This document shows positions 1 through 63,067 of a stretch of 63,067 nt of DNA, piece after piece; the first letter of the stretch is position 1, and the number at the start of each line of letters is the position of its first letter. Under the pieces are notes generated by a model, which did not search any database, was not told where the DNA came from, and saw nothing but the letters and a program-made list of their open reading frames with translations. The stretch is from Gracilibacillus sp. YIM 98692. GTDB lineage: Bacteria > Bacillota > Bacilli > Bacillales > Amphibacillaceae. Location of the stretch: positions 1 to 63,067 of the forward strand of contig NZ_WIXM01000020.1 in the NCBI RefSeq assembly GCF_010993965.1, read 5' to 3'. The translations under genes were made by a program, and so were the position numbers.

Positions 1-30
1 AAAGTCCTCCTAAAAAATGGAGGACTTTTT
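1..30. terminator. Terminator hairpin at window edge
   Basis: AAGTCCTCC and GGAGGACTT form a perfect stem followed by a T run. It probably ends a plus-strand gene lying before the window; the complementary A run also lets it act on the minus strand. Confidence 0.7.
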
Positions 31-212
31 CAGTGGCTTCGAACAGCGCGAGCTGAAGATCCCGCAGGCAGTTTGCTGCCGAGGAAGCTGAAGCCGTGCC
101 CCCGGAAAGCGAAGTATATTTCTGGAGCGGTATTCAGAGCTTTTTTAAGGCTTATGTCGCAGTTTGGTTCTGATGCGAATTAGGTGCGGATAAAGTGAAT
201 AGAACCGGGTCG
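31..212. repeat. Family A palindromic intergenic repeat, copy A1
   Basis: The stretch carries the family A signature CCCGGAAAGCGAAGTATATT followed by GGAGCGGTATTCAGAGC and a GCAGTTTGGTTC flank. The same words recur near 29.8, 43.6 and 54.4 kb. The left outer arm is missing, so this copy looks truncated. No coding potential is seen. Confidence 0.75.
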
Positions 213-227
213 ATTTTGCCAGAGTTT

Positions 228-1394
228 TTATAAGGAAGCTTTATAGATCGCAATAGCATCTTCTCGATTTAATGATTTAAAGTTACCAAATTCCGGTTTC
301 GCTGTTACTGTTCTGTCTGCCATTTCTTCAATCGAATCTTCCGTAATGTCATAGTCATCAAGTGCAGCTGGTGCATCAATGCTGTTCCAAAATGCACGTA
401 GTCTATCAATACCTTCTAGTCCTATTTCTTTATCTGATTTTCCTTCAGGCTCCACATCAAATAATCGAATCGCTAGTTGCTTAAAACGATCTATGTTCTC
501 ATCAATAGAATATTTCATCCAATTAGGGAAAAGAATCGCTAAACCACCTCCGTGTGGAATGTCATGTACAGCAGAAACCGCATGCTCTAAGTTGTGAGTC
601 GCCCAATCCCCATGATACCCCATACTTACCATACCGTTTAATGCCATTGTTCCATTATACAAGATTGTAGCACGATACGTTTCATTTTCTAAATCCTCTA
701 ATAGTTTAGGTGCTGTTTCGATTACCGTTTTTAATATACCTTCCACCATGCGATCCTGGAGAATCGTATTTTCTTCATGATGGAAGTAGTGCTCAAGTGC
801 ATGAGACATAATATCTACGATGCCATAAACGGTTTGATTTTTGGGCACTGACTTAGTAAAGGCGGGATCTAAAATGGAAAAAACAGGATATGTATAAGGG
901 CTTCCCCAGCCATGCTTTTCCTTGGTTTCCCAGTTTGTAATAACTGAACCAGGATTCATTTCAGAACCTGTTGCCGCAAGTGTCAAGACTGTACCAAAAG
1001 GAAGTGCACCTGTAACTTGTTCTTTTTTCGTTACAATATCCCAAATATCTGCCTCTGATTTAGCCCCAGCTGCTATAGCCTTTGTACAATCTATGGTACT
1101 ACCGCCGCCAACTGCTAGAATAAAATCAATACTCTCTTTATGGCAAATATCTACGCCTTTTCTAGCAGTAGTAACTCGTGGATTAGGTTCTACACCGCTT
1201 AATTCGAATATTTCTTTATTTTCCTTATTTAAAATGTCTATAACTTGATCATAAAGGCCATTTCGTTTAATACTGCCCCCTCCATAAACGAGCAGAATGT
1301 TTTGGCCAAAGTTAGAAAGCTCATCTGTTAACTGTGACAGTTGTCCTTTTCCGAAATGAAGCTTTGTTGGATTGTGGTAAGTAAAGTTTTGCAT
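228..1394 (-). CDS. Iron-containing alcohol dehydrogenase (YqhD/BdhA/YugJ type)
   Basis: This 388-residue protein belongs to the group III Fe-dependent alcohol dehydrogenases, which reduce aldehydes or ketones such as butanal with NAD(P)H in the cytoplasm. The dinucleotide-binding GGGS motif lies at residues 96-99. The metal ligands fall at Asp194, His198, His267 and His281, the same numbering as in E. coli YqhD. Length is normal for the family. An AGGAGGG ribosome site precedes the ATG. The gene is monocistronic and divergent from ohr. The exact substrate cannot be read from the sequence; butanol dehydrogenase or a general aldehyde reductase used against reactive aldehydes are both plausible. 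Confidence 0.9.
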
Positions 1395-1517
1395 GCTTGG
1401 ATCCCTCCTGTAATTAAATTAAATATTCTTTTTTAATATGGCAATGATTATAGTTGATGTAAAGAAATTTGTTTCTTCCTAAAAAAGGTTTAAACATTTG
1501 GAGGAAAAGGAATAGTG

Positions 1518-1546
1518 TTGATAGAATATAGGTGTAAAACCATAAT
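1518..1546 (+). promoter_or_regulatory. Sigma-A-like promoter of ohr
   Basis: TTGATA at 1518-1523 and CATAAT at 1541-1546 are separated by 17 bp and lie just upstream of the ohr ribosome binding site. OhrR-type control would be expected from the family, but no clear OhrR box was identified. Confidence 0.5.
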
Positions 1547-1579
1547 CTGGTTTTAATTTTAGATGAGGAGTGGTTAATA

Positions 1580-1999
1580 ATGAGTAATGTTTTATTTACA
1601 TCAAAAGCAACAGCACAAGGTGGTCGAGATGGCCATGTTAAGTCAGATGACGGCTTAATTGATCTTGATTTAGTCAATCCTGCTGGTGACGGAGATGGAA
1701 AAGGTTCTAACCCAGAACAACTTTTTGCAGCAGGGTATTCTGCATGCTATGATGGTGCACTAAACTTGATGGCTTCTAAGCAAAACAAAGAGATAGATTC
1801 CAGCATTACATCAGAAGTAAGTCTTTTAAAAGATGAACAAGATGGTGGATTTAAAATTGGTGTTGTCTTAAATGTTGAAATTAAAGGTGTAACACAAGAA
1901 GAAGCAGAAGAGTTAGCAAAACAAGCTCATGATTTCTGTCCATACTCTAAAGCAACAAGAGGAAATATTGATGTGGAATTAAAACCAAAAGCAGTCTAA
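1580..1999 (+). CDS. ohr: Organic hydroperoxide resistance protein Ohr (OsmC family)
   Basis: The 139-residue protein is a thiol-dependent peroxidase that reduces organic and lipid hydroperoxides, working as a cytoplasmic dimer. The two catalytic cysteines are visible at Cys56 (in SACYDGA) and Cys120 (in FCPYS), with the conserved Arg16 near the N-terminus and Glu46 in NPEQLFAAGY. Length is typical. A GAGGAG site 9 bases before the ATG fixes the start. It has its own promoter and a strong terminator. No ohrR regulator is adjacent, unlike in B. subtilis where ohrR lies between ohrA and ohrB. Confidence 0.92.
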   Translation: MSNVLFTSKATAQGGRDGHVKSDDGLIDLDLVNPAGDGDGKGSNPEQLFAAGYSACYDGALNLMASKQNKEIDSSITSEVSLLKDEQDGGFKIGVVLNVEIKGVTQEEAEELAKQAHDFCPYSKATRGNIDVELKPKAV

Positions 2000-2010
2000 A
2001 CATACAATGA

Positions 2011-2045
2011 GCCTCACACAAGAAAGTGTGAGGCTTCTGCTTTTT
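2011..2045 (+). terminator. Terminator of ohr
   Basis: GCCTCACAC (2011-2019) pairs perfectly with GTGTGAGGC (2026-2034) around a 6-base loop, followed by a T-rich tract. Confidence 0.85.
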
Positions 2046-2057
2046 GGCAGACTTCTT

Positions 2058-2174
2058 TTATTTATTTTTAATCATATCCATAAAAGCGTGTACGAATTCG
2101 ATACCTTGATAAGAAATAAGGCTGATAGCGGTGAAAGAAAACATACAGACCATGATTATTCGTATTACATGCAT
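2058..2174 (-). CDS. Putative 38-residue membrane peptide
   Basis: This short ORF is preceded by a strong AAAGGAGGGG ribosome site 6 bases before its ATG. The peptide has a hydrophobic core (IRIIMVCMFSFTAISLI) followed by a charged tail ending in MIKNK, so one membrane span is likely. I do not recognise a family. It follows the 102-residue ORF on the same strand. Its ribosome site lies in a perfect 12-bp hairpin (2185-2214) whose loop holds the stop codon of that upstream ORF. That geometry suggests translational coupling or translational silencing. Single-span peptides of this size include type I toxins, but the sequence does not match the TxpA/BsrG pattern I know. Confidence 0.4.
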   Translation of the reverse strand: MHVIRIIMVCMFSFTAISLISYQGIEFVHAFMDMIKNK

Positions 2175-2184
2175 CCAATCTCCC

Positions 2185-2214
2185 CTCCTTTAAAAAATTA
2201 TCTTTTTAAAGGAG
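2185..2214 (-). promoter_or_regulatory. Hairpin masking the ribosome site of the 38-residue ORF
   Basis: CTCCTTTAAAAA (2185-2196) is perfectly complementary to TTTTTAAAGGAG (2203-2214). Read on the minus strand, the second arm contains the AAAGGAGG ribosome site of the downstream ORF, and the 6-base loop contains the TAA stop (2200-2198) of the upstream ORF. No T run follows on the minus strand, so it is a poor terminator in that direction. Confidence 0.5.
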
Positions 2215-2506
2215 ATAAAATCACATAATTCGATTGATAAAATACTGGTGTCAAAAGCTGCTTCAACCTAGTCCATGTCAAGATAGGAAGGTCAACTATT
2301 TTTGTTCTGTGTATAAAGGAAAGTATGAGTACCAACGAAAATGTTGAATCTGTTAAATCATGATCTGAATTGGTTGACTCGAAATTTTCTGAAATAACAA
2401 GATTATTTTCAATAATAGAAATAACCTGAATCTGTTTATCTTGTGTAAGTAGACAGGGGAACCAGATGGTCATTGCTATAATCAGCAAAGCGATGTATTT
2501 TATCAC
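2198..2506 (-). CDS. Hypothetical 102-residue protein with N-terminal hydrophobic segment
   Basis: The ORF starts at a GTG (2506-2504) with an AAAGGGG ribosome site about 9 bases upstream. The first 20 residues (MIKYIALLIIAMTIWFPCLL) resemble a signal peptide or membrane anchor; a cysteine is present but not in a convincing lipobox. The rest is polar with no family I recognise. It ends inside the hairpin that covers the ribosome site of the 38-residue ORF. It may be a real small exported protein or a leader ORF; without homologues I cannot exclude that it is non-coding. Confidence 0.35.
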   Translation of the reverse strand: MIKYIALLIIAMTIWFPCLLTQDKQIQVISIIENNLVISENFESTNSDHDLTDSTFSLVLILSFIHRTKIVDLPILTWTRLKQLLTPVFYQSNYVILSPLKR

Positions 2507-2583
2507 TTAAAACAGCCCCTTTATATTAAAGCCTACTTACATAATATTATATGTGAATCGAAAACAGAAGTATTTCCTGCACA

Positions 2584-3771
2584 TTATTCGTTTGATAAAA
2601 CATATTCTCCCCTGCTGGCACCTATTCCGAATGCGATCATGATACATGTTATGATGATGATCGTGATAATAGCAGGGTTCCAGTCCCCTGTGATGTCAAA
2701 GATGAATCCAATCGTAAAAGGGCCAATCGATGCAAGTAAGTATCCAAATGACTGTGACATTCCTGATAGTTCTGCTGCCTGTTGTGCATTTTCGGTACGT
2801 AGCCCTAAAAAAGTTAAGGCAAGACTAATGCTGGAACCGAGCATAAAACCAATAAGTGTTACCCAAAGAACTGTTAACCATAATGGACTAGAAAAAAGGA
2901 GTCCTATATAGCCAATCAATGCAGAAGTACCAAAGCTAAGAACAATCATCTTTTGATTGGTTAACTTACTTGCGAGCACTGGTGTCAGAAAAGTAAGAGG
3001 CAAGCTAATAAATTGCATATAGGCTATAAACCAGCCAGCTGTTGCAGCTGTAAACCCATTGGAAATTAAAATTTCCGCTAGCCATGAAATAGTCACATAA
3101 AAAAGAAACGATTGCAGTCCCATAAAAATTGTTACTTGCCATGCTAGGCCAGAGCGAAGCATTCTTTTTGTACTAGGTTCGTATAATTTTACGCTTTCCT
3201 TAATAGGTGCTTTTTTCATTGCATATGCCCAAACAAAAACCCCGATGATGGTTAGCATGCTCCAACTAGCTAATGAAAGTTTCCATCCTAGCTGATTGGT
3301 TAGTGGAACACTCAGGCCTGAACCAATAGCCGCAAAACCGGCCATCGAAGTCGTATAAAGCCCTGTCATGAGCCCTATTTTAGTAGGAAAAGCTGCCTTA
3401 ATAGTGCTAGGTAAAATGACATTAATGATGGCAATCCCAACACCAACAAGTGTAGTTCCGATAAATAAACATAATAAATAGGCGATGGAGCGAATCCATA
3501 TGCCGCCAAGTAAAATCAACAAACCGATGAGTAACGTACGTTCATTGCCAATTTTATTCCCCATACGGGGAGCAATAGGGGACATAATAGCAAATGCTAA
3601 TAAGGGTAAACTTGTAATTAGTCCAGCATTCCAGTTGGCCATGGCAAGATCATCACGAATGATTCCAATAATAGGTCCAACCGCTGTTATAGCTGGACGT
3701 AAATTTATCGCAAGTATAATGATCCCTGCTATAAAAATAGTAATCCCCATTTTATTCATGTGACTACTCAT
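2584..3771 (-). CDS. MFS transporter of the CynX/NimT family
   Basis: This 395-residue protein has about 12 predicted membrane spans and the family hallmark NLRPAITAVGPI in its first span (residues 23-34), which marks the cyanate/nitroimidazole transporter group (CynX, NimT, B. subtilis YycB). Members move small organic compounds across the cytoplasmic membrane; the substrate here is unknown and no cyanase or other enzyme gene lies next to it. An AGGTGA site precedes the ATG. It is divergent from sipS and may share its upstream region. Confidence 0.82.
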   Translation of the reverse strand: MSSHMNKMGITIFIAGIIILAINLRPAITAVGPIIGIIRDDLAMANWNAGLITSLPLLAFAIMSPIAPRMGNKIGNERTLLIGLLILLGGIWIRSIAYLLCLFIGTTLVGVGIAIINVILPSTIKAAFPTKIGLMTGLYTTSMAGFAAIGSGLSVPLTNQLGWKLSLASWSMLTIIGVFVWAYAMKKAPIKESVKLYEPSTKRMLRSGLAWQVTIFMGLQSFLFYVTISWLAEILISNGFTAATAGWFIAYMQFISLPLTFLTPVLASKLTNQKMIVLSFGTSALIGYIGLLFSSPLWLTVLWVTLIGFMLGSSISLALTFLGLRTENAQQAAELSGMSQSFGYLLASIGPFTIGFIFDITGDWNPAIITIIIITCIMIAFGIGASRGEYVLSNE

Positions 3772-3879
3772 AAAAAGTTCACCTGCTTTCTGGCTTTATA
3801 AAGAACAAAAACATCAATTGTATGCTAAAATAAGTAAATGAGTTAATCTTTTCTTAACATTAACAAAGAATAACATAAA

Positions 3880-3885
3880 TATAAT
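3880..3885 (+). promoter_or_regulatory. Probable -10 element of the signal peptidase gene
   Basis: A perfect TATAAT at 3880-3885 would start transcription near 3892. That leaves almost no leader before the upstream ATG at 3896, which supports translation starting at 3944 or 3947. A convincing -35 is not seen. Confidence 0.35.
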
Positions 3886-3943
3886 AGAAGGAGATATGAA
3901 TCTGGTTTTATGGAGTAAATATTTTTCGAATGAAAGAAGGGAC

Positions 3944-4495
3944 ATGATGAACAACAAATTTATCGCTGAGCTACTTTCATGGCTTAAGGCGTTAGCGATT
4001 GCTTTAATTATTGTATTAGTTTGCCGGCATTTTTTGATCACTCCATCTGTTGTTAAAGGGGAATCCATGATGCCAAGCCTAGAAGATGGCGATCGTATTA
4101 TTTTAAGTAAGGTCAGTAAAATTGAACGTTTTGACGAAATCGCATTTCAAGCACCAGATTCAAGGGATAACTATGTGAAGAGAATTATTGGGGTTCCAGG
4201 GGATAGTGTCAAGATGGATAATGACCAGTTATACATTAACGGAAAAAAAGTAGAGGAACAATATTTAGAGGATACTAAAAGGTTATTACCAGAGGGAGAC
4301 CAATTGACAAATGACTTTACTCTTGTCGATATCACTGGTCAGGAAATCGTCCCAGAGGGAAAATATTTTGTACTGGGTGATAATCGTCGTGTAAGCAAAG
4401 ACAGTCGGTCCTTTGGTTTTATAGATGAAGAGGATATAATTGGTGATGTAAAAATGCGAATTTGGCCTTTACAATCCTTTGGTGTAATAGAGTAA
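3944..4495 (+). CDS. Type I signal peptidase (SipS/SipT-like)
   Basis: The enzyme cleaves signal peptides from secreted proteins on the outer face of the membrane. An N-terminal span (about residues 14-32) is followed by box B, GESMMPSL, with nucleophile Ser41, and box D, DNYVKRIIGVPGD, with the general base Lys79. The C-terminal GDNR....DSRSFG box is also present. At about 183 residues it matches the short Bacillus Sip proteins. An in-frame ATG at 3896 would add 16 residues but is only 2 bases from its GGAG and nearly at the transcription start, so 3944/3947 is preferred. The gene is monocistronic. Confidence 0.9.
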   Translation: MMNNKFIAELLSWLKALAIALIIVLVCRHFLITPSVVKGESMMPSLEDGDRIILSKVSKIERFDEIAFQAPDSRDNYVKRIIGVPGDSVKMDNDQLYINGKKVEEQYLEDTKRLLPEGDQLTNDFTLVDITGQEIVPEGKYFVLGDNRRVSKDSRSFGFIDEEDIIGDVKMRIWPLQSFGVIE

Positions 4496-4561
4496 GCTTT
4501 CGACAGTGCAGGTATAGCGTTAATTTTTAACACATGACACAAACCTTCGTTTTTCTTATGC

Positions 4562-4590
4562 TTGACATTTAGTGTCATTAGTGTTTTATT
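4562..4590 (+). promoter_or_regulatory. Promoter of the thiamine salvage operon
   Basis: Consensus TTGACA at 4562-4567 is followed after 17 bp by TTTATT at 4585-4590, placing the transcription start just before the TPP riboswitch. Confidence 0.55.
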
Positions 4591-4607
4591 GTACATAAAT
4601 GAATAAG

Positions 4608-4708
4608 AGAGATCCGCTAGGGGTGCCGTTCGAACGGCTGAGATAAGAATAGTGTTTCTTTATCCCTTTGAACCTGAACTGGTTAGCGCCAGCGTAGGAA
4701 AGTGGAGT
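4608..4708 (+). ncRNA. TPP riboswitch (THI element)
   Basis: The conserved blocks are present in order: AGGGGTGCC (4619-4627), GGCTGAGATAAG (4636-4647), CCTTTGAACCTGAACTGG and GCCAGCGTAGGAAAGTGGA. These are the thi-box helices P2-P5 of the TPP aptamer. It lies between the promoter and the terminator before tenA, so TPP binding should favour termination and shut off the salvage operon. Confidence 0.95.
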
Positions 4709-4749
4709 TGGAACATACTACTGTATGAAGAATTTATCTTTATAGTATT

Positions 4750-4785
4750 CAAACCGCTCTGCTTTTACGTAGAGCGGTTTTTTTA
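4750..4785 (+). terminator. Riboswitch-controlled terminator before tenA
   Basis: AAACCGCTCT (4751-4760) pairs with AGAGCGGTTT (4771-4780), followed by a T run. It is the expression platform of the TPP riboswitch. Confidence 0.9.
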
Positions 4786-4830
4786 ACCTCTTTAGCTGGT
4801 CTTTCATTTATAACAAGGGGAGGAATAAAA

Positions 4831-5526
4831 ATGGGTTTTTCAGATGAGTTAAGAAAAATAGCAGATGATGTATATCAAGGGATATTTGAGCATCCATTTG
4901 TGACAGGTCTAGGGGAAGGAAATCTAAAGAAAGAAGCTATTATTCATTATGTGAAAGCAGACTTTGAATATCTAAATGCTTTTATTAATATTTACGGATT
5001 AGCTATTGCTAAGAGTGATCATAGGGACGATATGACCTATTTTCATAATCAAATATCTTTTATTTTAAATAGTGAAATACATCCGCATCATAACTTGTGT
5101 CAGGTAGCAGGGGTTTCTTATGATGAAGTACAAGGATATCCGTTACCACCTACAGCAGATCACTATGTCAAGCATATGAAGAGTGTGTCCCAACATGGTA
5201 GTATTGGGGAACTAATCGCTGCACTGTTACCTTGTCCATGGACTTATTTGGAAATTGGTCATTATTTAAAAGAGAAGTACAAACCGGCTCCAGATCATCC
5301 CTTTTACGATTGGATTACCTTCTATGCTAAGGAAGAAGTGGATTCCGTAACTAGTACTTTAAGAGAAAAGCTGGATAAATGGGCACAAAATGTAGGAGAA
5401 AGTGAAAAGGAAAAAGCAAAAGACGCTTTCATGAAAAGCTGTCAACTAGAATACTTATTTTGGGAAATGGCTTACCGTGTAGAAGAATGGCCTTTTTCAT
5501 TAGAGGGGAAGGTGAAACAAGCATGA
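4831..5526 (+). CDS. tenA: Aminopyrimidine aminohydrolase (thiaminase II) TenA
   Basis: TenA hydrolyses aminopyrimidine breakdown products of thiamine to hydroxymethylpyrimidine (HMP), feeding salvage. Asp44 and the catalytic Cys135 (LLPCPWTY) are at the same numbers as in the B. subtilis enzyme, and the C-terminal catalytic Glu lies in YLFWEMAY near residue 212. The 231-residue length is normal. It is the first gene of tenA-thiD-thiM-thiE behind the TPP riboswitch, and its TGA overlaps the ATG of thiD by ATGA. Confidence 0.95.
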   Translation: MGFSDELRKIADDVYQGIFEHPFVTGLGEGNLKKEAIIHYVKADFEYLNAFINIYGLAIAKSDHRDDMTYFHNQISFILNSEIHPHHNLCQVAGVSYDEVQGYPLPPTADHYVKHMKSVSQHGSIGELIAALLPCPWTYLEIGHYLKEKYKPAPDHPFYDWITFYAKEEVDSVTSTLREKLDKWAQNVGESEKEKAKDAFMKSCQLEYLFWEMAYRVEEWPFSLEGKVKQA

Positions 5527-6335
5527 GTATAGTACGCAGTGCATTAACCATAGCGGGTACAGACCCAACAGGTGGAGCAGGCATTCATGCAGATCTAAAA
5601 ACCTTTCAAGAAAGAGAAGTATATGGTATGAGCGTGCTTACTTCCATTGTAGCTCAAAATACAATGGGGGTAGAAGCAGTGGAACACTTGCCTGTATCTT
5701 TTATCAGCAAACAATTTGATGCAGTGTGGCATGATATCAAGCCAGATGCTGTTAAATCCGGTATGATTGCGACTATTGATATGATGGAACTTATTGCAGA
5801 AAAATTAAAAGATAGTGATACCCCATACGTGATTGACCCTGTTATGGTGGCAAAAAGCGGCGACCCGCTTATGGAGGAAAAGTCCCGTGCTGTCATTAGA
5901 GATCTACTTATTCCTTTAGCCACTATCGTTACACCAAATGTACCAGAAGCAGAATTCTTAGTTGATTTTTCTATCGAAACCAACCAAGATGCTGAAAAAG
6001 CTGCTAAGTATATTGTGGAAGAATTAGGAGCACAAGCAGCGGTTGTAAAAGGTGGTCATTTAACGGGTGAAGCAAAAGATGTGTTATATGATGGAAAAGA
6101 GTTTTCCTATTTCACGTCTGAAAGATTAGATACAAAGCATACTCATGGTACAGGATGTACTTTTTCTGCTGCCATTACGGCAGAGTTAGCGAAAGGGAAA
6201 ACGGTGAAAGAAGCAGTAGAAATAGGAAAAGCGTTTATTACGGATGCGATTAAGTATTCCCTAATGTTAGGAAAAGGAAATGGTCCTACCAACCATTGGG
6301 GCCACCGTTTACAAGGATTGCCGAACAGCAAATAG
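5523..6335 (+). CDS. thiD: Hydroxymethylpyrimidine/phosphomethylpyrimidine kinase ThiD
   Basis: This kinase phosphorylates HMP and HMP-phosphate to HMP-PP for thiamine assembly. The N-terminal signature GTDPTGGAGIHADLKTF, the SIVAQNT substrate loop and the C-terminal anion hole HGTGCTFSAA are all present in 270 residues. The start at 5523 overlaps the tenA stop (ATGA), preferred over an upstream in-frame ATG inside tenA because it follows a GGGGAAGGTG site and gives the family-typical N-terminus. Translation is probably coupled to tenA. A second, divergent paralogue lies at 9187-9990. Confidence 0.95.
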   Translation: MSIVRSALTIAGTDPTGGAGIHADLKTFQEREVYGMSVLTSIVAQNTMGVEAVEHLPVSFISKQFDAVWHDIKPDAVKSGMIATIDMMELIAEKLKDSDTPYVIDPVMVAKSGDPLMEEKSRAVIRDLLIPLATIVTPNVPEAEFLVDFSIETNQDAEKAAKYIVEELGAQAAVVKGGHLTGEAKDVLYDGKEFSYFTSERLDTKHTHGTGCTFSAAITAELAKGKTVKEAVEIGKAFITDAIKYSLMLGKGNGPTNHWGHRLQGLPNSK

Positions 6336-6349
6336 AGAGGGTGTCCAGC

Positions 6350-7162
6350 ATGGAAAATTGGGCTAGAATGATAGAACAAGTGAGAGAGAAGCAGCCACTT
6401 ATCCATAATATAACTAACCAAGTGGTGATGAATTTTACCGCAAATGGACTTTATGCAATGGGAGCTTCTCCAGTCATGGCACATGCGAAAGAAGAAGTGG
6501 AAGATATGGCTCGTATAGCTAACGCTGTTGTACTGAATATTGGGACTTTAACGCAGGATCAAGTGGATGCTATGATTTTAGCTGGAAAAGCAGCTAATCA
6601 AGTTGGGATTCCGGTCGTATTAGATCCAGTAGGTGTAGGAGCTACTCCGCTTCGTACAAAGTCAGCAGAACGTATCATACGGGAAGTGAAATTATCTATA
6701 ATCAGAGGTAATGCTGGAGAGATAGCTAGTCTAGCAGGGGTGGAAGCAGAAGTAAGAGGCGTAGACTCTGAAGGAGAGTTCCATTTAGAGCAACTGGCTG
6801 AAGCTGCTTTTCATAAATGGGAAGTACCTGTTGCTATTACAGGTGCGCAAGATTTGGTGTATGATGGATCAAGTGGTTACCTTATTTCAAATGGTCATCC
6901 ATTACTATCTAAAGTAACGGGAACTGGATGCTTATTAACATCGGTTATCGCATCATTTCTAGCTGTAGAGGGAAATGTGTTACAAGCTGCAGCAAGTGCT
7001 ATAAGCTATTATGGTATTGCAGCAGAAAAAGCTGCGGATAAGACAAGAAGTCCTGGAAGCTTTGCAGTTCGCTTTCTAGACGAGCTTCATGATTTAATGG
7101 CAGAAGAAGTAGAGGAGAGAAGTAAAGTAACTTATTCTCAAGTAGGAGAAGATCGAAAATGA
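6350..7162 (+). CDS. thiM: Hydroxyethylthiazole kinase ThiM
   Basis: ThiM phosphorylates salvaged 4-methyl-5-hydroxyethylthiazole. The 270-residue protein shows the family motifs PLIHNITNQVVMNFTANG near the N-terminus, VLDPVGVGAT, and the C-terminal GTGCLLTS loop with the catalytic-site cysteine. The start at 6350 gives the standard MENWA.. N-terminus; an upstream in-frame ATG lies inside thiD. It ends in an ATGA overlap with thiE. With no thiazole synthesis genes nearby, the operon depends on recovered thiazole or on genes elsewhere. Confidence 0.95.
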   Translation: MENWARMIEQVREKQPLIHNITNQVVMNFTANGLYAMGASPVMAHAKEEVEDMARIANAVVLNIGTLTQDQVDAMILAGKAANQVGIPVVLDPVGVGATPLRTKSAERIIREVKLSIIRGNAGEIASLAGVEAEVRGVDSEGEFHLEQLAEAAFHKWEVPVAITGAQDLVYDGSSGYLISNGHPLLSKVTGTGCLLTSVIASFLAVEGNVLQAAASAISYYGIAAEKAADKTRSPGSFAVRFLDELHDLMAEEVEERSKVTYSQVGEDRK

Positions 7163-7791
7163 TCGAATCACTATTGCGTGTATATTTTATTATGGGGAGT
7201 AATAATACAGATCAAGATCCTCTCTATGTTTTAGAGGAGGCATTAAAAGGGGGGATTACCCTTTTTCAGTTTCGTGAAAAAGGGGCAGGAGCCCTTACTG
7301 GGGATGAGAAAAAGCAGTTAGCGATACAAATGAAAGAGCTATGTCATGATTATAATGTTCCTTTTCTCGTGAATGACGATGTCGAACTTGCTTTAGCTGT
7401 TAATGCGGATGGTGTACATGTTGGACAAGATGATGAAAATATTCGCTCTGTTAGACAAAAGTGTCCTCCCTCTTGGTATATTGGCGTATCTGCTACAAAT
7501 GAACAAGAAGCAAAGCAAGCGGTAGAAGATGGAGCGGATTATATTGGAGTTGGTCCGATCTATTCTACAAATACGAAGGAGGATGCAAAAGTTCCGATCG
7601 GCGATGCTGGTTTACAACATATTTGTTCTATTACAGGGGACACGCCAGTTGTTGCGATTGGAGGTATTCGCCTCGGTCATGTCATCCATTTAAGCAACCA
7701 AGGGGCTTCTGGAGTATCGGTGATATCTGCTATCAGCCAGTCGAACAATCCTAGGTCCATAGCAGCCGCTTTCTTAAAACATGTAAGGTAA
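7159..7791 (+). CDS. thiE: Thiamine-phosphate synthase ThiE
   Basis: ThiE joins HMP-PP to thiazole phosphate to give thiamine monophosphate. The 210-residue TIM barrel shows FQFREKG, the Mg-pyrophosphate loop VNDDVELALAVNADGVHVGQ, GVSATN, YIGVGPIYSTNTK and the C-terminal VVAIGGI phosphate loop. It overlaps thiM by ATGA, consistent with coupled translation, and is the last gene of the riboswitch-controlled operon. Confidence 0.95.
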   Translation: MIESLLRVYFIMGSNNTDQDPLYVLEEALKGGITLFQFREKGAGALTGDEKKQLAIQMKELCHDYNVPFLVNDDVELALAVNADGVHVGQDDENIRSVRQKCPPSWYIGVSATNEQEAKQAVEDGADYIGVGPIYSTNTKEDAKVPIGDAGLQHICSITGDTPVVAIGGIRLGHVIHLSNQGASGVSVISAISQSNNPRSIAAAFLKHVR

Positions 7792-7871
7792 ATCTGACAA
7801 GAGTCAGGGCTCGAAATAACCTATTTGATTTTGGTACACTAATGATAGTACCGAAAAAGGAGGACATGGAT

Positions 7872-8396
7872 GTGCGATTAGAAAATAAAAAAGTCATTGC
7901 GCTGGTTGAAGAAGATTTTGAAGATCTTGAACTTTGGTATCCGGTTTTACGCCTTCGTGAGGAAGGTGCTAAAGTAGATTTAGTGGCAAAAGAATCAGAC
8001 AAGACCTATAAAGGGAAATATGGTGTCCCTGCACAAGCGGAGCTTTCCTTTGATGATGTCAATGCGGAAGACTATGATGCTATACTTGTTCCTGGTGGTT
8101 GGGCGCCAGATAAGTTAAGAAGATATCCAGAAGTGCTGAAAATGGTACAGCACATGGATCAAAAGAAAAAGCCAATTGGTCAAATTTGTCATGCTGGCTG
8201 GGTTTTAATCTCTGCAGGAATACTGAGCGGTAAGAAAGTAACTAGTACACCAGGTATTAAAGATGATATGACTAATGCTGGCGGGCTATGGAGTGATGAA
8301 GCAGTCGTTGTAGACGGCCATATTATTTCTAGTCGCAGACCACCTGATTTACCTCCGTATGTCAAAGCTTTTGCAGATATTCTAGCAGGAGAATAA
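7872..8396 (+). CDS. DJ-1/PfpI family protein (intracellular protease or deglycase-like)
   Basis: The protein is a class I glutamine amidotransferase-like fold of the DJ-1/PfpI superfamily. The nucleophile elbow reads QICHAGW with the reactive Cys, and the acidic partner lies in VEEDFEDLE near the N-terminus. It resembles YhbO/YfkM stress proteins. The start is taken as the GTG at 7872, eight bases after AAAGGAGG (7856-7863); the ATG at 7866 is too close to that site, and an ATG at 7842 precedes it. About 174 residues, normal for the family. Substrate and true activity are unknown. Confidence 0.85.
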   Translation: MRLENKKVIALVEEDFEDLELWYPVLRLREEGAKVDLVAKESDKTYKGKYGVPAQAELSFDDVNAEDYDAILVPGGWAPDKLRRYPEVLKMVQHMDQKKKPIGQICHAGWVLISAGILSGKKVTSTPGIKDDMTNAGGLWSDEAVVVDGHIISSRRPPDLPPYVKAFADILAGE

Positions 8397-8414
8397 AAAA
8401 CTATATGTAGAGAA

Positions 8415-8450
8415 GGAAATCTTACGGATTACCCGTAAGGTTTTCTTTTA
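8415..8450 (+). terminator. Terminator after the PfpI-family gene
   Basis: CTTACGG (8421-8427) pairs with CCGTAAG (8433-8439) with flanking A and T tracts. Confidence 0.75.
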
Positions 8451-8461
8451 CACGTTAAGAT

Positions 8462-8600
8462 AGTATAACCTCCTCAGCAAGAAGGAAGTCGACGTAGAAG
8501 CCAAGTTTAGGATTGAAGTACGACGAACAGGGCGTTCTAGTATCGGCGTTGGTCACAGGACGTGACCGACAATAGCCGATGTAAGTACAATTTAAGGTGG
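8462..8600 (+). repeat. Divergent member of repeat family B, copy B0
   Basis: CAGCAAGAAGGAAGTCGACGTAG resembles the start of copy B3 at 52.6 kb. The rest differs and includes its own inverted repeat (GTTGGTCAC against GTGACCGAC around 8544-8570). It lies just 3' of a terminator on the same strand, like the other family B copies. The stretch 8397-8677 otherwise holds no gene I can support. Confidence 0.4.
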
Positions 8601-8677
8601 TTTTGTAAACGTTTTTTTGTTATCTTTGAGTAGGAAAACACGAGCGTTTGATATGTTTTAGAAAGTAGGTAGACTTT

Positions 8678-9154
8678 ATGGATATATTGTGGTGGATACT
8701 GATCGCAACCTGTTTCATCTTATCATTTATAGGAATTGTATTTCCTATTATTCCATCTGTATTGGTTATTTGGGTAGGTTTTTTGATTTATCAATTTCTT
8801 CTGGCAACAGCTAATATAGGCATATTCTTTTGGGTAGCGATGTCCGTATTTACATTACTCTTAATCTTCTCTGATATTATTGCAAATAGTTATTTTGTGA
8901 AAAAATATGGCGGCAGTAAATGGGGAGAGCGCATGGCAGCTATAGGTGTCATTGTTGGTTCCTTCATTATACCTCCTTTTGGCATTATAATTGTCCCATT
9001 TTTGTTTGTTCTAGTAACAGAATGGTTACAAAAAAGAAGCACTCATGATGCTATACGAGCTGCTATTGGTTCTTTACTAGGATTTTTAAGTGGTGCATTT
9101 GCTAAGGTAGTTATTCAAATTATTATGATTATATGGTTCTTTGTCGCTATATAA
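8678..9154 (+). CDS. DUF456 family membrane protein
   Basis: The 158-residue protein has about four hydrophobic spans and the DUF456 (YqgC-like) pattern: an N-terminal PIIPSVLVIWVGFLIY segment, a central ANSYFVKKYGGSKWGERMAA loop and a glycine-rich GSLLGFLSGAFAKV segment near the end. The function of the family is unknown. It precedes the pyridoxal/HMP kinase paralogue by 32 bases and may be cotranscribed with it. Confidence 0.8.
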   Translation: MDILWWILIATCFILSFIGIVFPIIPSVLVIWVGFLIYQFLLATANIGIFFWVAMSVFTLLLIFSDIIANSYFVKKYGGSKWGERMAAIGVIVGSFIIPPFGIIIVPFLFVLVTEWLQKRSTHDAIRAAIGSLLGFLSGAFAKVVIQIIMIIWFFVAI

Positions 9155-9186
9155 TAGGAATAAAAGAAAAGCATCGAGGTGAATCA

Positions 9187-9990
9187 ATGGAAAGAGTGTT
9201 AACCATTGCTGGTTCAGCTGCTCAGGGAAGTGCTGGTATACAAGCAGATTTAAAAACTTTTCAAGAACAAGAGGTATACGGAATGTCTGTTATAACAGCC
9301 ACTGTAGCAAATCAATCTAGAGTAGATAAGGGAATATTTATACGACCAATAGAAGAGATTGAGGCACAATTTTATGCCTCAATAGAAATGGTAGGAGTAG
9401 ATGCAGTTAAAACAGGGATGCTGTTTTCCGCTGAAATTATAGAGAAAGTATCTCACTTAATAGCAGAGAATCCTGTCTCATATATCATTGTGGACCCTGT
9501 CATGATAGGTAAGATGGGGTCTCAGTTATTGGCAGATGATGCAATTGAAACACTCCAAGCTAAGCTGATTCCGAAGGCAACGATTATAACGCCTAATCGA
9601 TTAGAGGCAGCAAAGCTTTTGGACAAAAAAGTGCCAGAAACGATAGAAGAACTAAAGGATGATGCAAAAGCTTTATATCAATATGGGCCTGAATATGTCT
9701 TCATAAAAGGTGGCAGTATAGACAATCAAGCAACTGATGTATTATTTGATGGTAATTCTTTGCATTTATTTCAAACAGATTTAGTGAATACGATACATAC
9801 AAGCGGGGCAGGATGCAGTTTTGCTGCATGCTTAACAGCAGAATTTGCAAAAGGTCATAATGTTTATCGTGCTATTGAGACAAGTAAGCAATTTGTCTAT
9901 CAGGCGATCAAACATGCCATTTTCTTTGGAAATGGGATAGGTTCTGTTCAACATGCCGCCAATCGATTATATCGTGAAGAGAATGGGTAA
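9187..9990 (+). CDS. ThiD/PdxK-family kinase paralogue (pyridoxine or HMP kinase)
   Basis: The 267-residue protein aligns along its length with ThiD at 5523-6335 and with B. subtilis PdxK (ThiD2). The overall fold signatures remain: GIQADLKTFQEQEVYGMSV, VDPVMIGK, and the terminal HTSGAGCSFAAC loop. The N-terminal substrate motif is altered: GSAAQGSAG replaces the usual G(T/S)DPxGGAG, and the loop Gln seen as SIVAQNT in ThiD reads ATVANQS. Pyridoxine/pyridoxal kinase is the likeliest role by family. The ATG at 9187 follows GAGGTGAATCA and gives the expected N-terminus. Confidence 0.78.
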   Translation: MERVLTIAGSAAQGSAGIQADLKTFQEQEVYGMSVITATVANQSRVDKGIFIRPIEEIEAQFYASIEMVGVDAVKTGMLFSAEIIEKVSHLIAENPVSYIIVDPVMIGKMGSQLLADDAIETLQAKLIPKATIITPNRLEAAKLLDKKVPETIEELKDDAKALYQYGPEYVFIKGGSIDNQATDVLFDGNSLHLFQTDLVNTIHTSGAGCSFAACLTAEFAKGHNVYRAIETSKQFVYQAIKHAIFFGNGIGSVQHAANRLYREENG

Positions 9991-10088
9991 GGTTGTCTAT
10001 AAAAATCTGAAACATTTTTTAGCTAGCATCGTATATAATGGTTAAGAGTTTTCCGTTAGTAGAGAGACTAAGGAAGGAGAGAAACATA

Positions 10089-10520
10089 TTGAAAAGAACA
10101 GTAGAAGTTGTGTTAACAATTATTGGTGCATTTGTTTATGCGCTCGGAGCTTTTTTTGGCGGCCTCATTATTTGGTTAGAAAATAATCAAGGAGTTTTAG
10201 AAGATATCGTGGAGCAAGATCCTAATGTTAGTCAAAATGAAATTAATGACTTACAGATGATGATGCAAGGAATGGGGCAGGTAGGTACTATAATATTAAT
10301 AGGTGCTATTCTATGTGTGATTCTCGGCATTGTAGCTATGTTTTTATTTAAAGGAAACAAAAAACCTAAAGCTGCAGGTATCTTACTTATCGTTGTCGGT
10401 GGTGTAACAACATTGATTACTTTCGGGTTTGCCTTATTTGCCGGCGTATTCTATGTCATTGCAGGTATTATGGGCCTAGTTCGAAAGCCAAAACAAGAAG
10501 TGAATCTAGAGCAATATTAA
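10089..10520 (+). CDS. DUF4064 family membrane protein
   Basis: The protein has an N-terminal span beginning MKRTVEVVLTIIGAF, a short acidic extracellular loop (VEQDPNVSQNEIND), and two or three further hydrophobic segments, matching DUF4064. The TTG at 10089 follows AAGGAGAG with good spacing and yields the family N-terminus; an upstream ATG at 10038 would add 17 residues without a ribosome site. About 143 residues. Function is unknown. Confidence 0.7.
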   Translation: MKRTVEVVLTIIGAFVYALGAFFGGLIIWLENNQGVLEDIVEQDPNVSQNEINDLQMMMQGMGQVGTIILIGAILCVILGIVAMFLFKGNKKPKAAGILLIVVGGVTTLITFGFALFAGVFYVIAGIMGLVRKPKQEVNLEQY

Positions 10521-10578
10521 TTTGTGTTCATAACAAACGGTTGTTTTAAAAGCAAATTTTACTGATAAGTTGGATTCA

Positions 10579-10626
10579 GCAACAGGAATATCCGAGATCC
10601 CCGGAAAGGGAGTATATTCCTGTTGC
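10579..10626. repeat. Family A repeat, short hairpin copy A2
   Basis: GCAACAGGAATAT and GTATATTCCTGTTGC are complementary arms enclosing only the core word CCCCGGAAAGGGA. It looks like a family A element with the middle removed. It lies between convergent genes and could also end transcription of the upstream gene. Confidence 0.65.
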
Positions 10627-10671
10627 GTGTTCAGTGAGCTAATTTCCAGATCATCTCTATTTTATCGAATA

Positions 10672-11616
10672 TCATGAGGTTGATTTAGGCTTGGTTTTTC
10701 TTTTGATGATGATCCATGTGATGGCCAAGATGATGGCTATAAATATAAAAATAGGGAGGTTGCCGATTGTAAATATAAAAAGGCTGGAAGCGGCTGTTAT
10801 TATAAAATTAATACTTTTCATAAACTGTTCCTTTGTTTTTTCCCAAGTATTTAATGACTCATCTTGAACAGATGCAACTTGAATATCTCGTTCTATAATA
10901 CGAATGTCAATCGTGGCAAAGTCTGATTGATTCTCTAGATAACGGATCTTCCCTGTTAATTGTTCTATTTCTTCTTGCACTTTAGCTAGGTCCTCAGATA
11001 TTTTTAATAAATCCTCTGTTTTTTCCGCCTCTTCCATAAACGATAGTAAACGTTCTTCTACCACTTTCTTAGATTTTAGTCTTGAATCCAGATCTACATA
11101 CTGTTCTGTCACATCTTTCCCTCTTACAGATCGTTCCATTATATTGATGTCTCCATCCTCTATCATGGTTAAAAATTCTTCAAAACTATTGGCAGGTATG
11201 CGCAATTTCATTGTTGCTCTACGATCCTGTTTATCTTGTCTGCCATAACTTTCTGAAGATACTAAATAACCGTTATATTCTTCCACTTTTTCTTCTATGA
11301 ATGAAATAGTATCACGGTATGTGTTGGTTTCTACAGAAAGGTTCGCTTGATAAATAATTTTTCGCTCTTCACCATTTACATCTTGCCTTTCTTCTACGTC
11401 AGTATCTGAAGCCTCTTCCATTTCTGTTGTTTCTTGTTGTCTATTTTCCAAAGCAACAGATTCCTTTTCCTCAAACCCCATTTCTCCACTGGAAGCCGTA
11501 TCGGAAGAAGCTTCGTTGCTCCTATCATAAGAGTCTTCTGATGACTGATTGTTTGAACATGCTTGAAGCAATAAAATTAAGGTAATAAATCCCAAAAACC
11601 AATACTTTTTCAACAC
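10672..11616 (-). CDS. DUF4349 lipoprotein
   Basis: The 314-residue protein begins with a lipoprotein signal peptide whose lipobox LLQAC places the lipid-modified residue at Cys20. A Ser/Glu-rich linker (about residues 21-85) leads to the DUF4349 region with a YQANLSVET strand, YNGYLVSSES and a coiled-coil stretch (about residues 180-230). A single C-terminal membrane span ends in a basic KRKTKPKS tail. It should be tethered at both ends to the outer face of the membrane. The family's function is not established. Confidence 0.82.
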   Translation of the reverse strand: MLKKYWFLGFITLILLLQACSNNQSSEDSYDRSNEASSDTASSGEMGFEEKESVALENRQQETTEMEEASDTDVEERQDVNGEERKIIYQANLSVETNTYRDTISFIEEKVEEYNGYLVSSESYGRQDKQDRRATMKLRIPANSFEEFLTMIEDGDINIMERSVRGKDVTEQYVDLDSRLKSKKVVEERLLSFMEEAEKTEDLLKISEDLAKVQEEIEQLTGKIRYLENQSDFATIDIRIIERDIQVASVQDESLNTWEKTKEQFMKSINFIITAASSLFIFTIGNLPIFIFIAIILAITWIIIKRKTKPKSTS

Positions 11617-11689
11617 GGACCACCCTTTCTTTTATTTAATTAGACGCTGATCCTAATAAATGGTTACAAGAAAAATTTCTTCAGTCATT

Positions 11690-11890
11690 ATTCATAATTA
11701 TTCATTTTTGTGCATATACTATTGTTTGTTGGTTCACCCTTCTATTTTGTTGGATTTTATGTAAAGGTCATCATGAATTTTTTTTAAAAATGTAAAAAAA
11801 TTTCGCTATAACTATTGAATTAATATACTTTATAGTGCATAATAATACATAATCAATCACAACAAATAAAAATATTCACATATATATAAC
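11690..11890 (+). promoter_or_regulatory. argG leader with promoter and possible ArgR sites
   Basis: TTGAAT (11815-11820) and CATAAT (11838-11843) with a 17-bp spacer form a good promoter. Around it lie AT-rich words resembling ArgR operator halves (consensus CATGAATAAAAATTCA), such as TATTCATAATTATTCAT near 11689 and AAATAAAAATATTCAC near 11865. ArgR control is expected for argGH; the individual sites are only suggestive. Confidence 0.4.
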
Positions 11891-11907
11891 TTAAGGAGAG
11901 ATAACAC

Positions 11908-13167
11908 ATGAGCAAAGAAAAAGTGGTTCTAGCATACTCAGGGGGATTAGATACTTCTGTTGCTATTAAATGGTTACAAGATAAATATGATTATGATGTC
12001 ATTGCAGTTGGTTTAGATGTAGGAGAAGGAAAAGATTTAGAATTTGTAAAAAATAAAGCTATTGATGTTGGTGCGATTAAATCTTATTCAGTAGATGCAA
12101 AGCAGCTATTTTCTGAGGACTTTGTGTTACCTGCATTACAAGCGAATGTAATGTATGAAGATAAGTATCCGCTAGTATCAGCACTATCTCGTCCACTTAT
12201 CGCAAAAGTGTTAGTAGATATCGCTGAAAAAGAAGGAGCTGTGGCAGTTGCACACGGCTGTACCGGTAAAGGTAATGACCAAGTTCGTTTTGATGTAGCT
12301 TTTCAATCATTGAATCCAGACCTTAAAATTGTAGCACCTGTACGTGAGTGGAAAATGACTAGAGATGAAGAAATTAAATATGCGCAAGATAATGGTATCC
12401 CAATTCCAATCGATTTAGATAGTCCTTACAGTGTGGACCAAAACCTTTGGGGACGTGCAAATGAATGTGGTATTTTAGAAGATCCATGGGCAGTAGCGCC
12501 TGAAGATGCATTTGAATTAACGGCTAATCCGGTTGATTCACCTGATGAGCCAGAGATTATTGAAATTGAATTCAAACAAGGGAAGCCAGTAGCGATTAAT
12601 GGTCAGGAATATCCATTACATGAATTGATTTTGAAATTGAATGATATTGCTGGTAAGCATGGTGTTGGCAGAATTGATCACGTGGAAAATCGTCTTGTAG
12701 GTATTAAATCACGTGAAATTTATGAAGCGCCAGCAGCGATGACGCTTATCAAGGCTCATCACGAAATTGAGACCATTACACTTCCAAGAGAAGTAACCAA
12801 ATTCAAGCCAGTTGTAGAGCAACAACTAGAGCAGGCGATCTATGATGGCTTATGGTTCACACAATTAACAGATGCGCTGAAAGCATTTATTACAGAAACA
12901 CAAAAGTATGTAAATGGTGTTGCAAAAGTTCAACTTTATAAAGGGCAAGCATTTGTTATAGGACGTAAATCAGATAATTCTCTTTATGACCTAGACCTTG
13001 CTACTTACAATAAAGGTGACCAATTTGATCATGATGCAGCACTTGGCTTTATTAAGCTGTGGGGCTTACCAACAAAAGTACATTCTACTGTAAACAATGT
13101 ACACGCCGATAAAGCGAAAATTATGGAAAAAACAAAAATTGATAAAAAGGAATCAGTGAAACAATGA
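11908..13167 (+). CDS. argG: Argininosuccinate synthase ArgG
   Basis: ArgG condenses citrulline and aspartate with ATP to argininosuccinate. The PP-loop AYSGGLDTS is at residues 9-17, and [14 protein letters not shown], which binds ATP and aspartate, is near residue 117. At 419 residues it is slightly longer than the usual 400-405 because of a Lys-rich C-terminal tail. An AAGGAGAG site precedes the ATG. Its TGA overlaps the argH ATG (ATGA), so the two are translationally coupled. Confidence 0.96.
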
Positions 13168-14585
13168 AACTTTGGGGCGGACGATTTACAAAACCAACAA
13201 ATGAATTAGTAGATGAATATACAGCATCGATTAGCTTTGATCAAAAATTAGCACAATATGATATTCAAGGTAGTCTTGCGCATGTAGAAATGCTGGCAAA
13301 ATGTGAAATTATTTCTAAAGAAGATGCCGACACCATTAAAAAAGGGTTGAAAGTTGTAGCGGAAAAAATTAAAGCTGGTGAAGCGGAGCTTACTCAAGCA
13401 AATGAAGATATTCATATGAATGTGGAAAAATTGCTTATTGATGAAGTCGGTGCTGTTGGTGGTAAATTACACACAGGTAGAAGTAGAAATGATCAAGTAG
13501 CCTTAGATATGCGTTTGTATTTAAGAGATTCGATCGTGACGCTAGTAGAGCTATTGACAAAGGTTCAAGAAGCTTTACAAACCCAAGCAAAACAGAACTT
13601 GGATACGATTTTACCAGGCTATACCCATTTACAGCGTGCTCAGCCTGTGTTGTTCGCCCATCACATGATGGCATATGTGTCTATGTTTCAACGAGATACA
13701 GAGCGTTTAATGGATAGTTTCAAGCGTGTGAATCGTTCACCGCTTGGAGCTGGAGCACTAGCTGGAACTACTTTCCCAATTGACCGTCATTTTGTAGCGG
13801 AAAAGTTAAACTTTGATGGAGTTGTCGAAAATAGTTTGGATGCGGTAAGTGACCGTGATTTTGTTGTAGAATTTTTATCCAATGCGTCTTTAGTTATTAT
13901 GCATTTATCTCGATTAAGTGAGGAGCTCGTGCAATGGTCTAGTGCTGAATTTAACTTTGTCGAATTAGATGATGCGTTTTGTACGGGAAGCAGTATGATG
14001 CCACAGAAGAAGAATCCAGATGTAGCGGAACTTGTACGTGGTAAGACTGGCCGTGTGTATGGTCATTTAATGGGGATGCTAACGACATTAAAAGGATTGC
14101 CAATTGCATATAATAAAGATATGCAAGAGGATAAAGAAGGCATGTTTGATACGGTTGAAACGTTGAAAGGAGCACTTGCATTGTTTGCACCGATGGTTGA
14201 GACAATGGAAGTGAAAAAAGATAATATGTATGAAGCAGTAGCTGAAGACTTTTCGAATGCGACAGACTTAGCGGATTACTTAGTGAATAAAGATCTTCCT
14301 TTCCGTGAAGCACATGCTGTAGTGGGGCAAGTAGTCTTACACTGTATTCAAGAAAATAAGTATTTATTAGATTTATCTTTAGAAGACTTCCAGCAATTCT
14401 CGTCATTGATTACGGAAGATATTTACGATGTATTATCACCTAAGGCCGTAGTGAATGCTAGAAATGTTGTCGGTGGAACAGCTAAGAATAGAGTGGAAGA
14501 TCAAATTAAACAAGCAGAAAACGTGTTAAGCAATAGCAAGCAATGGATAGCAGTTTATGCAGAAAAGGTTAATGTATTAAAATAA
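13164..14585 (+). CDS. argH: Argininosuccinate lyase ArgH
   Basis: ArgH splits argininosuccinate into arginine and fumarate. The fumarase/aspartase superfamily signature [12 protein letters not shown] with the catalytic serine loop lies near residue 276, and the [10 protein letters not shown] and [10 protein letters not shown] motifs are intact. Length (473) is typical. It is the second gene of argGH and is followed by a terminator that separates it from carAB-argF. Confidence 0.96.
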
Positions 14586-14595
14586 TAGATTTACC

Positions 14596-14641
14596 GTAAA
14601 ACTAGGTCTCTGCCTCAGCTGGAGGCTTAGTTTTTCTTTTT
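14596..14641 (+). terminator. Terminator of argGH
   Basis: AAAACTA and GCCTC are complementary to GAGGC and TAGTTTTT across an AGCTG loop, with an interrupted stem and a trailing T tract. Confidence 0.7.
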
Positions 14642-14672
14642 GAATTAATATGTATAAATATAAGTTTAATGG

Positions 14673-14740
14673 TATAATTATTAAATATAACTGTGCGAAT
14701 GAACTAAAATAAGCACTTTTGAATAAATAAAAAGAAAGAT
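14673..14740 (+). promoter_or_regulatory. carA upstream region with -10 and possible ArgR half-site
   Basis: A consensus TATAAT lies at 14673-14678 without a clear -35. Downstream, TTTTGAATAAATAAAAAG (14718-14735) resembles half of an ArgR operator. This fits arginine-repressed expression of the carAB-argF set but is weak on its own. Confidence 0.3.
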
Positions 14741-14766
14741 CTAAATAAGATTGGGGAGGATGTCAG

Positions 14767-15861
14767 ATGCAAGAGATGAATGGCTATCTGGTTTTAAATA
14801 CAGGAGACGTATTAGAGGGGAAATGGTTAGGTAAACCAAAATATACAGAAGGAGAGCTTGTTTTTAATACAGCGATGACAGGATATCAAGAAGTAATGAC
14901 TGATCCGTCTTATGCTGATCAAATTGTGACCATGACGTATCCTTTAATCGGAAATTATGGGTGCAATGACATTGATTTTGAGAGTATCAAGCCTTCCTTA
15001 GCCGGGTTTCTTGTTTCAACATCGAGTGATAATCCGGATCATTATGAATCAAAACAAACTTTAGTTGAAATGTTAGAACAATATCAAATACCAGCATTGT
15101 CTGGAATCGATACACGTGCCTTAACACGTATTATCCGTGAAGAAGGCGAAGTGTATGGGAAGATTACCAATGACCCTTCTGATCAACCAGTTAAAACATC
15201 TGTAAACCCTAATATTGTTTCCACGGTTTCGATTAAAGAGAAAAAGACTTTTAAAACAGAGGCACCAGCTAAACATCCTGCACCGCATGTTGTTGTAATC
15301 GACTTTGGTTACAAGCATTCTATTGCTAATTCATTACTAGCTCTAGGTTGTGATGTAACTATAGTTCCATTCGACACCACATTTATTGAAATACAGTCAC
15401 TAGATCCTGATGGTGTTCTGTTATCTAATGGACCTGGGGACCCAGAATCATTGGATTATCTGTCACCAAATATAAAACAAATCTCCGAACAGTACCCAAC
15501 AATGGGAATTTGTTTAGGTCATCAATTAGTGGCATTGGCTCATGGAGCAAAAACAAAAAGATTGCCATATGGGCATAGAGGAAGCAACCACCCTGTAAAA
15601 GATTTATTAACAGGAAAGGTCATGATTACCTCTCAGAACCATGGGTACGTGGTAGATTATGATACGGTTCCATTTTCAGATTGGTATGTGTCACATGTGA
15701 ATGTAAATGACAAGTCAGTAGAAGGGTTAAAACATAAATCAAAGCCTCTCATGACCGTGCAGTTTCACCCTGAAGCACATCCTGGACCAATCGATACACA
15801 TCATATCTTCGTAGATTTTATTCAGCAGTTTATTACTAAGGGAGAGAAGCAGCATGCCTAA
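14767..15861 (+). CDS. carA: Carbamoyl-phosphate synthase small subunit CarA (arginine-type context)
   Basis: CarA supplies ammonia from glutamine to CarB. An N-terminal CPSase domain (GELVFNTAMTGYQE) is followed by a class I glutamine amidotransferase domain with the nucleophile in GICLGHQ and the His-Glu pair in VQFHPEAHPGP. The 364 residues are normal. Placement before carB and argF matches the arginine-specific enzyme of B. subtilis rather than the pyrimidine PyrAA. It overlaps carB by 8 bases. GGGGAGG precedes the ATG; a second ATG three codons in is also possible. Confidence 0.93.
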   Translation: MQEMNGYLVLNTGDVLEGKWLGKPKYTEGELVFNTAMTGYQEVMTDPSYADQIVTMTYPLIGNYGCNDIDFESIKPSLAGFLVSTSSDNPDHYESKQTLVEMLEQYQIPALSGIDTRALTRIIREEGEVYGKITNDPSDQPVKTSVNPNIVSTVSIKEKKTFKTEAPAKHPAPHVVVIDFGYKHSIANSLLALGCDVTIVPFDTTFIEIQSLDPDGVLLSNGPGDPESLDYLSPNIKQISEQYPTMGICLGHQLVALAHGAKTKRLPYGHRGSNHPVKDLLTGKVMITSQNHGYVVDYDTVPFSDWYVSHVNVNDKSVEGLKHKSKPLMTVQFHPEAHPGPIDTHHIFVDFIQQFITKGEKQHA

Positions 15862-18800
15862 GTTAGACAACATAAAAAAAGTGCTAGTCATCGGTTCAGG
15901 TCCAATTGTAATTGGGCAAGCGGCCGAATTTGATTACGCTGGAACGCAAGCTTGTTTAGCGTTAAAAGAAGAAGGCGTAGAAGTTATTCTTGTAAATAAC
16001 AATCCTGCAACTATCATGACAGATGAAAACATCGCAGATAAAGTATATCTAGAGCCACTTACAAAGGATTCGATTACTAAAATTATTGAAAAAGAACAAC
16101 CAGATGGCATTTTGCCTACTTTAGGCGGTCAAACAGGTCTAAATATGGCGATGTTATTAGATGGTGCCGGTGTTTTAGATGAATATGATATTACATTGTT
16201 AGGAACTCCTCTAGAAACGATTCAAAAAGGGGAGGACCGTGACATATTTAAATCATTGATGAAAGATATCGGGGAGCCAATTGCCGAAAGTCTTTCTACT
16301 AGCTCTATCGAAGAATCGATAGCTTTTGCTGAAAAAGTTGGCTATCCCATTATTGTTAGACCAGCCTATACACTTGGAGGAGCTGGCGGAGGTATAGCTG
16401 AAGATGAAGACCAATTACGTACTATTGTCAAAAATGGCTTGCATTACAGTCCAATTAACCAGGTACTTATAGAACAAAGTGTAAAAGGTTGGAAAGAAGT
16501 AGAGTACGAAGTAATGCGTGATGAAAATGATACATGCATTATTGTTTGTAATATGGAGAATTTTGATCCAGTCGGTGTGCATACTGGGGACAGTATTGTC
16601 GTTGCTCCATCACAAACGTTAACGGATCGTCAATATCAGATGCTTCGTACCTCTTCTTGTAGAGTTATTCGTGAACTTGGAGTAATCGGTGGTTGTAATG
16701 TTCAATTTGCTTTAAATCCGGAAAACGATGATTATATCATTATCGAAGTAAATCCGCGTGTCAGTCGTTCTAGTGCGTTAGCATCAAAAGCAACTGGCTA
16801 TCCAATTGCTAGAATTGCGGCTAAATTGGCATTGGGTTATCATTTAGATGAAGTAAAAAACCCGATTACTGGTGATACGTATGCAAGTTTCGAGCCAGCT
16901 ATTGATTATATTGCTGCAAAAATACCACGCTGGCCGTTTGATAAATTCACACAAGCAGATCGCCTTTTAGGGACACAAATGAAAGCAACAGGAGAAGTAA
17001 TGGCACTTGCTCGTAATTTCCCGTCAGCGATTCATAAGGCGATTCGTTCACTTGAAATAGGGCTAGATTCTGTGCACCTGCCAGGTCTCAACCAATTGAG
17101 TGATGAGGAATTGGAAAATGCTTTAGATAAGGCGACAGATGAACGTCTATTTATAGTAGCCGAAGCATTAAGGCGTGGTATGACAGTTGACGAAATTCAT
17201 GCGATTACACTGATTAACCATTACTTCTTATATGAATTAGAATCCATTATAAATAAGGAGCAACAATTAGCTGCTAAGGAATGGGAAACAGTAACTCCAG
17301 CTGATTTAAAAGAAGCCAAAGCATTTGGTTTTGCTGATCAAGTTTTATCTAATATATGGAAAGTTGAATTAAGTGAGCTTCGCCGAAAATTCAAGAACAA
17401 TCAATTAGCTCCATCATACAAAATGGTAGACACATGTGCTGCAGAATTCTCAGCAGAAACGCCATATTTCTATAGTTCATGGAATGAATTAGATGAAGTA
17501 GAGTCGTTAGAAGGACAGAAACGTATGCTTGTGCTAGGTTCTGGTCCGATTCGAATTGGTCAAGGGGTAGAGTTTGATTATTGTTCCGTACATGCAGCAA
17601 AGTCCTTGCAAGGCCAAGGCATTGATGCAGTCGTTGTGAACAATAATCCTGAAACAGTAAGTACAGATTTTAATACGGCAGATCATTTATATTTTGAGCC
17701 ATTAACAGTAGAAGATGTGTTGCATGTCATTGAAAAAGAACAGGCGGATCAGGTTCTCGTTCAATTTGGCGGGCAAACAGCTATTAATTTAGCAGATGGT
17801 TTACAAAAAGCAGGCGTATCTATAGCAGGAACTGCATTAAAATCAATTGAAGCTGTGGAAGATCGCGATCAATTTTATCAATTATTACAACAGCTTGAAA
17901 TTCCACACATTCCAGGGGATACCGTAATGGCTGTACGAGATGCAAAGACTGTTGCAGAAAAAATTGGTTATCCGATTTTGTTGCGCCCATCTTACGTTAT
18001 TGGCGGGCAAGGAATGGTAATTCTGCATAATGAGAAACAATTAGTGGAATATTTAAACGACTTACAAGCAAGTGTGCATGATGAGCGTATTTTCCCATTG
18101 TTAATCGATCGATTTATTGAAGGGTATGAAGTAGAGATCGATGCAGTGTGTGATGGAGATGATATTTTGATCCCTGGTATCTTTGAACATGTGGAAAAAG
18201 CAGGTGTTCACTCAGGCGATAGTGTTGCTATTTTCCCAGCGCCAAACTTAACCGATAAGCATAAGCAGATGATTGAACAATATACACAGCAAATTTCCCA
18301 AGCCTTAGATGTGAAAGGGATTATGAATATTCAATTTGTGTTAAGTGAAGATCGTCAGACGGTGTATGTATTAGAAGTAAATCCTCGTGCATCTAGAACT
18401 GTACCAATTGCCAGTAAAGTGACTGGTGTGCAAATGGTAGATTTAGCGACACGTGTCCAAATGGGTGAGTCGTTAAAGGATCAAGAATGGGCACTTGGTT
18501 TACATCAAGAAGTTCCCTATTATGCCGTGAAGATGCCAGTATTCTCTACACATAAACTCCCAGGTGTAGATCCAGTTCTTGGTCCAGAGATGAAATCAAC
18601 AGGGGAAGCCATTGGTTTAGGTACAACAGTGGAAAAAGCGATGGCGAAAGCCTTTGGCTGGACAGAAAACAGCTTGAAGAAGGCGACTAGTCAGAAAAGC
18701 ATCTTTTTATCATTGACTACAATGGATGAAAAGCTTGCTCATTTATTGAAGCAATTACCAGTTTCTATTGATATTGATCAAGCAACAGAAGCTATAGCCA

Positions 18801-19090
18801 AACATCACGGTATCGATTTTAGAAGTATTATAGACTTAGAAAAAGCAGAATCAAACACAATGATGGAAGAATACGCATTTATTTGTGATACGAATAGAAC
18901 AGGCGAGAAAGATGAACACGTATCCTTACGAGAGGCTGCACTTAAGTCTGATACGTTATGTTTTACATCCAACGATACCTTAAAAGCGTATATTCAAGCA
19001 ACGACAGAAGAAATGGAAGATCCTATGACCATACGTAACTATCTAACAGACCATAATTTACAGAACAAAAAGGAGCGTGTATCACGTTGA
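15854..19090 (+). CDS. carB: Carbamoyl-phosphate synthase large subunit CarB
   Basis: CarB makes carbamoyl phosphate from bicarbonate, ammonia and two ATP. The 1078-residue protein has the duplicated organisation: two ATP-grasp synthetase halves, each opening with a GSGPIxIGQ motif (residues about 15 and about 562), and a C-terminal methylglyoxal-synthase-like allosteric domain over roughly the last 140 residues. It overlaps carA at its start and argF at its end (TTGA), indicating tight coupling so that carbamoyl phosphate is delivered to ArgF. Confidence 0.95.
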   Translation: MPKLDNIKKVLVIGSGPIVIGQAAEFDYAGTQACLALKEEGVEVILVNNNPATIMTDENIADKVYLEPLTKDSITKIIEKEQPDGILPTLGGQTGLNMAMLLDGAGVLDEYDITLLGTPLETIQKGEDRDIFKSLMKDIGEPIAESLSTSSIEESIAFAEKVGYPIIVRPAYTLGGAGGGIAEDEDQLRTIVKNGLHYSPINQVLIEQSVKGWKEVEYEVMRDENDTCIIVCNMENFDPVGVHTGDSIVVAPSQTLTDRQYQMLRTSSCRVIRELGVIGGCNVQFALNPENDDYIIIEVNPRVSRSSALASKATGYPIARIAAKLALGYHLDEVKNPITGDTYASFEPAIDYIAAKIPRWPFDKFTQADRLLGTQMKATGEVMALARNFPSAIHKAIRSLEIGLDSVHLPGLNQLSDEELENALDKATDERLFIVAEALRRGMTVDEIHAITLINHYFLYELESIINKEQQLAAKEWETVTPADLKEAKAFGFADQVLSNIWKVELSELRRKFKNNQLAPSYKMVDTCAAEFSAETPYFYSSWNELDEVESLEGQKRMLVLGSGPIRIGQGVEFDYCSVHAAKSLQGQGIDAVVVNNNPETVSTDFNTADHLYFEPLTVEDVLHVIEKEQADQVLVQFGGQTAINLADGLQKAGVSIAGTALKSIEAVEDRDQFYQLLQQLEIPHIPGDTVMAVRDAKTVAEKIGYPILLRPSYVIGGQGMVILHNEKQLVEYLNDLQASVHDERIFPLLIDRFIEGYEVEIDAVCDGDDILIPGIFEHVEKAGVHSGDSVAIFPAPNLTDKHKQMIEQYTQQISQALDVKGIMNIQFVLSEDRQTVYVLEVNPRASRTVPIASKVTGVQMVDLATRVQMGESLKDQEWALGLHQEVPYYAVKMPVFSTHKLPGVDPVLGPEMKSTGEAIGLGTTVEKAMAKAFGWTENSLKKATSQKSIFLSLTTMDEKLAHLLKQLPVSIDIDQATEAIAKHHGIDFRSIIDLEKAESNTMMEEYAFICDTNRTGEKDEHVSLREAALKSDTLCFTSNDTLKAYIQATTEEMEDPMTIRNYLTDHNLQNKKERVSR

Positions 19091-20022
19091 GTTTCGCAGA
19101 AGAGTTAAAAGGCAGGAGCTTGCTTACATTAGCAGATTATTCGAAAGCCGAAATTGCCTATATATTAGAGCTAGCAGACAAAGTGAAACAAAAAAAGAAA
19201 AATGGTGAGATGTATGAACCGTTAAAAGGTAAAACTTTAGGAATGATTTTTGAAAAATCATCAACACGTACACGCGTTTCCTTTGAGACTGGTATATATC
19301 AATTAGGTGGTATGGGATTGTTCCTAAGTTCAAATGACATTCAATTAGGAAGAGGAGAACCGATTTCGGACACGGCGAAAGTTCTTTCAGGATACCTTGA
19401 TGGTATTATGATCCGAACTTTTTCTCAGCAAGATGTAGAACAATTAGCTGAAAATGCTTCGATTCCTGTTATTAACGGATTAACAGATGACTATCATCCA
19501 TGTCAGGTATTGGCTGATTTACAAACGATTAAAGAAGAAAAAGGAAAACTGGAAGGTCTAAAGCTTGCTTATATTGGAGATGGAAATAACATGGCTCACT
19601 CACTTATGATAGGTGGGGCAAAAATGGGGTTAGATGTTGCCATTGCTGCACCGAAGGATTACCAGCCAAAGACGAAAATTACGGAGCTTGCCAAGTCTTT
19701 TGCAGATGGAACAGAAGTGATAGTTACAGAAGATGCGGCAGAAGCAGTGAAAAATGCGGATGTTATTTATTCTGATGTATGGGCTAGTATGGGACAGGAA
19801 AGTGAGCAGATAGAACGTGAGAAAGCTTTTGCTAATTATCAAGTGAATAAAGATCTATTGGCTTATGCAAAAGAAGATGCGATTTTTATGCATTGTTTAC
19901 CAGCACATCGAGGCGAGGAAGTAACAGCTGATATCATTGACGGGCCACAATCAGTAGTGTTTCAAGAAGCAGAAAATCGTCTGCATGCACAAAAAGCCCT
20001 TATGATTGCATTAATGGGGTAA
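19087..20022 (+). CDS. argF: Ornithine carbamoyltransferase ArgF
   Basis: ArgF transfers the carbamoyl group to ornithine to give citrulline. The carbamoyl-phosphate motif STRTRVSFE is near residue 58, and the ornithine-binding DDYHPCQ and HCLPAHRGEEV motifs are present. The 311-residue length is standard. It starts at a TTG overlapping the carB TGA, with AAGGAG about a dozen bases upstream. Together with argG and argH this block covers ornithine to arginine; argCJBD are not in the window. Confidence 0.95.
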   Translation: MSFAEELKGRSLLTLADYSKAEIAYILELADKVKQKKKNGEMYEPLKGKTLGMIFEKSSTRTRVSFETGIYQLGGMGLFLSSNDIQLGRGEPISDTAKVLSGYLDGIMIRTFSQQDVEQLAENASIPVINGLTDDYHPCQVLADLQTIKEEKGKLEGLKLAYIGDGNNMAHSLMIGGAKMGLDVAIAAPKDYQPKTKITELAKSFADGTEVIVTEDAAEAVKNADVIYSDVWASMGQESEQIEREKAFANYQVNKDLLAYAKEDAIFMHCLPAHRGEEVTADIIDGPQSVVFQEAENRLHAQKALMIALMG

Positions 20023-20041
20023 TAATCCTAAAAACTTTAAA

Positions 20042-20080
20042 GTAAAGGCTAGTCTCCTTATTAAGACTAGCCTTTCTTTG
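20042..20080 (+). terminator. First terminator after argF
   Basis: AAAGGCTAGTC (20044-20054) pairs perfectly with GACTAGCCTTT (20065-20075). Confidence 0.85.
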
Positions 20081-20119
20081 ACAAAATCGAGAGGTGACTA
20101 GCGCCTCTCGATTTTTGTC
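20081..20119 (+). terminator. Second, tandem terminator after argF
   Basis: AAAATCGAGAGG (20083-20094) pairs with CCTCTCGATTTT (20104-20115) and is followed by T and GT. It begins within 10 bases of the first terminator, and the palindrome could work in both directions. Confidence 0.8.
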
Positions 20120-20126
20120 GAAGGGT

Positions 20127-20156
20127 TTGCAGTTCATATTTTGTTATTGCTATAAT
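20127..20156 (+). promoter_or_regulatory. Promoter of murB
   Basis: TTGCAG (20127-20132) and a perfect TATAAT (20151-20156) with an 18-bp spacer lie between the argF terminators and murB. Confidence 0.6.
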
Positions 20157-20212
20157 AAGGATTAATTGTGTGGAGAGTTTTGCACAATAGAATCGTAAAG
20201 GATTGATTCTGG

Positions 20213-21139
20213 ATGAATAAAGAACAGATATTAACGGATTTACAAAAGGTTGTAACAGCCGAACATATATTAGTGGATGAACATTTGAAAAATCATACGT
20301 ATACCAAATTAGGTGGAAAAGCAGACTTTTTTGTCACTCCGAGTACAGTAGAAGAAGTACAAGAAGTAGTTCGATATGCCAAAAAAACACAGGTTCCTTT
20401 TACATTACTGGGGAATGGTTCGAATGTAATTGTACGCGATGGTGGAATTCGCGGCATTGTTCTCAGTCTCAAGAAATTTGATGCCATTAAACAAGAAGGA
20501 AATAAAGTTATTGCAGAAAGTGGAGCACGTATCATTGATGCTTCTCGTTTTGCCTTAGCTAAAAAGTTAGCCGGATTAGAGTTTGCATGTGGTATCCCTG
20601 GAACTGTAGGTGGCGCATTATATATGAATGCAGGTGCTTACGGCGGTGAGGTAAAAGATTGTCTAGACCATGCACTGGTTGTAGATTCAAATGGTGATGC
20701 TTATCGAAAAAAAGCGGAAGAATTTGACCTTGCTTACCGAACAAGTAATATTGCTGAGAAGGGCTATATTGTGTTAGAAGCAACCTTTCAGCTAAAACCA
20801 GGCAATTATGAGGATATCAAAGCAGTGATGGATGATTTAACCTATAAGCGTGAATCGAAGCAACCGTTAGAATATCCATCGTGTGGAAGTGTATTTAAAC
20901 GGCCGCCAGGATACTTTGCAGGGAAATTGATTCAAGACAGTAATCTGCAAGGTAAAGGGGTAGGCGGCGCAGAGGTATCGACTAAACATGCAGGTTTTAT
21001 CGTTAATAAAAACAATGCAACAGCAACCGAATATATAAAAGTAATAGAAATGGTCCAACGTACAGTAAAAGATAAATTTGGCGTTGAATTAGAAAGAGAA
21101 GTAAGAATTTTAGGAGAAGATGAACATCAAATCTCTTAA
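20213..21139 (+). CDS. murB: UDP-N-acetylenolpyruvoylglucosamine reductase MurB
   Basis: MurB uses NADPH and FAD to make UDP-N-acetylmuramate for peptidoglycan. FAD-binding motifs [17 protein letters not shown] and [20 protein letters not shown] are present, with the catalytic serine in [10 protein letters not shown] and the terminal Glu region [11 protein letters not shown]. This is the type II MurB form of Gram-positive bacteria, 308 residues. It stands alone with its own promoter rather than in a division cluster. Confidence 0.95.
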
Positions 21140-21251
21140 AAAGACTCCCTCGCATTTACTACACAGTTGAACCAAACTGCGCAATAGTAAAATGTAAATG
21201 GAGTACGTCTATATCTCCCTGATTTTTGGTTACTGCTATTAAGACGCTCCA

Positions 21252-21363
21252 ACAACATACTTCGCTTTCCGCGGGCACGGCTTCAGCTTCCTCGACAGCT
21301 CAATCTTCGCTGTCTGCGGGATCTTCAGCTCGAGCTGTTCCCGCAGGAGTCTACGTATGTTGT
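21252..21363. repeat. Family A repeat, copy A3 (inverted orientation)
   Basis: Outer arms ACAACATAC and GTATGTTGT enclose the family core, here reversed (CTTCGCTTTCCGCGGG at the left, CCCGCAGGAGTCTACG at the right). Internal GC-rich stems would fold into a branched hairpin. It lies in the 600-base gap between murB and the SHOCT gene. Confidence 0.75.
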
Positions 21364-21459
21364 CTCCGCTGGTAGTAATTACCTGATAATGGAAAGTATG
21401 ATACTCATAAAATCAACATTTCGAGAATTCTTTCTTACATCAATAGAAAAGCTTACCAA

Positions 21460-21579
21460 GCTGCGGAAAAATGCGAGACTCCTGGGGGAAGAGCAGCTTC
21501 CGAAGACCCTGCAACGAACGGTTTTGGTGAGTGAGGAGGCTGAGGTGCTGCCCCCGGAAAGCGAGTGTTTTTCCGCAGC
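21460..21579. repeat. Family A repeat, copy A4
   Basis: Outer arms GCTGCGGAAAAA and TTTTTCCGCAGC enclose GAGACTCCTG and CCCCCGGAAAGCGAG core words. An ORF reading across it (21389-21589) is a by-product of the GC-rich repeat. Together with A3 it fills most of the gap 21140-21734. Confidence 0.75.
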
Positions 21580-21740
21580 GCCGGACTAGCACTCATCTAA
21601 GAAAGAATGTTAGAAAGTCATGATAGTATTACGTCGTAGTTTATGTTTACTGTGCAAAAAGGGTTATGTTAAATAGATGAAACAAAATGACTAACGAAAT
21701 CGTAATGTATATATAGCTTATTGTTGCAGGGGGGATGCTG

Positions 21741-22103
21741 GTGTTTCAACGTTATCGTGTTAAACCAAGTAAAAGTGCGTCTGTTTTAGGAATGATCGTG
21801 GGTATCATTTTTATTTTCATTGGTGCTACTCAAATGTCACATATGGGCTTTTTTGGCGTCATATGGACTTTAATTGCGCTTGCCATAACTGGTTATCATG
21901 CTGTGAATGTATTCTCGAATAAAGGGGTTTCCTCTTATCAAGTGGATGTACAGCGAGAGAAAAATGAAAACAATAGAGTGGTTTCTGATGACAGTGATTA
22001 TGAATCTAAACTTCGCCAGCTTCATCGTTTAAAAGAAGATGATATTATTAGCGAAGAGGAATATTCCAGAAAAAAAGAAGAGATACTTCGTACCAAATGG
22101 TAA
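21741..22103 (+). CDS. Small membrane protein with C-terminal SHOCT domain
   Basis: Two membrane spans (about residues 13-55) are followed by a polar linker and a C-terminal SHOCT motif, ESKLRQLHRLKEDDIISEEEYSRKK, the short oligomerisation domain found on many unrelated membrane proteins. The start is ambiguous: GGGGGG (21729-21734) directly abuts an ATG at 21735 but is well spaced from the GTG at 21741. About 120 residues. Function is unknown. Confidence 0.72.
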   Translation: MFQRYRVKPSKSASVLGMIVGIIFIFIGATQMSHMGFFGVIWTLIALAITGYHAVNVFSNKGVSSYQVDVQREKNENNRVVSDDSDYESKLRQLHRLKEDDIISEEEYSRKKEEILRTKW

Positions 22104-22138
22104 GGAATGCTGCCTTCACCGAGGGCGGTATTAATTTT

Positions 22139-22167
22139 TTGCAATTGTAAAGTGTATCCTTTATAAT
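22139..22167 (+). promoter_or_regulatory. Promoter of the riboflavin operon
   Basis: TTGCAA (22139-22144) and a perfect TATAAT (22162-22167) with a 17-bp spacer precede the FMN riboswitch. Confidence 0.7.
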
Positions 22168-22204
22168 ATTTATAAATAATGGTATTATAACAATTTTATA
22201 TATG

Positions 22205-22355
22205 ATGGAATTCCTTTGGGGCAGGGTGCAATTCCCGACCGACGGTGATAAGCAATAAGCTTTTAGTCCGTGACCCGGATCATGTTTACATGTGAAGGTG
22301 GATTTGGTGAGATTCCAAAGCCGACAGTTATAGTCTGGATGGGAAAAGGAAATGG
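22205..22355 (+). ncRNA. FMN riboswitch (RFN element)
   Basis: Conserved RFN blocks are clear: GGGGCAGGGTGCAATTCCC, GACCGACGGT, GTCCGTGACCCG, GGTGAGATTCCAAAGCCGAC and AGTCTGGATGGGAAAAGG. FMN binding should promote the downstream terminator and reduce transcription of ribD-ribE-ribBA-ribH. Confidence 0.95.
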
Positions 22356-22416
22356 TGAACAGAACTCTATTTTTTTCGAAGAATAGATGATTTTGTGCTA
22401 TTTAGAAATGAACTAT

Positions 22417-22450
22417 AAAGCCCTGGGAATGTGTGTTCCTAGGGCTTTTC
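22417..22450 (+). terminator. Riboswitch-controlled terminator before ribD
   Basis: AAAGCCCT and GGAA pair with TTCC and AGGGCTTTT around a GTGTG-type loop, with one internal mismatch. It is the likely expression platform of the FMN riboswitch. Confidence 0.85.
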
Positions 22451-22494
22451 GTATGCTCGCTCTTCTGAAATTAAAACAGGAAGGGTGTGGTTGA

Positions 22495-23583
22495 ATGAAA
22501 AAAAAGGAAGAATGGATGGAGCTTGCCTTATCTCTTGCTGAAGCGACAGCTGGTCAAACAAGTCCGAATCCATCTGTCGGCGCAGTAGTCGTCAAGGACG
22601 GTGAATTACTAGGTGTTGGTACTCATTTAAAAGCTGGTGAGCCGCATGCAGAAGTGCATGCTATTATGCAAGCTGGTGATAAGGCAGAAGGTGCTGATAT
22701 ATATGTAACACTAGAGCCATGTGCACACTATGGTAAAACACCGCCATGTGCAGAACTGATCGTCAAGCATGGATTGAATAAGGTGTATATTGCGTGTGTT
22801 GACCCGAATCCTAAAGTATCAGGGAAAGGCATTGCTATATTAGAGGATGCTGGCATAGAAGTAGAAGTTGGCATCCATCAAGACAGAGCTCTCCAATTAA
22901 ACCAAAAATTTTTTCATTATATAAATAACAAACGTCCATTCGTCACATTAAAAGCTGCGATGACGTTAGATGGAAAAACGGCAACTGTTACTGGTGATAG
23001 TAAGTGGATAACCGGAACAGAAGCGCGAACTGATGTCCATAGAGAGCGGCATATCCATGATGCCATATTGGTTGGCAGTAAAACGATTGAAAAAGATAAC
23101 CCCCATCTTACTACTCGATTGCCCCAAGGTGGAAAAAATCCCATTCGTATTGTTTTAGATACCCATTTATCGTTACAAAATCATTATCACATTTTTAATA
23201 AAGAGGCTCCGACATGGCTGGTTTGTGGATCTGAAGCAGATTGCAGCTATGTAGAAACAAATTACCCTCATGTAGAAGTGATGAAAATGCCAACGAGTAC
23301 AATATATCTTCCAGACATGTTAGAAATGCTTGCGGAAAGCAAAGTACAATCCTTATATGTGGAGGGTGGCGGTACCATTCATCAAGCATTTTTGCAAGAA
23401 GAGTTATTTGATGAATGTCATTGGTATGTTGCTCCTAAACTATTAGGAGGACAAAATGCTAGATCTGTTGTTGGAGGAAAGTCGCCAGAATGGATGAAGG
23501 AAGCGAAGCCTTTAGATTTCATCAAGGTAGAGCAAATAGGTCCAGACCTTAAGATTATTGCACGGCCGAAAGGGGATGCCTAA
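22495..23583 (+). CDS. ribD: Riboflavin biosynthesis protein RibD (deaminase/reductase)
   Basis: RibD deaminates the pyrimidine intermediate after GTP cyclohydrolase II and then reduces its ribose side chain. The N-terminal zinc deaminase domain shows HAEVHAI and PCAHYGKTPPCAE (residues about 50-90). The C-terminal reductase domain shows KAAMTLDGKTAT, DAILVGSKT and YVEGGG. At 362 residues it is complete. It is the first gene of the riboswitch-controlled operon and is 3 bases from ribE. Confidence 0.96.
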   Translation: MKKKEEWMELALSLAEATAGQTSPNPSVGAVVVKDGELLGVGTHLKAGEPHAEVHAIMQAGDKAEGADIYVTLEPCAHYGKTPPCAELIVKHGLNKVYIACVDPNPKVSGKGIAILEDAGIEVEVGIHQDRALQLNQKFFHYINNKRPFVTLKAAMTLDGKTATVTGDSKWITGTEARTDVHRERHIHDAILVGSKTIEKDNPHLTTRLPQGGKNPIRIVLDTHLSLQNHYHIFNKEAPTWLVCGSEADCSYVETNYPHVEVMKMPTSTIYLPDMLEMLAESKVQSLYVEGGGTIHQAFLQEELFDECHWYVAPKLLGGQNARSVVGGKSPEWMKEAKPLDFIKVEQIGPDLKIIARPKGDA

Positions 23584-23586
23584 TAA

Positions 23587-24234
23587 ATGTTTACAGGAAT
23601 TGTCGAGGAAAGAGGGCGGATTGAATCGATACAGCAATCTAATCAAGCGTTGTCTATGAAAATTCGCGGGAAAAGAGTAACGAGTGACGTTAACATTGGT
23701 GATAGTATTTCGGTCAACGGTGTTTGTTTAACTGTAACCAGCTATGAACAAGATACATTTACCGTGGATGTGATTCCAGAGACATTTAGAGGTTCCTCCC
23801 TAGCCCACTTAAAGGCTCAATCAGAGGTGAATTTAGAACGCGCCATGCATGCGAATGGGAGATTTGGCGGGCACTTTGTATCCGGACATGTGGATGCAAT
23901 TGGAAATATAGAAAGAACATGGGTTGAAGACAATGCAAAATACTACTATATAACGGTTCCAGAAGCAGATACTAGATATATTACATTAAAAGGTTCGATA
24001 GCAGTAGATGGGACGTCATTAACAGTATTTGGTGTGGAGGAAAAGGCGTTTATTATTTCTTTAATTCCTGAAACACAAGAAGCAACGGTTTTAGGAGAAA
24101 AAAAACAGGGAGATATTGTTAATATTGAGTATGATATGCTTGCGAAATACATGGAAACACTCGTGCAAGCTAAACATACCAACAAACCATCCTCATCGCT
24201 AACGGAAGAAAAGCTTCGAGACTATGGATTTTAA
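23587..24234 (+). CDS. ribE: Riboflavin synthase alpha subunit RibE
   Basis: The enzyme dismutates two molecules of dimethyl-ribityllumazine to riboflavin. It opens with the signature MFTGIVEERG and shows the two lumazine-binding half-domains, with SVNGVCLTV in the first and AVDGTSLTV in the second. 215 residues is normal. It is second in the rib operon. Confidence 0.96.
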   Translation: MFTGIVEERGRIESIQQSNQALSMKIRGKRVTSDVNIGDSISVNGVCLTVTSYEQDTFTVDVIPETFRGSSLAHLKAQSEVNLERAMHANGRFGGHFVSGHVDAIGNIERTWVEDNAKYYYITVPEADTRYITLKGSIAVDGTSLTVFGVEEKAFIISLIPETQEATVLGEKKQGDIVNIEYDMLAKYMETLVQAKHTNKPSSSLTEEKLRDYGF

Positions 24235-24247
24235 AGGGGGGACAACA

Positions 24248-25468
24248 ATGAAGCACACAGTACAAAAAGCAATAGAAGATTTAAATAAAGGCAAAATCGT
24301 CATTGTTGTGGATGATGAAGACAGAGAAAATGAAGGAGACTTTGTCGCGTTAGCAGACCATGTCTCACCAGAAGTCATTAACTATATGGCAAAAGAAGGC
24401 CGTGGATTAATTTGTACACCAATGTCCAAAAAATATGCAGATCGTTTTCAATTAGGTTCAATGGTTGCGGATAATACGGATGATCACGGTACGAACTTTA
24501 CGGTGAGTATTGACTATCACACAACTCATACGGGAATTAGTGCACATGAACGCTCTCTAACTATTGAGAAGCTATTGGATGAAAATACAACAGCTTTTGA
24601 ATTTAAGAAACCAGGCCATGTATTTCCGCTAGTGGCTAAAGATGCAGGTGTATTAGAGCGTTCAGGTCATACCGAGGCAGCTGTTGACCTAGCTCGATTA
24701 GCAGGTAAAAATCCGGTAGCTATTATTTGTGAGATTATGAAAGAAGATGGATCGATGGCAAGACAAAAGGATCTTGAAAAAATTGCAGAGGAACAAGATA
24801 TGGTCATGGTTTCGATCCAAGATATTATTCGATATCGAAAATTGCATGACAAACTCATTACCAAGGAAGCGGAAGTTAACATGCCAACTGCTTACGGAGA
24901 TTTTCAATTAGTTGCTTATACAGAAAAATATACTGGGAAAGAGCATGTTGCCCTTTATAAAGGGGATTTAAAGCAAGATGAACCTACACTTGTCCGCATT
25001 CATTCGGAATGTTTAACAGGGGATGTGTTTGGTTCACAACGCTGTGATTGCGGTCCGCAATTAGCACGAGCATTAGAAGAAATTGAAAAAGAAGGACGCG
25101 GTGTCCTCGTATATATGCGACAGGAAGGCCGTGGAATTGGATTGATAAATAAAATGAAAGCTTATCAATTGCAAGAAGAGGGCTATGATACAGTGGAAGC
25201 AAATCACCAATTAGGTTTTCCGGATGATGCAAGAGATTATGCTATAAGTGCCCAAATATTACGAGATTTAGGAGTTGGAAAACTTCATTTGCTCACCAAC
25301 AATCCACGTAAGCTATCAAGCATGAAGGAATATGGGCTAGAATTAGTTGATCGAAAATCAATAGAAATTCCAGCAAATAAAAATAACAAAAAGTATCTAC
25401 AGACAAAGTTTGAAAAATTAGATCATTTATTACATGTAGAACGTCATCAAGATGGGGGAGGCATATAA
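24248..25468 (+). CDS. ribBA: Bifunctional DHBP synthase/GTP cyclohydrolase II RibBA
   Basis: The N-terminal half makes 3,4-dihydroxybutanone phosphate from ribulose-5-phosphate ([32 protein letters not shown]); the C-terminal half opens GTP ([19 protein letters not shown] with the zinc cysteines, [11 protein letters not shown]). The ATG at 24248 follows AAAGGGGGG and gives 406 residues; an earlier in-frame ATG at 24224 lies within ribE. It is third in the operon. Confidence 0.96.
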
Positions 25469-25469
25469 A

Positions 25470-25937
25470 ATGGGTAAAACATATGAAGGAAATTTAGTAG
25501 GAACTGGTTTAAAAGTAGGTATTGTAGTTGGTCGATTTAATGAATTTATTACAGGAAAGCTTTTGAGTGGAGCGGAAGACGCTTTAAAACGTCATGGTGT
25601 TGACACAGATGATGTAGAAATTGCATGGGTACCAGGCGCATTTGAAATTCCACTTGTAGCGAAAAAAATGGTGGAGACTAAAAAATATGATGCGGTGATT
25701 ACCCTTGGAACAGTGATTCGAGGCTCTACACCACACTTTGATTATGTAAGTAATGAAGTATCTAAAGGGGTAGCTAGCGTTTCAATGGATGCAGGCATTC
25801 CCGTTATTTTTGGTGTTTTAACAACAGATACCATAGAGCAAGCGATCGAGCGTGCAGGTACAAAGGCAGGAAATAAAGGAGCAGAAGCGGCCGTTTCAGC
25901 TATTGAGATGGCTAACCTTTTAAACAATATTCAATAA
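25470..25937 (+). CDS. ribH: 6,7-dimethyl-8-ribityllumazine synthase RibH
   Basis: RibH forms lumazine from the RibD product and dihydroxybutanone phosphate and assembles into icosahedral shells. Family motifs [38 protein letters not shown] and [12 protein letters not shown] are present in 155 residues. The start at 25470 follows GGGGGAGG; an in-frame ATG at 25452 lies inside ribBA. Last gene of the operon, followed by a terminator. Confidence 0.95.
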
Positions 25938-25956
25938 TTAGAAATTCATAATTTAG

Positions 25957-25992
25957 AAAGCATTTATTGGCAAGGCCATTAAATGCTTTTTA
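25957..25992 (+). terminator. Terminator of the riboflavin operon
   Basis: AAAGCATTTA pairs with TAAATGCTTT around a loop, ending in a T run. Confidence 0.8.
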
Positions 25993-26001
25993 TATTAAGG
26001 G

Positions 26002-26112
26002 AGAATTTATATCGTGTTACCGATGAAGTGAATTCTAATTAGGAAGATAAGTAAGCGAAACTACTTCTCTGGCTTCACCAAGGGCTCGTCAATTGACGAG
26101 TTTTCTTTATTA
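26002..26112 (+). repeat. Family B repeat, copy B1
   Basis: The copy opens with GAATTTATATCGTGTTACC and GAAGTGAATTC and ends with GGCTCGTCAATTGACGAG followed by TTTTCTTTAT, a terminator-like hairpin. It lies directly after the rib terminator in the operon's orientation. The central GACGTAG arm seen in other copies is deleted here. Confidence 0.7.
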
Positions 26113-26196
26113 TTTTCATGGACAAGTACCTAACTACATTCCAAATACAGAAATCTTTACTTTATTTTGATATTCCTATATACTAATACAAATGAT

Positions 26197-26214
26197 TATT
26201 TACCTAGGTAAATA
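26197..26214. promoter_or_regulatory. Perfect 18-bp palindrome, probable MarR operator
   Basis: TATTTACCTAGGTAAATA is a perfect inverted repeat 22 bases before the marR-type start and just downstream of a possible promoter (TTGATA at 26167-26172). That is the expected place for autorepression by the adjacent MarR protein. Confidence 0.6.
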
Positions 26215-26236
26215 TATTTCGAAAAGGAGAGCTTCC

Positions 26237-26653
26237 ATGGATACTAGTCAATTACTGCACTTATATAATCAGAAAATAAGACTTTTTATGAACGAATTAA
26301 ACCTAACACTGAAGCCATTTGATTTATATTCCTCCCAATGGTCCATTCTATATACTTTGTATCAAAAAGGTGATATGACTCAGACAGAGATTTGGCGATA
26401 TTTAAAGGTGGAAGCACCAACTGTTACAAGAACGTTGGCAAGAATGGAGACAAGTGGTTGGGTGCAACGAACAATTGGTAAGGATAAGCGAGAAAGATTG
26501 GTCACATTGACTGATAATGCTAGACAATACTATCCTGAGATTATCCAAGCTGTTAAGCAGTCTGAACAACGATTTCTTGGAAAACTAACAGAAGAAGAGC
26601 AAAGACAGCTTCAACAACTATTAGAAAAACTCGGTATAGAAAGATATGAATAG
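26237..26653 (+). CDS. MarR family transcriptional regulator
   Basis: The 138-residue winged-helix regulator shows the MarR recognition region (TQTEIWRYLKVEAPTVTRTLARMETSGWV) and wing (RERLVTLTDNARQ). The ATG at 26237 follows AAAGGAGAG; an upstream in-frame ATG lies within the palindrome region and has no ribosome site. It overlaps the MFS gene by 8 bases, so it probably controls its own operon and responds to a compound exported by that pump. Ligand unknown. Confidence 0.85.
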   Translation: MDTSQLLHLYNQKIRLFMNELNLTLKPFDLYSSQWSILYTLYQKGDMTQTEIWRYLKVEAPTVTRTLARMETSGWVQRTIGKDKRERLVTLTDNARQYYPEIIQAVKQSEQRFLGKLTEEEQRQLQQLLEKLGIERYE

Positions 26654-27812
26654 CATGTCAGAACAATCGATTTGGACGAAGAATTTTTTTAGTATTTCTT
26701 TCGTCAACTTATTTGTATTTATCAGTTTTTACGCACTACTAACTACTTTGCCATTGTTTGTGATGGATGAATGGGATGGAACGGAAGCACAGGGTGGTTT
26801 GGTTGTCACGGTGATGCTGCTTGCAGCCATACTTATTAGGCCGTTTTCTGGTAATATTTTAGCTCGCTTCGGAAAAAGGAAAATGTTATTAGTGGCAACC
26901 ATATTGTTTGCAGTGACAACCATTATTTATTTGTTTGTTAATGGGTTTGTCCCATTACTGTGGTTACGTTTCTTCCACGGATTTTCTTTCGCGATTGTGA
27001 CGACGGCTACCTCAGCTATTGCAACAGATATTGTTCCAGCTACACGAAGAGGAGAAGGATTGGGGTACTTTACGATGTCCATGAATTTGGCGATTGTTAT
27101 CGGTCCTTTTCTAGGTCTAACATTAATTCAGCTGGTTTCTTACCAAATGCTTTTTGTGATACTAAATATATTTACCATTGTGAGCGTGATCTGTGCTTTT
27201 CTCGTGAAAGCACATGATATGGTAGACTCCTCTTATGAAAAGGGGAATACTTTCTCTCTACATGATTTGTTTGAGGAAAAAGCATTATCTATTTCTTTGG
27301 TAGGTCTTCTAATAGCTTTTTCTTATTCCAGTATTGTTTCTTTTATATCTGTTTTTGCAAGCTCAAGAGGACTGGAAAGTGTCTCAGGCTATTTCTTCTT
27401 TGTTTTTGCTGTCACGATGTTAGCCTCTCGACCATTTCTTGGTAGACAGTTTGATTGGCGAGGGGCTAAGCCCGTAATCATTCCTTGTATGGTGCTGTTC
27501 TCTATAGGATTTATCATGCTTAGCTTTGCGTATTCCCCTGTTATTTTCTTAATAACAGCAGGCGTTATTGGTATAGGGTATGGTTCCTTATTACCATTTT
27601 TACTAGCTTTAGCTGTAGAGAAAGTAGATTCAACTAGAAGTGGTTATGCAACTGCTACATTTTTCACTATGTATGATTCCGGGATTGCCTTAGGGTCCTT
27701 TGTTTTAGGTTGGATTATTACCTTAACCGGCTTTTCTAATTTATTTTATATCCTAGCGGTTTTTGTAATTCTCATCATACTAATGTTTCATTTACTCTAT
27801 AAAAAAGAATGA
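26646..27812 (+). CDS. MFS efflux transporter (YwoG/YfkF-like)
   Basis: The 388-residue protein has about 12 hydrophobic spans, opening TKNFFSISFVNLFVFISFYALL as in the Bacillus YwoG-type major facilitator group, and the motif A-like loop NILARFGKRKM between spans 2 and 3. It is cotranscribed with the MarR regulator, which suggests drug or metabolite export. The start at 26646 overlaps marR; an ATG three codons later is also possible. Substrate unknown. Confidence 0.82.
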   Translation: MNSMSEQSIWTKNFFSISFVNLFVFISFYALLTTLPLFVMDEWDGTEAQGGLVVTVMLLAAILIRPFSGNILARFGKRKMLLVATILFAVTTIIYLFVNGFVPLLWLRFFHGFSFAIVTTATSAIATDIVPATRRGEGLGYFTMSMNLAIVIGPFLGLTLIQLVSYQMLFVILNIFTIVSVICAFLVKAHDMVDSSYEKGNTFSLHDLFEEKALSISLVGLLIAFSYSSIVSFISVFASSRGLESVSGYFFFVFAVTMLASRPFLGRQFDWRGAKPVIIPCMVLFSIGFIMLSFAYSPVIFLITAGVIGIGYGSLLPFLLALAVEKVDSTRSGYATATFFTMYDSGIALGSFVLGWIITLTGFSNLFYILAVFVILIILMFHLLYKKE

Positions 27813-27835
27813 AGCATACGTAGGAGATAACAAAT

Positions 27836-27906
27836 GCCAGCACCTTGATAAGTTTTGCTAAACATCAGTAGGGGATGGAGAAAACCCCCGCTGATGGAAG
27901 TACTCT
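27836..27906 (+). repeat. Family C repeat, partial copy C1
   Basis: This holds only the 3' half of family C: CAGCACCTTGATAAGTTTTGC followed by the terminal hairpin CATCAGTAGGGG against CCCCCGCTGATGG. It lies directly after the MFS gene and could serve as its terminator. The gap 27813-27994 otherwise shows only the trpB leader. Confidence 0.65.
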
Positions 27907-27994
27907 CTATAAAAAGAAAATGCTAAAAATAAATTGTATCTGCTTATTGGTTCACTTAAAATAGAGATAATAGAGAAAAAGGGGAGATATTACG

Positions 27995-29149
27995 ATGAGT
28001 GAACAAGGGTTATTTGGCCAATTTGGAGGCAGCTATGTACCAGAAGATTTAGAAAATGTACTGAAAATATTAACAGAAGAATTTGAAAAGGCTAAAAATG
28101 ATCCAGCTTTTATACAAGAATTTAAAGAAGTATTAGCGGAATTTGTCGGCAGAGAAAATCCACTAACATATGCCAAAAATTTATCTCAAAAACAAAATGG
28201 TGCAAAGATATATTTAAAACGAGAAGATTTAAATCATACTGGGGCTCATAAAATTAATAATGCTATTGGGCAAATTTTATTAGCAAAGCGAATGGGAGCC
28301 AAGCGTGTGATTGCAGAAACAGGTGCGGGACAGCATGGTGTTGCCACAGCTACAGCATGTGCTATGTTTGGCATGGATTGTACCATTTATATGGGCAAAC
28401 ATGATATAAAACGCCAAGCACTTAATGTTTTCCGAATAGAATTATTAGGAGCAAAGGTAAAAAGTGTTGATGCTGGACAAGGTCGTTTAAAAGATGCAGT
28501 TGACGCTGCTTTAGGAGATCTTATAGAAAATTATCAAAATACGTTTTACTTACTTGGATCAGCGGTTGGACCTCATCCTTTCCCAACGATGGTAAAGTTC
28601 TTCCAATCTGTTATTAGTGAAGAATCAAAACATCAAATTCTTGAAAAAGAAGGGAAGCTTCCTGCAGCAGTTGTGGCTTGCGCTGGCGGTGGTAGTAATG
28701 CCATTGGAGCGTTTTCTCATTACTTAGAAGAGGATAGTGTTCGAACTATTGGGGTGGAACCTTCTGAAGCTCCATCTTTAACAGAGGGGGTTCCAGCAGT
28801 TATTCATGGATTTAAATGTTTAACTTTACTTGATGAAGAAGGAAATCCTAAGCCAACTTACTCGATCGCGGCAGGCTTAGACTATCCAGGTATTGGTCCA
28901 GAACACAGCTATTTGAAAGAAGCAGGCAGAGGAGAATATGTAACAGTAACTGGAGAAGAAGCCTTGCATGCTTTCAAGGTATTATCAGAGACAGAGGGGA
29001 TTATCCCGGCATTGGAGAGTGCGCATGCTGTAGCATATGCTATGGAGTTAGCAAAAGAACTGGATAAGGAAGATATTATTATCGTCAATTTATCAGGTCG
29101 AGGAGACAAGGATGTGCAGCAAGTTTTTGAAATGGAACATGGATCTTAG
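27995..29149 (+). CDS. trpB: Tryptophan synthase beta chain-like protein (orphan TrpB)
   Basis: The PLP enzyme condenses indole and serine to tryptophan. The Schiff-base lysine lies in HTGAHKINNA, and the phosphate-binding GGGSNA loop and SGRGDKD C-terminus are intact; 384 residues is typical of TrpB1. Unusually, no trpA or other trp gene is adjacent. It is followed after 16 bases by a PC4-like gene with a shared terminator. It may be the genome's only TrpB placed outside the trp operon or a second, indole-salvaging copy. Confidence 0.88.
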   Translation: MSEQGLFGQFGGSYVPEDLENVLKILTEEFEKAKNDPAFIQEFKEVLAEFVGRENPLTYAKNLSQKQNGAKIYLKREDLNHTGAHKINNAIGQILLAKRMGAKRVIAETGAGQHGVATATACAMFGMDCTIYMGKHDIKRQALNVFRIELLGAKVKSVDAGQGRLKDAVDAALGDLIENYQNTFYLLGSAVGPHPFPTMVKFFQSVISEESKHQILEKEGKLPAAVVACAGGGSNAIGAFSHYLEEDSVRTIGVEPSEAPSLTEGVPAVIHGFKCLTLLDEEGNPKPTYSIAAGLDYPGIGPEHSYLKEAGRGEYVTVTGEEALHAFKVLSETEGIIPALESAHAVAYAMELAKELDKEDIIIVNLSGRGDKDVQQVFEMEHGS

Positions 29150-29165
29150 AGAAAGGGGTGTTAAT

Positions 29166-29372
29166 ATGGCTATTAAATATGAAATCGTTGAGCATGTTGC
29201 CGTACTTTCTGAATCACCTAAAGGGTGGAAAAAGGAAGTGAACCTTATTAGTTGGAATGATCGTGAGCCAAAATACGATATTCGTGATTGGTCTCCTGAT
29301 CATGAAAAAATGGGAAAAGGCGTAACCTTAACACTAGAAGAATGGGATTCACTAAAAAACTTTTTTCTTTAA
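29166..29372 (+). CDS. PC4/YdbC-like ssDNA-binding protein
   Basis: The 68-residue protein matches the YdbC family, bacterial homologues of the eukaryotic coactivator PC4, which bind single-stranded DNA or RNA as dimers. The characteristic KEVNLISWNDREPKYDIRDW strand region and EKMGKGVTLT turn are present. The ATG at 29166 follows AAAGGGGTG; an upstream in-frame start lies inside trpB. It is cotranscribed with trpB. The cellular role is not established. Confidence 0.85.
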   Translation: MAIKYEIVEHVAVLSESPKGWKKEVNLISWNDREPKYDIRDWSPDHEKMGKGVTLTLEEWDSLKNFFL

Positions 29373-29380
29373 TCATTATA

Positions 29381-29420
29381 AAAGAGCTTGGCTTTCATAA
29401 ACAAAAGCCAAGCTCTTTAT
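29381..29420. terminator. Terminator after trpB and the PC4-like gene
   Basis: AAAGAGCTTGGCTTT (29381-29395) and AAAGCCAAGCTCTTT (29404-29418) form a perfect 15-bp stem. Confidence 0.85.
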
Positions 29421-29439
29421 AACAGAAGAAAACATAAAA

Positions 29440-29634
29440 TTTGTTCGTAATATCCATAAACTGCGCAGTAACCTATCAATATTTTCCTCCCTCTTGTTTA
29501 AAGATGAGTGCTTAATCGTCGCTGCGGAAAAACACTCGCTTTCCGTGGGGAACGCTTCAGCCTCCTCGGAAGCAAAGGGCGCTTCCTGCGGGGTTCCTTT
29601 CCCACAGGAGTCTCGCCTTTTTCCGCAGCTAATT
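29440..29634. repeat. Family A repeat with left flank, copy A5
   Basis: Outer arms GCTGCGGAAAAA (29521-29532) and TTTTTCCGCAGC (29618-29629) enclose core words in reverse orientation (CACTCGCTTTCCG, CCACAGGAGTCTCGCC). The left flank with CATAAACTGCGCAGTAAC recurs at 62.97 kb. No gene is seen between 29373 and 29952. Confidence 0.75.
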
Positions 29635-29684
29635 GGTGCTTGTTTTAAGTGAAAAAATTATAGTTCTTACTACTCGCTAGCGGA

Positions 29685-29850
29685 AGAAATATACGTAGAC
29701 TCCTGCGGGAACAGCGAAGACGCTGAGACCCCGCAGTGAGGAACGAGCGAGGAGGCTCAGTGCGAGCCCGCGGAAAGCGAAGTATATTTCTGAAGCGGTA
29801 TTTCACACTGCAACTTATTCTATTGCGCAGTTTGGTTCTACTACGAAATA
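29685..29850. repeat. Family A repeat with right flank, copy A6
   Basis: Arms AGAAATATAC (29685-29694) and GTATATTTCT (29782-29791) enclose GACTCCTGCGGGAACAGCG, GCTGAGACCCCGCAG and CCCGCGGAAAGCGA. The right flank ATTGCGCAGTTTGGTTC matches copy A1. An ORF reading through it (29736-29945) is not credible. Confidence 0.8.
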
Positions 29851-29952
29851 TGTATGAATTTCAGAAAAATCGTAAAGAAATGGTCGGGTTTTGGTATTTA
29901 TGGATGTTATTCTGCACATATAGTTTTATAAGGTATCATGCTTAATTGCTGA

Positions 29953-30426
29953 TTAAAAGTAACTTTCTATTTCCGCTTCTAATTTTTCTGGTGTTGTTTT
30001 TGGGGAGTAACGCTTTATAACTTGTCCTTCACGATCGACCAAAAATTTAGTGAAATTCCACTTAATGTGATTCGATACTACGCCAGGTGCTTGGGATGAT
30101 AAGTATTGAAACAGTGGATGAGCTTTATCACCGCGAACATTTATTTTTGCAAACATTGGAAAAGAAACACCATAGTTCATTTGACAGAATTGTTCAATTT
30201 CTTCATTAGTACCAGGCTCTTGATTCATAAATTGGTTGCTTGGAAATCCGAGCACTTCTAATCCTTTTTCGTGATATTTCTCATACAGGTTTTGCAATCC
30301 TTCATATTGAGGAGTAAACCCGCATTTACTTGCAGTATTGACAATTAATAATACTTTTCCTTTATACTTCTTTAATAAAATTTTTTCTCCGTTTATGGCT
30401 TCCACTTGGTAATCATAAATAGACAT
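29953..30426 (-). CDS. Glutathione peroxidase family protein (BsaA-like)
   Basis: The 157-residue thiol peroxidase of the GPx family reduces peroxides, in bacteria usually with thioredoxin. The catalytic tetrad is visible: Cys35 in NTASKCGFTPQY (cysteine rather than selenocysteine), Gln in FPSNQF, and Trp-Asn in KWNFTKF. AGGAGGG precedes the ATG. The gene is monocistronic and divides the repeat-filled gap from the TrhO gene. Confidence 0.93.
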   Translation of the reverse strand: MSIYDYQVEAINGEKILLKKYKGKVLLIVNTASKCGFTPQYEGLQNLYEKYHEKGLEVLGFPSNQFMNQEPGTNEEIEQFCQMNYGVSFPMFAKINVRGDKAHPLFQYLSSQAPGVVSNHIKWNFTKFLVDREGQVIKRYSPKTTPEKLEAEIESYF

Positions 30427-30517
30427 AAGATATGGCCCTCCTTTTTCCTAAGCATAACATTAAAAAAGCATGTAACGGAATAATATCATCCCTGCTACAT
30501 GCCTTCAAACTCATCAT

Positions 30518-31495
30518 TTATGCTTTATTTTCAACGCCGTCTTTTTCTTTAATACGCTCAAGACGTGCTTCTATTTCTTCTAGTGATAAATTGTGTTCTT
30601 CTACATATAAGTTGCGAGGGTGTACACGACATTCATGTGTGCATCCGCGCATATATTTATGCTCATTTTCTTCTGAGCACAAAATTTGTTTATTACATTC
30701 TGGGTTGGCACAATTCACGTAACGTTCGCAAGGTTCTCCGTCAAAGTAATCTTTTCCAACAATAACATGTTCCTTGCGGTTAACGGGAACAGAAATACGT
30801 TCATCAAACACATATAATTGTCCGTCCCATAATTCGCCTTGTACTTCTGGGTCTTTTCCGTAAGTGACAATACCGCCGTGAAGTTGCCCTACATCCTCAA
30901 ACCCTTGTTTTACAAGCCAACCAGAAAACTTTTCACAACGGATACCACCTGTACAATAAGTGAGTACTTTTTTACCTTCTAATTTATCTTTATTTTCCTC
31001 GACCCATTCAGGAAGTTCTCTAAAGGTTTCGATATCTGGTCTAATCGCACCACGGAAATGACCTAAATCATATTCATAGTCATTTCGAGCGTCTAATACA
31101 ACCGTATCCTCATCTTGCATTGCTTCATAAAATTCTTGAGGGCTTAAATGCTGACCAGTTGTTTTTTTCGGGTTAATATCATCTTCTAGACGCAATGTTA
31201 CAAGTTCTGGGCGAGGCCTTACGTGCATTTTCTTGAAGGCGTGGCCATCTGATTCGTCCACTTTAAAGACCATATCTTTAAAGCGAGGATCTTCATGCAT
31301 GGTCTCCATATACTTGTTGGTTTGTTCTACAGTACCAGAGACTGTACCATTAATACCCTCATGAGCAACAAGAATACGTCCCTTTAGACCTAAGTCTTTA
31401 CAGAACTGTAAATGTTCCTTTGCATAACCTTCAGGGTCGTCCATTTTGACATACTGGTAATACAACAATACTTGATATTTTTCTTTTTTCTCCAT
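30518..31495 (-). CDS. trhO: tRNA uridine(34) hydroxylase TrhO (YbfQ), rhodanese domain
   Basis: TrhO hydroxylates U34 of certain tRNAs to 5-hydroxyuridine in an oxygen-dependent reaction. An N-terminal acylphosphatase-like region ([14 protein letters not shown]) precedes a rhodanese domain with active-site loop [10 protein letters not shown], and a Cys-rich C-terminus ([18 protein letters not shown] ... GCTHECR) that may bind metal. The ATG at 31495 follows TAGGTGG; an upstream TTG lies before that site. About 325 residues, normal for the Gram-positive form. Confidence 0.92.
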
Positions 31496-31633
31496 GTTAT
31501 AACCACCTATCAATTCATATTTGCAAGATATAAATGTGTTTAGGTTGGGTGATTTTATTTACATTGTCTCTTGCAAGCATTAATTGTAACAAACTTTTAG
31601 TCAAGAAATCAATATAAGTTTTGGGGAAATTTT

Positions 31634-32530
31634 TTACACGGTGCTTTTGCTGTATTCCTCAAACCATTTCACTAAAGCTTGTGTACCTCGGTCTTCTTCT
31701 CCATTTTCTGCTAGCTCTTCGTATAATTGTAACGAAAGCTCTAAACCGGGCGTTTGTAAGCCCATTTGTTTGGCTGAAGTCAAAGCAATTTTCATGTCTT
31801 TGATAAAGTGTTTAATATAAAAACCAGGGGCTAGATCTCCTTTGATCATACGAGGGCCTAGGTTGGAAAGAGACCAGCTTCCCGCAGCTCCTTGCGAAAT
31901 ACTCTTTAGAACACGTACCGGATCTAAACCTGCGTTCTTGGCATACATAATAGCTTCTGAAACACCAATCATATTCGAAGCGATGGTGATTTGGTTGGCC
32001 ATTTTCGTATGCTGCCCAGCGCCAGCTTCCCCTTGACGGACAATGTTGGTACCAATTACTTCAAAAATAGGCAGGACATAATCAAAATCTGCTTGTTTTC
32101 CACCGACCATGATTGTTAGGGCGCCATTTTTAGCGCCAATATCTCCGCCTGACACAGGTGCATCTAAGCTATGTAGCTGTTTTTCTCGTGCTTTTTGGTC
32201 AATTTGTTCTGCTAATTGAGGATCAGAGGTAGTCATATCGATGATGTAAGATCCTGGTTTTGCATTTTCCATAATACCGTTTTCGCCAAAATATATTTCC
32301 TCTACGTCACTTGGGTAGCCTACGATGGACATGATCACATTTGCTTTTTGGGCAACATCTGCAACCGTATCTTCCCAAACTGCACCATGTTCGATTACGT
32401 CTTTCGCTTTTTCTTTTGTTCTTGTAAATAAATGAACATCGTACCCTGCATCGATTAAATGTTTTGCCATGCTTTTCCCCATTACACCAGCACCAATAAA
32501 GCCAATAACCGTCTGATTTGAAGTAGTCAT
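31634..32530 (-). CDS. Beta-hydroxyacid dehydrogenase (YkwC-like, 3-hydroxyisobutyrate dehydrogenase family)
   Basis: The 298-residue NAD(P)-dependent dehydrogenase has the N-terminal Rossmann motif GFIGAGVMGKSMAKHL, the substrate motif DAPVSGGDIGAKNGALTIM and the catalytic lysine in HTKMANQ. It is closest in pattern to B. subtilis YkwC and to tartronate-semialdehyde reductases. The natural substrate (tartronate semialdehyde, 3-hydroxyisobutyrate or similar) cannot be told. GGAGGGATG precedes the start; it is monocistronic. Confidence 0.85.
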   Translation of the reverse strand: MTTSNQTVIGFIGAGVMGKSMAKHLIDAGYDVHLFTRTKEKAKDVIEHGAVWEDTVADVAQKANVIMSIVGYPSDVEEIYFGENGIMENAKPGSYIIDMTTSDPQLAEQIDQKAREKQLHSLDAPVSGGDIGAKNGALTIMVGGKQADFDYVLPIFEVIGTNIVRQGEAGAGQHTKMANQITIASNMIGVSEAIMYAKNAGLDPVRVLKSISQGAAGSWSLSNLGPRMIKGDLAPGFYIKHFIKDMKIALTSAKQMGLQTPGLELSLQLYEELAENGEEDRGTQALVKWFEEYSKSTV

Positions 32531-32604
32531 TATTCATCCCTCCAATATATTTCTATCTTATTTTACTTTATCAAAAATAGGTAACGTTTTCATTAGAAAA
32601 TTAA

Positions 32605-32638
32605 GAAAACCGAGCAGTTAAATGCCCGGTTTCTATTC
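32605..32638 (-). terminator. Terminator of htrA
   Basis: On the minus strand AAACCGGGCA and TGCTCGGTTT pair with one mismatch around a short loop, followed by TTCTT. Confidence 0.7.
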
Positions 32639-32642
32639 TATA

Positions 32643-33884
32643 TTAAAGGTTTCCCTGTTCAGACAGGGTTAGGGTAGTGGTTTGTTCTTCTCCGTTACGT
32701 AAAAAAGTTATGGTTACTTCGTCTCCGGCATTGGTTTCTTTATAAAGATAAGTTTTTAAATCTAACATTGAAGATAGTGTTTGATCATCAATGGCGGTAA
32801 TGACATCATATTTTTGTAATCCGGCGCTATCTGCAGGAGAACCTGTTTCTACTTGTGCTACCACTAAGCCTTCCTCTACATCTTCACTTAAGTTTAATGT
32901 GTCTTGTTTATGACGTGCTGGCACAGTGTCTAGGTTCACAGCACTGATACCGATAAATGGACGAGTAACTTCCCCTTCTGTTTCTAACTGTTCAATTACA
33001 GGTTTTGCATCATCAATAGGGATAGCAAATCCAATACCTTCGACTGCACCTAATGCAATTTTCATGGAGTTAATTCCAATAACCTCACCTTGCTCGTTAA
33101 TAAGGGCTCCACCACTATTGCCAGGGTTAATAGCGGCATCTGTTTGAATCACTTCTGTTGTCCAATCTGCTCGTCTGTCGTTATTTAAATCAACATCTAC
33201 TGCACGATCTAATCCACTAATAATTCCCTTTGTGACAGATCCGGCAAATTCAGTTCCTAGTGGATTACCAATCGCAATCGCAGTATCCCCAACTTGTAAG
33301 TCTGCAGAAGATCCAATTGGTGCTACGGTCGTTACTTGATCACTTGGGATTCGAAGTACTGCGAGATCTGTTAAGGCATCCGTACCCATGAGTTCAGCTG
33401 ATACATGCTCTCCATTTGTTAAAATAACTTCTACTTCCTGTGCACCTTCGACAACATGGTTGTTGGTTACGACATAAGCGTATTCGCCATCTTTTTTATA
33501 CACAACGCCTGATCCTGTACCTTCTGCGTCAGACTCTTCCCATAAACTTGTCTGTTGTATATTTGATACACCTACCACCGCATCTGAAACATTCTCTACA
33601 ATACCTGATAACGAATTAGAATTGCTTGCTGCTACATTGGTTGCCTGTATGGCGGATGATTCCGTAGTCTGTGTTTCTTGTGTTTGTTGCTCCACTTCTT
33701 GCTGACTTATTTCTTCTTGATCATCTATCATCGAGAGGATAATCCCTCCACCGAATAGAGCGACAATTAACCCTCCTGCTACACCGCTTAAAAGCATAGA
33801 AAGCATATTTTGATCTTTCTTTTTGGTTGTTTTCGTTTCTGGTCTGTGTTCTTGATTATATAAATCATTTTGTTCTTCCTTCAT
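32643..33884 (-). CDS. HtrA-type membrane-anchored serine protease
   Basis: This quality-control protease degrades misfolded secreted proteins at the membrane surface. A short cytoplasmic N-terminus and one span (LLSGVAGGLIVALFGGGII) precede a Gln/Thr-rich linker, then the trypsin-like domain with His in NNHVVEGA, Asp in LTDLAVLRI and Ser in GNSGGAL, and a C-terminal PDZ domain. 413 residues from the ATG at 33884 (AAAGGGTG upstream); a GTG three codons earlier is possible. Divergence from a CssRS-type system matches B. subtilis htrB-cssRS, so stress induction through CssR is likely. Confidence 0.93.
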   Translation of the reverse strand: MKEEQNDLYNQEHRPETKTTKKKDQNMLSMLLSGVAGGLIVALFGGGIILSMIDDQEEISQQEVEQQTQETQTTESSAIQATNVAASNSNSLSGIVENVSDAVVGVSNIQQTSLWEESDAEGTGSGVVYKKDGEYAYVVTNNHVVEGAQEVEVILTNGEHVSAELMGTDALTDLAVLRIPSDQVTTVAPIGSSADLQVGDTAIAIGNPLGTEFAGSVTKGIISGLDRAVDVDLNNDRRADWTTEVIQTDAAINPGNSGGALINEQGEVIGINSMKIALGAVEGIGFAIPIDDAKPVIEQLETEGEVTRPFIGISAVNLDTVPARHKQDTLNLSEDVEEGLVVAQVETGSPADSAGLQKYDVITAIDDQTLSSMLDLKTYLYKETNAGDEVTITFLRNGEEQTTTLTLSEQGNL

Positions 33885-34059
33885 TCTATTCACACCCTTT
33901 CTTTGTTTTTTTATTGTACTTTCATTCTACCCATTACTTATGGCACATTAATGGGATAATTGTGGAAATAATGTGTAAAGCATGAAGTTAAGAGGAGTAC
34001 TGCTTAATTTTTTGAAAAAAATGTGCGAAAATACTAACAAAGAGAGGTGGGTGTTAGCA

Positions 34060-34749
34060 ATGAATCAGCATATATACATTGTAGAAGATGATGCGAATAT
34101 TAGAGATATAGTGAAAGCCTATCTAAAGAAGGAAGGTTATCAAGTAACCATGATGGAAACAGCAGAGGCTGCGTGGGAACAATCTTATAGTGAGCATCCG
34201 GATATGTGGATTTTAGATATTATGTTACCAGGAATGGACGGTTATGAATTATGCCGGAAGATAAGGGAAGTTAGTGAAGTACCTATTATTATTATTTCGG
34301 CTAAAGATGAGGAAGTAGATAAAATTTTAGGTTTAGAGTTAGGCAGTGATGACTATTTAACGAAGCCTTTTAGTCCTAGAGAACTTGTTGCTCGTGTGAA
34401 ACGTCTATTTAAGCGGGCGGAAGGTCAGTTGCAACAGGAGCAGAAGCAACCTGACTTTATTGAACAACAAGGGTTAAAAATTGATAAACAAGCAAGACAA
34501 GTGTTTTGGCATGAGGAAGAAATAGAAGTAACAGCCAAAGAATTTGATATGTTAGAGATATTTGCAACAAGGCCTAATAGGGCATTCTCCCGTGAAGAAT
34601 TATTATCCTTAGTTTGGGGAGATGATTATTTCGGGAGTGATCGAGCGGTAGATGATTTGGTCAAACGTTTAAGGAAGAAGTTAGATAAGCTTCCTGTTGA
34701 AACGGTTTGGGGATATGGATATAGACTACATTTGGATGAGAATGAATAA
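34060..34749 (+). CDS. cssR: OmpR-family response regulator, CssR-like
   Basis: The receiver domain shows the acidic pocket EDD and the phospho-accepting Asp in LDIMLPGMDGYE, Thr/Ser in IIISAKD and Lys in LTKPFSP. A C-terminal winged helix ends in VWGYGYRL. The ATG at 34060 gives the standard N-terminus, with GAGAGGTGG upstream; earlier in-frame codons add an atypical extension. The name rests on the neighbouring cssS-like kinase and divergent htrA, the B. subtilis secretion-stress arrangement. It overlaps the kinase by one base. Confidence 0.85.
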   Translation: MNQHIYIVEDDANIRDIVKAYLKKEGYQVTMMETAEAAWEQSYSEHPDMWILDIMLPGMDGYELCRKIREVSEVPIIIISAKDEEVDKILGLELGSDDYLTKPFSPRELVARVKRLFKRAEGQLQQEQKQPDFIEQQGLKIDKQARQVFWHEEEIEVTAKEFDMLEIFATRPNRAFSREELLSLVWGDDYFGSDRAVDDLVKRLRKKLDKLPVETVWGYGYRLHLDENE

Positions 34750-36116
34750 TGAAATTACAATATCAATTAACGATTGCATTTACAACATTATTAGTTGTTA
34801 TCATGACAGTGGCAGGTATTACGATTTATTCCCAAATGCTGCAAATGTTAATTAAAGATGAGCAGCGTCAATTAGAGGATAAAGGACAGCTCATTGTAAA
34901 TTTTATTTTATACCAGGATTTAAATAATACGTCTAATGTACAGCGGCTACTGGATATGTTAGAGCAATATAACTTACAAGTATTTGCATACGATGATCGA
35001 TCTAACCAAATTATTTTTTCATCCATACCTGAGTTAGAAGTAGTCAATGATTGGGTAGATCGATATGATATGGAAGAGACAGAACAACCGTTATGGCAAG
35101 CGGATAATGAAAAATACGTGGTGTCTATCTTACCTTTTTATTCAATCGTTTCTACGCAGCATCTTGTATTATTGACTCCCTTAGATGATTTACAGGAAGT
35201 ACAAAAAAGCTTGTTATGGCGGCTGAGTTTAATCTTTTTAATCGGTATAGCGGTAGCTGTTTTGTTAAGTCATTATTTGACATCTAAGCTCGTTACACCA
35301 TTAACGCAATTGAAGCATCAATTGAAGAAAATAGAAAAGCGAAAGTTTGACGATATGCAGGAGATTAAAGCCACGGGTGAAATTAAGGAAGTGGAGCAGA
35401 GTGTGTCAGATATGGCGAATGAATTGCATAGCTTTATTCAATCACAGCGTCATTTTTTTCAAAATGCTAGTCATGAATTAAAAACTCCTTTGATGACGAT
35501 ACAAGGTTATGCAGAAGGAATCAGAGATGGGGTTTTTGAGAATGAAGAAGCAGAACGCGGATTAAATGTAATGGTGGCAGAGATTAACCGGCTAAAGAAA
35601 ATTATTAACGAAATTATATTACTGGCTAAATTAGATAGTGAAGAGAGTATTTATGATGAAACAGAGGTAAATTTACAAGAATTTGTAGAAAAAATTACCG
35701 AACGAGCATTGCCAATAGCGAATGAAAAAGAAATAAAGTGGGAAGTGAAAAAGGTAGAGCCATACATTGTTTCTTTTGATCATGATAAAATGCTTCAAGC
35801 TATCATGAACATTGTGACAAATGCAATAAGGCATGCAAACCATAAAGTAGAGCTATCGGTTTATCAAAAAGGCAAACAAGTCTGTATGGAAGTAATGGAT
35901 GACGGAGAAGGTATGGATGAAGAATTATTGTCTAAGTTATTTCATCGTTTTGTCAAAGGAGAAAGTGGTGAGACAGGGCTTGGTTTAGCTATCGCCCGAG
36001 CAATTGTCGAACAGTCAGATGGCACTATTAAAGCGGAAAATAATCGGTTAGGCGGTGCTGTTTTTACGGTTTCATTTTCGCATTATGAAAAAAAGAAACA
36101 TTCAGTATATGATTAA
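34749..36116 (+). CDS. cssS: Sensor histidine kinase, CssS-like
   Basis: The 455-residue membrane kinase has two spans (about residues 8-30 and 155-178) flanking an extracytoplasmic sensor loop of about 125 residues, then a HAMP region, the dimerisation box FFQNASHELKTPL with the phospho-His, and the ATPase boxes NIVTNAIRHAN, DDGEGMDEE and TGLGLAIAR. Its partner is the preceding regulator. Secretion stress sensing is inferred from the htrA neighbour, not from the sensor sequence. Confidence 0.85.
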   Translation: MKLQYQLTIAFTTLLVVIMTVAGITIYSQMLQMLIKDEQRQLEDKGQLIVNFILYQDLNNTSNVQRLLDMLEQYNLQVFAYDDRSNQIIFSSIPELEVVNDWVDRYDMEETEQPLWQADNEKYVVSILPFYSIVSTQHLVLLTPLDDLQEVQKSLLWRLSLIFLIGIAVAVLLSHYLTSKLVTPLTQLKHQLKKIEKRKFDDMQEIKATGEIKEVEQSVSDMANELHSFIQSQRHFFQNASHELKTPLMTIQGYAEGIRDGVFENEEAERGLNVMVAEINRLKKIINEIILLAKLDSEESIYDETEVNLQEFVEKITERALPIANEKEIKWEVKKVEPYIVSFDHDKMLQAIMNIVTNAIRHANHKVELSVYQKGKQVCMEVMDDGEGMDEELLSKLFHRFVKGESGETGLGLAIARAIVEQSDGTIKAENNRLGGAVFTVSFSHYEKKKHSVYD

Positions 36117-36182
36117 AATAATATTGTGTTATACTGGATAAGTTGATATATTTTGAACGTTCATTAAGAGGAGAGAATGCAG

Positions 36183-38021
36183 ATGACGCAAGTAAGAGAA
36201 GAAATTCGTAATATTGCAATCATTGCCCACGTTGACCACGGAAAAACAACGTTAGTAGACCAATTGCTACATTATTCTGGTACTTTTCGTGAAAACGAAC
36301 AAGTAGACGAACGTGCGATGGATTCCAATGACATTGAAAAAGAACGTGGAATCACTATTTTAGCAAAAAATACGGCAATTGATTATAAAGATACACATAT
36401 TAATATATTAGATACACCTGGACATGCTGACTTCGGCGGTGAAGTAGAACGAATTATGAAAATGGTAGACGGTGTACTGTTAGTGGTGGACGCTTATGAA
36501 GGCTGTATGCCGCAGACCCGATTTGTGCTGAAGAAAGCGTTGGAGCAAAAGCTTCATCCAGTAGTTGTTTTAAATAAGATTGACCGTCCAAATGCTCGTC
36601 CAAATGAAGTAGTAGATGAAGTTTTAGATCTATTCATTGAGCTTGGTGCAGACGATGAGCAGCTGGAATTTCCAGTCGTTTATGCATCTGCATTGAATGG
36701 AACTTCTAGCTATGAGCTAGAAGTAGAAGAACAAGAGGAAACAATGGAGCCGATCTTTGAGACGATTCTGGAGAATATTCCTGCACCAATTGATAATCGA
36801 GAAGAGCCTCTTCAATTCCAAGTTACATTGCTTGATTACAATGATTACCTTGGCCGAATTGGAGTAGGGCGTGTGTTTAGAGGTTCGATCCAAGTGGGAC
36901 AGCAAGTATCGCTTCTAAAAACAGATGGTTCAGTGAAAAACTTTAGAGTAACCAAGTTATTTGGATTTATCGGCTTAAAAAGAGTGGAAATTGAACAAGC
37001 TCAAGCAGGGGATATTATTGCCGTAGCAGGGATGGAAGATATTAACGTCGGCGAAACGGTTTGTCCAACCGAAAATCAAGAAGCACTGCCGATTTTACGT
37101 ATTGATGAACCGACGTTGCAAATGACCTTTGTGGTGAATAACAGTCCGTTTGCAGGGAAAGAAGGAAAGTATATTACAGCAAGAAAAATTGAAGAGCGCT
37201 TAATGACACAGCTAGAGACGGATGTTAGTTTGAGAGTGGACCCTACAGACTCCCCTGATGCGTGGATTGTTTCAGGGCGTGGTGAATTGCATCTCTCTAT
37301 CTTAGTAGAAAATATGCGCCGTGAAGGCTACGAATTGCAGTTATCGAAGCCGCAGGTAATTATCAAGGAAATTGATGGGGTAGAATGTGAACCGGTTGAA
37401 CGTGTGCAAATCGATGTGCCAGAGGATTATACAGGTCCAGTCATGGAATCGCTCGGTGCTCGTAAAGGCGAGATGATAGATATGGTTAACCATGGAACAG
37501 GACAAGTTAGAATGGAGTTTAAGGTGCCATCTCGAGGGCTAATCGGTTATGCAACGGAATTTATGACCCAAACTCGAGGGTATGGTATTATCAACCATAC
37601 ATTCGAAGAGTATGCGCCAGTTGTAAAAGGACAAGTTGGCGGTAGACGTGAAGGTGTTCTAGTAGCCTTAGAGAACGGGAAGGCATCCACATATGGTATT
37701 ATGAATTTAGAGGACAGAGGGGTTATTTTCGTTGAGCCTGGTACGGAAGTATATGCAGGGATGATTGTTGGGGAGCACAATCGCGAAAATGATTTAACCG
37801 TTAATATTACAAAAGAAAAACATTTAACTAATGTGCGTTCCGCAACAAAGGATCAAACGGCGACTATTCGAAAAACAAGAAAGTTATCGCTAGAAGAAGC
37901 GATTCAATACTTGGATGATGATGAATATTGCGAAGTGACACCTGATACAATCCGCCTGCGGAAAAAGATACTAAACAAAAATGAAAGAGAAAAAGCAGCG
38001 AAGAAACAGAAAAACCAGTAA
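36183..38021 (+). CDS. typA: Ribosome-associated GTPase TypA/BipA
   Basis: TypA binds 70S ribosomes and aids 50S assembly, especially in the cold. The translational GTPase G domain shows [23 protein letters not shown] and NKIDRP, followed by beta-barrel, EF-G III/V-like domains and the family-specific C-terminal domain. 612 residues from the ATG at 36183, which is 9 bases from GGAG; the ATG two codons upstream is too close. The stop codon lies within the stem of its terminator. Confidence 0.95.
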
Positions 38022-38046
38022 GGGCTAACCTTACTGGTTTTTCTGT
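38009..38046. terminator. Terminator of typA overlapping its stop codon
   Basis: AAAACCAGTAAGG pairs with CCTTACTGGTTTTT around a short GCTAA-type loop; the TAA stop at 38019-38021 lies in the left arm. Confidence 0.85.
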
Positions 38047-38188
38047 TATGATTAAGGGGAATGATATACGAAAAGGAGTCCCGCATCGTTCCACAGCTGA
38101 TTATACTTTCTTGTTTAAAATTAAATGAATTACAGTCTGACTCATTTATGATTTGATACTGGACTAAAAAAGAAAAGAGGGATGTTTT

Positions 38189-38464
38189 ATGCGATTTTTC
38201 AGCAGATTAAAGTTTCTATTTAAATTTCGTAAATCTTTCCCATTTTTTAAAGAATTCTTCCTATCAGGTGATGTAAAGATCACATCTAAACTGGCATCTA
38301 TTCTTTTAATCGCGGCTTATATCATTTTCCCATTTGATTTAATACCTGATTTTTTACTGTTTTTCGGTATATTAGATGATGTAATGGTAGCCACACTTAT
38401 TTTGCAGCAAATGGTAAAAATGGCTCCAGAATCATTAAGGAAGAAATATGATTTATCACGGTGA
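38189..38464 (+). CDS. DUF1232 (YkvA family) membrane protein
   Basis: The 91-residue protein contains the DUF1232 core KLASILLIAAYIIFPFDLIPDF with two membrane-associated helices. The function of this family is unknown. GAAAAGAGGGATG precedes the start. Its last codons and stop (TCA CGG TGA) coincide with the conserved 5' edge TTATCACGGTGAACAA of repeat family C, so the C-terminus appears to have been supplied by a repeat. Confidence 0.82.
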   Translation: MRFFSRLKFLFKFRKSFPFFKEFFLSGDVKITSKLASILLIAAYIIFPFDLIPDFLLFFGILDDVMVATLILQQMVKMAPESLRKKYDLSR

Positions 38465-38500
38465 ACAATTGTCCGTAATCCCCAAATGATGGAAATCCCT
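38453..38500 (+). repeat. Family C repeat, 5' fragment C2
   Basis: TTTATCACGGTGAACAATTG and TCCGTAATCCCC match the 5' edge of full copies at 59.5 and (reversed) 40.8 kb. It overlaps the end of the DUF1232 gene. Confidence 0.6.
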
Positions 38501-38565
38501 CTACAAATCTCGGCTGCTAAGAAATCACAAGATCATTAGCAGCTGCAAATTCTTCATTTTTTAAT

Positions 38566-39909
38566 TTAAATTTCTCTCCGAATCGCCTTTAACACATCTA
38601 CTTGTGTGGCACGTTTTGCCGGTTTTAATCCAGAAATAATCGTAACTAGTAAACAAATCCCAACCGAAATCAATATTAACGATAGAGGAATAGCAGAAAA
38701 CTTAAATCCTTCTGGTAACGATTCTTGGAAAGCTGCTTCTAAAATCATCGGTAGCCCAGTATTAACGAGGAGGCTAATCAAGTAAGCTGCTATGGTTCCT
38801 ATAATGGCTCCCAGCAGGCCAATATAGCTGCTCTCCAATAAGAAAATTTGTTTGATTTTCTTCGGGTGTGCTCCCATTGCTTTCATGATTCCAATATCAG
38901 GTGTTCGTTCAGTTACCGCCATCGTCATCGTGTTATAAATTCCAATAGAAGCAATGATAATCGCAATCGTTCCAATGAATATCAAGCCGGTTTTAGCGAT
39001 GGTAAACAACATATTCAAATTTTTTAGCTCATCCGCAGCAGAGTATACATGATACCCTTGATCTTTTAGGTCACTCGAAATGTCACTAATTTCTTCCATG
39101 CTGTTCGCATACCCATATACTTCGTCGTATCCCTCGCTATTTTGTGCAACATGCCTATCTTCTTGGCTAGATCTAGCACCACGAGCAGTACCAGTAAAAG
39201 CTCCCACTTCTGCTAAAATGGTTTTCGATATGTACACCGTGTTATCTCGCATCCAATCTCTAGCAGGCGCTTCGACCACACCCGTCACTTTCAGAGAAAT
39301 GGTTTTGGATTCTTCCTCTTCTCCATTAGAAGAAGATTTGGTCACAATCATATCTATCTCTTTGCCAGCAAGGCCTTCATCATACTGATAAGCCTCTTTT
39401 ATATCGCCGTTTTCATCATAGATTTCTTCCTGTTCACTCTCAGTAGAAACTAATTGTTCAGAAAAATGAGAGCCAACGACAACCTCATTATCTGCTTCGG
39501 GTAATCTACCGTCAGCTAACTCCAGCCCTGCCTTGATTTCAGACGGAAAATGAGCAACAACTGTCTGCCCATATCCTGTATAATCTTCTATTTGATAGGT
39601 CGGAGATTGCCTGAGGTTCATACGCCTTGTGACAGCTTTTATATTTTCCATAGACTCTAACTCTTCTATCTCTTTATCCGTAATTTGTTGAAACTCCCCG
39701 TCATGATCCTTCCCGGCTATTTGTATTTGCGTAACCGTTCGGTTTTCTAGCATATCTTTTACTAAAGTATCATGTAATCCAAAACCTACAGATGCTAATA
39801 CAATTAAAAAAGCACAGCCCATTGCTGTTGCAAGAACAGTCATAAAAATTCGTGATTTACTTCGTTTCATATTTCGGCGAACAAATCGCCATTGGTCTTT
39901 AAACTTCAT
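38566..39909 (-). CDS. ABC transporter permease, MacB/FtsX type
   Basis: The 447-residue protein has the MacB layout: one N-terminal span (SRIFMTVLATAMGCAFLIVLASVGFG), a large extracytoplasmic domain of about 240 residues, then three C-terminal FtsX spans beginning AKTGLIFIGTIAIIIASIGIYN and ending in ATQVDVLKAIRREI. Such permeases work mechanically with a LolD-like ATPase, often to expel peptides or lipoproteins. Its ATG overlaps the ATPase stop. No accessory membrane-fusion protein is adjacent, and the substrate is unknown. Confidence 0.88.
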   Translation of the reverse strand: MKFKDQWRFVRRNMKRSKSRIFMTVLATAMGCAFLIVLASVGFGLHDTLVKDMLENRTVTQIQIAGKDHDGEFQQITDKEIEELESMENIKAVTRRMNLRQSPTYQIEDYTGYGQTVVAHFPSEIKAGLELADGRLPEADNEVVVGSHFSEQLVSTESEQEEIYDENGDIKEAYQYDEGLAGKEIDMIVTKSSSNGEEEESKTISLKVTGVVEAPARDWMRDNTVYISKTILAEVGAFTGTARGARSSQEDRHVAQNSEGYDEVYGYANSMEEISDISSDLKDQGYHVYSAADELKNLNMLFTIAKTGLIFIGTIAIIIASIGIYNTMTMAVTERTPDIGIMKAMGAHPKKIKQIFLLESSYIGLLGAIIGTIAAYLISLLVNTGLPMILEAAFQESLPEGFKFSAIPLSLILISVGICLLVTIISGLKPAKRATQVDVLKAIRREI

Positions 39910-40598
39910 ATCGCAACACCTTCTTCTATTATTTTCCCATCATGAATATGAATCTGTTTATTCGCAAATTGAGCAACTTTATGATCATGTGTGATAATTA
40001 AAAAAGTGATACCTAAATCACGGTTCAGCTGCTGAATAATCTCTAGTATTTCTGCTTCTGTTTCACTATCGAGGCTACCTGTTGGTTCATCCGCTAAAAT
40101 AATAGGCCGTTCTATGACAAGCGCTCTAGCAATGCTGATTCTTTGCTGCTGTCCTCCTGATAGTTCACTAGGGTAATAGGTCATATAGTTTTCTAAACCA
40201 ACTTTTTGTAAAGTGTTCTTTGTAATCGATTCTCTTTCCTTTTCGGATACTCCTTTTAAGACAAGTGGCAGTTCTACATTCTCATAAGCGGTCATGCTGG
40301 GAATTAGTTGAAAGCTTTGAAAAATAAAACCGATATGTTCTAAACGAAAATCAGCAAAATCCCCTTCATTTAATGCTGTCACATCAACCCCATTGATCAA
40401 GATTTGACCTTGTGTGGGCTGCATGAATCCACTAACCAGGTTTAAAAGCGTAGATTTTCCAGAACCACTTCTTCCCGTAATTGCTACGATTTCTCCTTTT
40501 TCAACTTGAAATGAAATATCATTTAATACATTCAGGTGTGTTTGATCATTTTTTTTACCTAATTGAAAGGTCTGGCTTACGTTTTTTACTTCAATCAT
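39906..40598 (-). CDS. ABC transporter ATP-binding protein, LolD/MacB type
   Basis: This 230-residue ATPase shows Walker A GRSGSGKST, the Q-loop IFQSFQLIPSMTAYENV typical of LolD-like proteins, the signature LSGGQQQR, Walker B IILADEPTGSLD and the switch His in ITHD. It pairs with the overlapping permease gene (ATGA). AAGGAGG precedes the ATG. Confidence 0.92.
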   Translation of the reverse strand: MIEVKNVSQTFQLGKKNDQTHLNVLNDISFQVEKGEIVAITGRSGSGKSTLLNLVSGFMQPTQGQILINGVDVTALNEGDFADFRLEHIGFIFQSFQLIPSMTAYENVELPLVLKGVSEKERESITKNTLQKVGLENYMTYYPSELSGGQQQRISIARALVIERPIILADEPTGSLDSETEAEILEIIQQLNRDLGITFLIITHDHKVAQFANKQIHIHDGKIIEEGVAI

Positions 40599-40712
40599 GT
40601 TTGTCCTCCTTGTAAAATGGGCTACACTATAAAGACGATAAAAAACGTATATTCATTACAAAATATTCAAAATAAATTTCCATGCCTATGTTAAAATGAA
40701 GTTAGCTTCCAT

Positions 40713-40868
40713 ACAGAGGGACTTCCATCAGTGGGGGGCTTCATCCCCCGCTGATGGATAGCGAAACTTATCAGGGTGCTAGCGTCCGTTATTCCTCACT
40801 TCTTTCATTATTCTAAGTCTGGAAGTGTGGGTCTTACGGACGATTGTTCACCGTGATAAAATAGAACT
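40713..40868 (-). repeat. Family C repeat, full-length copy C3 (reverse orientation)
   Basis: The copy begins with the hairpin CCATCAGTGGGGGG against CCCCCGCTGATGG and ends with GATTGTTCACCGTGATAAA, the reverse of the family 5' edge. It separates the divergent ABC transporter and capA genes (gap 40599-40910). Confidence 0.75.
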
Positions 40869-40910
40869 TCGAGGATTAGCAAGCATGAGTATAAAGGGGA
40901 ATCATCAACA

Positions 40911-42095
40911 TTGCGTATACAACCATTGATCTATGTGTTGTTATGGCTATTAATCATGGCAGCTTGTACACCGTCTCCGTCTAATTATAATGCTAATAAT
41001 CATCAAGGGAAGAATAATCCTATGGATGTCAAAAAAGGTGACACAGGAGTGCTGTTTGAATCATTTTTTCCTGGGAGTATTGAGATATCGATTGGAGCAA
41101 TTGGTGATTTATTAATTCATAACCGAGTCTATGAAGATGCGGCAACAGAGGACGGTTATGATTTCACCCCAATGTTTGAACCCGTCACTAGTTATTTACA
41201 AGGGCCGACGATTACCATAGCGAATCAAGAAACGGTAATAGGTGGAGAAGACATAGGATTATCTTCCTATCCAAGGTTTAACAGTCCATATGCCTTGGCA
41301 GATGCCATCCAACAATCGGGAGTTGATCTAGTCACAATGGCAAATAATCATATTCTAGATCGCGGGGAAACAGCCATTCAAAATGCGATACGCTATTATG
41401 AAAAAATAGGAATGGAGTACACAGGGAGTTTTAAATCTCGAGAAGACCGTAATCAAATTCGTGTCATCGAAACGGATGAAGGAATTTCGGTAGCTTTTTT
41501 AAGCTATACGTATGGAACGAACGGTATTCCAACCCCTGCAGGTAAAGATTATTTAGTCAATCGGATGGATTGGGAGCAGATCAAACAAGATGTGCAGAAG
41601 GCAGAAAAATTAGCCGATGTCACGGTGTTAAGTTATCATTTTGGAAGTGAATATGAGCGATTTGCGAGTTCAGAACAAAAACAGTTAGCGCAATATGCAG
41701 CAAATATGGGTGTAGAAGTAGTGATCGGTCATCACCCTCACGTTTTACAACCATTGGAGTGGCTTGAAGGGAAAGATGGAAATCAGACATTAGTGGCTTA
41801 TTCTCTGGGGAATTTCTTGTCTGGACAAAATACCTTATATCGCCGAATAGGAGGAATGTTGCAATTTTCTATTGAAAAGGATCTTCAGGATCAACATGTG
41901 AAAGTCCATTCTCCGGCTTTTTTGCCTACATTTGTAGACTATCAAATAAAGAATGGGAGAATGACAGGTTTTAAGGTGTTGCCTTTACATAAAGTATCAG
42001 AAAGCCAATTATCTCATGTAAATAAGCATCAAAATGAGATAAAGGAGCACCTTTCCAGAAGGCTATCAGAGCTTCAATTTTTAGATAAAGAATAG
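40911..42095 (+). CDS. CapA-family lipoprotein (PgsA/YwtB-like)
   Basis: The protein starts at a TTG with AAAGGGGA upstream and has a lipoprotein signal peptide with lipobox IMAAC. The remainder is the CapA metallophosphatase-like domain: GAIGDLLIHNRVYEDA, ANQETVIGG, MANNHILDRG, SYHFGSEYE and GHHPHVLQPLEW motifs. CapA proteins are linked to poly-gamma-glutamate or capsule export, but there is no pgsBC here, so another envelope-polymer role is equally possible. 394 residues; 17 bases before the DUF368 gene. Confidence 0.85.
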   Translation: MRIQPLIYVLLWLLIMAACTPSPSNYNANNHQGKNNPMDVKKGDTGVLFESFFPGSIEISIGAIGDLLIHNRVYEDAATEDGYDFTPMFEPVTSYLQGPTITIANQETVIGGEDIGLSSYPRFNSPYALADAIQQSGVDLVTMANNHILDRGETAIQNAIRYYEKIGMEYTGSFKSREDRNQIRVIETDEGISVAFLSYTYGTNGIPTPAGKDYLVNRMDWEQIKQDVQKAEKLADVTVLSYHFGSEYERFASSEQKQLAQYAANMGVEVVIGHHPHVLQPLEWLEGKDGNQTLVAYSLGNFLSGQNTLYRRIGGMLQFSIEKDLQDQHVKVHSPAFLPTFVDYQIKNGRMTGFKVLPLHKVSESQLSHVNKHQNEIKEHLSRRLSELQFLDKE

Positions 42096-42112
42096 GAAAT
42101 GGAGAGTAGAAT

Positions 42113-42925
42113 ATGGAGTGGAGAAACATTTATCGAGGGATGCTCATGGGGGCGAGTGATGTTGTGCCGGGTGTGAGTGGAGGTACAATAGCTGTGGTTC
42201 TAGGTATCTATGACCGGTTGATTGAAGCAGTAAATGGTTTTTTTAGTAAGGATTTTAAAAAACATCTATTATTTTTAGTCCCATTAGGAATCGGGATTTT
42301 AACTGCTGTATTTTTATTAGCAAATATAATAGAGTGGTTTTTTGAGTATTATCCAAAGCAAACACAATTTGCTTTTTTAGGTTTAATTGTTGGGGTATTA
42401 CCTTTTTTATTTCATCAAGCCAATGCTAAAAATACATTTAGAGTCCAACATATTATCTTGATTGTGGCAGGCGGGATTATAGTTGGTTCGATGGCATTAT
42501 TTCAAGTAGGTGAACCAGAGCCAGTGACGAGCTTTTCTACGTCAACTTATATTTGGATTTTTGTATCTGGATTTGTAGCTAGTGCTGCGATGATCTTACC
42601 TGGTATTAGCGGGTCATTTTTGTTGTACGTTATTGGTTCTTACACAACTATCATCAGTGCGATTAAAGATTTAAATCTCCTTATTATCGGAATTGTAGGG
42701 TTAGGTATTGCTCTTGGAATCATGATAATGAGTAAACTTATTTTTTACTTTCTTGAACATTTTCCATATGGTACATATGCTTTTGTGATTGGAATGGTCA
42801 TAGGTTCTGTATTTGTTATTTTTCCTGGATGGCCTGCAGATGTATGGGAAACAGTTGTATGCATCGGTACGTTTGCTGGAGGCTTATTATTTGCCTTCTT
42901 ATTAGGGAGAGTAGAGTATAAGTAA
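42113..42925 (+). CDS. DUF368 membrane protein (PopT-like polyprenyl-phosphate transporter family)
   Basis: The 270-residue protein has about 8 hydrophobic segments and the DUF368 hallmark GMLMGASDVVPGVSGGTIAV, repeated later as ASAAMILPGISGSFLLYVIG. Members of this family have been assigned as undecaprenyl-phosphate recycling transporters (PopT). It lies in an operon with a CapA-type lipoprotein and a thioredoxin-like protein, consistent with an envelope role. Assignment of PopT activity is by family only. Confidence 0.87.
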   Translation: MEWRNIYRGMLMGASDVVPGVSGGTIAVVLGIYDRLIEAVNGFFSKDFKKHLLFLVPLGIGILTAVFLLANIIEWFFEYYPKQTQFAFLGLIVGVLPFLFHQANAKNTFRVQHIILIVAGGIIVGSMALFQVGEPEPVTSFSTSTYIWIFVSGFVASAAMILPGISGSFLLYVIGSYTTIISAIKDLNLLIIGIVGLGIALGIMIMSKLIFYFLEHFPYGTYAFVIGMVIGSVFVIFPGWPADVWETVVCIGTFAGGLLFAFLLGRVEYK

Positions 42926-42997
42926 AACAGAATATTTGCTTTAATGGGTACGTCATGATAGATTTTGGATGAAGAACAACGAGAAGGAGTTTTTGCC

Positions 42998-43318
42998 ATG
43001 AAAGCAATTGAATCGGTAGATCAATTTAATGAAGTGATTGCATCAGAGGACCCAGTCATTATTAAATTTTTTGCGGATTGGTGCCCTGATTGTAAACGTA
43101 TGGATATGTTTATCGGTGATATTATGGAGCAATATAACCAACATGAATGGTATCAAGTAAATAGTGATGAAGTCCAAGGTTTAGCAGAGAAGTATGAAGT
43201 AATGGGTATTCCAAGTCTTTTGATCTTCCAAAATGGTGAGAAAATTGCACACCGTCATAGTGCCTATACGAAAACACCGGACGATGTATTAGAATTTTTA
43301 AAAGAACAGTTAGGCTAA
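42998..43318 (+). CDS. Thioredoxin-like protein (YdbP-like)
   Basis: The 106-residue thioredoxin fold has the redox motif in FFADWCPDCKRMD and the cis-proline loop MGIPSLLIF. CPDC instead of CGPC is typical of the Bacillus YdbP group, whose target is unknown. The ATG at 42998 follows GAAGGAG; an upstream in-frame ATG lacks a ribosome site. Probably the last gene of the capA operon, followed by a terminator. Confidence 0.87.
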   Translation: MKAIESVDQFNEVIASEDPVIIKFFADWCPDCKRMDMFIGDIMEQYNQHEWYQVNSDEVQGLAEKYEVMGIPSLLIFQNGEKIAHRHSAYTKTPDDVLEFLKEQLG

Positions 43319-43344
43319 GCATTAAGAAATAAAGAGGACGAAAG

Positions 43345-43377
43345 GTGAGCTGTCATTTCTAGACAGCTCTTTTTTAG
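43345..43377 (+). terminator. Terminator after the thioredoxin-like gene
   Basis: GAGCTGTC (43347-43354) pairs with GACAGCTC (43362-43369), followed by six T. Confidence 0.9.
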
Positions 43378-43378
43378 C

Positions 43379-43506
43379 ATATCAGAATTTATATCATGTT
43401 ACAGATCAAGTGAATTCGACGTAGATACCACGATTAGGAAGATAGATAAGAGCAACTACATTTCTAACTTCGCCATAGGCTCGTCAATCAACGAGTTTTC
43501 TTTATC
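43379..43506 (+). repeat. Family B repeat, copy B2
   Basis: It carries AGAATTTATATCATGTTACA, GTGAATTCGACGTAG, a CAACTACAT arm and the terminal CTCGTCAATCAACGAG hairpin with TTTTCTTTAT. It sits a few bases after a terminator in the same orientation as the upstream operon. Confidence 0.75.
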
Positions 43507-43742
43507 ATAACAGAAAGTATAAAATTTGTTCGTAATATCCATAGACTACTCAATAACTTATAAATATTTTCCTCCCACTCGTTTAAAGAAGAGTGCTAAA
43601 TCGTCGCTGCTGCAAAACACTCGCTTTCTGGAGCGGTATTCAGAGCTTTTTTAAGGCTTATGTTGCAGTTTTTTTTCAACTATGAAATGTATGCATATTA
43701 GAAAAATCATTCAGGACCGGGCGGGTTTTGCCTGGTTTTTCT
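43507..43742. repeat. Chimeric or deleted family A repeat, copy A7
   Basis: The left part (TTGTTCGTAATATCCATAGAC ... CAAAACACTCGCTTTC) matches the left half of copy A5, but it runs straight into TGGAGCGGTATTCAGAGC, the right flank of copy A1. The core and right arm are missing. No gene is seen here. Confidence 0.65.
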
Positions 43743-43793
43743 TAATTGGATGTTTTACCAAAAATTAGATCTTATAATAATATGGATTTTCTC

Positions 43794-43851
43794 TTGAATA
43801 GCGCTTACATGGATGTTATATTATTTATAAATCGGTTTAGTAAATCGGTTT
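43794..43851 (+). promoter_or_regulatory. Promoter P1 with cre-like site and tandem LacI-type operators
   Basis: TTGAAT (43794-43799) and TATATT (43817-43822) are spaced 17 bp. Between them TGAATAGCGCTTACA (43795-43809) resembles a CcpA cre site with one extra base. Downstream, AAATCGGTTT occurs at 43829-43838 and 43842-43851, 13 bp apart. The same layout recurs at promoter P2. Confidence 0.65.
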
Positions 43852-43872
43852 ATGTATGAAGGGGGGGTTCTT

Positions 43873-44628
43873 ATGAGTGGTGTTATTATTCCATTAAACT
43901 CCTTTCCTTATGACACAGTAAAGCGTAGAGGTCAGGCTTGGTTTGTGGAACATGTTGCTAAATCGGGAGCATATGGGGTAGAAATTCGCAGAGAGTTATT
44001 CCCAGAAGGTCGTTTCCCGCTAAAAGAGATTCGAAGTGAAACGGAAAAGTACAATTTGTTTATTGTTTATTCGGCACCAATTGAGCTTTGGCTTGAGAAT
44101 GGAACGTTTGATAAAGAAGCATTGCAACAAGTTTTTTTAGAGGCAAAGCAATTAGGAGCAAATTGGGTAAAAGTCTCACTAGGGCATTATAAAAAGAATA
44201 CTTCTGATTTTCTACCATTGAAAGAATTTCTGAAGTCTTATCATAGTGTTCAACTCCTGGTGGAAAATGACCAAACGATGTATGGTGGCAATATAGAAAA
44301 ACTAGCATCCTTTTTTACACAAGCTACTCATCAACAAATTCCTGTTAACATGACATTTGATACCGGAAACTGGTATTATACAAATCAAGATGTAGAAAAC
44401 GCATTGGAACAATTAGCAGGTCATGTCTGTTATCTCCATTTTAAACATGTGGAGAAACAAGAGGATGAACTTATTACTGTACCGCTTCCCAATAAGGAGG
44501 ATGCGGAATGGACACGAATTCTTCGTCGTTTTCCGGTTAATATAATGAAAGCGTTGGAATTTCCGATGGATTTGAACGGAATAAACAAGTATATGGCTCA
44601 AATACAACATGAAGAATTACAATTATGA
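43873..44628 (+). CDS. Sugar phosphate isomerase/epimerase-like TIM barrel protein
   Basis: The 251-residue protein has the xylose isomerase-like TIM barrel pattern with plausible metal ligands Glu in LLVENDQ, Asp in TFDTGNWY, His in YLHFKHV and Glu in KALEFPM. Relatives include UlaE-type L-xylulose-5-phosphate 3-epimerases, hydroxypyruvate isomerases and inosose enzymes; I cannot choose among them. The ATG at 43873 follows GGGGGGG. It is the first gene of the sugar-acid island under P1 and is followed by the lacI-type regulator. Confidence 0.75.
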   Translation: MSGVIIPLNSFPYDTVKRRGQAWFVEHVAKSGAYGVEIRRELFPEGRFPLKEIRSETEKYNLFIVYSAPIELWLENGTFDKEALQQVFLEAKQLGANWVKVSLGHYKKNTSDFLPLKEFLKSYHSVQLLVENDQTMYGGNIEKLASFFTQATHQQIPVNMTFDTGNWYYTNQDVENALEQLAGHVCYLHFKHVEKQEDELITVPLPNKEDAEWTRILRRFPVNIMKALEFPMDLNGINKYMAQIQHEELQL

Positions 44629-44704
44629 ATGTAGAATCTATGCAAATGTCACATTTACATGGCACAAATCATCCTAAGATTATCGAAATGAAGAGGTAGA
44701 TGTT

Positions 44705-45724
44705 ATGGGGAAAATAACAATGGCAGATGTAGCCAAAAAAGCAGGCGTATCTAAAAGTACAGTCTCACAATTTTTAAATAAACGGTACGAGTATATGCGT
44801 GAAGATACAAGAAAGAGAATAGAAGCTGCCATTGAGGAGCTTCATTATCAACCCAATTATCTTGCCAGAAGCTTAAAGCAAAAGCGTACATCAACGGTTG
44901 GAATCATTGTAGCGAATATCATGCACCGTTTCTCGACAGAAGTGAGTCGCTCTATTGAGGACTTTTTTAACAAACATGATATTCATACCATCGTATGTAA
45001 CGCAGATAATGATCCGGAGAAAGAAAAGAAATATATTGAGATGCTTCGTGCTAAACAAGTGGATGGACTGATCATTTTTCCAACTGGTGAAAATTTTGAT
45101 CTGTATAAAAGGATGATGAAGGAAGGGTATCCGATTGTGTTTATGGATCGAAAAGTACCTGATTTAATAGCTCCATCCGTTGTTTCTAATAATATAGAAG
45201 CAACGAAAACTACAATCGAGCATTTTATGGAAAATGGCCATAAGCAGATTGCTATTGCTACAGAACCTTTAACAATTTCCACTAGGGTGGAACGACAAGA
45301 AGGTTATAAAAAAGCGCTGCAAGATAATGGAATAGAAATACGCCAACCATTCATGATTAGCGCAAATATTAAGAAGATAAAAAAAGAACTAGAAGAACTA
45401 TTTGCGTTAGATGATCCGCCATCAGCTATTTTAGCAGGAAATGACCTTGTGTTTTTAGAGGTATTAGAATTTGCCAAGGAACACAAGCTGAAAGTCGGTA
45501 AAGACTTCGCGTTGGCAGTTTTTGATAATATTCCTTTTGCACATTTGGTTCATCCACCTGTGACAACTATTGCTCAACCATCTTATCACATGGGAGAAAA
45601 GGCTTCTGAATTATTATTAAAACAAATTAATAAAGAAGAGATAGAAAATCATGAGTTGACGTTTCCTTGTGAGCTTATCATCAGGGATTCTTCCAAGGAA
45701 TTAAACAATAATACAGTGATATGA
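44705..45724 (+). CDS. LacI/KdgR-type transcriptional regulator of the sugar-acid island
   Basis: The 339-residue protein has the N-terminal LacI helix-turn-helix (MADVAKKAGVSKSTVSQFLN), hinge helix PNYLARSLKQKR and a periplasmic-binding-protein-like effector domain from residue about 58. It should bind the tandem AAATCGGTTT sites at P1 and P2 and respond to a pathway intermediate, as KdgR does for KDG in B. subtilis. Its gene lies between the two operators, so autoregulation through P1 is likely. Confidence 0.87.
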   Translation: MGKITMADVAKKAGVSKSTVSQFLNKRYEYMREDTRKRIEAAIEELHYQPNYLARSLKQKRTSTVGIIVANIMHRFSTEVSRSIEDFFNKHDIHTIVCNADNDPEKEKKYIEMLRAKQVDGLIIFPTGENFDLYKRMMKEGYPIVFMDRKVPDLIAPSVVSNNIEATKTTIEHFMENGHKQIAIATEPLTISTRVERQEGYKKALQDNGIEIRQPFMISANIKKIKKELEELFALDDPPSAILAGNDLVFLEVLEFAKEHKLKVGKDFALAVFDNIPFAHLVHPPVTTIAQPSYHMGEKASELLLKQINKEEIENHELTFPCELIIRDSSKELNNNTVI

Positions 45725-45776
45725 TGTAAATGAAAAGCATTCCCATAAATATACAGGTTATATTAAAAAAAAAGCC

Positions 45777-45835
45777 TTGTAAAACGCTTACAGGTATTTT
45801 ATACTTTTACTATACCGGTTTAGTAAATCGGTTTA
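45777..45835 (+). promoter_or_regulatory. Promoter P2 with cre-like site and tandem LacI-type operators
   Basis: TTGTAA (45777-45782) and TATACT (45800-45805) are spaced 17 bp. TGTAAAACGCTTACA (45778-45792), a perfect TGTAA/TTACA inverted repeat, sits between them as a cre-like site. ATACCGGTTT (45812-45821) and AAATCGGTTT (45825-45834) follow with the same 13-bp spacing as at P1. Confidence 0.68.
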
Positions 45836-45884
45836 GTAGAAATGGTTCATACAGTTTTGAAAACGTAATATAGAGGTGATGCAA

Positions 45885-46439
45885 ATGAAACAGGTAACCG
45901 AAACCATTGCAAATGAAATCAGTGAGGTATTGAAAAGAATCAATGCCGATGAGTTGAAGCAATTAGCTAATGAGTTAAAAGGAAGAAAGCGAATATTTAT
46001 AGCCGGTACTGGACGTTCTGGGTTAGTAGGGAAAGTATTTGCGATGCGTTTAATGCATAGTAACTATCATGTTTATGTGGTAGGAGAGACCATTACACCT
46101 AGTATTGAAGCAGAGGATATTTTACTTGTTATTTCTGGTTCTGGAAGCACGGAAACGTTAAAGTATTATGCAAAACAAGCTAAGAGTGTGGGAGCAGCAG
46201 TCGCTCTAGTCACAACAAATAAAGACTCGGGAATCGGAAAGATTAGTGATTGTCATGTTCAGATTCCAGCAGCAACGAAAAAGCGACTGCCACATGAACC
46301 AGATACTATTCAACCGTTGGGAAGTCAATTTGATCAATCAGCACATTTATTGCTAGATGCTGTAATCGTTTATCTTTTGCAAAGTCAAGAAATAGAAGAT
46401 GAATCAAGCTTAAATAAAAAACATGCAAATTTAGAATAG
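45885..46439 (+). CDS. hxlB: 6-phospho-3-hexuloisomerase (HxlB/PHI), SIS domain
   Basis: PHI interconverts 3-hexulose-6-phosphate and fructose-6-phosphate in the ribulose monophosphate pathway. The SIS domain shows GTGRSGLVGKVFAMRLMH, the Ser-rich phosphate loop ISGSGSTETL and TIQPLGSQFDQS, and the C-terminus ends HANLE as in B. subtilis HxlB. 184 residues from the ATG at 45885, six bases from AGAGGTG. First gene of the P2 operon; its partner synthase is the last gene, about 5.5 kb away, instead of adjacent as in hxlAB. Confidence 0.88.
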   Translation: MKQVTETIANEISEVLKRINADELKQLANELKGRKRIFIAGTGRSGLVGKVFAMRLMHSNYHVYVVGETITPSIEAEDILLVISGSGSTETLKYYAKQAKSVGAAVALVTTNKDSGIGKISDCHVQIPAATKKRLPHEPDTIQPLGSQFDQSAHLLLDAVIVYLLQSQEIEDESSLNKKHANLE

Positions 46440-46453
46440 GATGGATGTTAGTA

Positions 46454-47095
46454 ATGTCACTTATTCAAACAATTAGTGAGCACAAAGTTGTCGCCATTAT
46501 TCGAAAAGCAGATGAAAACAATATAATTCCTATATTAAAAGCATTGGATGAAGGTGGGGTTAAAGCTGTTGAAATAACTGCTGAAACTCCCCGCATTACC
46601 AATCTAATCGAGAAAGCAGTTGCGGAGTATGGCGGGAAAATTGGCATTGGAGCTGGAACTGTTTTAGATCCAGAAACAGCAAGAGCAGTTATTATGGCTG
46701 GGGCAGAGTTTATTGTTTCCCCTACCTTAAATACAGAAACTTTAAAACTGACAAATCGATATGGCGTTTTAAATATACCTGGTGCCTTAACACCGACAGA
46801 AATTGTAACTGCTTACGAACATGGAGCTGGCATGGTGAAGGTATTTCCGGCAGATGCATTTGGTCCAAAGTATATGAAAAATGTTCACGGTCCATTACCC
46901 CATATTCCATTAATGGCAACAGGTGGTGTTACGTTAGATAATATGAATGAATTTATTGCTCATGGAAGTAAAGCTGTGGGTATTGGAAGTAACTTAGTAA
47001 ATGTATCGAAGCTTCACACAAGGGAAGACTATGACAATCTAGCATTACAGGCAAGTCGTTTTGTTACAATGCAAAAGGAATTGAATTTATCATAA
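46454..47095 (+). CDS. KDPG/KHG aldolase (Eda/KdgA family)
   Basis: The family cleaves 2-keto-3-deoxy-6-phosphogluconate to pyruvate and glyceraldehyde-3-phosphate, or 4-hydroxy-2-oxoglutarate. The Schiff-base lysine lies in MVKVFPADAFGP; GIGAGTVLDPETA, VSPTLN and MATGGV loops are intact. Where E. coli Eda has TLRT with a substrate-binding arginine, this protein reads TAET, so specificity may differ. 213 residues from 46454. With the downstream KDG kinase it forms a plausible two-step KDG route. Confidence 0.87.
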   Translation: MSLIQTISEHKVVAIIRKADENNIIPILKALDEGGVKAVEITAETPRITNLIEKAVAEYGGKIGIGAGTVLDPETARAVIMAGAEFIVSPTLNTETLKLTNRYGVLNIPGALTPTEIVTAYEHGAGMVKVFPADAFGPKYMKNVHGPLPHIPLMATGGVTLDNMNEFIAHGSKAVGIGSNLVNVSKLHTREDYDNLALQASRFVTMQKELNLS

Positions 47096-47118
47096 TTAAT
47101 AAAAAAGGGGCGTTTAAA

Positions 47119-48141
47119 ATGAAAAGGATTGCATTTTTATTATTAGTTGCAATGACAACTATTATAGCGGGTTGTGGAAATAACAGTGCGAATGGAGAAA
47201 ATGGTGATTCAGTAGATAGTATTAAATTGATTGCTGCACACAATCAAACATCAACAGAAAACCCATATCAAGATGGATTAGTGAAGTTTAAAGAAGTAGC
47301 AGAAGAGGAATCTGACGGGGCTATTGAAGTAGAGGTACACGCCGGAACAATTGGTACAAGTGAATCAGAGCTTGTTGAGAAATTGCAAACAGGTGGAGCG
47401 GATGTTGTCCTTGTTTCCCCAGGATTTATGACACAAACAGGAATTAAAGAAGTAGATTTATTTGCACTGCCATATTTATTTAGTAGTTATGATCATTGGG
47501 AAAATGTGGTGGACGGTGAAATTGGTCAGCAAGTAGCAGAAATTATTAATGAAAAATCAAATAATGATTTTAAGATTGTCGGCTATTGGACAGCTGGTGT
47601 AAGACACTATTATGGTAAAAAACCACTTCAATCCATGGATGATTTAAAGGGTTTAACATTGAGAACGCAAACATCAGGAGTTGTAGCGAATTACTGGAAG
47701 CAAACTGGAGCGGTTCCAACATCTGTAGCATGGGGTGAATTATATCAAGGGCTGCAGCAAGGTGTTGTAGATTCTGCTGAAAATGCATATCCATACTTTG
47801 TGCAGCAAAATCACCACACGACTGAAAATGGCAAGTATATTACGGAAACAGGCCATGATTATACAACGAGATTGCTATTAGTGAATGGCAACACGTTTGA
47901 TTCCTACTCAGATGAGCAAAAAGAAATTATTTTGAAAGCTGCTGAAGAGTCTGTGCAAGCAGAGAGAGAAGCACTATATACGCAGGAAGAAGAATATAAG
48001 CAAAAAGCGTTAGATGATGGGGCAGAAGTGAATGAAATTGACAGACAGCCATTCATTGATTTAGCAAAACCTATTCAAGATGAAGCAGCAAAAGAAATGG
48101 GAGCAGAAGATCTTCTGCAGCAAATTAGAGAGATGGAATAA
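47119..48141 (+). CDS. TRAP transporter solute-binding lipoprotein DctP
   Basis: The 340-residue lipoprotein (lipobox TIIAGC, Cys19) is the extracellular receptor of a TRAP transporter, which imports carboxylate substrates with a sodium gradient. The DctP/DctP7 pattern is clear: KGLTLRTQTSGVV with the carboxylate-binding arginine, and GVVDSAENAYPYF with the conserved Asn. It precedes dctQ by 300 bases that hold a family A repeat. The substrate is presumably a sugar acid, judging from the neighbouring genes. Confidence 0.92.
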   Translation: MKRIAFLLLVAMTTIIAGCGNNSANGENGDSVDSIKLIAAHNQTSTENPYQDGLVKFKEVAEEESDGAIEVEVHAGTIGTSESELVEKLQTGGADVVLVSPGFMTQTGIKEVDLFALPYLFSSYDHWENVVDGEIGQQVAEIINEKSNNDFKIVGYWTAGVRHYYGKKPLQSMDDLKGLTLRTQTSGVVANYWKQTGAVPTSVAWGELYQGLQQGVVDSAENAYPYFVQQNHHTTENGKYITETGHDYTTRLLLVNGNTFDSYSDEQKEIILKAAEESVQAEREALYTQEEEYKQKALDDGAEVNEIDRQPFIDLAKPIQDEAAKEMGAEDLLQQIREME

Positions 48142-48184
48142 AGAAGTTCATAATTCAAGAACGTGGATGAGTTAACAGTTTCAT

Positions 48185-48282
48185 CAACTGGAATATACGA
48201 CATTGCTGTGGGAAAGCGAGATTAAGAGACACAACTGTGAGGTTTAGCTCGCAAGGAGCAAGCGGAAAGTATATTCCAGTTG
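48185..48282. repeat. Family A repeat inside the TRAP operon, copy A8
   Basis: CAACTGGAATATAC (48185-48198) and GTATATTCCAGTTG (48269-48282) are perfect 14-bp arms enclosing GTGGGAAAGCGAG and AGCGGAAA core words. The gap 48142-48443 between dctP and dctQ holds this element and no gene. Confidence 0.8.
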
Positions 48283-48443
48283 TGTGTAGAGTAAGTTGAC
48301 TTTTAGGACAACTCCTTCCAACTAAAATAAGCCACTTGCAAAATGATTAGCCTAATTACTTCCTAGTTAAGTTATAGGTTTCATGTACTGTATGTGATGT
48401 TAGGAGGTGTCGTTTGTGAAATTTTGTTAAGAGGAGGGACAGC

Positions 48444-48923
48444 ATGAAAAAGCTTATTCAAACACTAGAAAAAATCCAATTAGCAGCAGGTGCCATATTT
48501 TTGGCGCTATTCTTTGCTGTCATTTTGATTCAAATTACTACACGTCAACTAGGAATTTCAGTTATTTGGACAGAAGAAGTAGCGAATTATTCTTTTATAT
48601 GGGCAGTTTTTATGGGTGCGTCTGTAATGGTTAATCGAAAAGAGCATTTCACCTTTGACCTTTTACAAAGAAAATTAAAAGGGAAATTACGAATAATGCT
48701 TTCCTTAATCATAGATACAATGCTTATTCTATTTAATATTACCATATTCTATTTTGGTATCCTGACTGTACAGCGTTTTTGGAATTATAATTGGGTGTCA
48801 CTTCCAGAGATGAAAATGGGGTATGTGTGGATTGCGGTTCCGATTATGGCAGGTACGATGGTTGTTTATTTAATATCACATGTGATTCAGCACGTAAAAT
48901 CATTAAGGGAGGTAAGTGGATAA
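48444..48923 (+). CDS. TRAP transporter small permease DctQ
   Basis: The 159-residue protein has four spans and the DctQ features WTEEVANYSFIWAVFMGASVMV and RKEHFTFDLL between spans 2 and 3. It acts as the small membrane subunit joining DctP and DctM. GAGGAGGG precedes the ATG. Its TAA overlaps the dctM ATG by one base. Confidence 0.9.
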   Translation: MKKLIQTLEKIQLAAGAIFLALFFAVILIQITTRQLGISVIWTEEVANYSFIWAVFMGASVMVNRKEHFTFDLLQRKLKGKLRIMLSLIIDTMLILFNITIFYFGILTVQRFWNYNWVSLPEMKMGYVWIAVPIMAGTMVVYLISHVIQHVKSLREVSG

Positions 48924-50209
48924 TGGGCTTTCTACTAATAGGATTATTTATTGTCTTACTGTTTATCGGTGTGCCTATTGCATTTGTCATCGGTATAGTA
49001 GCATTGTTAGGAATTATGAACATTCCATACATTCCTGAAATGACGGTTCCGATGAAGATGTTAAATGGGTTAGATTCATTTGTATTATTAGCAGTTCCAT
49101 TATTCATCTTAGCTGCTAACTTAATGAACTCTGGAAAAATTTCAGTTAAATTAGTTGATCTAGCGTTAGCCATTGTCGGGCCAATACGTGGAGGATTAGC
49201 ACATTCAAACATTCTAGTGTCTATGATGTTTGCTGGTGTTTCTGGTGCTTCACAAGCAGACACGGCAGGCGTTGGAAAAATCCTTATTCCAAGCATGATT
49301 AAAAAAGGCTATGACAAAGAAACAGCGGTAGGAGTAACCGCAGCATCCTCTACCGTAGGGGTGGTTATACCACCGAGTATTCCAATGATTATTTTCGCTG
49401 GTATTGCGAATGCATCTGTCGGTGCATTGTTCCTTGGCGGAATTGTGCCAGGAGTTTTAATTGGATTAAGTATGATGATTTTTACGTATATTATTGCTGT
49501 AAAGAGAAAATACCCTAAATCAGCAAGAGTAGAATTTGTTAAAATATTCAAATTATTCATGGAAAGTCTGCCTGCCTTACTGACGGTCCTGATTATTATT
49601 GGGGGCATTGTTTCAGGGATATTTACAGCAACTGAAGCTGCAGCAATAGCGTCCTTATATACGTTATTCATCAGCATGTTTTTCTATAAAACTTTAAAGT
49701 TAAAAGACTTACCGAAAATAATTGTCGATACGTTAGCGTTAAGCTCACTATCCCTATTTGCATTAGCTACAGCAAGTGCATTAGGTGAGCTAATGAGTTA
49801 TTACCAATTAGGGACTCTAGCTCAAGAATTTTTTACCAACAGCATTGGTTCCAAAGCCATTTTTATACTAATCATTATTGCATTCTTTCTTTTTGTTGGA
49901 ACATTTATGGATGCGATTCCAGCAATGATATTATTTGTTCCTGTTATTTTACCAACTGCATTACAGTTTGGCATTGATCCAATACATCTTGGTTTAATTG
50001 TCATTATTACGTTAGCTATAGGCCTTGTGACACCGCCATATGGGCTATGCTTATTACTTGCCGCTAAAATTGGGGAGCTTTCCATTGAAAGATCCTTTAG
50101 AGCTGTATTACCGTATATCATTATTGTCATTATCGTATTAATGTTTATTGCATTTTTCCCTGATGTTGCTTTTTATGTTCCGAAGTTGATAAACCCGACA
50201 TTATTTTAA
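48923..50209 (+). CDS. TRAP transporter large permease DctM
   Basis: The 428-residue transport subunit has about 12 spans and the DctM signatures SNILVSMMFAGVSGASQADT, GVVIPPSIPMIIF and VTPPYGLCLLLAA. It couples substrate uptake to sodium. The start at 48923 overlaps dctQ (TAATG) and follows GGGAGG; the longer open frame upstream runs through dctQ and is not used. Confidence 0.93.
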   Translation: MGFLLIGLFIVLLFIGVPIAFVIGIVALLGIMNIPYIPEMTVPMKMLNGLDSFVLLAVPLFILAANLMNSGKISVKLVDLALAIVGPIRGGLAHSNILVSMMFAGVSGASQADTAGVGKILIPSMIKKGYDKETAVGVTAASSTVGVVIPPSIPMIIFAGIANASVGALFLGGIVPGVLIGLSMMIFTYIIAVKRKYPKSARVEFVKIFKLFMESLPALLTVLIIIGGIVSGIFTATEAAAIASLYTLFISMFFYKTLKLKDLPKIIVDTLALSSLSLFALATASALGELMSYYQLGTLAQEFFTNSIGSKAIFILIIIAFFLFVGTFMDAIPAMILFVPVILPTALQFGIDPIHLGLIVIITLAIGLVTPPYGLCLLLAAKIGELSIERSFRAVLPYIIIVIIVLMFIAFFPDVAFYVPKLINPTLF

Positions 50210-50254
50210 TGGTTTGGATGGACTGATGAGATAAAAGAAGGAGTTACCAATCAT

Positions 50255-50923
50255 ATGGATTATAACAAAAAAATAGCTGGAGAAGAGGCGGTCAACGAAA
50301 TCAAAGATGGGATGACCATCGGGCTAGGTTCAGGATCTACAGTAAATTGGATGCTTAAAAGATTAGCAGATCGGATAGAAAAGGAAGGATTAACGATAAG
50401 GGGGATCCCATCCTCCATTAAGACGGAGTGTTTGGCAAGGGAATTAGGAATCCCTCTAACGGATTTTACAGAAGTAGAGCATATTGATCTTGCTATAGAT
50501 GGTGCCGATGAGGTAGACCCTCAGTTACAGCTCCTTAAAGGTGGAGGAGGTTCTTTGGTAAGGGAGAAAATAGTGGATACTATGGCAGAAAAGCTAATTA
50601 TTATTGTGGATGAATCAAAAGTCGTCCAACAGTTGGGCACTTTCCCTCTTCCCATTGAAGTACTCCCGTTCGGATGGAATATAACAGCGAAACAGATTGC
50701 TTTATTTGGATGTGTTCCAACATTACGAAAAAAAGGAAAAGACGTATTTATTTCGGATAATGGAAATTATATTTTGGATTGTACGTTTCATAACATTATG
50801 GATCCAAAAGCTTTACATGAGAAATTGAAATTACTTGTTGGTGTCGTGGAAACAGGTTTCTTTATTGATATGGCTGATAAAGTCATAGAGGGACGTAACG
50901 GTAAGATAGAAATATGGTCTTAA
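50255..50923 (+). CDS. rpiA: Ribose-5-phosphate isomerase A
   Basis: RpiA interconverts ribose-5-phosphate and ribulose-5-phosphate. The motifs GLGSGSTVNWML, DLAIDGADEVDP, LLKGGGGSLVREKIV and the catalytic Glu within that region are intact in 222 residues. Placing rpiA in a catabolic operon is unusual and suggests that the pathway consumes or produces ribulose-5-phosphate, the C5 partner of HxlA at the end of the operon. AAGGAG precedes the ATG. Confidence 0.92.
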   Translation: MDYNKKIAGEEAVNEIKDGMTIGLGSGSTVNWMLKRLADRIEKEGLTIRGIPSSIKTECLARELGIPLTDFTEVEHIDLAIDGADEVDPQLQLLKGGGGSLVREKIVDTMAEKLIIIVDESKVVQQLGTFPLPIEVLPFGWNITAKQIALFGCVPTLRKKGKDVFISDNGNYILDCTFHNIMDPKALHEKLKLLVGVVETGFFIDMADKVIEGRNGKIEIWS

Positions 50924-50973
50924 CGAAAGGCTGATTTTCAGACATCATCAAGACAAGCAGAGGAGGAGCGAAA

Positions 50974-51924
50974 ATGTATGATGTGATTACTATTGGGGAA
51001 GCAATGATTGCCTTTAACCCTAGTTCAACAGGTCCTATGAAATTTGTAAATAGTTTTGATAAAAAAATAGGAGGAGCAGAGTTGAATCTAGCAATAGGTT
51101 GTTCCCGCCTTGGACTATCATCTGGTTATATTAGCACTTTAGGAAATGATGAATTTGGAAAGTATATTAAAAATTTTGCTCGTGGGGAAGGAATTGATGT
51201 GTCACAGGTTCAGCTAGTGGATCATTATCCTACTTCTCTGAATTTTAAAGAGATTATGGAAGATGGAAATGTGAGGACGTTTTACTATCGTGATAAGTCT
51301 CCTATCTTAGCAATGACACCGGCTGATTTGAATGAAGACTATTTTAAACAAGCCAAAGTGTTACATTTGACAGGAATCTTTCCGGCTATTGATCCCAAAA
51401 ATATAGAAATATTCGATCAAGCTATTTCTTTAGCTAAAAAACACGATGTTAAAATTTCCTTTGATCCGAATATTCGTTTACGCATGTGGTCGAAGGCAGC
51501 AGCAAGGGATACATTATCCAAGATACTTCCTCATGTGGATATTTTGCTTGCTGGCGACGAAGAAATGGAAATCATTATCGGAGAAAAAGAACCAAAAGCA
51601 ATCGTAGGTGCTTTGAAAGAATTAGAGATTTCCTATATAGCAATTAAACAAGGAGAGAATGGATCTGTTGGTTATCATAACGGCGAATATATAGAAGCTG
51701 GGCCAGTAAAAGCTCCAAAGGTAGTGGATACAGTAGGAGCTGGAGATGGTTTTAATGCAGGTTTCCTTTATGGGATTTTACATGATTGGTCACTAGAAAG
51801 AACACTTGATTTTGCCAACACGATAGGTTCTATGGTAGTAGGAGTCATTGGAGATAATGAAGGGCTTCCTTATTATGAAGATGTGCAAGGGCGTCTTGGT
51901 GAGATAGATGTAATAGAAAGGTAA
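50974..51924 (+). CDS. PfkB-family 2-keto-3-deoxygluconate kinase (KdgK-like)
   Basis: KDG kinase phosphorylates 2-keto-3-deoxygluconate to KDPG. The 316-residue ribokinase fold opens VITIGEAMIAFNP, has GGAELNLAIGCSRLG, the tyrosine-containing substrate loop VRTFYYRDKSP and the C-terminal PfkB signature DTVGAGDGFNAGF with the catalytic Asp. The ending DNEGLPYYED is typical of KDG kinases. A related 2-keto sugar acid cannot be excluded as substrate. Confidence 0.87.
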   Translation: MYDVITIGEAMIAFNPSSTGPMKFVNSFDKKIGGAELNLAIGCSRLGLSSGYISTLGNDEFGKYIKNFARGEGIDVSQVQLVDHYPTSLNFKEIMEDGNVRTFYYRDKSPILAMTPADLNEDYFKQAKVLHLTGIFPAIDPKNIEIFDQAISLAKKHDVKISFDPNIRLRMWSKAAARDTLSKILPHVDILLAGDEEMEIIIGEKEPKAIVGALKELEISYIAIKQGENGSVGYHNGEYIEAGPVKAPKVVDTVGAGDGFNAGFLYGILHDWSLERTLDFANTIGSMVVGVIGDNEGLPYYEDVQGRLGEIDVIER

Positions 51925-51936
51925 AGGGGTTTTTTG

Positions 51937-52554
51937 ATGAAATTACAATTAGCTTTAGACAGGCTGCCACGAGAAGAGTGTATTCGGATTGTAAAGGAAA
52001 CAGAAGAGTTTATAGATATCGTGGAAGTTGGAACAGGAGTTATTAAAGAATATGGCATGTCCATTGTACGTGAATTACGAGAACTGTACCCCAACAAAGA
52101 AATTTTAGCAGATATGAAGACTTGTGATGCAGGTAAGCATGAAGCAAAACAAGCCTTTGATGCAGGTGCAGATATTGTTACTGTAATGGCTTTTTCTTCT
52201 AGTTTAACCATTAAGGATACTTTGAAGGTAGCAGAAGAATATGAAAAGCGTATTATGATTGATTTGTTGGAAGTCGATTCAAGCGATAAAATTGCACAAT
52301 TACAAGATTTAAATGTAGACCTTGTGAGTCTGCACGTTGGTAAAGACAAACAACAAGAAGGTAGCTTTAACACCGACTTATTCTCTTTAGTGAAAGGATA
52401 TCATTTCGAAACTTCCGTAGCTGGTGGAGTCCATTTAGATACGCTTCCTGAAATTGCGAAAGAGGATCCTGATATCATCATTGTGGGCAGTGCTATTACA
52501 AAATCAGAGAATCCACAAGAAGTTGCAAGAAAAATGAAAGAAGTAATGAGTTAA
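51937..52554 (+). CDS. hxlA: 3-hexulose-6-phosphate synthase-like protein (HxlA/HPS; OMPDC superfamily)
   Basis: HPS joins formaldehyde to ribulose-5-phosphate; relatives in the same superfamily decarboxylate 3-keto-L-gulonate-6-phosphate. Catalytic positions are visible at Asp8 (LALD), Glu30 (VEVGT), and Asp59-Lys61-Asp64 (ADMKTCDAG), with His in SLHVG and the phosphate loop AGGV and VGSAI. 205 residues from the ATG at 51937, seven bases after AAAGGGG. Co-occurrence with a true HxlB-like isomerase favours HPS, but a decarboxylase role is possible. Last gene of the P2 operon. Confidence 0.83.
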   Translation: MKLQLALDRLPREECIRIVKETEEFIDIVEVGTGVIKEYGMSIVRELRELYPNKEILADMKTCDAGKHEAKQAFDAGADIVTVMAFSSSLTIKDTLKVAEEYEKRIMIDLLEVDSSDKIAQLQDLNVDLVSLHVGKDKQQEGSFNTDLFSLVKGYHFETSVAGGVHLDTLPEIAKEDPDIIIVGSAITKSENPQEVARKMKEVMS

Positions 52555-52591
52555 GAAGCAAGAAATACAACTTTTCTTGCTTCTTTTTTTT
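52553..52591 (+). terminator. Terminator of the sugar-acid operon
   Basis: AAGAAGCAAGAAA pairs with TTTCTTGCTTCTT around a 6-7 base loop, followed by a run of T. Confidence 0.88.
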
Positions 52592-52718
52592 ATAGGAAAG
52601 TATAAATTGTCAGCAAGGAAGCAATTTCGACGTAGTGGACAATTCTAGGAATATAGATAAGTGCAACTACGTCTCTGACTTCGCCAAAGGCTCGTCAATC
52701 GACAAGTTTTCTTTATTT
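52592..52718 (+). repeat. Family B repeat, copy B3
   Basis: The copy opens AGGAAAGTATAAATTGTCAG and carries TTCGACGTAG, CAACTACGTCTCTGACTTCG and a final CTCGTCAATCGACAAG with TTTTCTTTAT. It is nearly identical over most of its length to copy B5 at 58.2 kb and directly follows the hxlA terminator. The rest of 52719-52965 holds only the upstream region of the next gene. Confidence 0.78.
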
Positions 52719-52965
52719 TAGAAACCTTTTTTCTTTTTTCTGCGTATATAATATTGGGGTGTTAAAGGTTTAGTTTCGTTTTGTTAATTACATTTATTTA
52801 TGTTTGGCTCATGCGATTGGAAGATATTTGCACAAATTACGGTGTACATCGCTTCGTTTTATGTTATCTTAGATATACAAATGAACAAAAAAATAAAAAC
52901 ATAAGTTAAAATTGTATTTAGCCACCCTTGACGGTGAAGGTTAACTGTAAGCATGACATATAAAG

Positions 52966-52983
52966 TATCTTGAAGTTGAGAGG
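52966..52983. promoter_or_regulatory. MhqR-box-like imperfect palindrome
   Basis: TATCTTGAAGTTGAGAGG lies directly before the marR-type start and matches most positions of the B. subtilis MhqR operator as I remember it (TATCTCGAATTCGAGATA). A second short inverted repeat, TATCTTAGATA, lies at 52865-52875. Both are tentative. Confidence 0.3.
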
Positions 52984-52992
52984 ATGAAAGGG

Positions 52993-53463
52993 ATGGAAGA
53001 GGAAAAAGAAATATATTATGAGAAAAAGCAGGACCCTTCCCTGAAGCTTTTTGTTGTATTATCCAAAGCCTATCGATCGGTAGCAGATCAAGTTGCCAAA
53101 GATATTAGAAGTCATGGTCTTAATACAACGGACTTTGGTGTTTTAGAGCTGCTTTATCATAGAGGAGAACAGCCGCTGCAAAAAATAGGAGATCGTATTT
53201 TATTAGCGAGTGGAAGTATTACATATGTTGTAGATAAACTGGAGAAAAAGGGATATGTGAAAAGGAATCCATGTCCCAATGACCGTCGCATAACATATGC
53301 TTCCATTACACAAGAAGGAAAAGATTTATTGAATCAGATTTTTCCAGAACATTGGAAGCAAATAGAAGCTATAACCGCAGGGTTAGAAACAGAAGAGAAG
53401 ATACAAACGATTGAGTTCTTGAAAAGACTTGGTACATATGCAGATAATTCTTCGGGAAAATAA
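52993..53463 (+). CDS. MarR family regulator (MhqR-like)
   Basis: The 156-residue winged-helix protein has LKLFVVLSKAYRSV, LELLYHRGEQPLQKIG, ASGSITYVVDKLEKKGYV and a wing with CPNDRRITYASIT. This pattern is very close to what I recall of B. subtilis MhqR, repressor of quinone and catechol resistance genes. The start at 52993 is spaced 9 bases from GAGAGG; the ATG at 52984 abuts it. A glutaredoxin-like gene follows, not an mhqA-type dioxygenase, so the target is uncertain. Confidence 0.75.
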   Translation: MEEEKEIYYEKKQDPSLKLFVVLSKAYRSVADQVAKDIRSHGLNTTDFGVLELLYHRGEQPLQKIGDRILLASGSITYVVDKLEKKGYVKRNPCPNDRRITYASITQEGKDLLNQIFPEHWKQIEAITAGLETEEKIQTIEFLKRLGTYADNSSGK

Positions 53464-53534
53464 ACAAAGGTTTAGCAGAAATTGGTGAGGGGAATAGTTT
53501 GCATGAAATGATCATGCAGCTAGGAGGATCACCG

Positions 53535-53774
53535 ATGAATGGGAAACCAATACAAGTTTTTGTAAGTGACGGCTGTCAAGAATGCAATCAATTGGTAACT
53601 TTTTTAGAAGAGTATAACGTACCATTTCATTTAATTAATACATCAGAAAATAGAGATAATTTAGAGAAGTTACAGGAAAACGGACTGTACTTGACGCCAG
53701 CTGTTATCGTGAGTAAACATTGTCGTTTACTGGGATTTCAAAGAAATAAATTAAAAGAAGTTCTTGGTTTATAA
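53535..53774 (+). CDS. Small glutaredoxin-like protein
   Basis: The 79-residue protein begins KPIQVFVSDGCQECNQL with a CxxC redox motif and has a TPAVIV cis-proline loop, both features of glutaredoxin-like folds. The ATG at 53535 follows AGGAGG; an earlier TTG start at 53499 would add 12 residues. It lies 72 bases after the MarR gene and may be regulated with it. The partner thiol is unknown. Confidence 0.8.
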   Translation: MNGKPIQVFVSDGCQECNQLVTFLEEYNVPFHLINTSENRDNLEKLQENGLYLTPAVIVSKHCRLLGFQRNKLKEVLGL

Positions 53775-53844
53775 AGCGTGAACGAAATTCCATTTTTCGC
53801 ATAGGCTAAAACTAGAAAAGATGTGCGAAAATGGAGGGATAAGA

Positions 53845-54192
53845 ATGGATAATATGTATAGAAAAGTTCCGTATCCATATCATATGCCTATGTATGAACA
53901 ACAAGTCAATCCGTCTTTCATTCAAAATCAGCCTGTAAACCAAATGCAAGGACCTGTAACACCTTATCAATATTACCAAAAACCTTTAATGCCTATTCAG
54001 CAAGATACGTCTTTTCCCCAAGTACCAATGGGGAAACAGCCGAATCCATTTGTTCACTACTTTCAAGATAAGAATGGTGAGATGGATTTTGACAAGGTGT
54101 TTCAAACCGTCAACCAACTTGCTAGTACCTATAATCAAGTGTCACCAATCTTTAAGAACGTCGGTAGTTTTCTAAAAGCTTTCCAAAAATAA
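53845..54192 (+). CDS. YppG-like protein
   Basis: The 115-residue protein is rich in Pro, Gln and Tyr in its first two thirds (PYPYHMPMYEQQ, PYQYYQKP) and ends with a conserved helical block NPFVHYFQDKNGEMDFDKVF that resembles YppG proteins of Bacilli. Tyr/Pro/Gln composition recalls spore coat proteins, but a coat location is only inferred. The ATG at 53845 follows GGAGGGATAAGA. Confidence 0.75.
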   Translation: MDNMYRKVPYPYHMPMYEQQVNPSFIQNQPVNQMQGPVTPYQYYQKPLMPIQQDTSFPQVPMGKQPNPFVHYFQDKNGEMDFDKVFQTVNQLASTYNQVSPIFKNVGSFLKAFQK

Positions 54193-54212
54193 ATGTGTTT
54201 TATTATATTTTG

Positions 54213-54254
54213 AAAAAATCCTTGTCCCGCATCGGCAAGGATCTTGTTTTTACA
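54213..54254 (+). terminator. Terminator after the YppG-like gene
   Basis: AATCCTTG pairs with CAAGGATC-type sequence across a CCCGCATCGG loop, followed by TTGTTTTT. Confidence 0.75.
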
Positions 54255-54294
54255 AGTTAACATATGATCATGATTCTTACCTCTCACTAGCAGA

Positions 54295-54440
54295 GGAAAT
54301 ATACAAGGGAATCCTTCGGGAAAGCAACGGCTGAAGATCCCTCGTGGTGAGCGTACTTTGCTGAAGAGGAAGCTGAAGTGCTACCCGCGGAAAGTGAAGT
54401 GTATTTCCGGAGCGGTATCTAAGCGCTTTTTTTCTAAAGT
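54295..54440. repeat. Family A repeat, copy A9
   Basis: Arms GGAAATATAC (54295-54304) and GTGTATTTCC (54399-54408) pair with one G-U. The core has GGCTGAAGATCCCTCG, GAAGCTGAAGTGCTACCC and CGGAAAGTGAAG, and the right flank GGAGCGGTAT. It fills the gap 54255-54518 before the esterase gene. Confidence 0.75.
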
Positions 54441-54518
54441 AATGCCCGGTTACAACTGCTGTGAGAAAAAGCAACAAGAGTAAGTGAATTATAAGAAAGA
54501 GTGAAAGGAAGAGTGTGT

Positions 54519-55235
54519 ATGACTGCTTGTCTTCTTATCCATGGTTACACCGGTGGTCCTTATGAAGTCGAGCCCCTAGCTACATATTTAAAAGAACAAA
54601 CCGATTGGGAAGTTATGTCACCCCGTTTACCAGGTCATGGGTTAGGGGATGATGGTAAAGCATTAGATTTAGGTGATGTTTCTTATACGGATTGGATTTC
54701 TACGGCAGAGGATGCTTATTTACAGTTGAAAGAAAAACACGATGTTATTTATATTATCGGATTTTCAATGGGGGGGATGATTGCCGCTTATTTAGCAGCG
54801 TCGTACCCATGCGAAAAACTCGTATTATTGTCTACTTCTAGAAAATTTATAAGCATCTCACAAATGAGCATAGATATTCTTGACTTTGGTAAAAAAGCCA
54901 TAAAAAAACAATTGAAAGAGGATCCGTTATTCAATCATTATAAAGGGAAGTACGGTTCTGTCCCACTTTCTGCTAATTTAGAATTTTTGAAATGTATGAA
55001 ATTTACAAAACCTTACCTAAAGCAAATCCATTGTCCTGTTTTTATTGCACAAGGCATACAGGACGGCATGGTTCCATATAAATCTGTACACTATTTAGAC
55101 AAAGAAATTCCAGTAGATGCAGAGATTATATATTTTCATGATTCCAAACATTTAATTTGCTTAGGAGAAGATAAAGATATCGTCATTCAGTCGGTATATC
55201 ATTTTTTATTAAGAAAAGCAACGACCTATTCCTGA
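54519..55235 (+). CDS. Carboxylesterase-type alpha/beta hydrolase
   Basis: The 238-residue serine hydrolase resembles Bacillus/Geobacillus thermostable carboxylesterase Est30 and YvaK. It opens with the oxyanion region LIHGYTGGPYEVEPLA, has the nucleophile elbow GFSMGG, Asp in QGIQDGMVPY and His in DSKHLICLGED. The ATG at 54519 is well spaced from GAAAGGAAGAG; an earlier GTG lies in that site. Its natural ester is unknown. Confidence 0.88.
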   Translation: MTACLLIHGYTGGPYEVEPLATYLKEQTDWEVMSPRLPGHGLGDDGKALDLGDVSYTDWISTAEDAYLQLKEKHDVIYIIGFSMGGMIAAYLAASYPCEKLVLLSTSRKFISISQMSIDILDFGKKAIKKQLKEDPLFNHYKGKYGSVPLSANLEFLKCMKFTKPYLKQIHCPVFIAQGIQDGMVPYKSVHYLDKEIPVDAEIIYFHDSKHLICLGEDKDIVIQSVYHFLLRKATTYS

Positions 55236-55262
55236 AGTTGAGATCAGGGAATGTCGTTGCCT
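55216..55262. terminator. Bidirectional terminator between convergent genes
   Basis: GCAACGAC (55218-55225) and GTCGTTGC (55253-55260) enclose a second ATTCCTGA/TCAGGGAAT stem. On the minus strand it is followed by TTTTCTT, so it best serves the EamA gene. The left arm overlaps the esterase 3' end. Confidence 0.7.
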
Positions 55263-56166
55263 AATTTGTGATCGTAATTTTCATTTTGCGTTTACGTCTT
55301 GTGCTGGCTATAAATAGTAATAAACCGGACAGTACAATCATTCCGCCTAACCATTGAGTCCACGTAATACCTTCATCTAATATAAAATAAGCTAATATGG
55401 ATGCACCAACAGGTTCAAATACAATTCCTATTGAAATAACAGAAGCACTGACCCATTTTAAGGACCAATTTAACAAATTAAGCCCTAAAATAGTAGGGAT
55501 AATAGCAATCCCTATGAAAAATAACCAATGATTCGTATCATAGCCTGTAAATGGATGTTTTAACAACAGGTTGTACACGATTAAAATAAAGGCGCCTACA
55601 CTATAAGCCACACATGTGTAACTGATAGCAGACATTTTTTTGCGGACTTGTTGACCGAATAAAAAGTATATCGTGATAAAAATAGCTCCAAGTAAGGCTA
55701 AAACATCTCCATATATAGCATTTCCCGCTAATTGAAAATCTCCCCAGGCGATTATAATACTGCCAAAAATAGCGATGAACATGCTGATGATGGTTCCAGC
55801 AGAGAATCTTTCCTTGAAGAATAAGTAAGTCCCTAAAAAAGCGAATATAGGCTGCAAGGTGACAATAACTACAGAGCTAGCGACAGATGTATAGTTGAAA
55901 GATTCAAACCATACGATGAAATGAACAGCTAAACTAACACCTGCAAATATCGTGAATATCCATTCCTTTTTATCTAACCGTAACAATTCTGTTCGTTTCA
56001 TAAATAATACATATGGGAGCATCAAGACAGCTGCAATCAATAGTCGGTAATTGGCGATGATAGCAGCAGGTGCGCTTTCTGCCAGCTTGACGAAAATAGC
56101 AGCAGTAGAAACAGAAAGTACTCCAATCATAATGGCGATATAAGGATAGATCAGTCTATCTTTCAT
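55261..56166 (-). CDS. EamA/RhaT family DMT permease
   Basis: The 301-residue protein shows ten spans arranged as two EamA repeats, with the conserved SAPAAIIANYRLLIAA region in the first and ASVISIGIVFEPVGASILAYF in the second. Such proteins export metabolites or amino acids. No regulator or enzyme partner is adjacent, so the substrate is unknown. A TAGGTGA site precedes the ATG. Confidence 0.85.
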   Translation of the reverse strand: MKDRLIYPYIAIMIGVLSVSTAAIFVKLAESAPAAIIANYRLLIAAVLMLPYVLFMKRTELLRLDKKEWIFTIFAGVSLAVHFIVWFESFNYTSVASSVVIVTLQPIFAFLGTYLFFKERFSAGTIISMFIAIFGSIIIAWGDFQLAGNAIYGDVLALLGAIFITIYFLFGQQVRKKMSAISYTCVAYSVGAFILIVYNLLLKHPFTGYDTNHWLFFIGIAIIPTILGLNLLNWSLKWVSASVISIGIVFEPVGASILAYFILDEGITWTQWLGGMIVLSGLLLFIASTRRKRKMKITITN

Positions 56167-56288
56167 GCGCTCACCTACTCTCTAGCTGAATTTAAGTATA
56201 GTATATCAGTAATTTGCATGAATCATAATCAAAACGTGTAAGAATATGCATGCATGGAAAAAATTATATGGAATTTTGATTGAGAGTG

Positions 56289-56358
56289 TGTTATGATGAA
56301 ATAATCCATTGAGTGGTCATTTATAAGCCTCTTCCAACTGTGGAGGAAGGCTTTTTTC
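56289..56358 (+). promoter_or_regulatory. Extended -10 promoter and leader terminator upstream of cshA
   Basis: TGTTATGAT (56289-56297) is an extended -10. About 25 bases further on AAGCCTCTTCC (56325-56335) pairs with GGAGGAAGGCTT (56342-56353, one bulged A), followed by six T. No ORF lies between them. The 360-base gap therefore contains a short promoter-terminator unit, either an attenuator of cshA or a small RNA. Confidence 0.5.
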
Positions 56359-56464
56359 TTTGCACATTAGGAATAGTCAATATTTTACATGTAATTTAAA
56401 TTAATTTTTATGAAGAAAAAGGGCCTTTCCCTTTATTTTATATAGCTATATTGGATAAACTGAT

Positions 56465-56470
56465 TATAAT
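56465..56470 (+). promoter_or_regulatory. Possible second -10 element of cshA
   Basis: A perfect TATAAT at 56465-56470 lies 58 bases before the cshA start, downstream of the leader terminator. A matching -35 is not clear. Confidence 0.35.
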
Positions 56471-56528
56471 GAGAAAAATAAATGATAAGAGATGAGATTT
56501 TGAAAGAAAAAAGGAGTAGAAAAAGATA

Positions 56529-57980
56529 GTGACAAAGTTTAATCAATTAAATATTTCAGCGTCGATAATGAAAGCATTAGAAAAAATGGGGTTTGAAGAG
56601 GCAACGCCAATTCAAGCAGAAACAATCCCATTAGGAGTCGAAGGTAAGGATGTTATTGGTCAAGCTCAAACAGGGACTGGTAAAACAGCTGCCTTTGGTA
56701 TTCCGATGATCGAGAAAATAAATAAAGATACTCGTAAAATCCAAGGTTTGGTTGTAGCTCCAACTCGTGAATTAGCGATTCAAGTGTCTGAAGAGTTGCA
56801 CAAACTAGGTAAATTTAAGGGTGTTCGAACACTTCCTGTTTATGGCGGGCAGCATATGGAACGACAAATTAGAGCACTTAAAGACCGTCCACACATCGTT
56901 GTGGCTACACCAGGGCGTTTATTAGATCATTTAAGACGCCGTACGATACGAGTAGATGATGTCCAAACAGCTGTTTTGGACGAAGCAGATGAAATGCTTA
57001 ACATGGGTTTTATCGATGATATTCGTGATATCTTAAAGGCGATCCCAGAAGATAGGCAAACCTTATTGTTTTCTGCAACAATGCCTAAGGAGATACGTAA
57101 TATTGCGTCTACTTTAATGAAGCAGCCAGAAGAAGTAAAAGTAAAAGCAAAAGAGATGACGGTATCCAATATTGATCAATATTTTGTTGAAGTGAATGAA
57201 AAGCAAAAGTTTGATACTTTAACCAATTTGTTAGATGTCCATGTACCAGAATTAGCCATTGTATTTGGCCGTACTAAGAAGCGTGTGGATGAATTAACAG
57301 AAGGGTTACAAGCAAGAGGATTTCGCGCAGAAGGGATACATGGCGACTTAACTCAAGGAAAACGAACATCTGTCTTAAAGAAATTTAAATTTGGCCGTAT
57401 TGAAATTTTAGTAGCGACAGATGTAGCAGCTCGTGGTTTAGATATATCTGGTGTGACACATGTTTACAACTTTGATATACCACAAGATCCGGAAAGCTAC
57501 GTTCACCGTATCGGTCGTACAGGTCGTGCTGGCAAAATGGGAGAGGCTATTTCTTTTATTACCCCAAGAGAAGTACCGCATCTTCACCTTATTGAAAAGG
57601 TAACAAAAAGTAAGATGACACGCATGACCCCGCCTAGCTATGACGATGCTAAAAAAGGTCAGCAGCAGCTATCGATGAAAAAGCTTTCTAAAACGGTTGA
57701 AAAGAAAGACTTGAAAGATTACCGCGAGGCAGCTAGTGAATTATTAGATAATTATGATTCTGTCACAGTTGTATCGGCAGCGTTAAAATTATTAACGAAA
57801 GAGCGCAGGCAGACGCCAGTTACGTTAACTTCTGTACAGCCTGTCAGCGTAAAGCAAGCAACAAAAAATAAAAATACAAAATTTAGAAAAGATAATAAAC
57901 GAGGATTTGGTCGAAAAGGAAAACAAGGTGGAAGAAACCGCAAATTCCAGAATAAAAGGCCAAAAGGAAAACGTTCCTAA
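56529..57980 (+). CDS. cshA: DEAD-box ATP-dependent RNA helicase CshA
   Basis: CshA unwinds RNA during cold growth, ribosome assembly and mRNA decay. The Q motif, AQTGTGKT (Walker A), PTRELA, TPGR, DEAD, SAT and the [10 protein letters not shown] motif are all in order, and a Lys/Arg/Gly-rich C-terminal tail (about 40 residues) follows for RNA binding. Start is a GTG with AAAGGAG about 12 bases upstream. 483 residues. The neighbourhood through acpS and ydcC matches the B. subtilis ydbR region. Confidence 0.92.
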
Positions 57981-57983
57981 GTA

Positions 57984-58023
57984 AAAAAACCCTGTTGCGA
58001 ACTCATTGCAACAGGGTTTTTTA
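57984..58023. terminator. Terminator of cshA
   Basis: AAAACCCTGTTGC pairs with GCAACAGGGTTTT around a 9-base loop, followed by T. Confidence 0.9.
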
Positions 58024-58024
58024 C

Positions 58025-58153
58025 CATATCAGAATTTATATCATGTTACACATGAAGTGAATTCGACGTAGATCCCACGATTAGGAATATAGATAAGGGC
58101 AACTACGTCTCTGACTTCGCCCAAAGGCTCGTCCATCGACAAGTTTTCTTTAC
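58025..58153 (+). repeat. Family B repeat, copy B4
   Basis: It has AGAATTTATATCATGTTACA, GAATTCGACGTAG, CAACTACGTCTCTGACTTCG and CTCGTCCATCGACAAG with TTTTCTTTA. It directly follows the cshA terminator and is followed at once by a second copy. Confidence 0.8.
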
Positions 58154-58288
58154 CGTATAGGAAAGAAAGTATAAATTGTCAGCAAGGAAGTTATCTCGAA
58201 GTAGTGGACAATTTTAGGAATATAGATAAGGGCAACTACGTCTCTGACTTCGCCAAAGGCTCGTCCATCGACAAGTTTTCTTTATATA
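58154..58288 (+). repeat. Family B repeat, copy B5 (tandem with B4)
   Basis: It opens AGGAAAGAAAGTATAAATTG and is closely similar to B3 at 52.6 kb rather than to its neighbour B4. Its TTTTCTTTAT end overlaps the stop codon of the convergent 147-residue gene (58284-58282). Confidence 0.8.
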
Positions 58289-58725
58289 ATCGTGATGACT
58301 ACAATCGATAGTAATGGAATGGTCAGAATAGTGACGAAACCGATAAACGAGAGGGAATTCACATATCCCTTCTCTGTTTTTGACAACTCATCCACTTCAG
58401 ACATCAGTTCTTGTTTAGTCATCCATATTTGAGCCGAACTATAAGCTATAACGGCAAGAATGATTAGAATAGGGATGATAGCACTTGTAACTTGTATTGT
58501 CTCTTCTTCCATGAAAGTAAAACCAAGGACAACAAGAAAGATGGGGATTGCTTCAATCAATGCTACTTGAATAAAGTAACGAGTTTGGTCTTTTTGAAGG
58601 CCTTGCTGATTGAATTCGTTTCGTTTGATGCGATAGCTTAGTCCTCGCATTAGTCGTTTAAATGCAAAAAGTATACCGATTCCTGCTATCACAGATGCTA
58701 TGGTAAAAATCCAAGCTGCTGCCAT
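58282..58725 (-). CDS. Membrane protein with an ATP synthase c-subunit-like hairpin
   Basis: The 147-residue protein has four predicted spans. Spans 1-2 resemble a c-subunit hairpin: an alanine/glycine helix (TIASVIAGIGILFAF), a basic loop, then TRYFIQVALIEAIPIFLVVL, where the IEAIPI motif and its glutamate match the proton-binding helix of F-type c subunits. Two further spans and a short acidic cytoplasmic helix (ELMSEVDELSKTEKGY) have no such counterpart. It follows the rhomboid gene by 27 bases with an AAAGGAG site. The function is not known to me. Confidence 0.7.
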   Translation of the reverse strand: MAAAWIFTIASVIAGIGILFAFKRLMRGLSYRIKRNEFNQQGLQKDQTRYFIQVALIEAIPIFLVVLGFTFMEEETIQVTSAIIPILIILAVIAYSSAQIWMTKQELMSEVDELSKTEKGYVNSLSFIGFVTILTIPLLSIVVITII

Positions 58726-58752
58726 ATGTAATGCTGCTCCTTTCGGTTGCTA

Positions 58753-59520
58753 TTATAACAAGGAAGATAATAATCCTAATATAACTAATATAACGAAGAT
58801 GCTGATAATAATGGGGCGAATATATGGTTTGATTCGATATCTTTTTTTATTCCACCTGTTCGGATCAAAACCAATATCATTACTCTCTTTTGTTCTTCTT
58901 TGATTACGCCATGGCGAGAAGGGCTGAACATTTTTTAACAGAAGAGGGCCTAATGCAAACCCGCCAATAAAACCAAATAAATGTCCGGCAATATTAATAC
59001 CTGGGCGGATGAAAGTCATGATTAAACTAATGACAATAATGATAGTAACCAATTTTGCGTTTTGTGGATCGATTAACCTTTTTTCAAACAGAATCATAAA
59101 TAAGTACAGACCAAACAGACCGAAAATAGCACCTGATGCTCCAACATGAGTGTAGAATGGACTAGGTTCAGCGATGTATGTCAGAATATTAGCAATTACA
59201 CCAGTAAATAGATAAGTCGAGATAAATTTAGCTTTCCCTAGCATTTGCTCAAGTGCAGGCGCAAATAAAACGAGGGCAAAGGAGTTAAATAAGATATGTC
59301 CGGTTCCATGTTGACTGTGCAGGAAAATCGGTGTTATAAATCTCCAGTATTCCCCCGTGCTTATTTTAAGGTTCATCCCGACACCATAATCGTAAATGAT
59401 CTCACCAATAGGAGGAACTATCCAACTAATCAGCCATAAACCAATTTGCAATCCGATGATAATAGAAACAATCGGATAAAAATGGAGGAAATCTTTAAAG
59501 CTTTCTGTTCTTATAAACAT
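58753..59520 (-). CDS. Rhomboid-family intramembrane serine protease (YdcA-like)
   Basis: The 255-residue protein has six or more spans and the rhomboid motifs: HILFNSFALVLFAPALE, the catalytic serine in VGASGAIFGLFGLY and the catalytic histidine in NIAGHLFGFIGGF. It cleaves membrane proteins within the bilayer; targets are unknown. A basic cytoplasmic loop with WRNQRRTK precedes a final span. AAAGGAG precedes the ATG. It is transcribed with the c-subunit-like gene, opposite to cshA and acpS. Confidence 0.88.
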   Translation of the reverse strand: MFIRTESFKDFLHFYPIVSIIIGLQIGLWLISWIVPPIGEIIYDYGVGMNLKISTGEYWRFITPIFLHSQHGTGHILFNSFALVLFAPALEQMLGKAKFISTYLFTGVIANILTYIAEPSPFYTHVGASGAIFGLFGLYLFMILFEKRLIDPQNAKLVTIIIVISLIMTFIRPGINIAGHLFGFIGGFALGPLLLKNVQPFSPWRNQRRTKESNDIGFDPNRWNKKRYRIKPYIRPIIISIFVILVILGLLSSLL

Positions 59521-59537
59521 AAGCTAACTCCTTTATG

Positions 59538-59703
59538 TATTTTATCACGGTGAACAATCTTCCGTAAGCCCCCCACATTAAGACTTAAAATAGTGAAAGA
59601 AGGATAAGTAGGGATAACGGACGCTAGCACCTTAAGTTTCGCTAACCATCAGTGGGAGATGAAGAACCCCCCCCACTGATGGAAGTCTTTCTTTATCACA
59701 ATT
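59538..59703 (+). repeat. Family C repeat, full-length copy C4
   Basis: It runs from TTTATCACGGTGAACAAT through CGTAAGCCCCCCAC and GGACGCTAGCACC to a terminal hairpin CCATCAGTGGGAG against CCCCACTGATGG with GAAGTC. It fills the space between the divergent rhomboid and acpS genes. Confidence 0.78.
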
Positions 59704-59818
59704 TTACCATAAAATGAAGGGTTATGCTTCTATTGTATGTGAGAAACATCTCTACATGCAAAAGGTGCCTAGGTGCGATATACTTAGCAATATAATGGAT
59801 GACATAAGGATGGAGTAT

Positions 59819-60187
59819 ATGATAATAGGAATTGGCATTGATATTGTGGAGTTAAATCGCATAGAACAAATATTGCAAAAACAGCCGAGATTTCTCAGTC
59901 GTATTTTATCTCAACGGGAGCAATTATTATATGAACAAATGGAAACCCCTAAAAGAAAGGTCGAATTTTTAGCAGGGCGTTTCGCAGCCAAGGAAGCATT
60001 TTCTAAAGCATATGGTACTGGTATAGGACCAGTATCTTTTCAAGAAATTGAAGTGTTAAAAACAGAAGCTGGAGCACCAGTGGTGGACATAGATAGGTTA
60101 GCAGAGGAAAAAGTTTGGGTATCTATTTCGCATAGTGATACATATGCTGTTGCACAAGTAATAATTGAAACGGATTCTGCATATTAG
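59819..60187 (+). CDS. acpS: Holo-[acyl-carrier-protein] synthase AcpS
   Basis: AcpS transfers phosphopantetheine from CoA to acyl carrier protein. The signature GIGIDIVELNRIE with the Mg-binding Asp, and FLAGRFAAKEAFSKAYGTGIG with the second Mg ligand Glu and Lys, are intact, ending in VSISHSDTYAVAQV. The start is set at 59819 (122 residues), matching the family; ATGs further upstream add an unrelated extension. It begins the acpS-nnr-ydcC unit. Confidence 0.93.
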   Translation: MIIGIGIDIVELNRIEQILQKQPRFLSRILSQREQLLYEQMETPKRKVEFLAGRFAAKEAFSKAYGTGIGPVSFQEIEVLKTEAGAPVVDIDRLAEEKVWVSISHSDTYAVAQVIIETDSAY

Positions 60188-60232
60188 GAAGGTTTGTCTC
60201 ATACTATTTTAGTGCGGGTAGGAGGGAACAAG

Positions 60233-61750
60233 ATGTACATCGTAACCGCGGAAGAAATGTACGAAATCGATCAATATGCAATGGAAAAAGGGGGAATATC
60301 AGGGGAACGATTAATGGAGAATGCCGGTAGACAAATTGCCGATCGGCTGATCAAAAGTGTCACTTTGAATCAACGAATCGCTATATTAATAGGTGGCGGA
60401 AATAATGGTGGAGATGGTTTTGTTATTGCTAGATTTTTAAAAGAAGCTGGGTATCCTATTAGTGTGTTCCAAGTAGTGAAGGATGAAAAGATACGAGGAG
60501 ATGCAAAGATTCACAAGCATCTATTACAAGGAATAGGTGTGAGGGTGGAGCTGGTTCTAGATGCGAACGAGCTGGAACAAAAACTAATGGATCATGAACT
60601 TGTGATTGATGCAATGCTAGGTATTGGGATTACCGGATCCTTACGTGAACCGATTAGAAGTATAATAGAAGTCGTTAATCAGAGTAATCTTCGCATCATC
60701 GCTGTTGATATACCTAGCGGGTTGCCTGCAAATGATCAAGTAGAGGTAGATGCTGCAATAGCAGCAGATCAAACTTATATCGTGGAAGCACCGAAGCAAA
60801 CTGTTTTTATAGAACCAACAAATTCTTATTACGGTGATTGGCAAGTTGTGTCCATTGGGATACCGATTGAAGCTTTTTTAGAAATAGGTAGAGTAAAACG
60901 ATGGGATGATCACGATGTGAAAAGAACACTGCCTCAAAGAGACATTTTCTCTCATAAAGGTTCACATGGGCGGGGGTTAGTAATTGGCGGACAGCTGACA
61001 ATGCCTGGCTCCATCACATTAACTGCTAACGCTGCGTTACGATCAGGTGCAGGACTATTAACCATAGCAACAATAAAGGAATTGATTCCCATCATAGCCA
61101 ATCAATGTACAGAAGCAACGTATCATATATTAAGCGATGAAGATGGTAAGATTACAGGTGGTCATTTAACAAAGGAAACATATGATGCAGTAGCGATTGG
61201 AATGGGAATGGGAAGAAGTCAGCGATCTAGTGATTTTATTAAAAAGTTTGTGCGGAAAATTGACAAGCCTGTAATTATCGATGCTGATGGGCTTTACCAT
61301 ATTTCTAATATGTTAGAAGAATGGAAACCATCCCATAAAACGATTATATTAACTCCACATTATGGTGAATTAGCCATGTTAACTGGTTATTCTGTATCTG
61401 ACATCAAAAAAGCCCCTTTTACTATTTCGAGGGAATTTGCAGCCGAATATCAAGTTTATCTGATTTTGAAGGGGAAATACACCATTATAACCACACCTGA
61501 TGGAAGGCAATCGATTTGTGATAAGGGCAATACAGGACTAGCCAAAGGTGGCACTGGAGATGTTTTGTCTGGCATTTTGTTAACGATGGTCATGCAGCAT
61601 GACAATGTTTCGACGGCATTGAATAATGGCTGTTTTGTTCATGGTAAGTCTGCAGAGTTGCTAGTGAAAAGAGGAAAGCATACGGAGAGAGATATGCTTG
61701 CTTCTGATGTGATAGAAGGAATTTCGCATGTATTTCGTACATTTTCTTAG
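60233..61750 (+). CDS. nnr: Bifunctional NAD(P)HX epimerase/dehydratase (Nnr)
   Basis: The enzyme repairs hydrated NADH and NADPH. The N-terminal YjeF epimerase domain shows GGGNNGGDGFVIARFL and VIDAMLGIGITG; the C-terminal ribokinase-like dehydratase domain shows GSHGRGLVIGG, DADGLYHI and LAKGGTGDVLSG. 505 residues from the ATG at 60233, which follows TAGGAGGG; an earlier start at 60194 is less likely. Cotranscription with acpS and ydcC is conserved in Bacilli. Confidence 0.93.
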   Translation: MYIVTAEEMYEIDQYAMEKGGISGERLMENAGRQIADRLIKSVTLNQRIAILIGGGNNGGDGFVIARFLKEAGYPISVFQVVKDEKIRGDAKIHKHLLQGIGVRVELVLDANELEQKLMDHELVIDAMLGIGITGSLREPIRSIIEVVNQSNLRIIAVDIPSGLPANDQVEVDAAIAADQTYIVEAPKQTVFIEPTNSYYGDWQVVSIGIPIEAFLEIGRVKRWDDHDVKRTLPQRDIFSHKGSHGRGLVIGGQLTMPGSITLTANAALRSGAGLLTIATIKELIPIIANQCTEATYHILSDEDGKITGGHLTKETYDAVAIGMGMGRSQRSSDFIKKFVRKIDKPVIIDADGLYHISNMLEEWKPSHKTIILTPHYGELAMLTGYSVSDIKKAPFTISREFAAEYQVYLILKGKYTIITTPDGRQSICDKGNTGLAKGGTGDVLSGILLTMVMQHDNVSTALNNGCFVHGKSAELLVKRGKHTERDMLASDVIEGISHVFRTFS

Positions 61751-61804
61751 CGCGTGATCGTGTTCCCTTTGTCCTCTTATTTGAGACAAAGGAGAGTTGT
61801 CGCG

Positions 61805-62821
61805 ATGAAAAAATATACAAAATGGATAATAGGTATATTGTTAATTACGGTACTTGCTGCTTGTGGGGAGAAATCAAAAGAAGATGTGGTGCAAAAGCTT
61901 GAAAGCATGGCCGAGGATATGAGCAGTTATCAAATGCAAGCAATGATGACATTGAAAACAGGAAAAGAAGATCAATTATATCGAATTGAGGTAGCACATA
62001 AGAAAAAAGATTTTTACCGTGTTTTACTTAAAAATGAAAATGACGAAGAAGGAAGTCAAATTATTTTACGAAATGATGAAGGAGTCTTCGTTTTAACACC
62101 TGCTCTCAACAAAAGCTTTAAATTCCAAAGTGATTGGCCAGACAATAACAGTCAGCCATATTTATTCCAATCATTAGTACAAGATCTGTTAGATGACCAA
62201 GATGCAACCTTCACAACAACCGAAAACTATTATGTATTCGAAACAAAAACAAGCTATGAAAGCAACAGTAATTTACCATATCAGTCTATTTATTTTGATA
62301 AGAAAACATATGCACCTGTTTTAGTAAAAGTCTTAGATCAAGATAAGAATACTTTAGTTGAAGTGGAGTTTTCTTCTTTTGAAATAGATCCAGAGTTACC
62401 TGATGATACGTTTGAAATGGAAAAAAATATGACAAGTAGTATATTTGGTGTACCAGTAATGGCGCAGGAAGATTTACCGCAGCAATTAACCGTTCAATAT
62501 CCTGCTGAGACATTTGGAGCAGAATTAGTAGAAGAAAATCAAAAAGATCTGGAAAATGGGAAACGTATCATGTTGTCCTATGAAGGAGATAAAAGCTTTA
62601 CCGTGATTCAAGAGACGGTTAGTGCCTATCCAACAAGTGCACAATCACCAGAGCAGGTTAATGGGGAGCCAGTCCATTTAAGCTCCACAATGGGAGCACT
62701 TTCTAATAACTCTATAGAATGGACGCAAAACGGTGTCAACTACTACTTAGCAAGCGATCAACTAACGAAACAGGAAATGATATCAGTCGCAAGATCCATG
62801 ACCACACAAGGCACAAAATAA
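61805..62821 (+). CDS. ydcC: LolA-fold lipoprotein (YdcC-like)
   Basis: The 338-residue lipoprotein has a signal peptide with lipobox VLAAC (Cys20) and a LolA-like or DUF4367-type domain, with repeated beta strands such as YRIEVAHKKKDFYRVLLKN and PYQSIYFDKKTYAPVLVKV. B. subtilis YdcC is sporulation-related, but its function is not known. The ATG at 61805 follows AAAGGAGAG. In B. subtilis alr follows; here the window ends first. Confidence 0.87.
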   Translation: MKKYTKWIIGILLITVLAACGEKSKEDVVQKLESMAEDMSSYQMQAMMTLKTGKEDQLYRIEVAHKKKDFYRVLLKNENDEEGSQIILRNDEGVFVLTPALNKSFKFQSDWPDNNSQPYLFQSLVQDLLDDQDATFTTTENYYVFETKTSYESNSNLPYQSIYFDKKTYAPVLVKVLDQDKNTLVEVEFSSFEIDPELPDDTFEMEKNMTSSIFGVPVMAQEDLPQQLTVQYPAETFGAELVEENQKDLENGKRIMLSYEGDKSFTVIQETVSAYPTSAQSPEQVNGEPVHLSSTMGALSNNSIEWTQNGVNYYLASDQLTKQEMISVARSMTTQGTK

Positions 62822-62857
62822 GCTTATTAATACTTTATCAAGGTTTTCTTTCGTTGC

Positions 62858-62897
62858 GGAATACCACGGAGAACAAGACTCTCCGTGGTATTTGTGC
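62858..62897. terminator. Hairpin after the YdcC-like gene
   Basis: AATACCACGGAGA pairs with TCTCCGTGGTATT around a 6-base loop. The following T tract is weak (TTGTG), so termination is likely but not certain. Confidence 0.6.
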
Positions 62898-62959
62898 TTA
62901 TATCAGGCGTTTTTTGGGAAGTACGTTCGTTGAGAGCTTGCACGTTAGGAAAGCATAAA

Positions 62960-63067
62960 AATAGTGCACATAATCCATAAACTGCGCAGTAACTTTGGTT
63001 AAGTTTTCCTCCGCTTGTCTCGATGAGTGCGTAATCGACGCTGCGGAAAAACACTCGCTTTCCGGGG
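62960..63067. repeat. Family A repeat, copy A10, cut by the window end
   Basis: CATAAACTGCGCAGTAACTT, GCTGCGGAAAAACACTCGC and TTTCCGGGG match the left flank and left arm of copy A5. The right half lies beyond the window. Confidence 0.7.

Follow-up and report, generated by a model that had tools for sequence, protein, structure and literature searches.

A probable 2-ketogluconate operon with a TRAP importer, a kgu-type LacI regulator and a divergent HxlA-HxlB pair in Gracilibacillus sp. YIM 98692

Several described systems resemble the operon analysed here. The kgu operon of Pseudomonas and enterobacteria (ptxS-kguE-kguK-kguT-kguD) shares with it a KguE-like protein, a LacI-family regulator whose operator has a similar core, a PfkB kinase and a sugar-acid importer; KguK and partly the MFS transporter are also found in kgu-type loci of Firmicutes. 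However, in our operon KguD is absent and HxlA-HxlB is present instead, no reductase is found among the operon genes, TRAP genes replace the MFS transporter KguT, and the proposed product is ribulose-5-phosphate rather than 6-phosphogluconate. The hxlAB genes of the RuMP pathway, which are accompanied by HxlR, encode proteins of the same families, with scores above the cut-offs and with the chemistry we infer here (C2/C3 isomerisation and action on the C1-C2 bond). In contrast to them, the operon pair belongs to a distinct clade with residues of its own (HxlA R10, G/S35, Y/F40; HxlB D153, H157), is under LacI control, and is nearly always adjoined by a kinase and an acid importer.

The 3-keto-L-gulonate-6-phosphate decarboxylases UlaD/SgbH are of the same superfamily as HxlA, and decarboxylation of a 3-keto-6-phospho-hexonate is also what we propose for the operon HxlA, which in most members has a basic Lys137 at the position of Arg139. 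However, it stays far below the cut-offs of the corresponding NCBIfam models (133.6 vs 250 and 100.8 vs 294 bits), UlaE and UlaF are absent from the operon genes, and the D-series of the product is judged from RpiA. At the positions of Glu112, Thr169 and Arg192, which we take to be the wild-type letters of the UlaD-type enzyme (the PDB chain compared carries changes), the operon HxlA has Asp, Ala and Ser. Finally, KDG operons (kdgR-kdgK-kdgA-kdgT) also combine a LacI regulator, a PfkB kinase and a KDPG-type aldolase, but here the kinase is of another residue type, the aldolase is optional and HxlA-HxlB is nearly always present.

Layout and regulation of the operon

The stretch of DNA analysed (the window) comprises 63,067 nt of contig NZ_WIXM01000020.1. 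Ten genes, all open and on the plus strand, span positions 43852-52554 (Table 1), and profile searches confirmed the parts list of a preliminary description. HxlA (268.6 bits) and HxlB (230.5 bits) exceed their curated NCBIfam cut-offs of 200 and 160; the KDPG-type aldolase Eda reached 174 bits (cut-off 156) and RpiA 276 bits (cut-off 126). The LacI regulator, DctP, DctQ, DctM and the PfkB kinase were also named by profile, while gene 1 matched an AP_endonuc_2-like TIM barrel with 27 bits, below the Pfam cut-off of 31. As judged from relatives, gene 1 probably starts at the ATG at 43873, and the probable start of hxlB is the ATG at 45885.

Table 1. Features of the operon region (positions in the window).
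Feature	Position	Strand	Basis and remarks
cre-like site, first promoter	43797..43811		read from sequence; matching stretch at second promoter
double LacI operator TAAATCGGTTTA-G-TAAATCGGTTTA	43828..43852		first promoter; resembles double sites in kgu-type loci G150 and G426
kguE-like TIM barrel, gene 1	43852..44628	+	PDB 1yx1 / PA2260 match, KguE identities
LacI-family regulator, kgu-type lineage	44705..45724	+	profile search; tree
cre-like site TGTAAAACGCTTACA, second promoter	45778..45792		read from sequence
double LacI operator TATACCGGTTTA-G-TAAATCGGTTTA	45811..45835		second promoter; sequence and operator scan
hxlB-like SIS isomerase with D153/H157	45876..46439	+	profile, residues; proposed 2-keto/3-keto-6-phosphogluconate isomerase
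eda-like KDPG/KHG aldolase	46445..47095	+	profile search
TRAP solute-binding protein DctP	47119..48141	+	profile search
TRAP small permease DctQ	48444..48923	+	profile search
TRAP large permease DctM	48923..50209	+	profile search
rpiA, ribose-5-phosphate isomerase A	50255..50923	+	profile search
PfkB sugar-acid kinase, Asn at Tyr89 position of T. thermophilus KDG kinase	50974..51924	+	profile, alignment
hxlA-like protein with R10/K137	51937..52554	+	profile, residues, tree; proposed 3-keto-6-phosphogluconate decarboxylase
terminator-like hairpin and T-run, directly 3' of hxlA	52555..52591	+	read from sequence

The promoter regions 5' of gene 1 and 5' of hxlB are alike over 60 nt (80% identity), and this common stretch holds a cre-like site, presumably of the CcpA type, and a double operator. 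This fits two co-regulated units, in line with the two transcription units described previously. Direct repeats of 137 nt, present at either end, could have bounded a mobile island, but this idea was rejected, as the element has 45 listed matches in the genome.

In the tree, the operon LacI nests among the LacI proteins of kgu-type loci (support 97/95), and the operator is common to the operon and to these loci. It matches at 11 or 12 of 12 positions in 70 of 75 named loci, while approximately 0.2 are expected from shuffles. PtxS, which is also of the LacI family and has a site with a similar core (AAACCGGTTT, PMC11678583), branches off outside the Firmicutes group with a long branch and is thus no more than a possible orthologue.

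Conservation of the gene set and its link to kgu-type loci

Gene content, conservation, clades, residues and operators were computed. The named loci are the best 80 of 163 by likeness to the operon HxlA, so the context counts describe its near relatives; some of these loci are also among the family genomes used below. HxlA, HxlB, DctP and DctM were found in all 72 full-length named loci, LacI and the kinase in 71 each, and Eda in 55. RpiA accompanies the operon in 44, with the same orientation in 33 and the opposite one in 11, which points to D-ribulose-5-phosphate. For KguE, no more than two loci have a copy on the same strand, and five additional distant copies (30-32%) are on the opposite strand. 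The gene set is thus a conserved operon with co-occurrence far beyond chance, a test which the preliminary description had set for itself, and it is present in many salt- and alkali-tolerant Bacillus relatives.

Gene 1 matches PDB 1yx1 / PA2260 with an E-value of 2.3e-42 and is 34% identical to a protein annotated as 'Epimerase KguE' and 49% identical to KguE of locus G426. By sequence it is KguE-like, as in 2-ketogluconate (2KG) operons, and thus the epimerase-like component of the kgu operon has its counterpart here; the earlier assignment as an isomerase/epimerase-like TIM barrel holds and had lacked this name. In two Firmicutes samples (159 family and 398 phylum genomes, our genome being in both), KguE was detected in eight genomes including the source genome, and HxlA and HxlB are in the locus in all eight, HxlA being broken in the kgu-type locus G150. 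The same holds for 4/4 Firmicutes plasmid records with KguE at 28.9-30.8% identity. When the G402 family was searched with HxlA instead of KguE, 7 of 29 genomes matched, and KguE and a kinase adjoin HxlA in all seven.

The enterobacterial plasmid loci with readable context (4/4) all encode a KguD/GhrB reductase after KguE and a kinase, and in three of the four an MFS gene is annotated in between; the kgu context of a Serratia symbiotica match was not readable. In contrast, every kgu-type Firmicutes locus opened has HxlA and HxlB in place of this reductase. With tblastn (E 1e-8), no KguD was detected in 17 of 18 loci that are of the kgu type or carry KguE (counting L095, from which KguE is missing), and the sole match (27%, L191) is more than 6 kb outside the operon. 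KguD/GhrB-like dehydrogenases are encoded on the opposite strand 6-9 kb downstream of HxlA in Virgibacillus indicus (53-59% identity) and, with 35-37% identity, in six loci of the Cytobacillus type; L128 has a match of 29%. We take all of them as unlinked neighbours. Compared with the MFS protein of G150, identity is 62-64% for the enterobacterial MFS proteins and 70-73% for those of G426 and G263. A Klebsiella protein annotated as 2-ketogluconate kinase shares 52-55% identity with the kinases of G150, G426 and G008. The kgu version also occurs on plasmids between insertion sequences. A further 29 plasmid records, from Ligilactobacillus salivarius and Levilactobacillus brevis, have KguE homologues (where listed, with 23-27% identity); the two opened showed other neighbours, and these records were left uncounted.

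KguE is rare in TRAP-type loci. In the source genome and in two Aquibacillus genomes, KguE and the kgu-type LacI precede the TRAP operon.

Diagnostic residues and the proposed pathway

The operon HxlA falls into one clade with HxlA of TRAP and kgu loci, which are sister clades, apart from formaldehyde-type HxlA (100/93). HxlA Arg10 is present in 80/80 named loci and 14/14 kgu-type rows, and HxlB Asp153/His157 in 78/78 named loci; they occur in none of the 16 HxlA and nine HxlB rows from nine RuMP-type loci, eight of which have HxlR. Conversely, the RuMP-conserved residues (HxlA L/E10, P35, E40; HxlB E153) are absent from the operon pair. Lys137, corresponding to KGPDC Arg139, was dropped as a universal decarboxylase mark, since seven kgu- or TRAP-type HxlA proteins (L057, G402 and five of six further kgu-type loci) have Ile or Val there; Arg10 and HxlB Asp153/His157 hold better.

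The position of Tyr89 of T. thermophilus KDG kinase, a residue which we presume to have a role in this enzyme, is occupied by Tyr or Phe in 3/3 solved KDG kinases and in two Eda-linked kinases, by Gln in 11/11 kgu kinases and by Asn in 18/18 TRAP kinases aligned. The operon kinase has Asn, which speaks against its earlier naming as KdgK. In Aquibacillus albus, an Asn kinase adjoins HxlA and a Tyr kinase adjoins Eda. The score with the KDG-kinase model (220.8 bits vs 400) was dropped as evidence, because another kinase of this genome, encoded next to a galactonate dehydratase, also stays below the cut-off (246.7).

The closest PDB chains of DctP are of the uronate-binding type, with ligands which we take to be uronates. 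DctP keeps Arg162, Arg182 and Asn222, spaced like the uronate-binding residues in PMC7660916. These features of DctP count against the reading preferred below. The previously suggested import of an acid is supported.

We consider it likely that the operon serves the use of 2KG, and we infer every reaction, substrate and inducer. The TRAP system would import a 2-keto sugar acid, most likely 2-keto-D-gluconate, which the kinase would phosphorylate at C6. On the resulting 2-keto-6-phosphogluconate, the HxlB homologue would act like HxlB on fructose-6-phosphate and move the ketone from C2 to C3, and the HxlA homologue would cut the same C1-C2 bond as hexulose-phosphate synthase, releasing CO2 instead of formaldehyde and yielding D-ribulose-5-phosphate, which RpiA would feed to the pentose phosphate pathway. 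The kgu-type LacI would control both promoters and, unlike in the KguD route, no reductant would be needed. Chemically, 2-keto-6-phosphogluconate corresponds to fructose-6-phosphate, and its 3-keto isomer to hexulose-6-phosphate, each as the carboxylate analogue. None of these steps calls for Eda, which would most likely serve 2-keto-3-deoxygluconate entering via the same importer.

Alternative readings and implications

With the same chemistry, the TRAP branch could act on a different 2-keto or 3-keto hexonate, 2-ketogluconate being the substrate of the kgu-type branch only. The operon kinase shares 37% identity with KguK, yet it falls outside the KguK clade; TRAP kinases make up separate groups, in which Asn replaces Gln, and the kinase of the galactonate-dehydratase cluster is nearer to KguK than they are. 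The substrate of the TRAP branch may therefore be a different 2-keto acid. The sister position of the two HxlA clades also speaks for this, as do nine family loci with an added Ldh_2 dehydrogenase, most of which further contain a Zn-dehydrogenase, an SDR with D-mannonate oxidoreductase as its nearest relative, or UxuA. However, the KguE and kgu-type LacI before the TRAP operon, the common operator, and RpiA, which points to D-ribulose-5-phosphate, make this reading unlikely.

The preliminary description proposed a sugar acid releasing formaldehyde, such as a methylated uronic acid, with HxlA/HxlB taking up the formaldehyde and KdgK/Eda the acid. The scores of HxlA and HxlB above the cut-offs curated for formaldehyde enzymes and the presence of Eda and RpiA in the operon are in line with it. 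Against it, the recurring neighbour families named by profile from the subset of neighbours searched (Gfo/Idh, SDR, Ldh_2, Zn-dehydrogenase, UxuA) include no formaldehyde-making enzyme; HxlAB is kept in kgu-type loci without TRAP, RpiA or Eda; HxlR is beside high-identity HxlA in 0/50 loci; and the genome has a separate hxlAB with HxlR beside it. Together with the split in residues and clades, which groups the pair with 2KG operons, this led us to reject the methylated uronate and renders a formaldehyde role very improbable.

We give least credence to a uronate/KDG operon (KdgK, Eda) in which HxlAB and RpiA only top up pentose phosphates from fructose-6-phosphate with release of formaldehyde: the likeness of DctP to uronate binders and the frequency of Eda favour it, but Eda is dispensable while HxlAB and the kinase are hardly ever absent, the released formaldehyde would be toxic, and a plain KDG branch of kinase and Eda is weakened by the kinase residue and by separate loci of the genome for UxaC and for UxuA, the latter with an Eda of its own.

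On the whole we favour the view that 2-ketogluconate is converted via 2-keto-6-phosphogluconate and 3-keto-6-phosphogluconate to ribulose-5-phosphate and CO2 in an undescribed redox-neutral pathway with a repurposed formaldehyde-fixing pair, which would extend in its TRAP version across Bacillaceae-type genomes and in its kgu version across Lactobacillales and other Firmicutes, many annotated hexulose-phosphate synthases being decarboxylases. Searches of the open-licence literature found no paper that joins hexuloisomerase with ketogluconate, or 3-keto-6-phosphogluconate, 2-ketogluconate and decarboxylase. Five lactic acid bacteria are reported to ferment 2-ketogluconate (PMC6447522), but this trait could not be linked to the cassette.

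If true, this would provide a reductant-free exit from 2-ketogluconate to the pentose phosphate pathway, of use to fermenters, and the enzyme pair would have moved jointly from a C1 aldol reaction to the decarboxylation of carboxylate analogues of its own substrates. The hxlA and hxlB genes of such operons may be misread as formaldehyde genes; this reading would be corrected in many genomes, and a simple residue test would separate decarboxylase-type from formaldehyde-type pairs.

Gene content of the operon and its conservation

The ten open genes of the operon encode, in this order, a KguE-like TIM barrel, a LacI regulator, HxlB, Eda, DctP, DctQ, DctM, RpiA, a PfkB kinase and HxlA. The preliminary description had listed them correctly, with two amendments: the first gene is KguE-like, and the kinase is not a demonstrated KDG kinase. 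The two promoter regions have 60 nt in common with 80% identity, and each contains a cre-like site and a double operator. A dispersed element of approximately 110 nt is found on either side of the operon in copies that are 73% identical; with the downstream copy as query, 45 matches were listed in the genome. The 300-bp gap between dctP and dctQ contains a stretch with partial matches (70-87%) at nine other places in the genome, and this is perhaps a small repeat element.

With the window HxlA as query, 77 of the 159 family genomes gave matches. Most of these fall into two identity classes (46-77% and 37-43%); a few others are partial or weaker. The neighbourhoods of 60 family loci were fetched and compared with the window. 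Those with a high-identity HxlA (n = 50) contain HxlB in 48 cases, the kinase in 49, DctP in 47 and LacI in 47, and HxlR was found in none of the 50. The gaps correspond to three loci at contig ends and to genome G150, which has an MFS importer. HxlR is present in eight of the ten low-identity loci; L094 has HxlB only and L095 is of the kgu type, the version of the operon resembling the KguE/KguK 2-ketogluconate operon. The second hxlAB of the window's genome is also HxlR-linked. Three HxlR-linked loci (L089, L090 and L091) each harbour three or four hxlA copies among recurring small ORFs.

A scan of named genomes gave 163 relatives, of which the best 80 were taken. This set was selected by likeness to the window HxlA, and it partly coincides with the family genomes. 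Among these best 80 of 163, the 72 loci with full flanks all contain HxlA, HxlB, DctP and DctM, while LacI and the kinase are present in 71 each, Eda in 55, and RpiA in 33 on the same strand and in a further 11 on the opposite strand. Hence the core genes are those for the kinase, HxlA, HxlB, the importer and the regulator, and Eda and RpiA are accessories. The observation made in the preliminary description was confirmed, and it applies more generally than first described. The commonest order is LacI-Kin-HxlA-HxlB-Eda-TRAP (25 named loci), followed by LacI-HxlB-Eda-TRAP-RpiA-Kin-HxlA (18). In 15 family loci (L042-L048 and others), a Gfo/Idh/MocA-type oxidoreductase gene follows hxlA. An Ldh_2 dehydrogenase is encoded in nine family loci, eight of them with a Zn-dehydrogenase and six with UxuA, additions that would suit a wider hexonate hub. 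The record of L135 (NZ_QWLJ01000018.1) is titled Roseburia sp. 1XD42-34 and its match coordinates are those of G145:C15; since the latter falls in the window's own family by genome search, the title looks wrong.

HxlA and HxlB in kgu-type loci

The sole PDB match of the first gene product is 1yx1, the P. aeruginosa protein PA2260 (E 2.3e-42), which we take to be KguE. A Klebsiella protein with the annotation 'Epimerase KguE' shares 34% identity with the first gene product. According to an excerpt of PMC11678583, no reaction is known for KguE, not even in Pseudomonas. KguE is rare: the family sample (159 genomes) has it in 4 and the phylum sample (398 genomes) in 5, with the window's genome counted in both. 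The operon of G150 encodes LacI, KguE, kinase, MFS, HxlA and HxlB; its hxlA is split into two reading frames, and either the operon may not work in this strain or the assembly may contain an error. Other genomes have KguE, kinase, MFS, Eda, LacI, HxlA and HxlB (G426), a KguE-kinase fusion with MFS, HxlA and HxlB (G263), or KguE, an SLC13/GntP-like permease, kinase, HxlA and HxlB (G402 and G542). When the family of G402 was searched with HxlA alone, 7 of 29 genomes had it, in all seven with KguE and kinase beside it. Four Firmicutes plasmid records contain KguE, permease, kinase, HxlA, HxlB, Eda and LacI. On plasmids of Lacticaseibacillus and Loigolactobacillus, two copies of one IS family (IS6; ISLpl1) flank the kgu-HxlAB cassette, an arrangement resembling a composite transposon. 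Two kgu-HxlAB loci each encode a protein of 710-720 aa, that of L193 matching Pfam Hydantoinase_A. In L095 (genome G008), a KguK-type kinase, a PTS permease (by eye), LacI, HxlA and HxlB accompany a 542-aa protein without a match in Pfam or NCBIfam; since this locus is signature-positive, its substrate is perhaps a glycoside of 2-ketogluconate.

In enterobacteria, the four records whose context could be read contain KguE, kinase and a KguD/GhrB reductase, with an MFS gene annotated in three. Their KguK is 55% identical to the G150 kinase and their MFS proteins 62-64% to that of G150, but the reductase stands where the Firmicutes kgu-type loci have HxlA and HxlB. Of 18 fetched loci that are of the kgu type or contain KguE, 17 gave no match in a KguD search at E 1e-8, and the sole match (27%, L191) lies more than 6 kb outside the operon. 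Thus, judged by gene content, the pair appears to replace KguD, the substrate of which is 2-keto-6-phosphogluconate (excerpt of PMC11678583). Against this, KguD/GhrB-like dehydrogenases are encoded in loci with the DctPQM importer (TRAP loci), 6-9 kb downstream of hxlA (53-59% in Virgibacillus indicus, 35-37% in six Cytobacillus-type loci).

Coordinates of features in the window and in fetched loci
Feature	Location	Position	Strand
Operon	window	43852-52554	+
Dispersed element, upstream copy	window	43369-43505	
Dispersed element, downstream copy	window	52580-52716	
dctP-dctQ gap	window	48142-48443	
Split hxlA of G150	L040	12161-12786	
IS-flanked kgu-HxlAB cassette	L180	6536-16702	
IS-flanked kgu-HxlAB cassette	L181	6446-15150	
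710-720 aa protein	L193	5132-7294	
710-720 aa protein	L221	9629-11761	
kgu-type locus of G008	L095	3842-10294	
KguD/GhrB-like dehydrogenase	L101	19086-19970	opposite to hxlA
KguD/GhrB-like dehydrogenase	L119, L122, L123, L125, L131, L134		opposite to hxlA

Distinguishing residues, kinase and regulator

In a tree of 49 HxlA rows, with 3-keto-L-gulonate-6-phosphate decarboxylase (KGPDC, UlaD) as outgroup on a very long branch, the HxlA proteins of TRAP and kgu loci group together in a single clade (100/93), separate from RuMP-type HxlA. Arg10 is present in all 47 TRAP rows in which the position can be read (two others lack it), in 80 of 80 named loci (best 80 of 163) and in 14 of 14 kgu-type rows; the 16 RuMP-type rows have Leu (15) or Glu (1). 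The TRAP rows have Lys137, aligned with KGPDC Arg139, in 48 of 49 cases and the named loci (best 80 of 163) in 80 of 80, but the kgu-type rows in only 8 of 14. These positions adjoin the invariant Asp9 and are close to His134. The HxlB residues Asp153 and His157 occur in all 47 TRAP rows, 78 of 78 named loci (among the best 80 of 163) and all kgu-type rows aligned; in the nine RuMP-type rows and in YckF, position 153 is Glu and position 157 is not His. Glu152 of YckF-type proteins is presumably catalytic.

In the kinase, two kept arginines presumably bind the carboxylate, and we take Tyr89 of the T. thermophilus KDG kinase to touch the ligand. This position is Tyr in two and Phe in one of three solved KDG kinases, Tyr in two Eda-linked kinases of the genomes studied (one adjoining a galactonate dehydratase), Gln in 11 of 11 kgu kinases and in PDB 4du5, and Asn in 18 of 18 TRAP kinases aligned. 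Aquibacillus albus (L082/L133) has an Asn kinase adjoining HxlA and a separate Tyr kinase adjoining Eda, which speaks against the Asn kinase being simply a KDG kinase; on the other hand, the TRAP kinases do not group within the KguK clade.

The LacI proteins of the window and of two KguE-bearing Aquibacillus loci are nested among kgu-type LacI proteins (97/95); the other TRAP LacI proteins sampled form separate lineages. The operator TAAACCGGTTTA is a consensus chosen post hoc from the G150 site. In 70 of 75 named loci (among the best 80 of 163), the region upstream of LacI contains a site that agrees with it at 11 or 12 of its 12 positions, versus about 0.2 expected from simple shuffles. The operator has a core in common with the PtxS site TGAAACCGGTTTCA, and the effector of PtxS is 2-ketogluconate (excerpt of PMC11678583). 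Elsewhere, two enterobacterial loci matched at only 7-8 of 12 positions and G263 at 7.

Proposed reaction and substrate

HxlB interconverts fructose-6-phosphate and 3-hexulose-6-phosphate, and HxlA splits 3-hexulose-6-phosphate between C1 and C2 via the ribulose-5-phosphate enediolate; UlaD catalyzes an analogous decarboxylation in the L series. With a carboxylate in place of C1, the same two steps could proceed on the acid analogues: HxlB would convert 2-keto-6-phosphogluconate to 3-keto-6-phosphogluconate, from which HxlA would release CO2 to give ribulose-5-phosphate. By analogy to this established chemistry we propose such a decarboxylation route, and RpiA would fit its D-series product.

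The preliminary description had suggested that the operon may serve a formaldehyde-releasing sugar acid. In view of the HxlA clade and the distinguishing residues, we abandon that reading: the operon probably encodes the decarboxylation of a 2-keto sugar acid by repurposed RuMP enzymes. Some points do not fit smoothly. Eda has no place in the proposed route, and our guess is that a second 2-keto acid, KDG, uses the same importer and kinase. Further, the window DctP is similar to uronate binders, and its retained Arg162, Arg182 and Asn222, compared by spacing rather than alignment, agree with the uronate-binding Arg, Arg and Asn described in an excerpt of PMC7660916; therefore, the TRAP branch may have a ligand other than 2-ketogluconate. 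For the probable decarboxylating operon, 2-ketogluconate is the most likely substrate.
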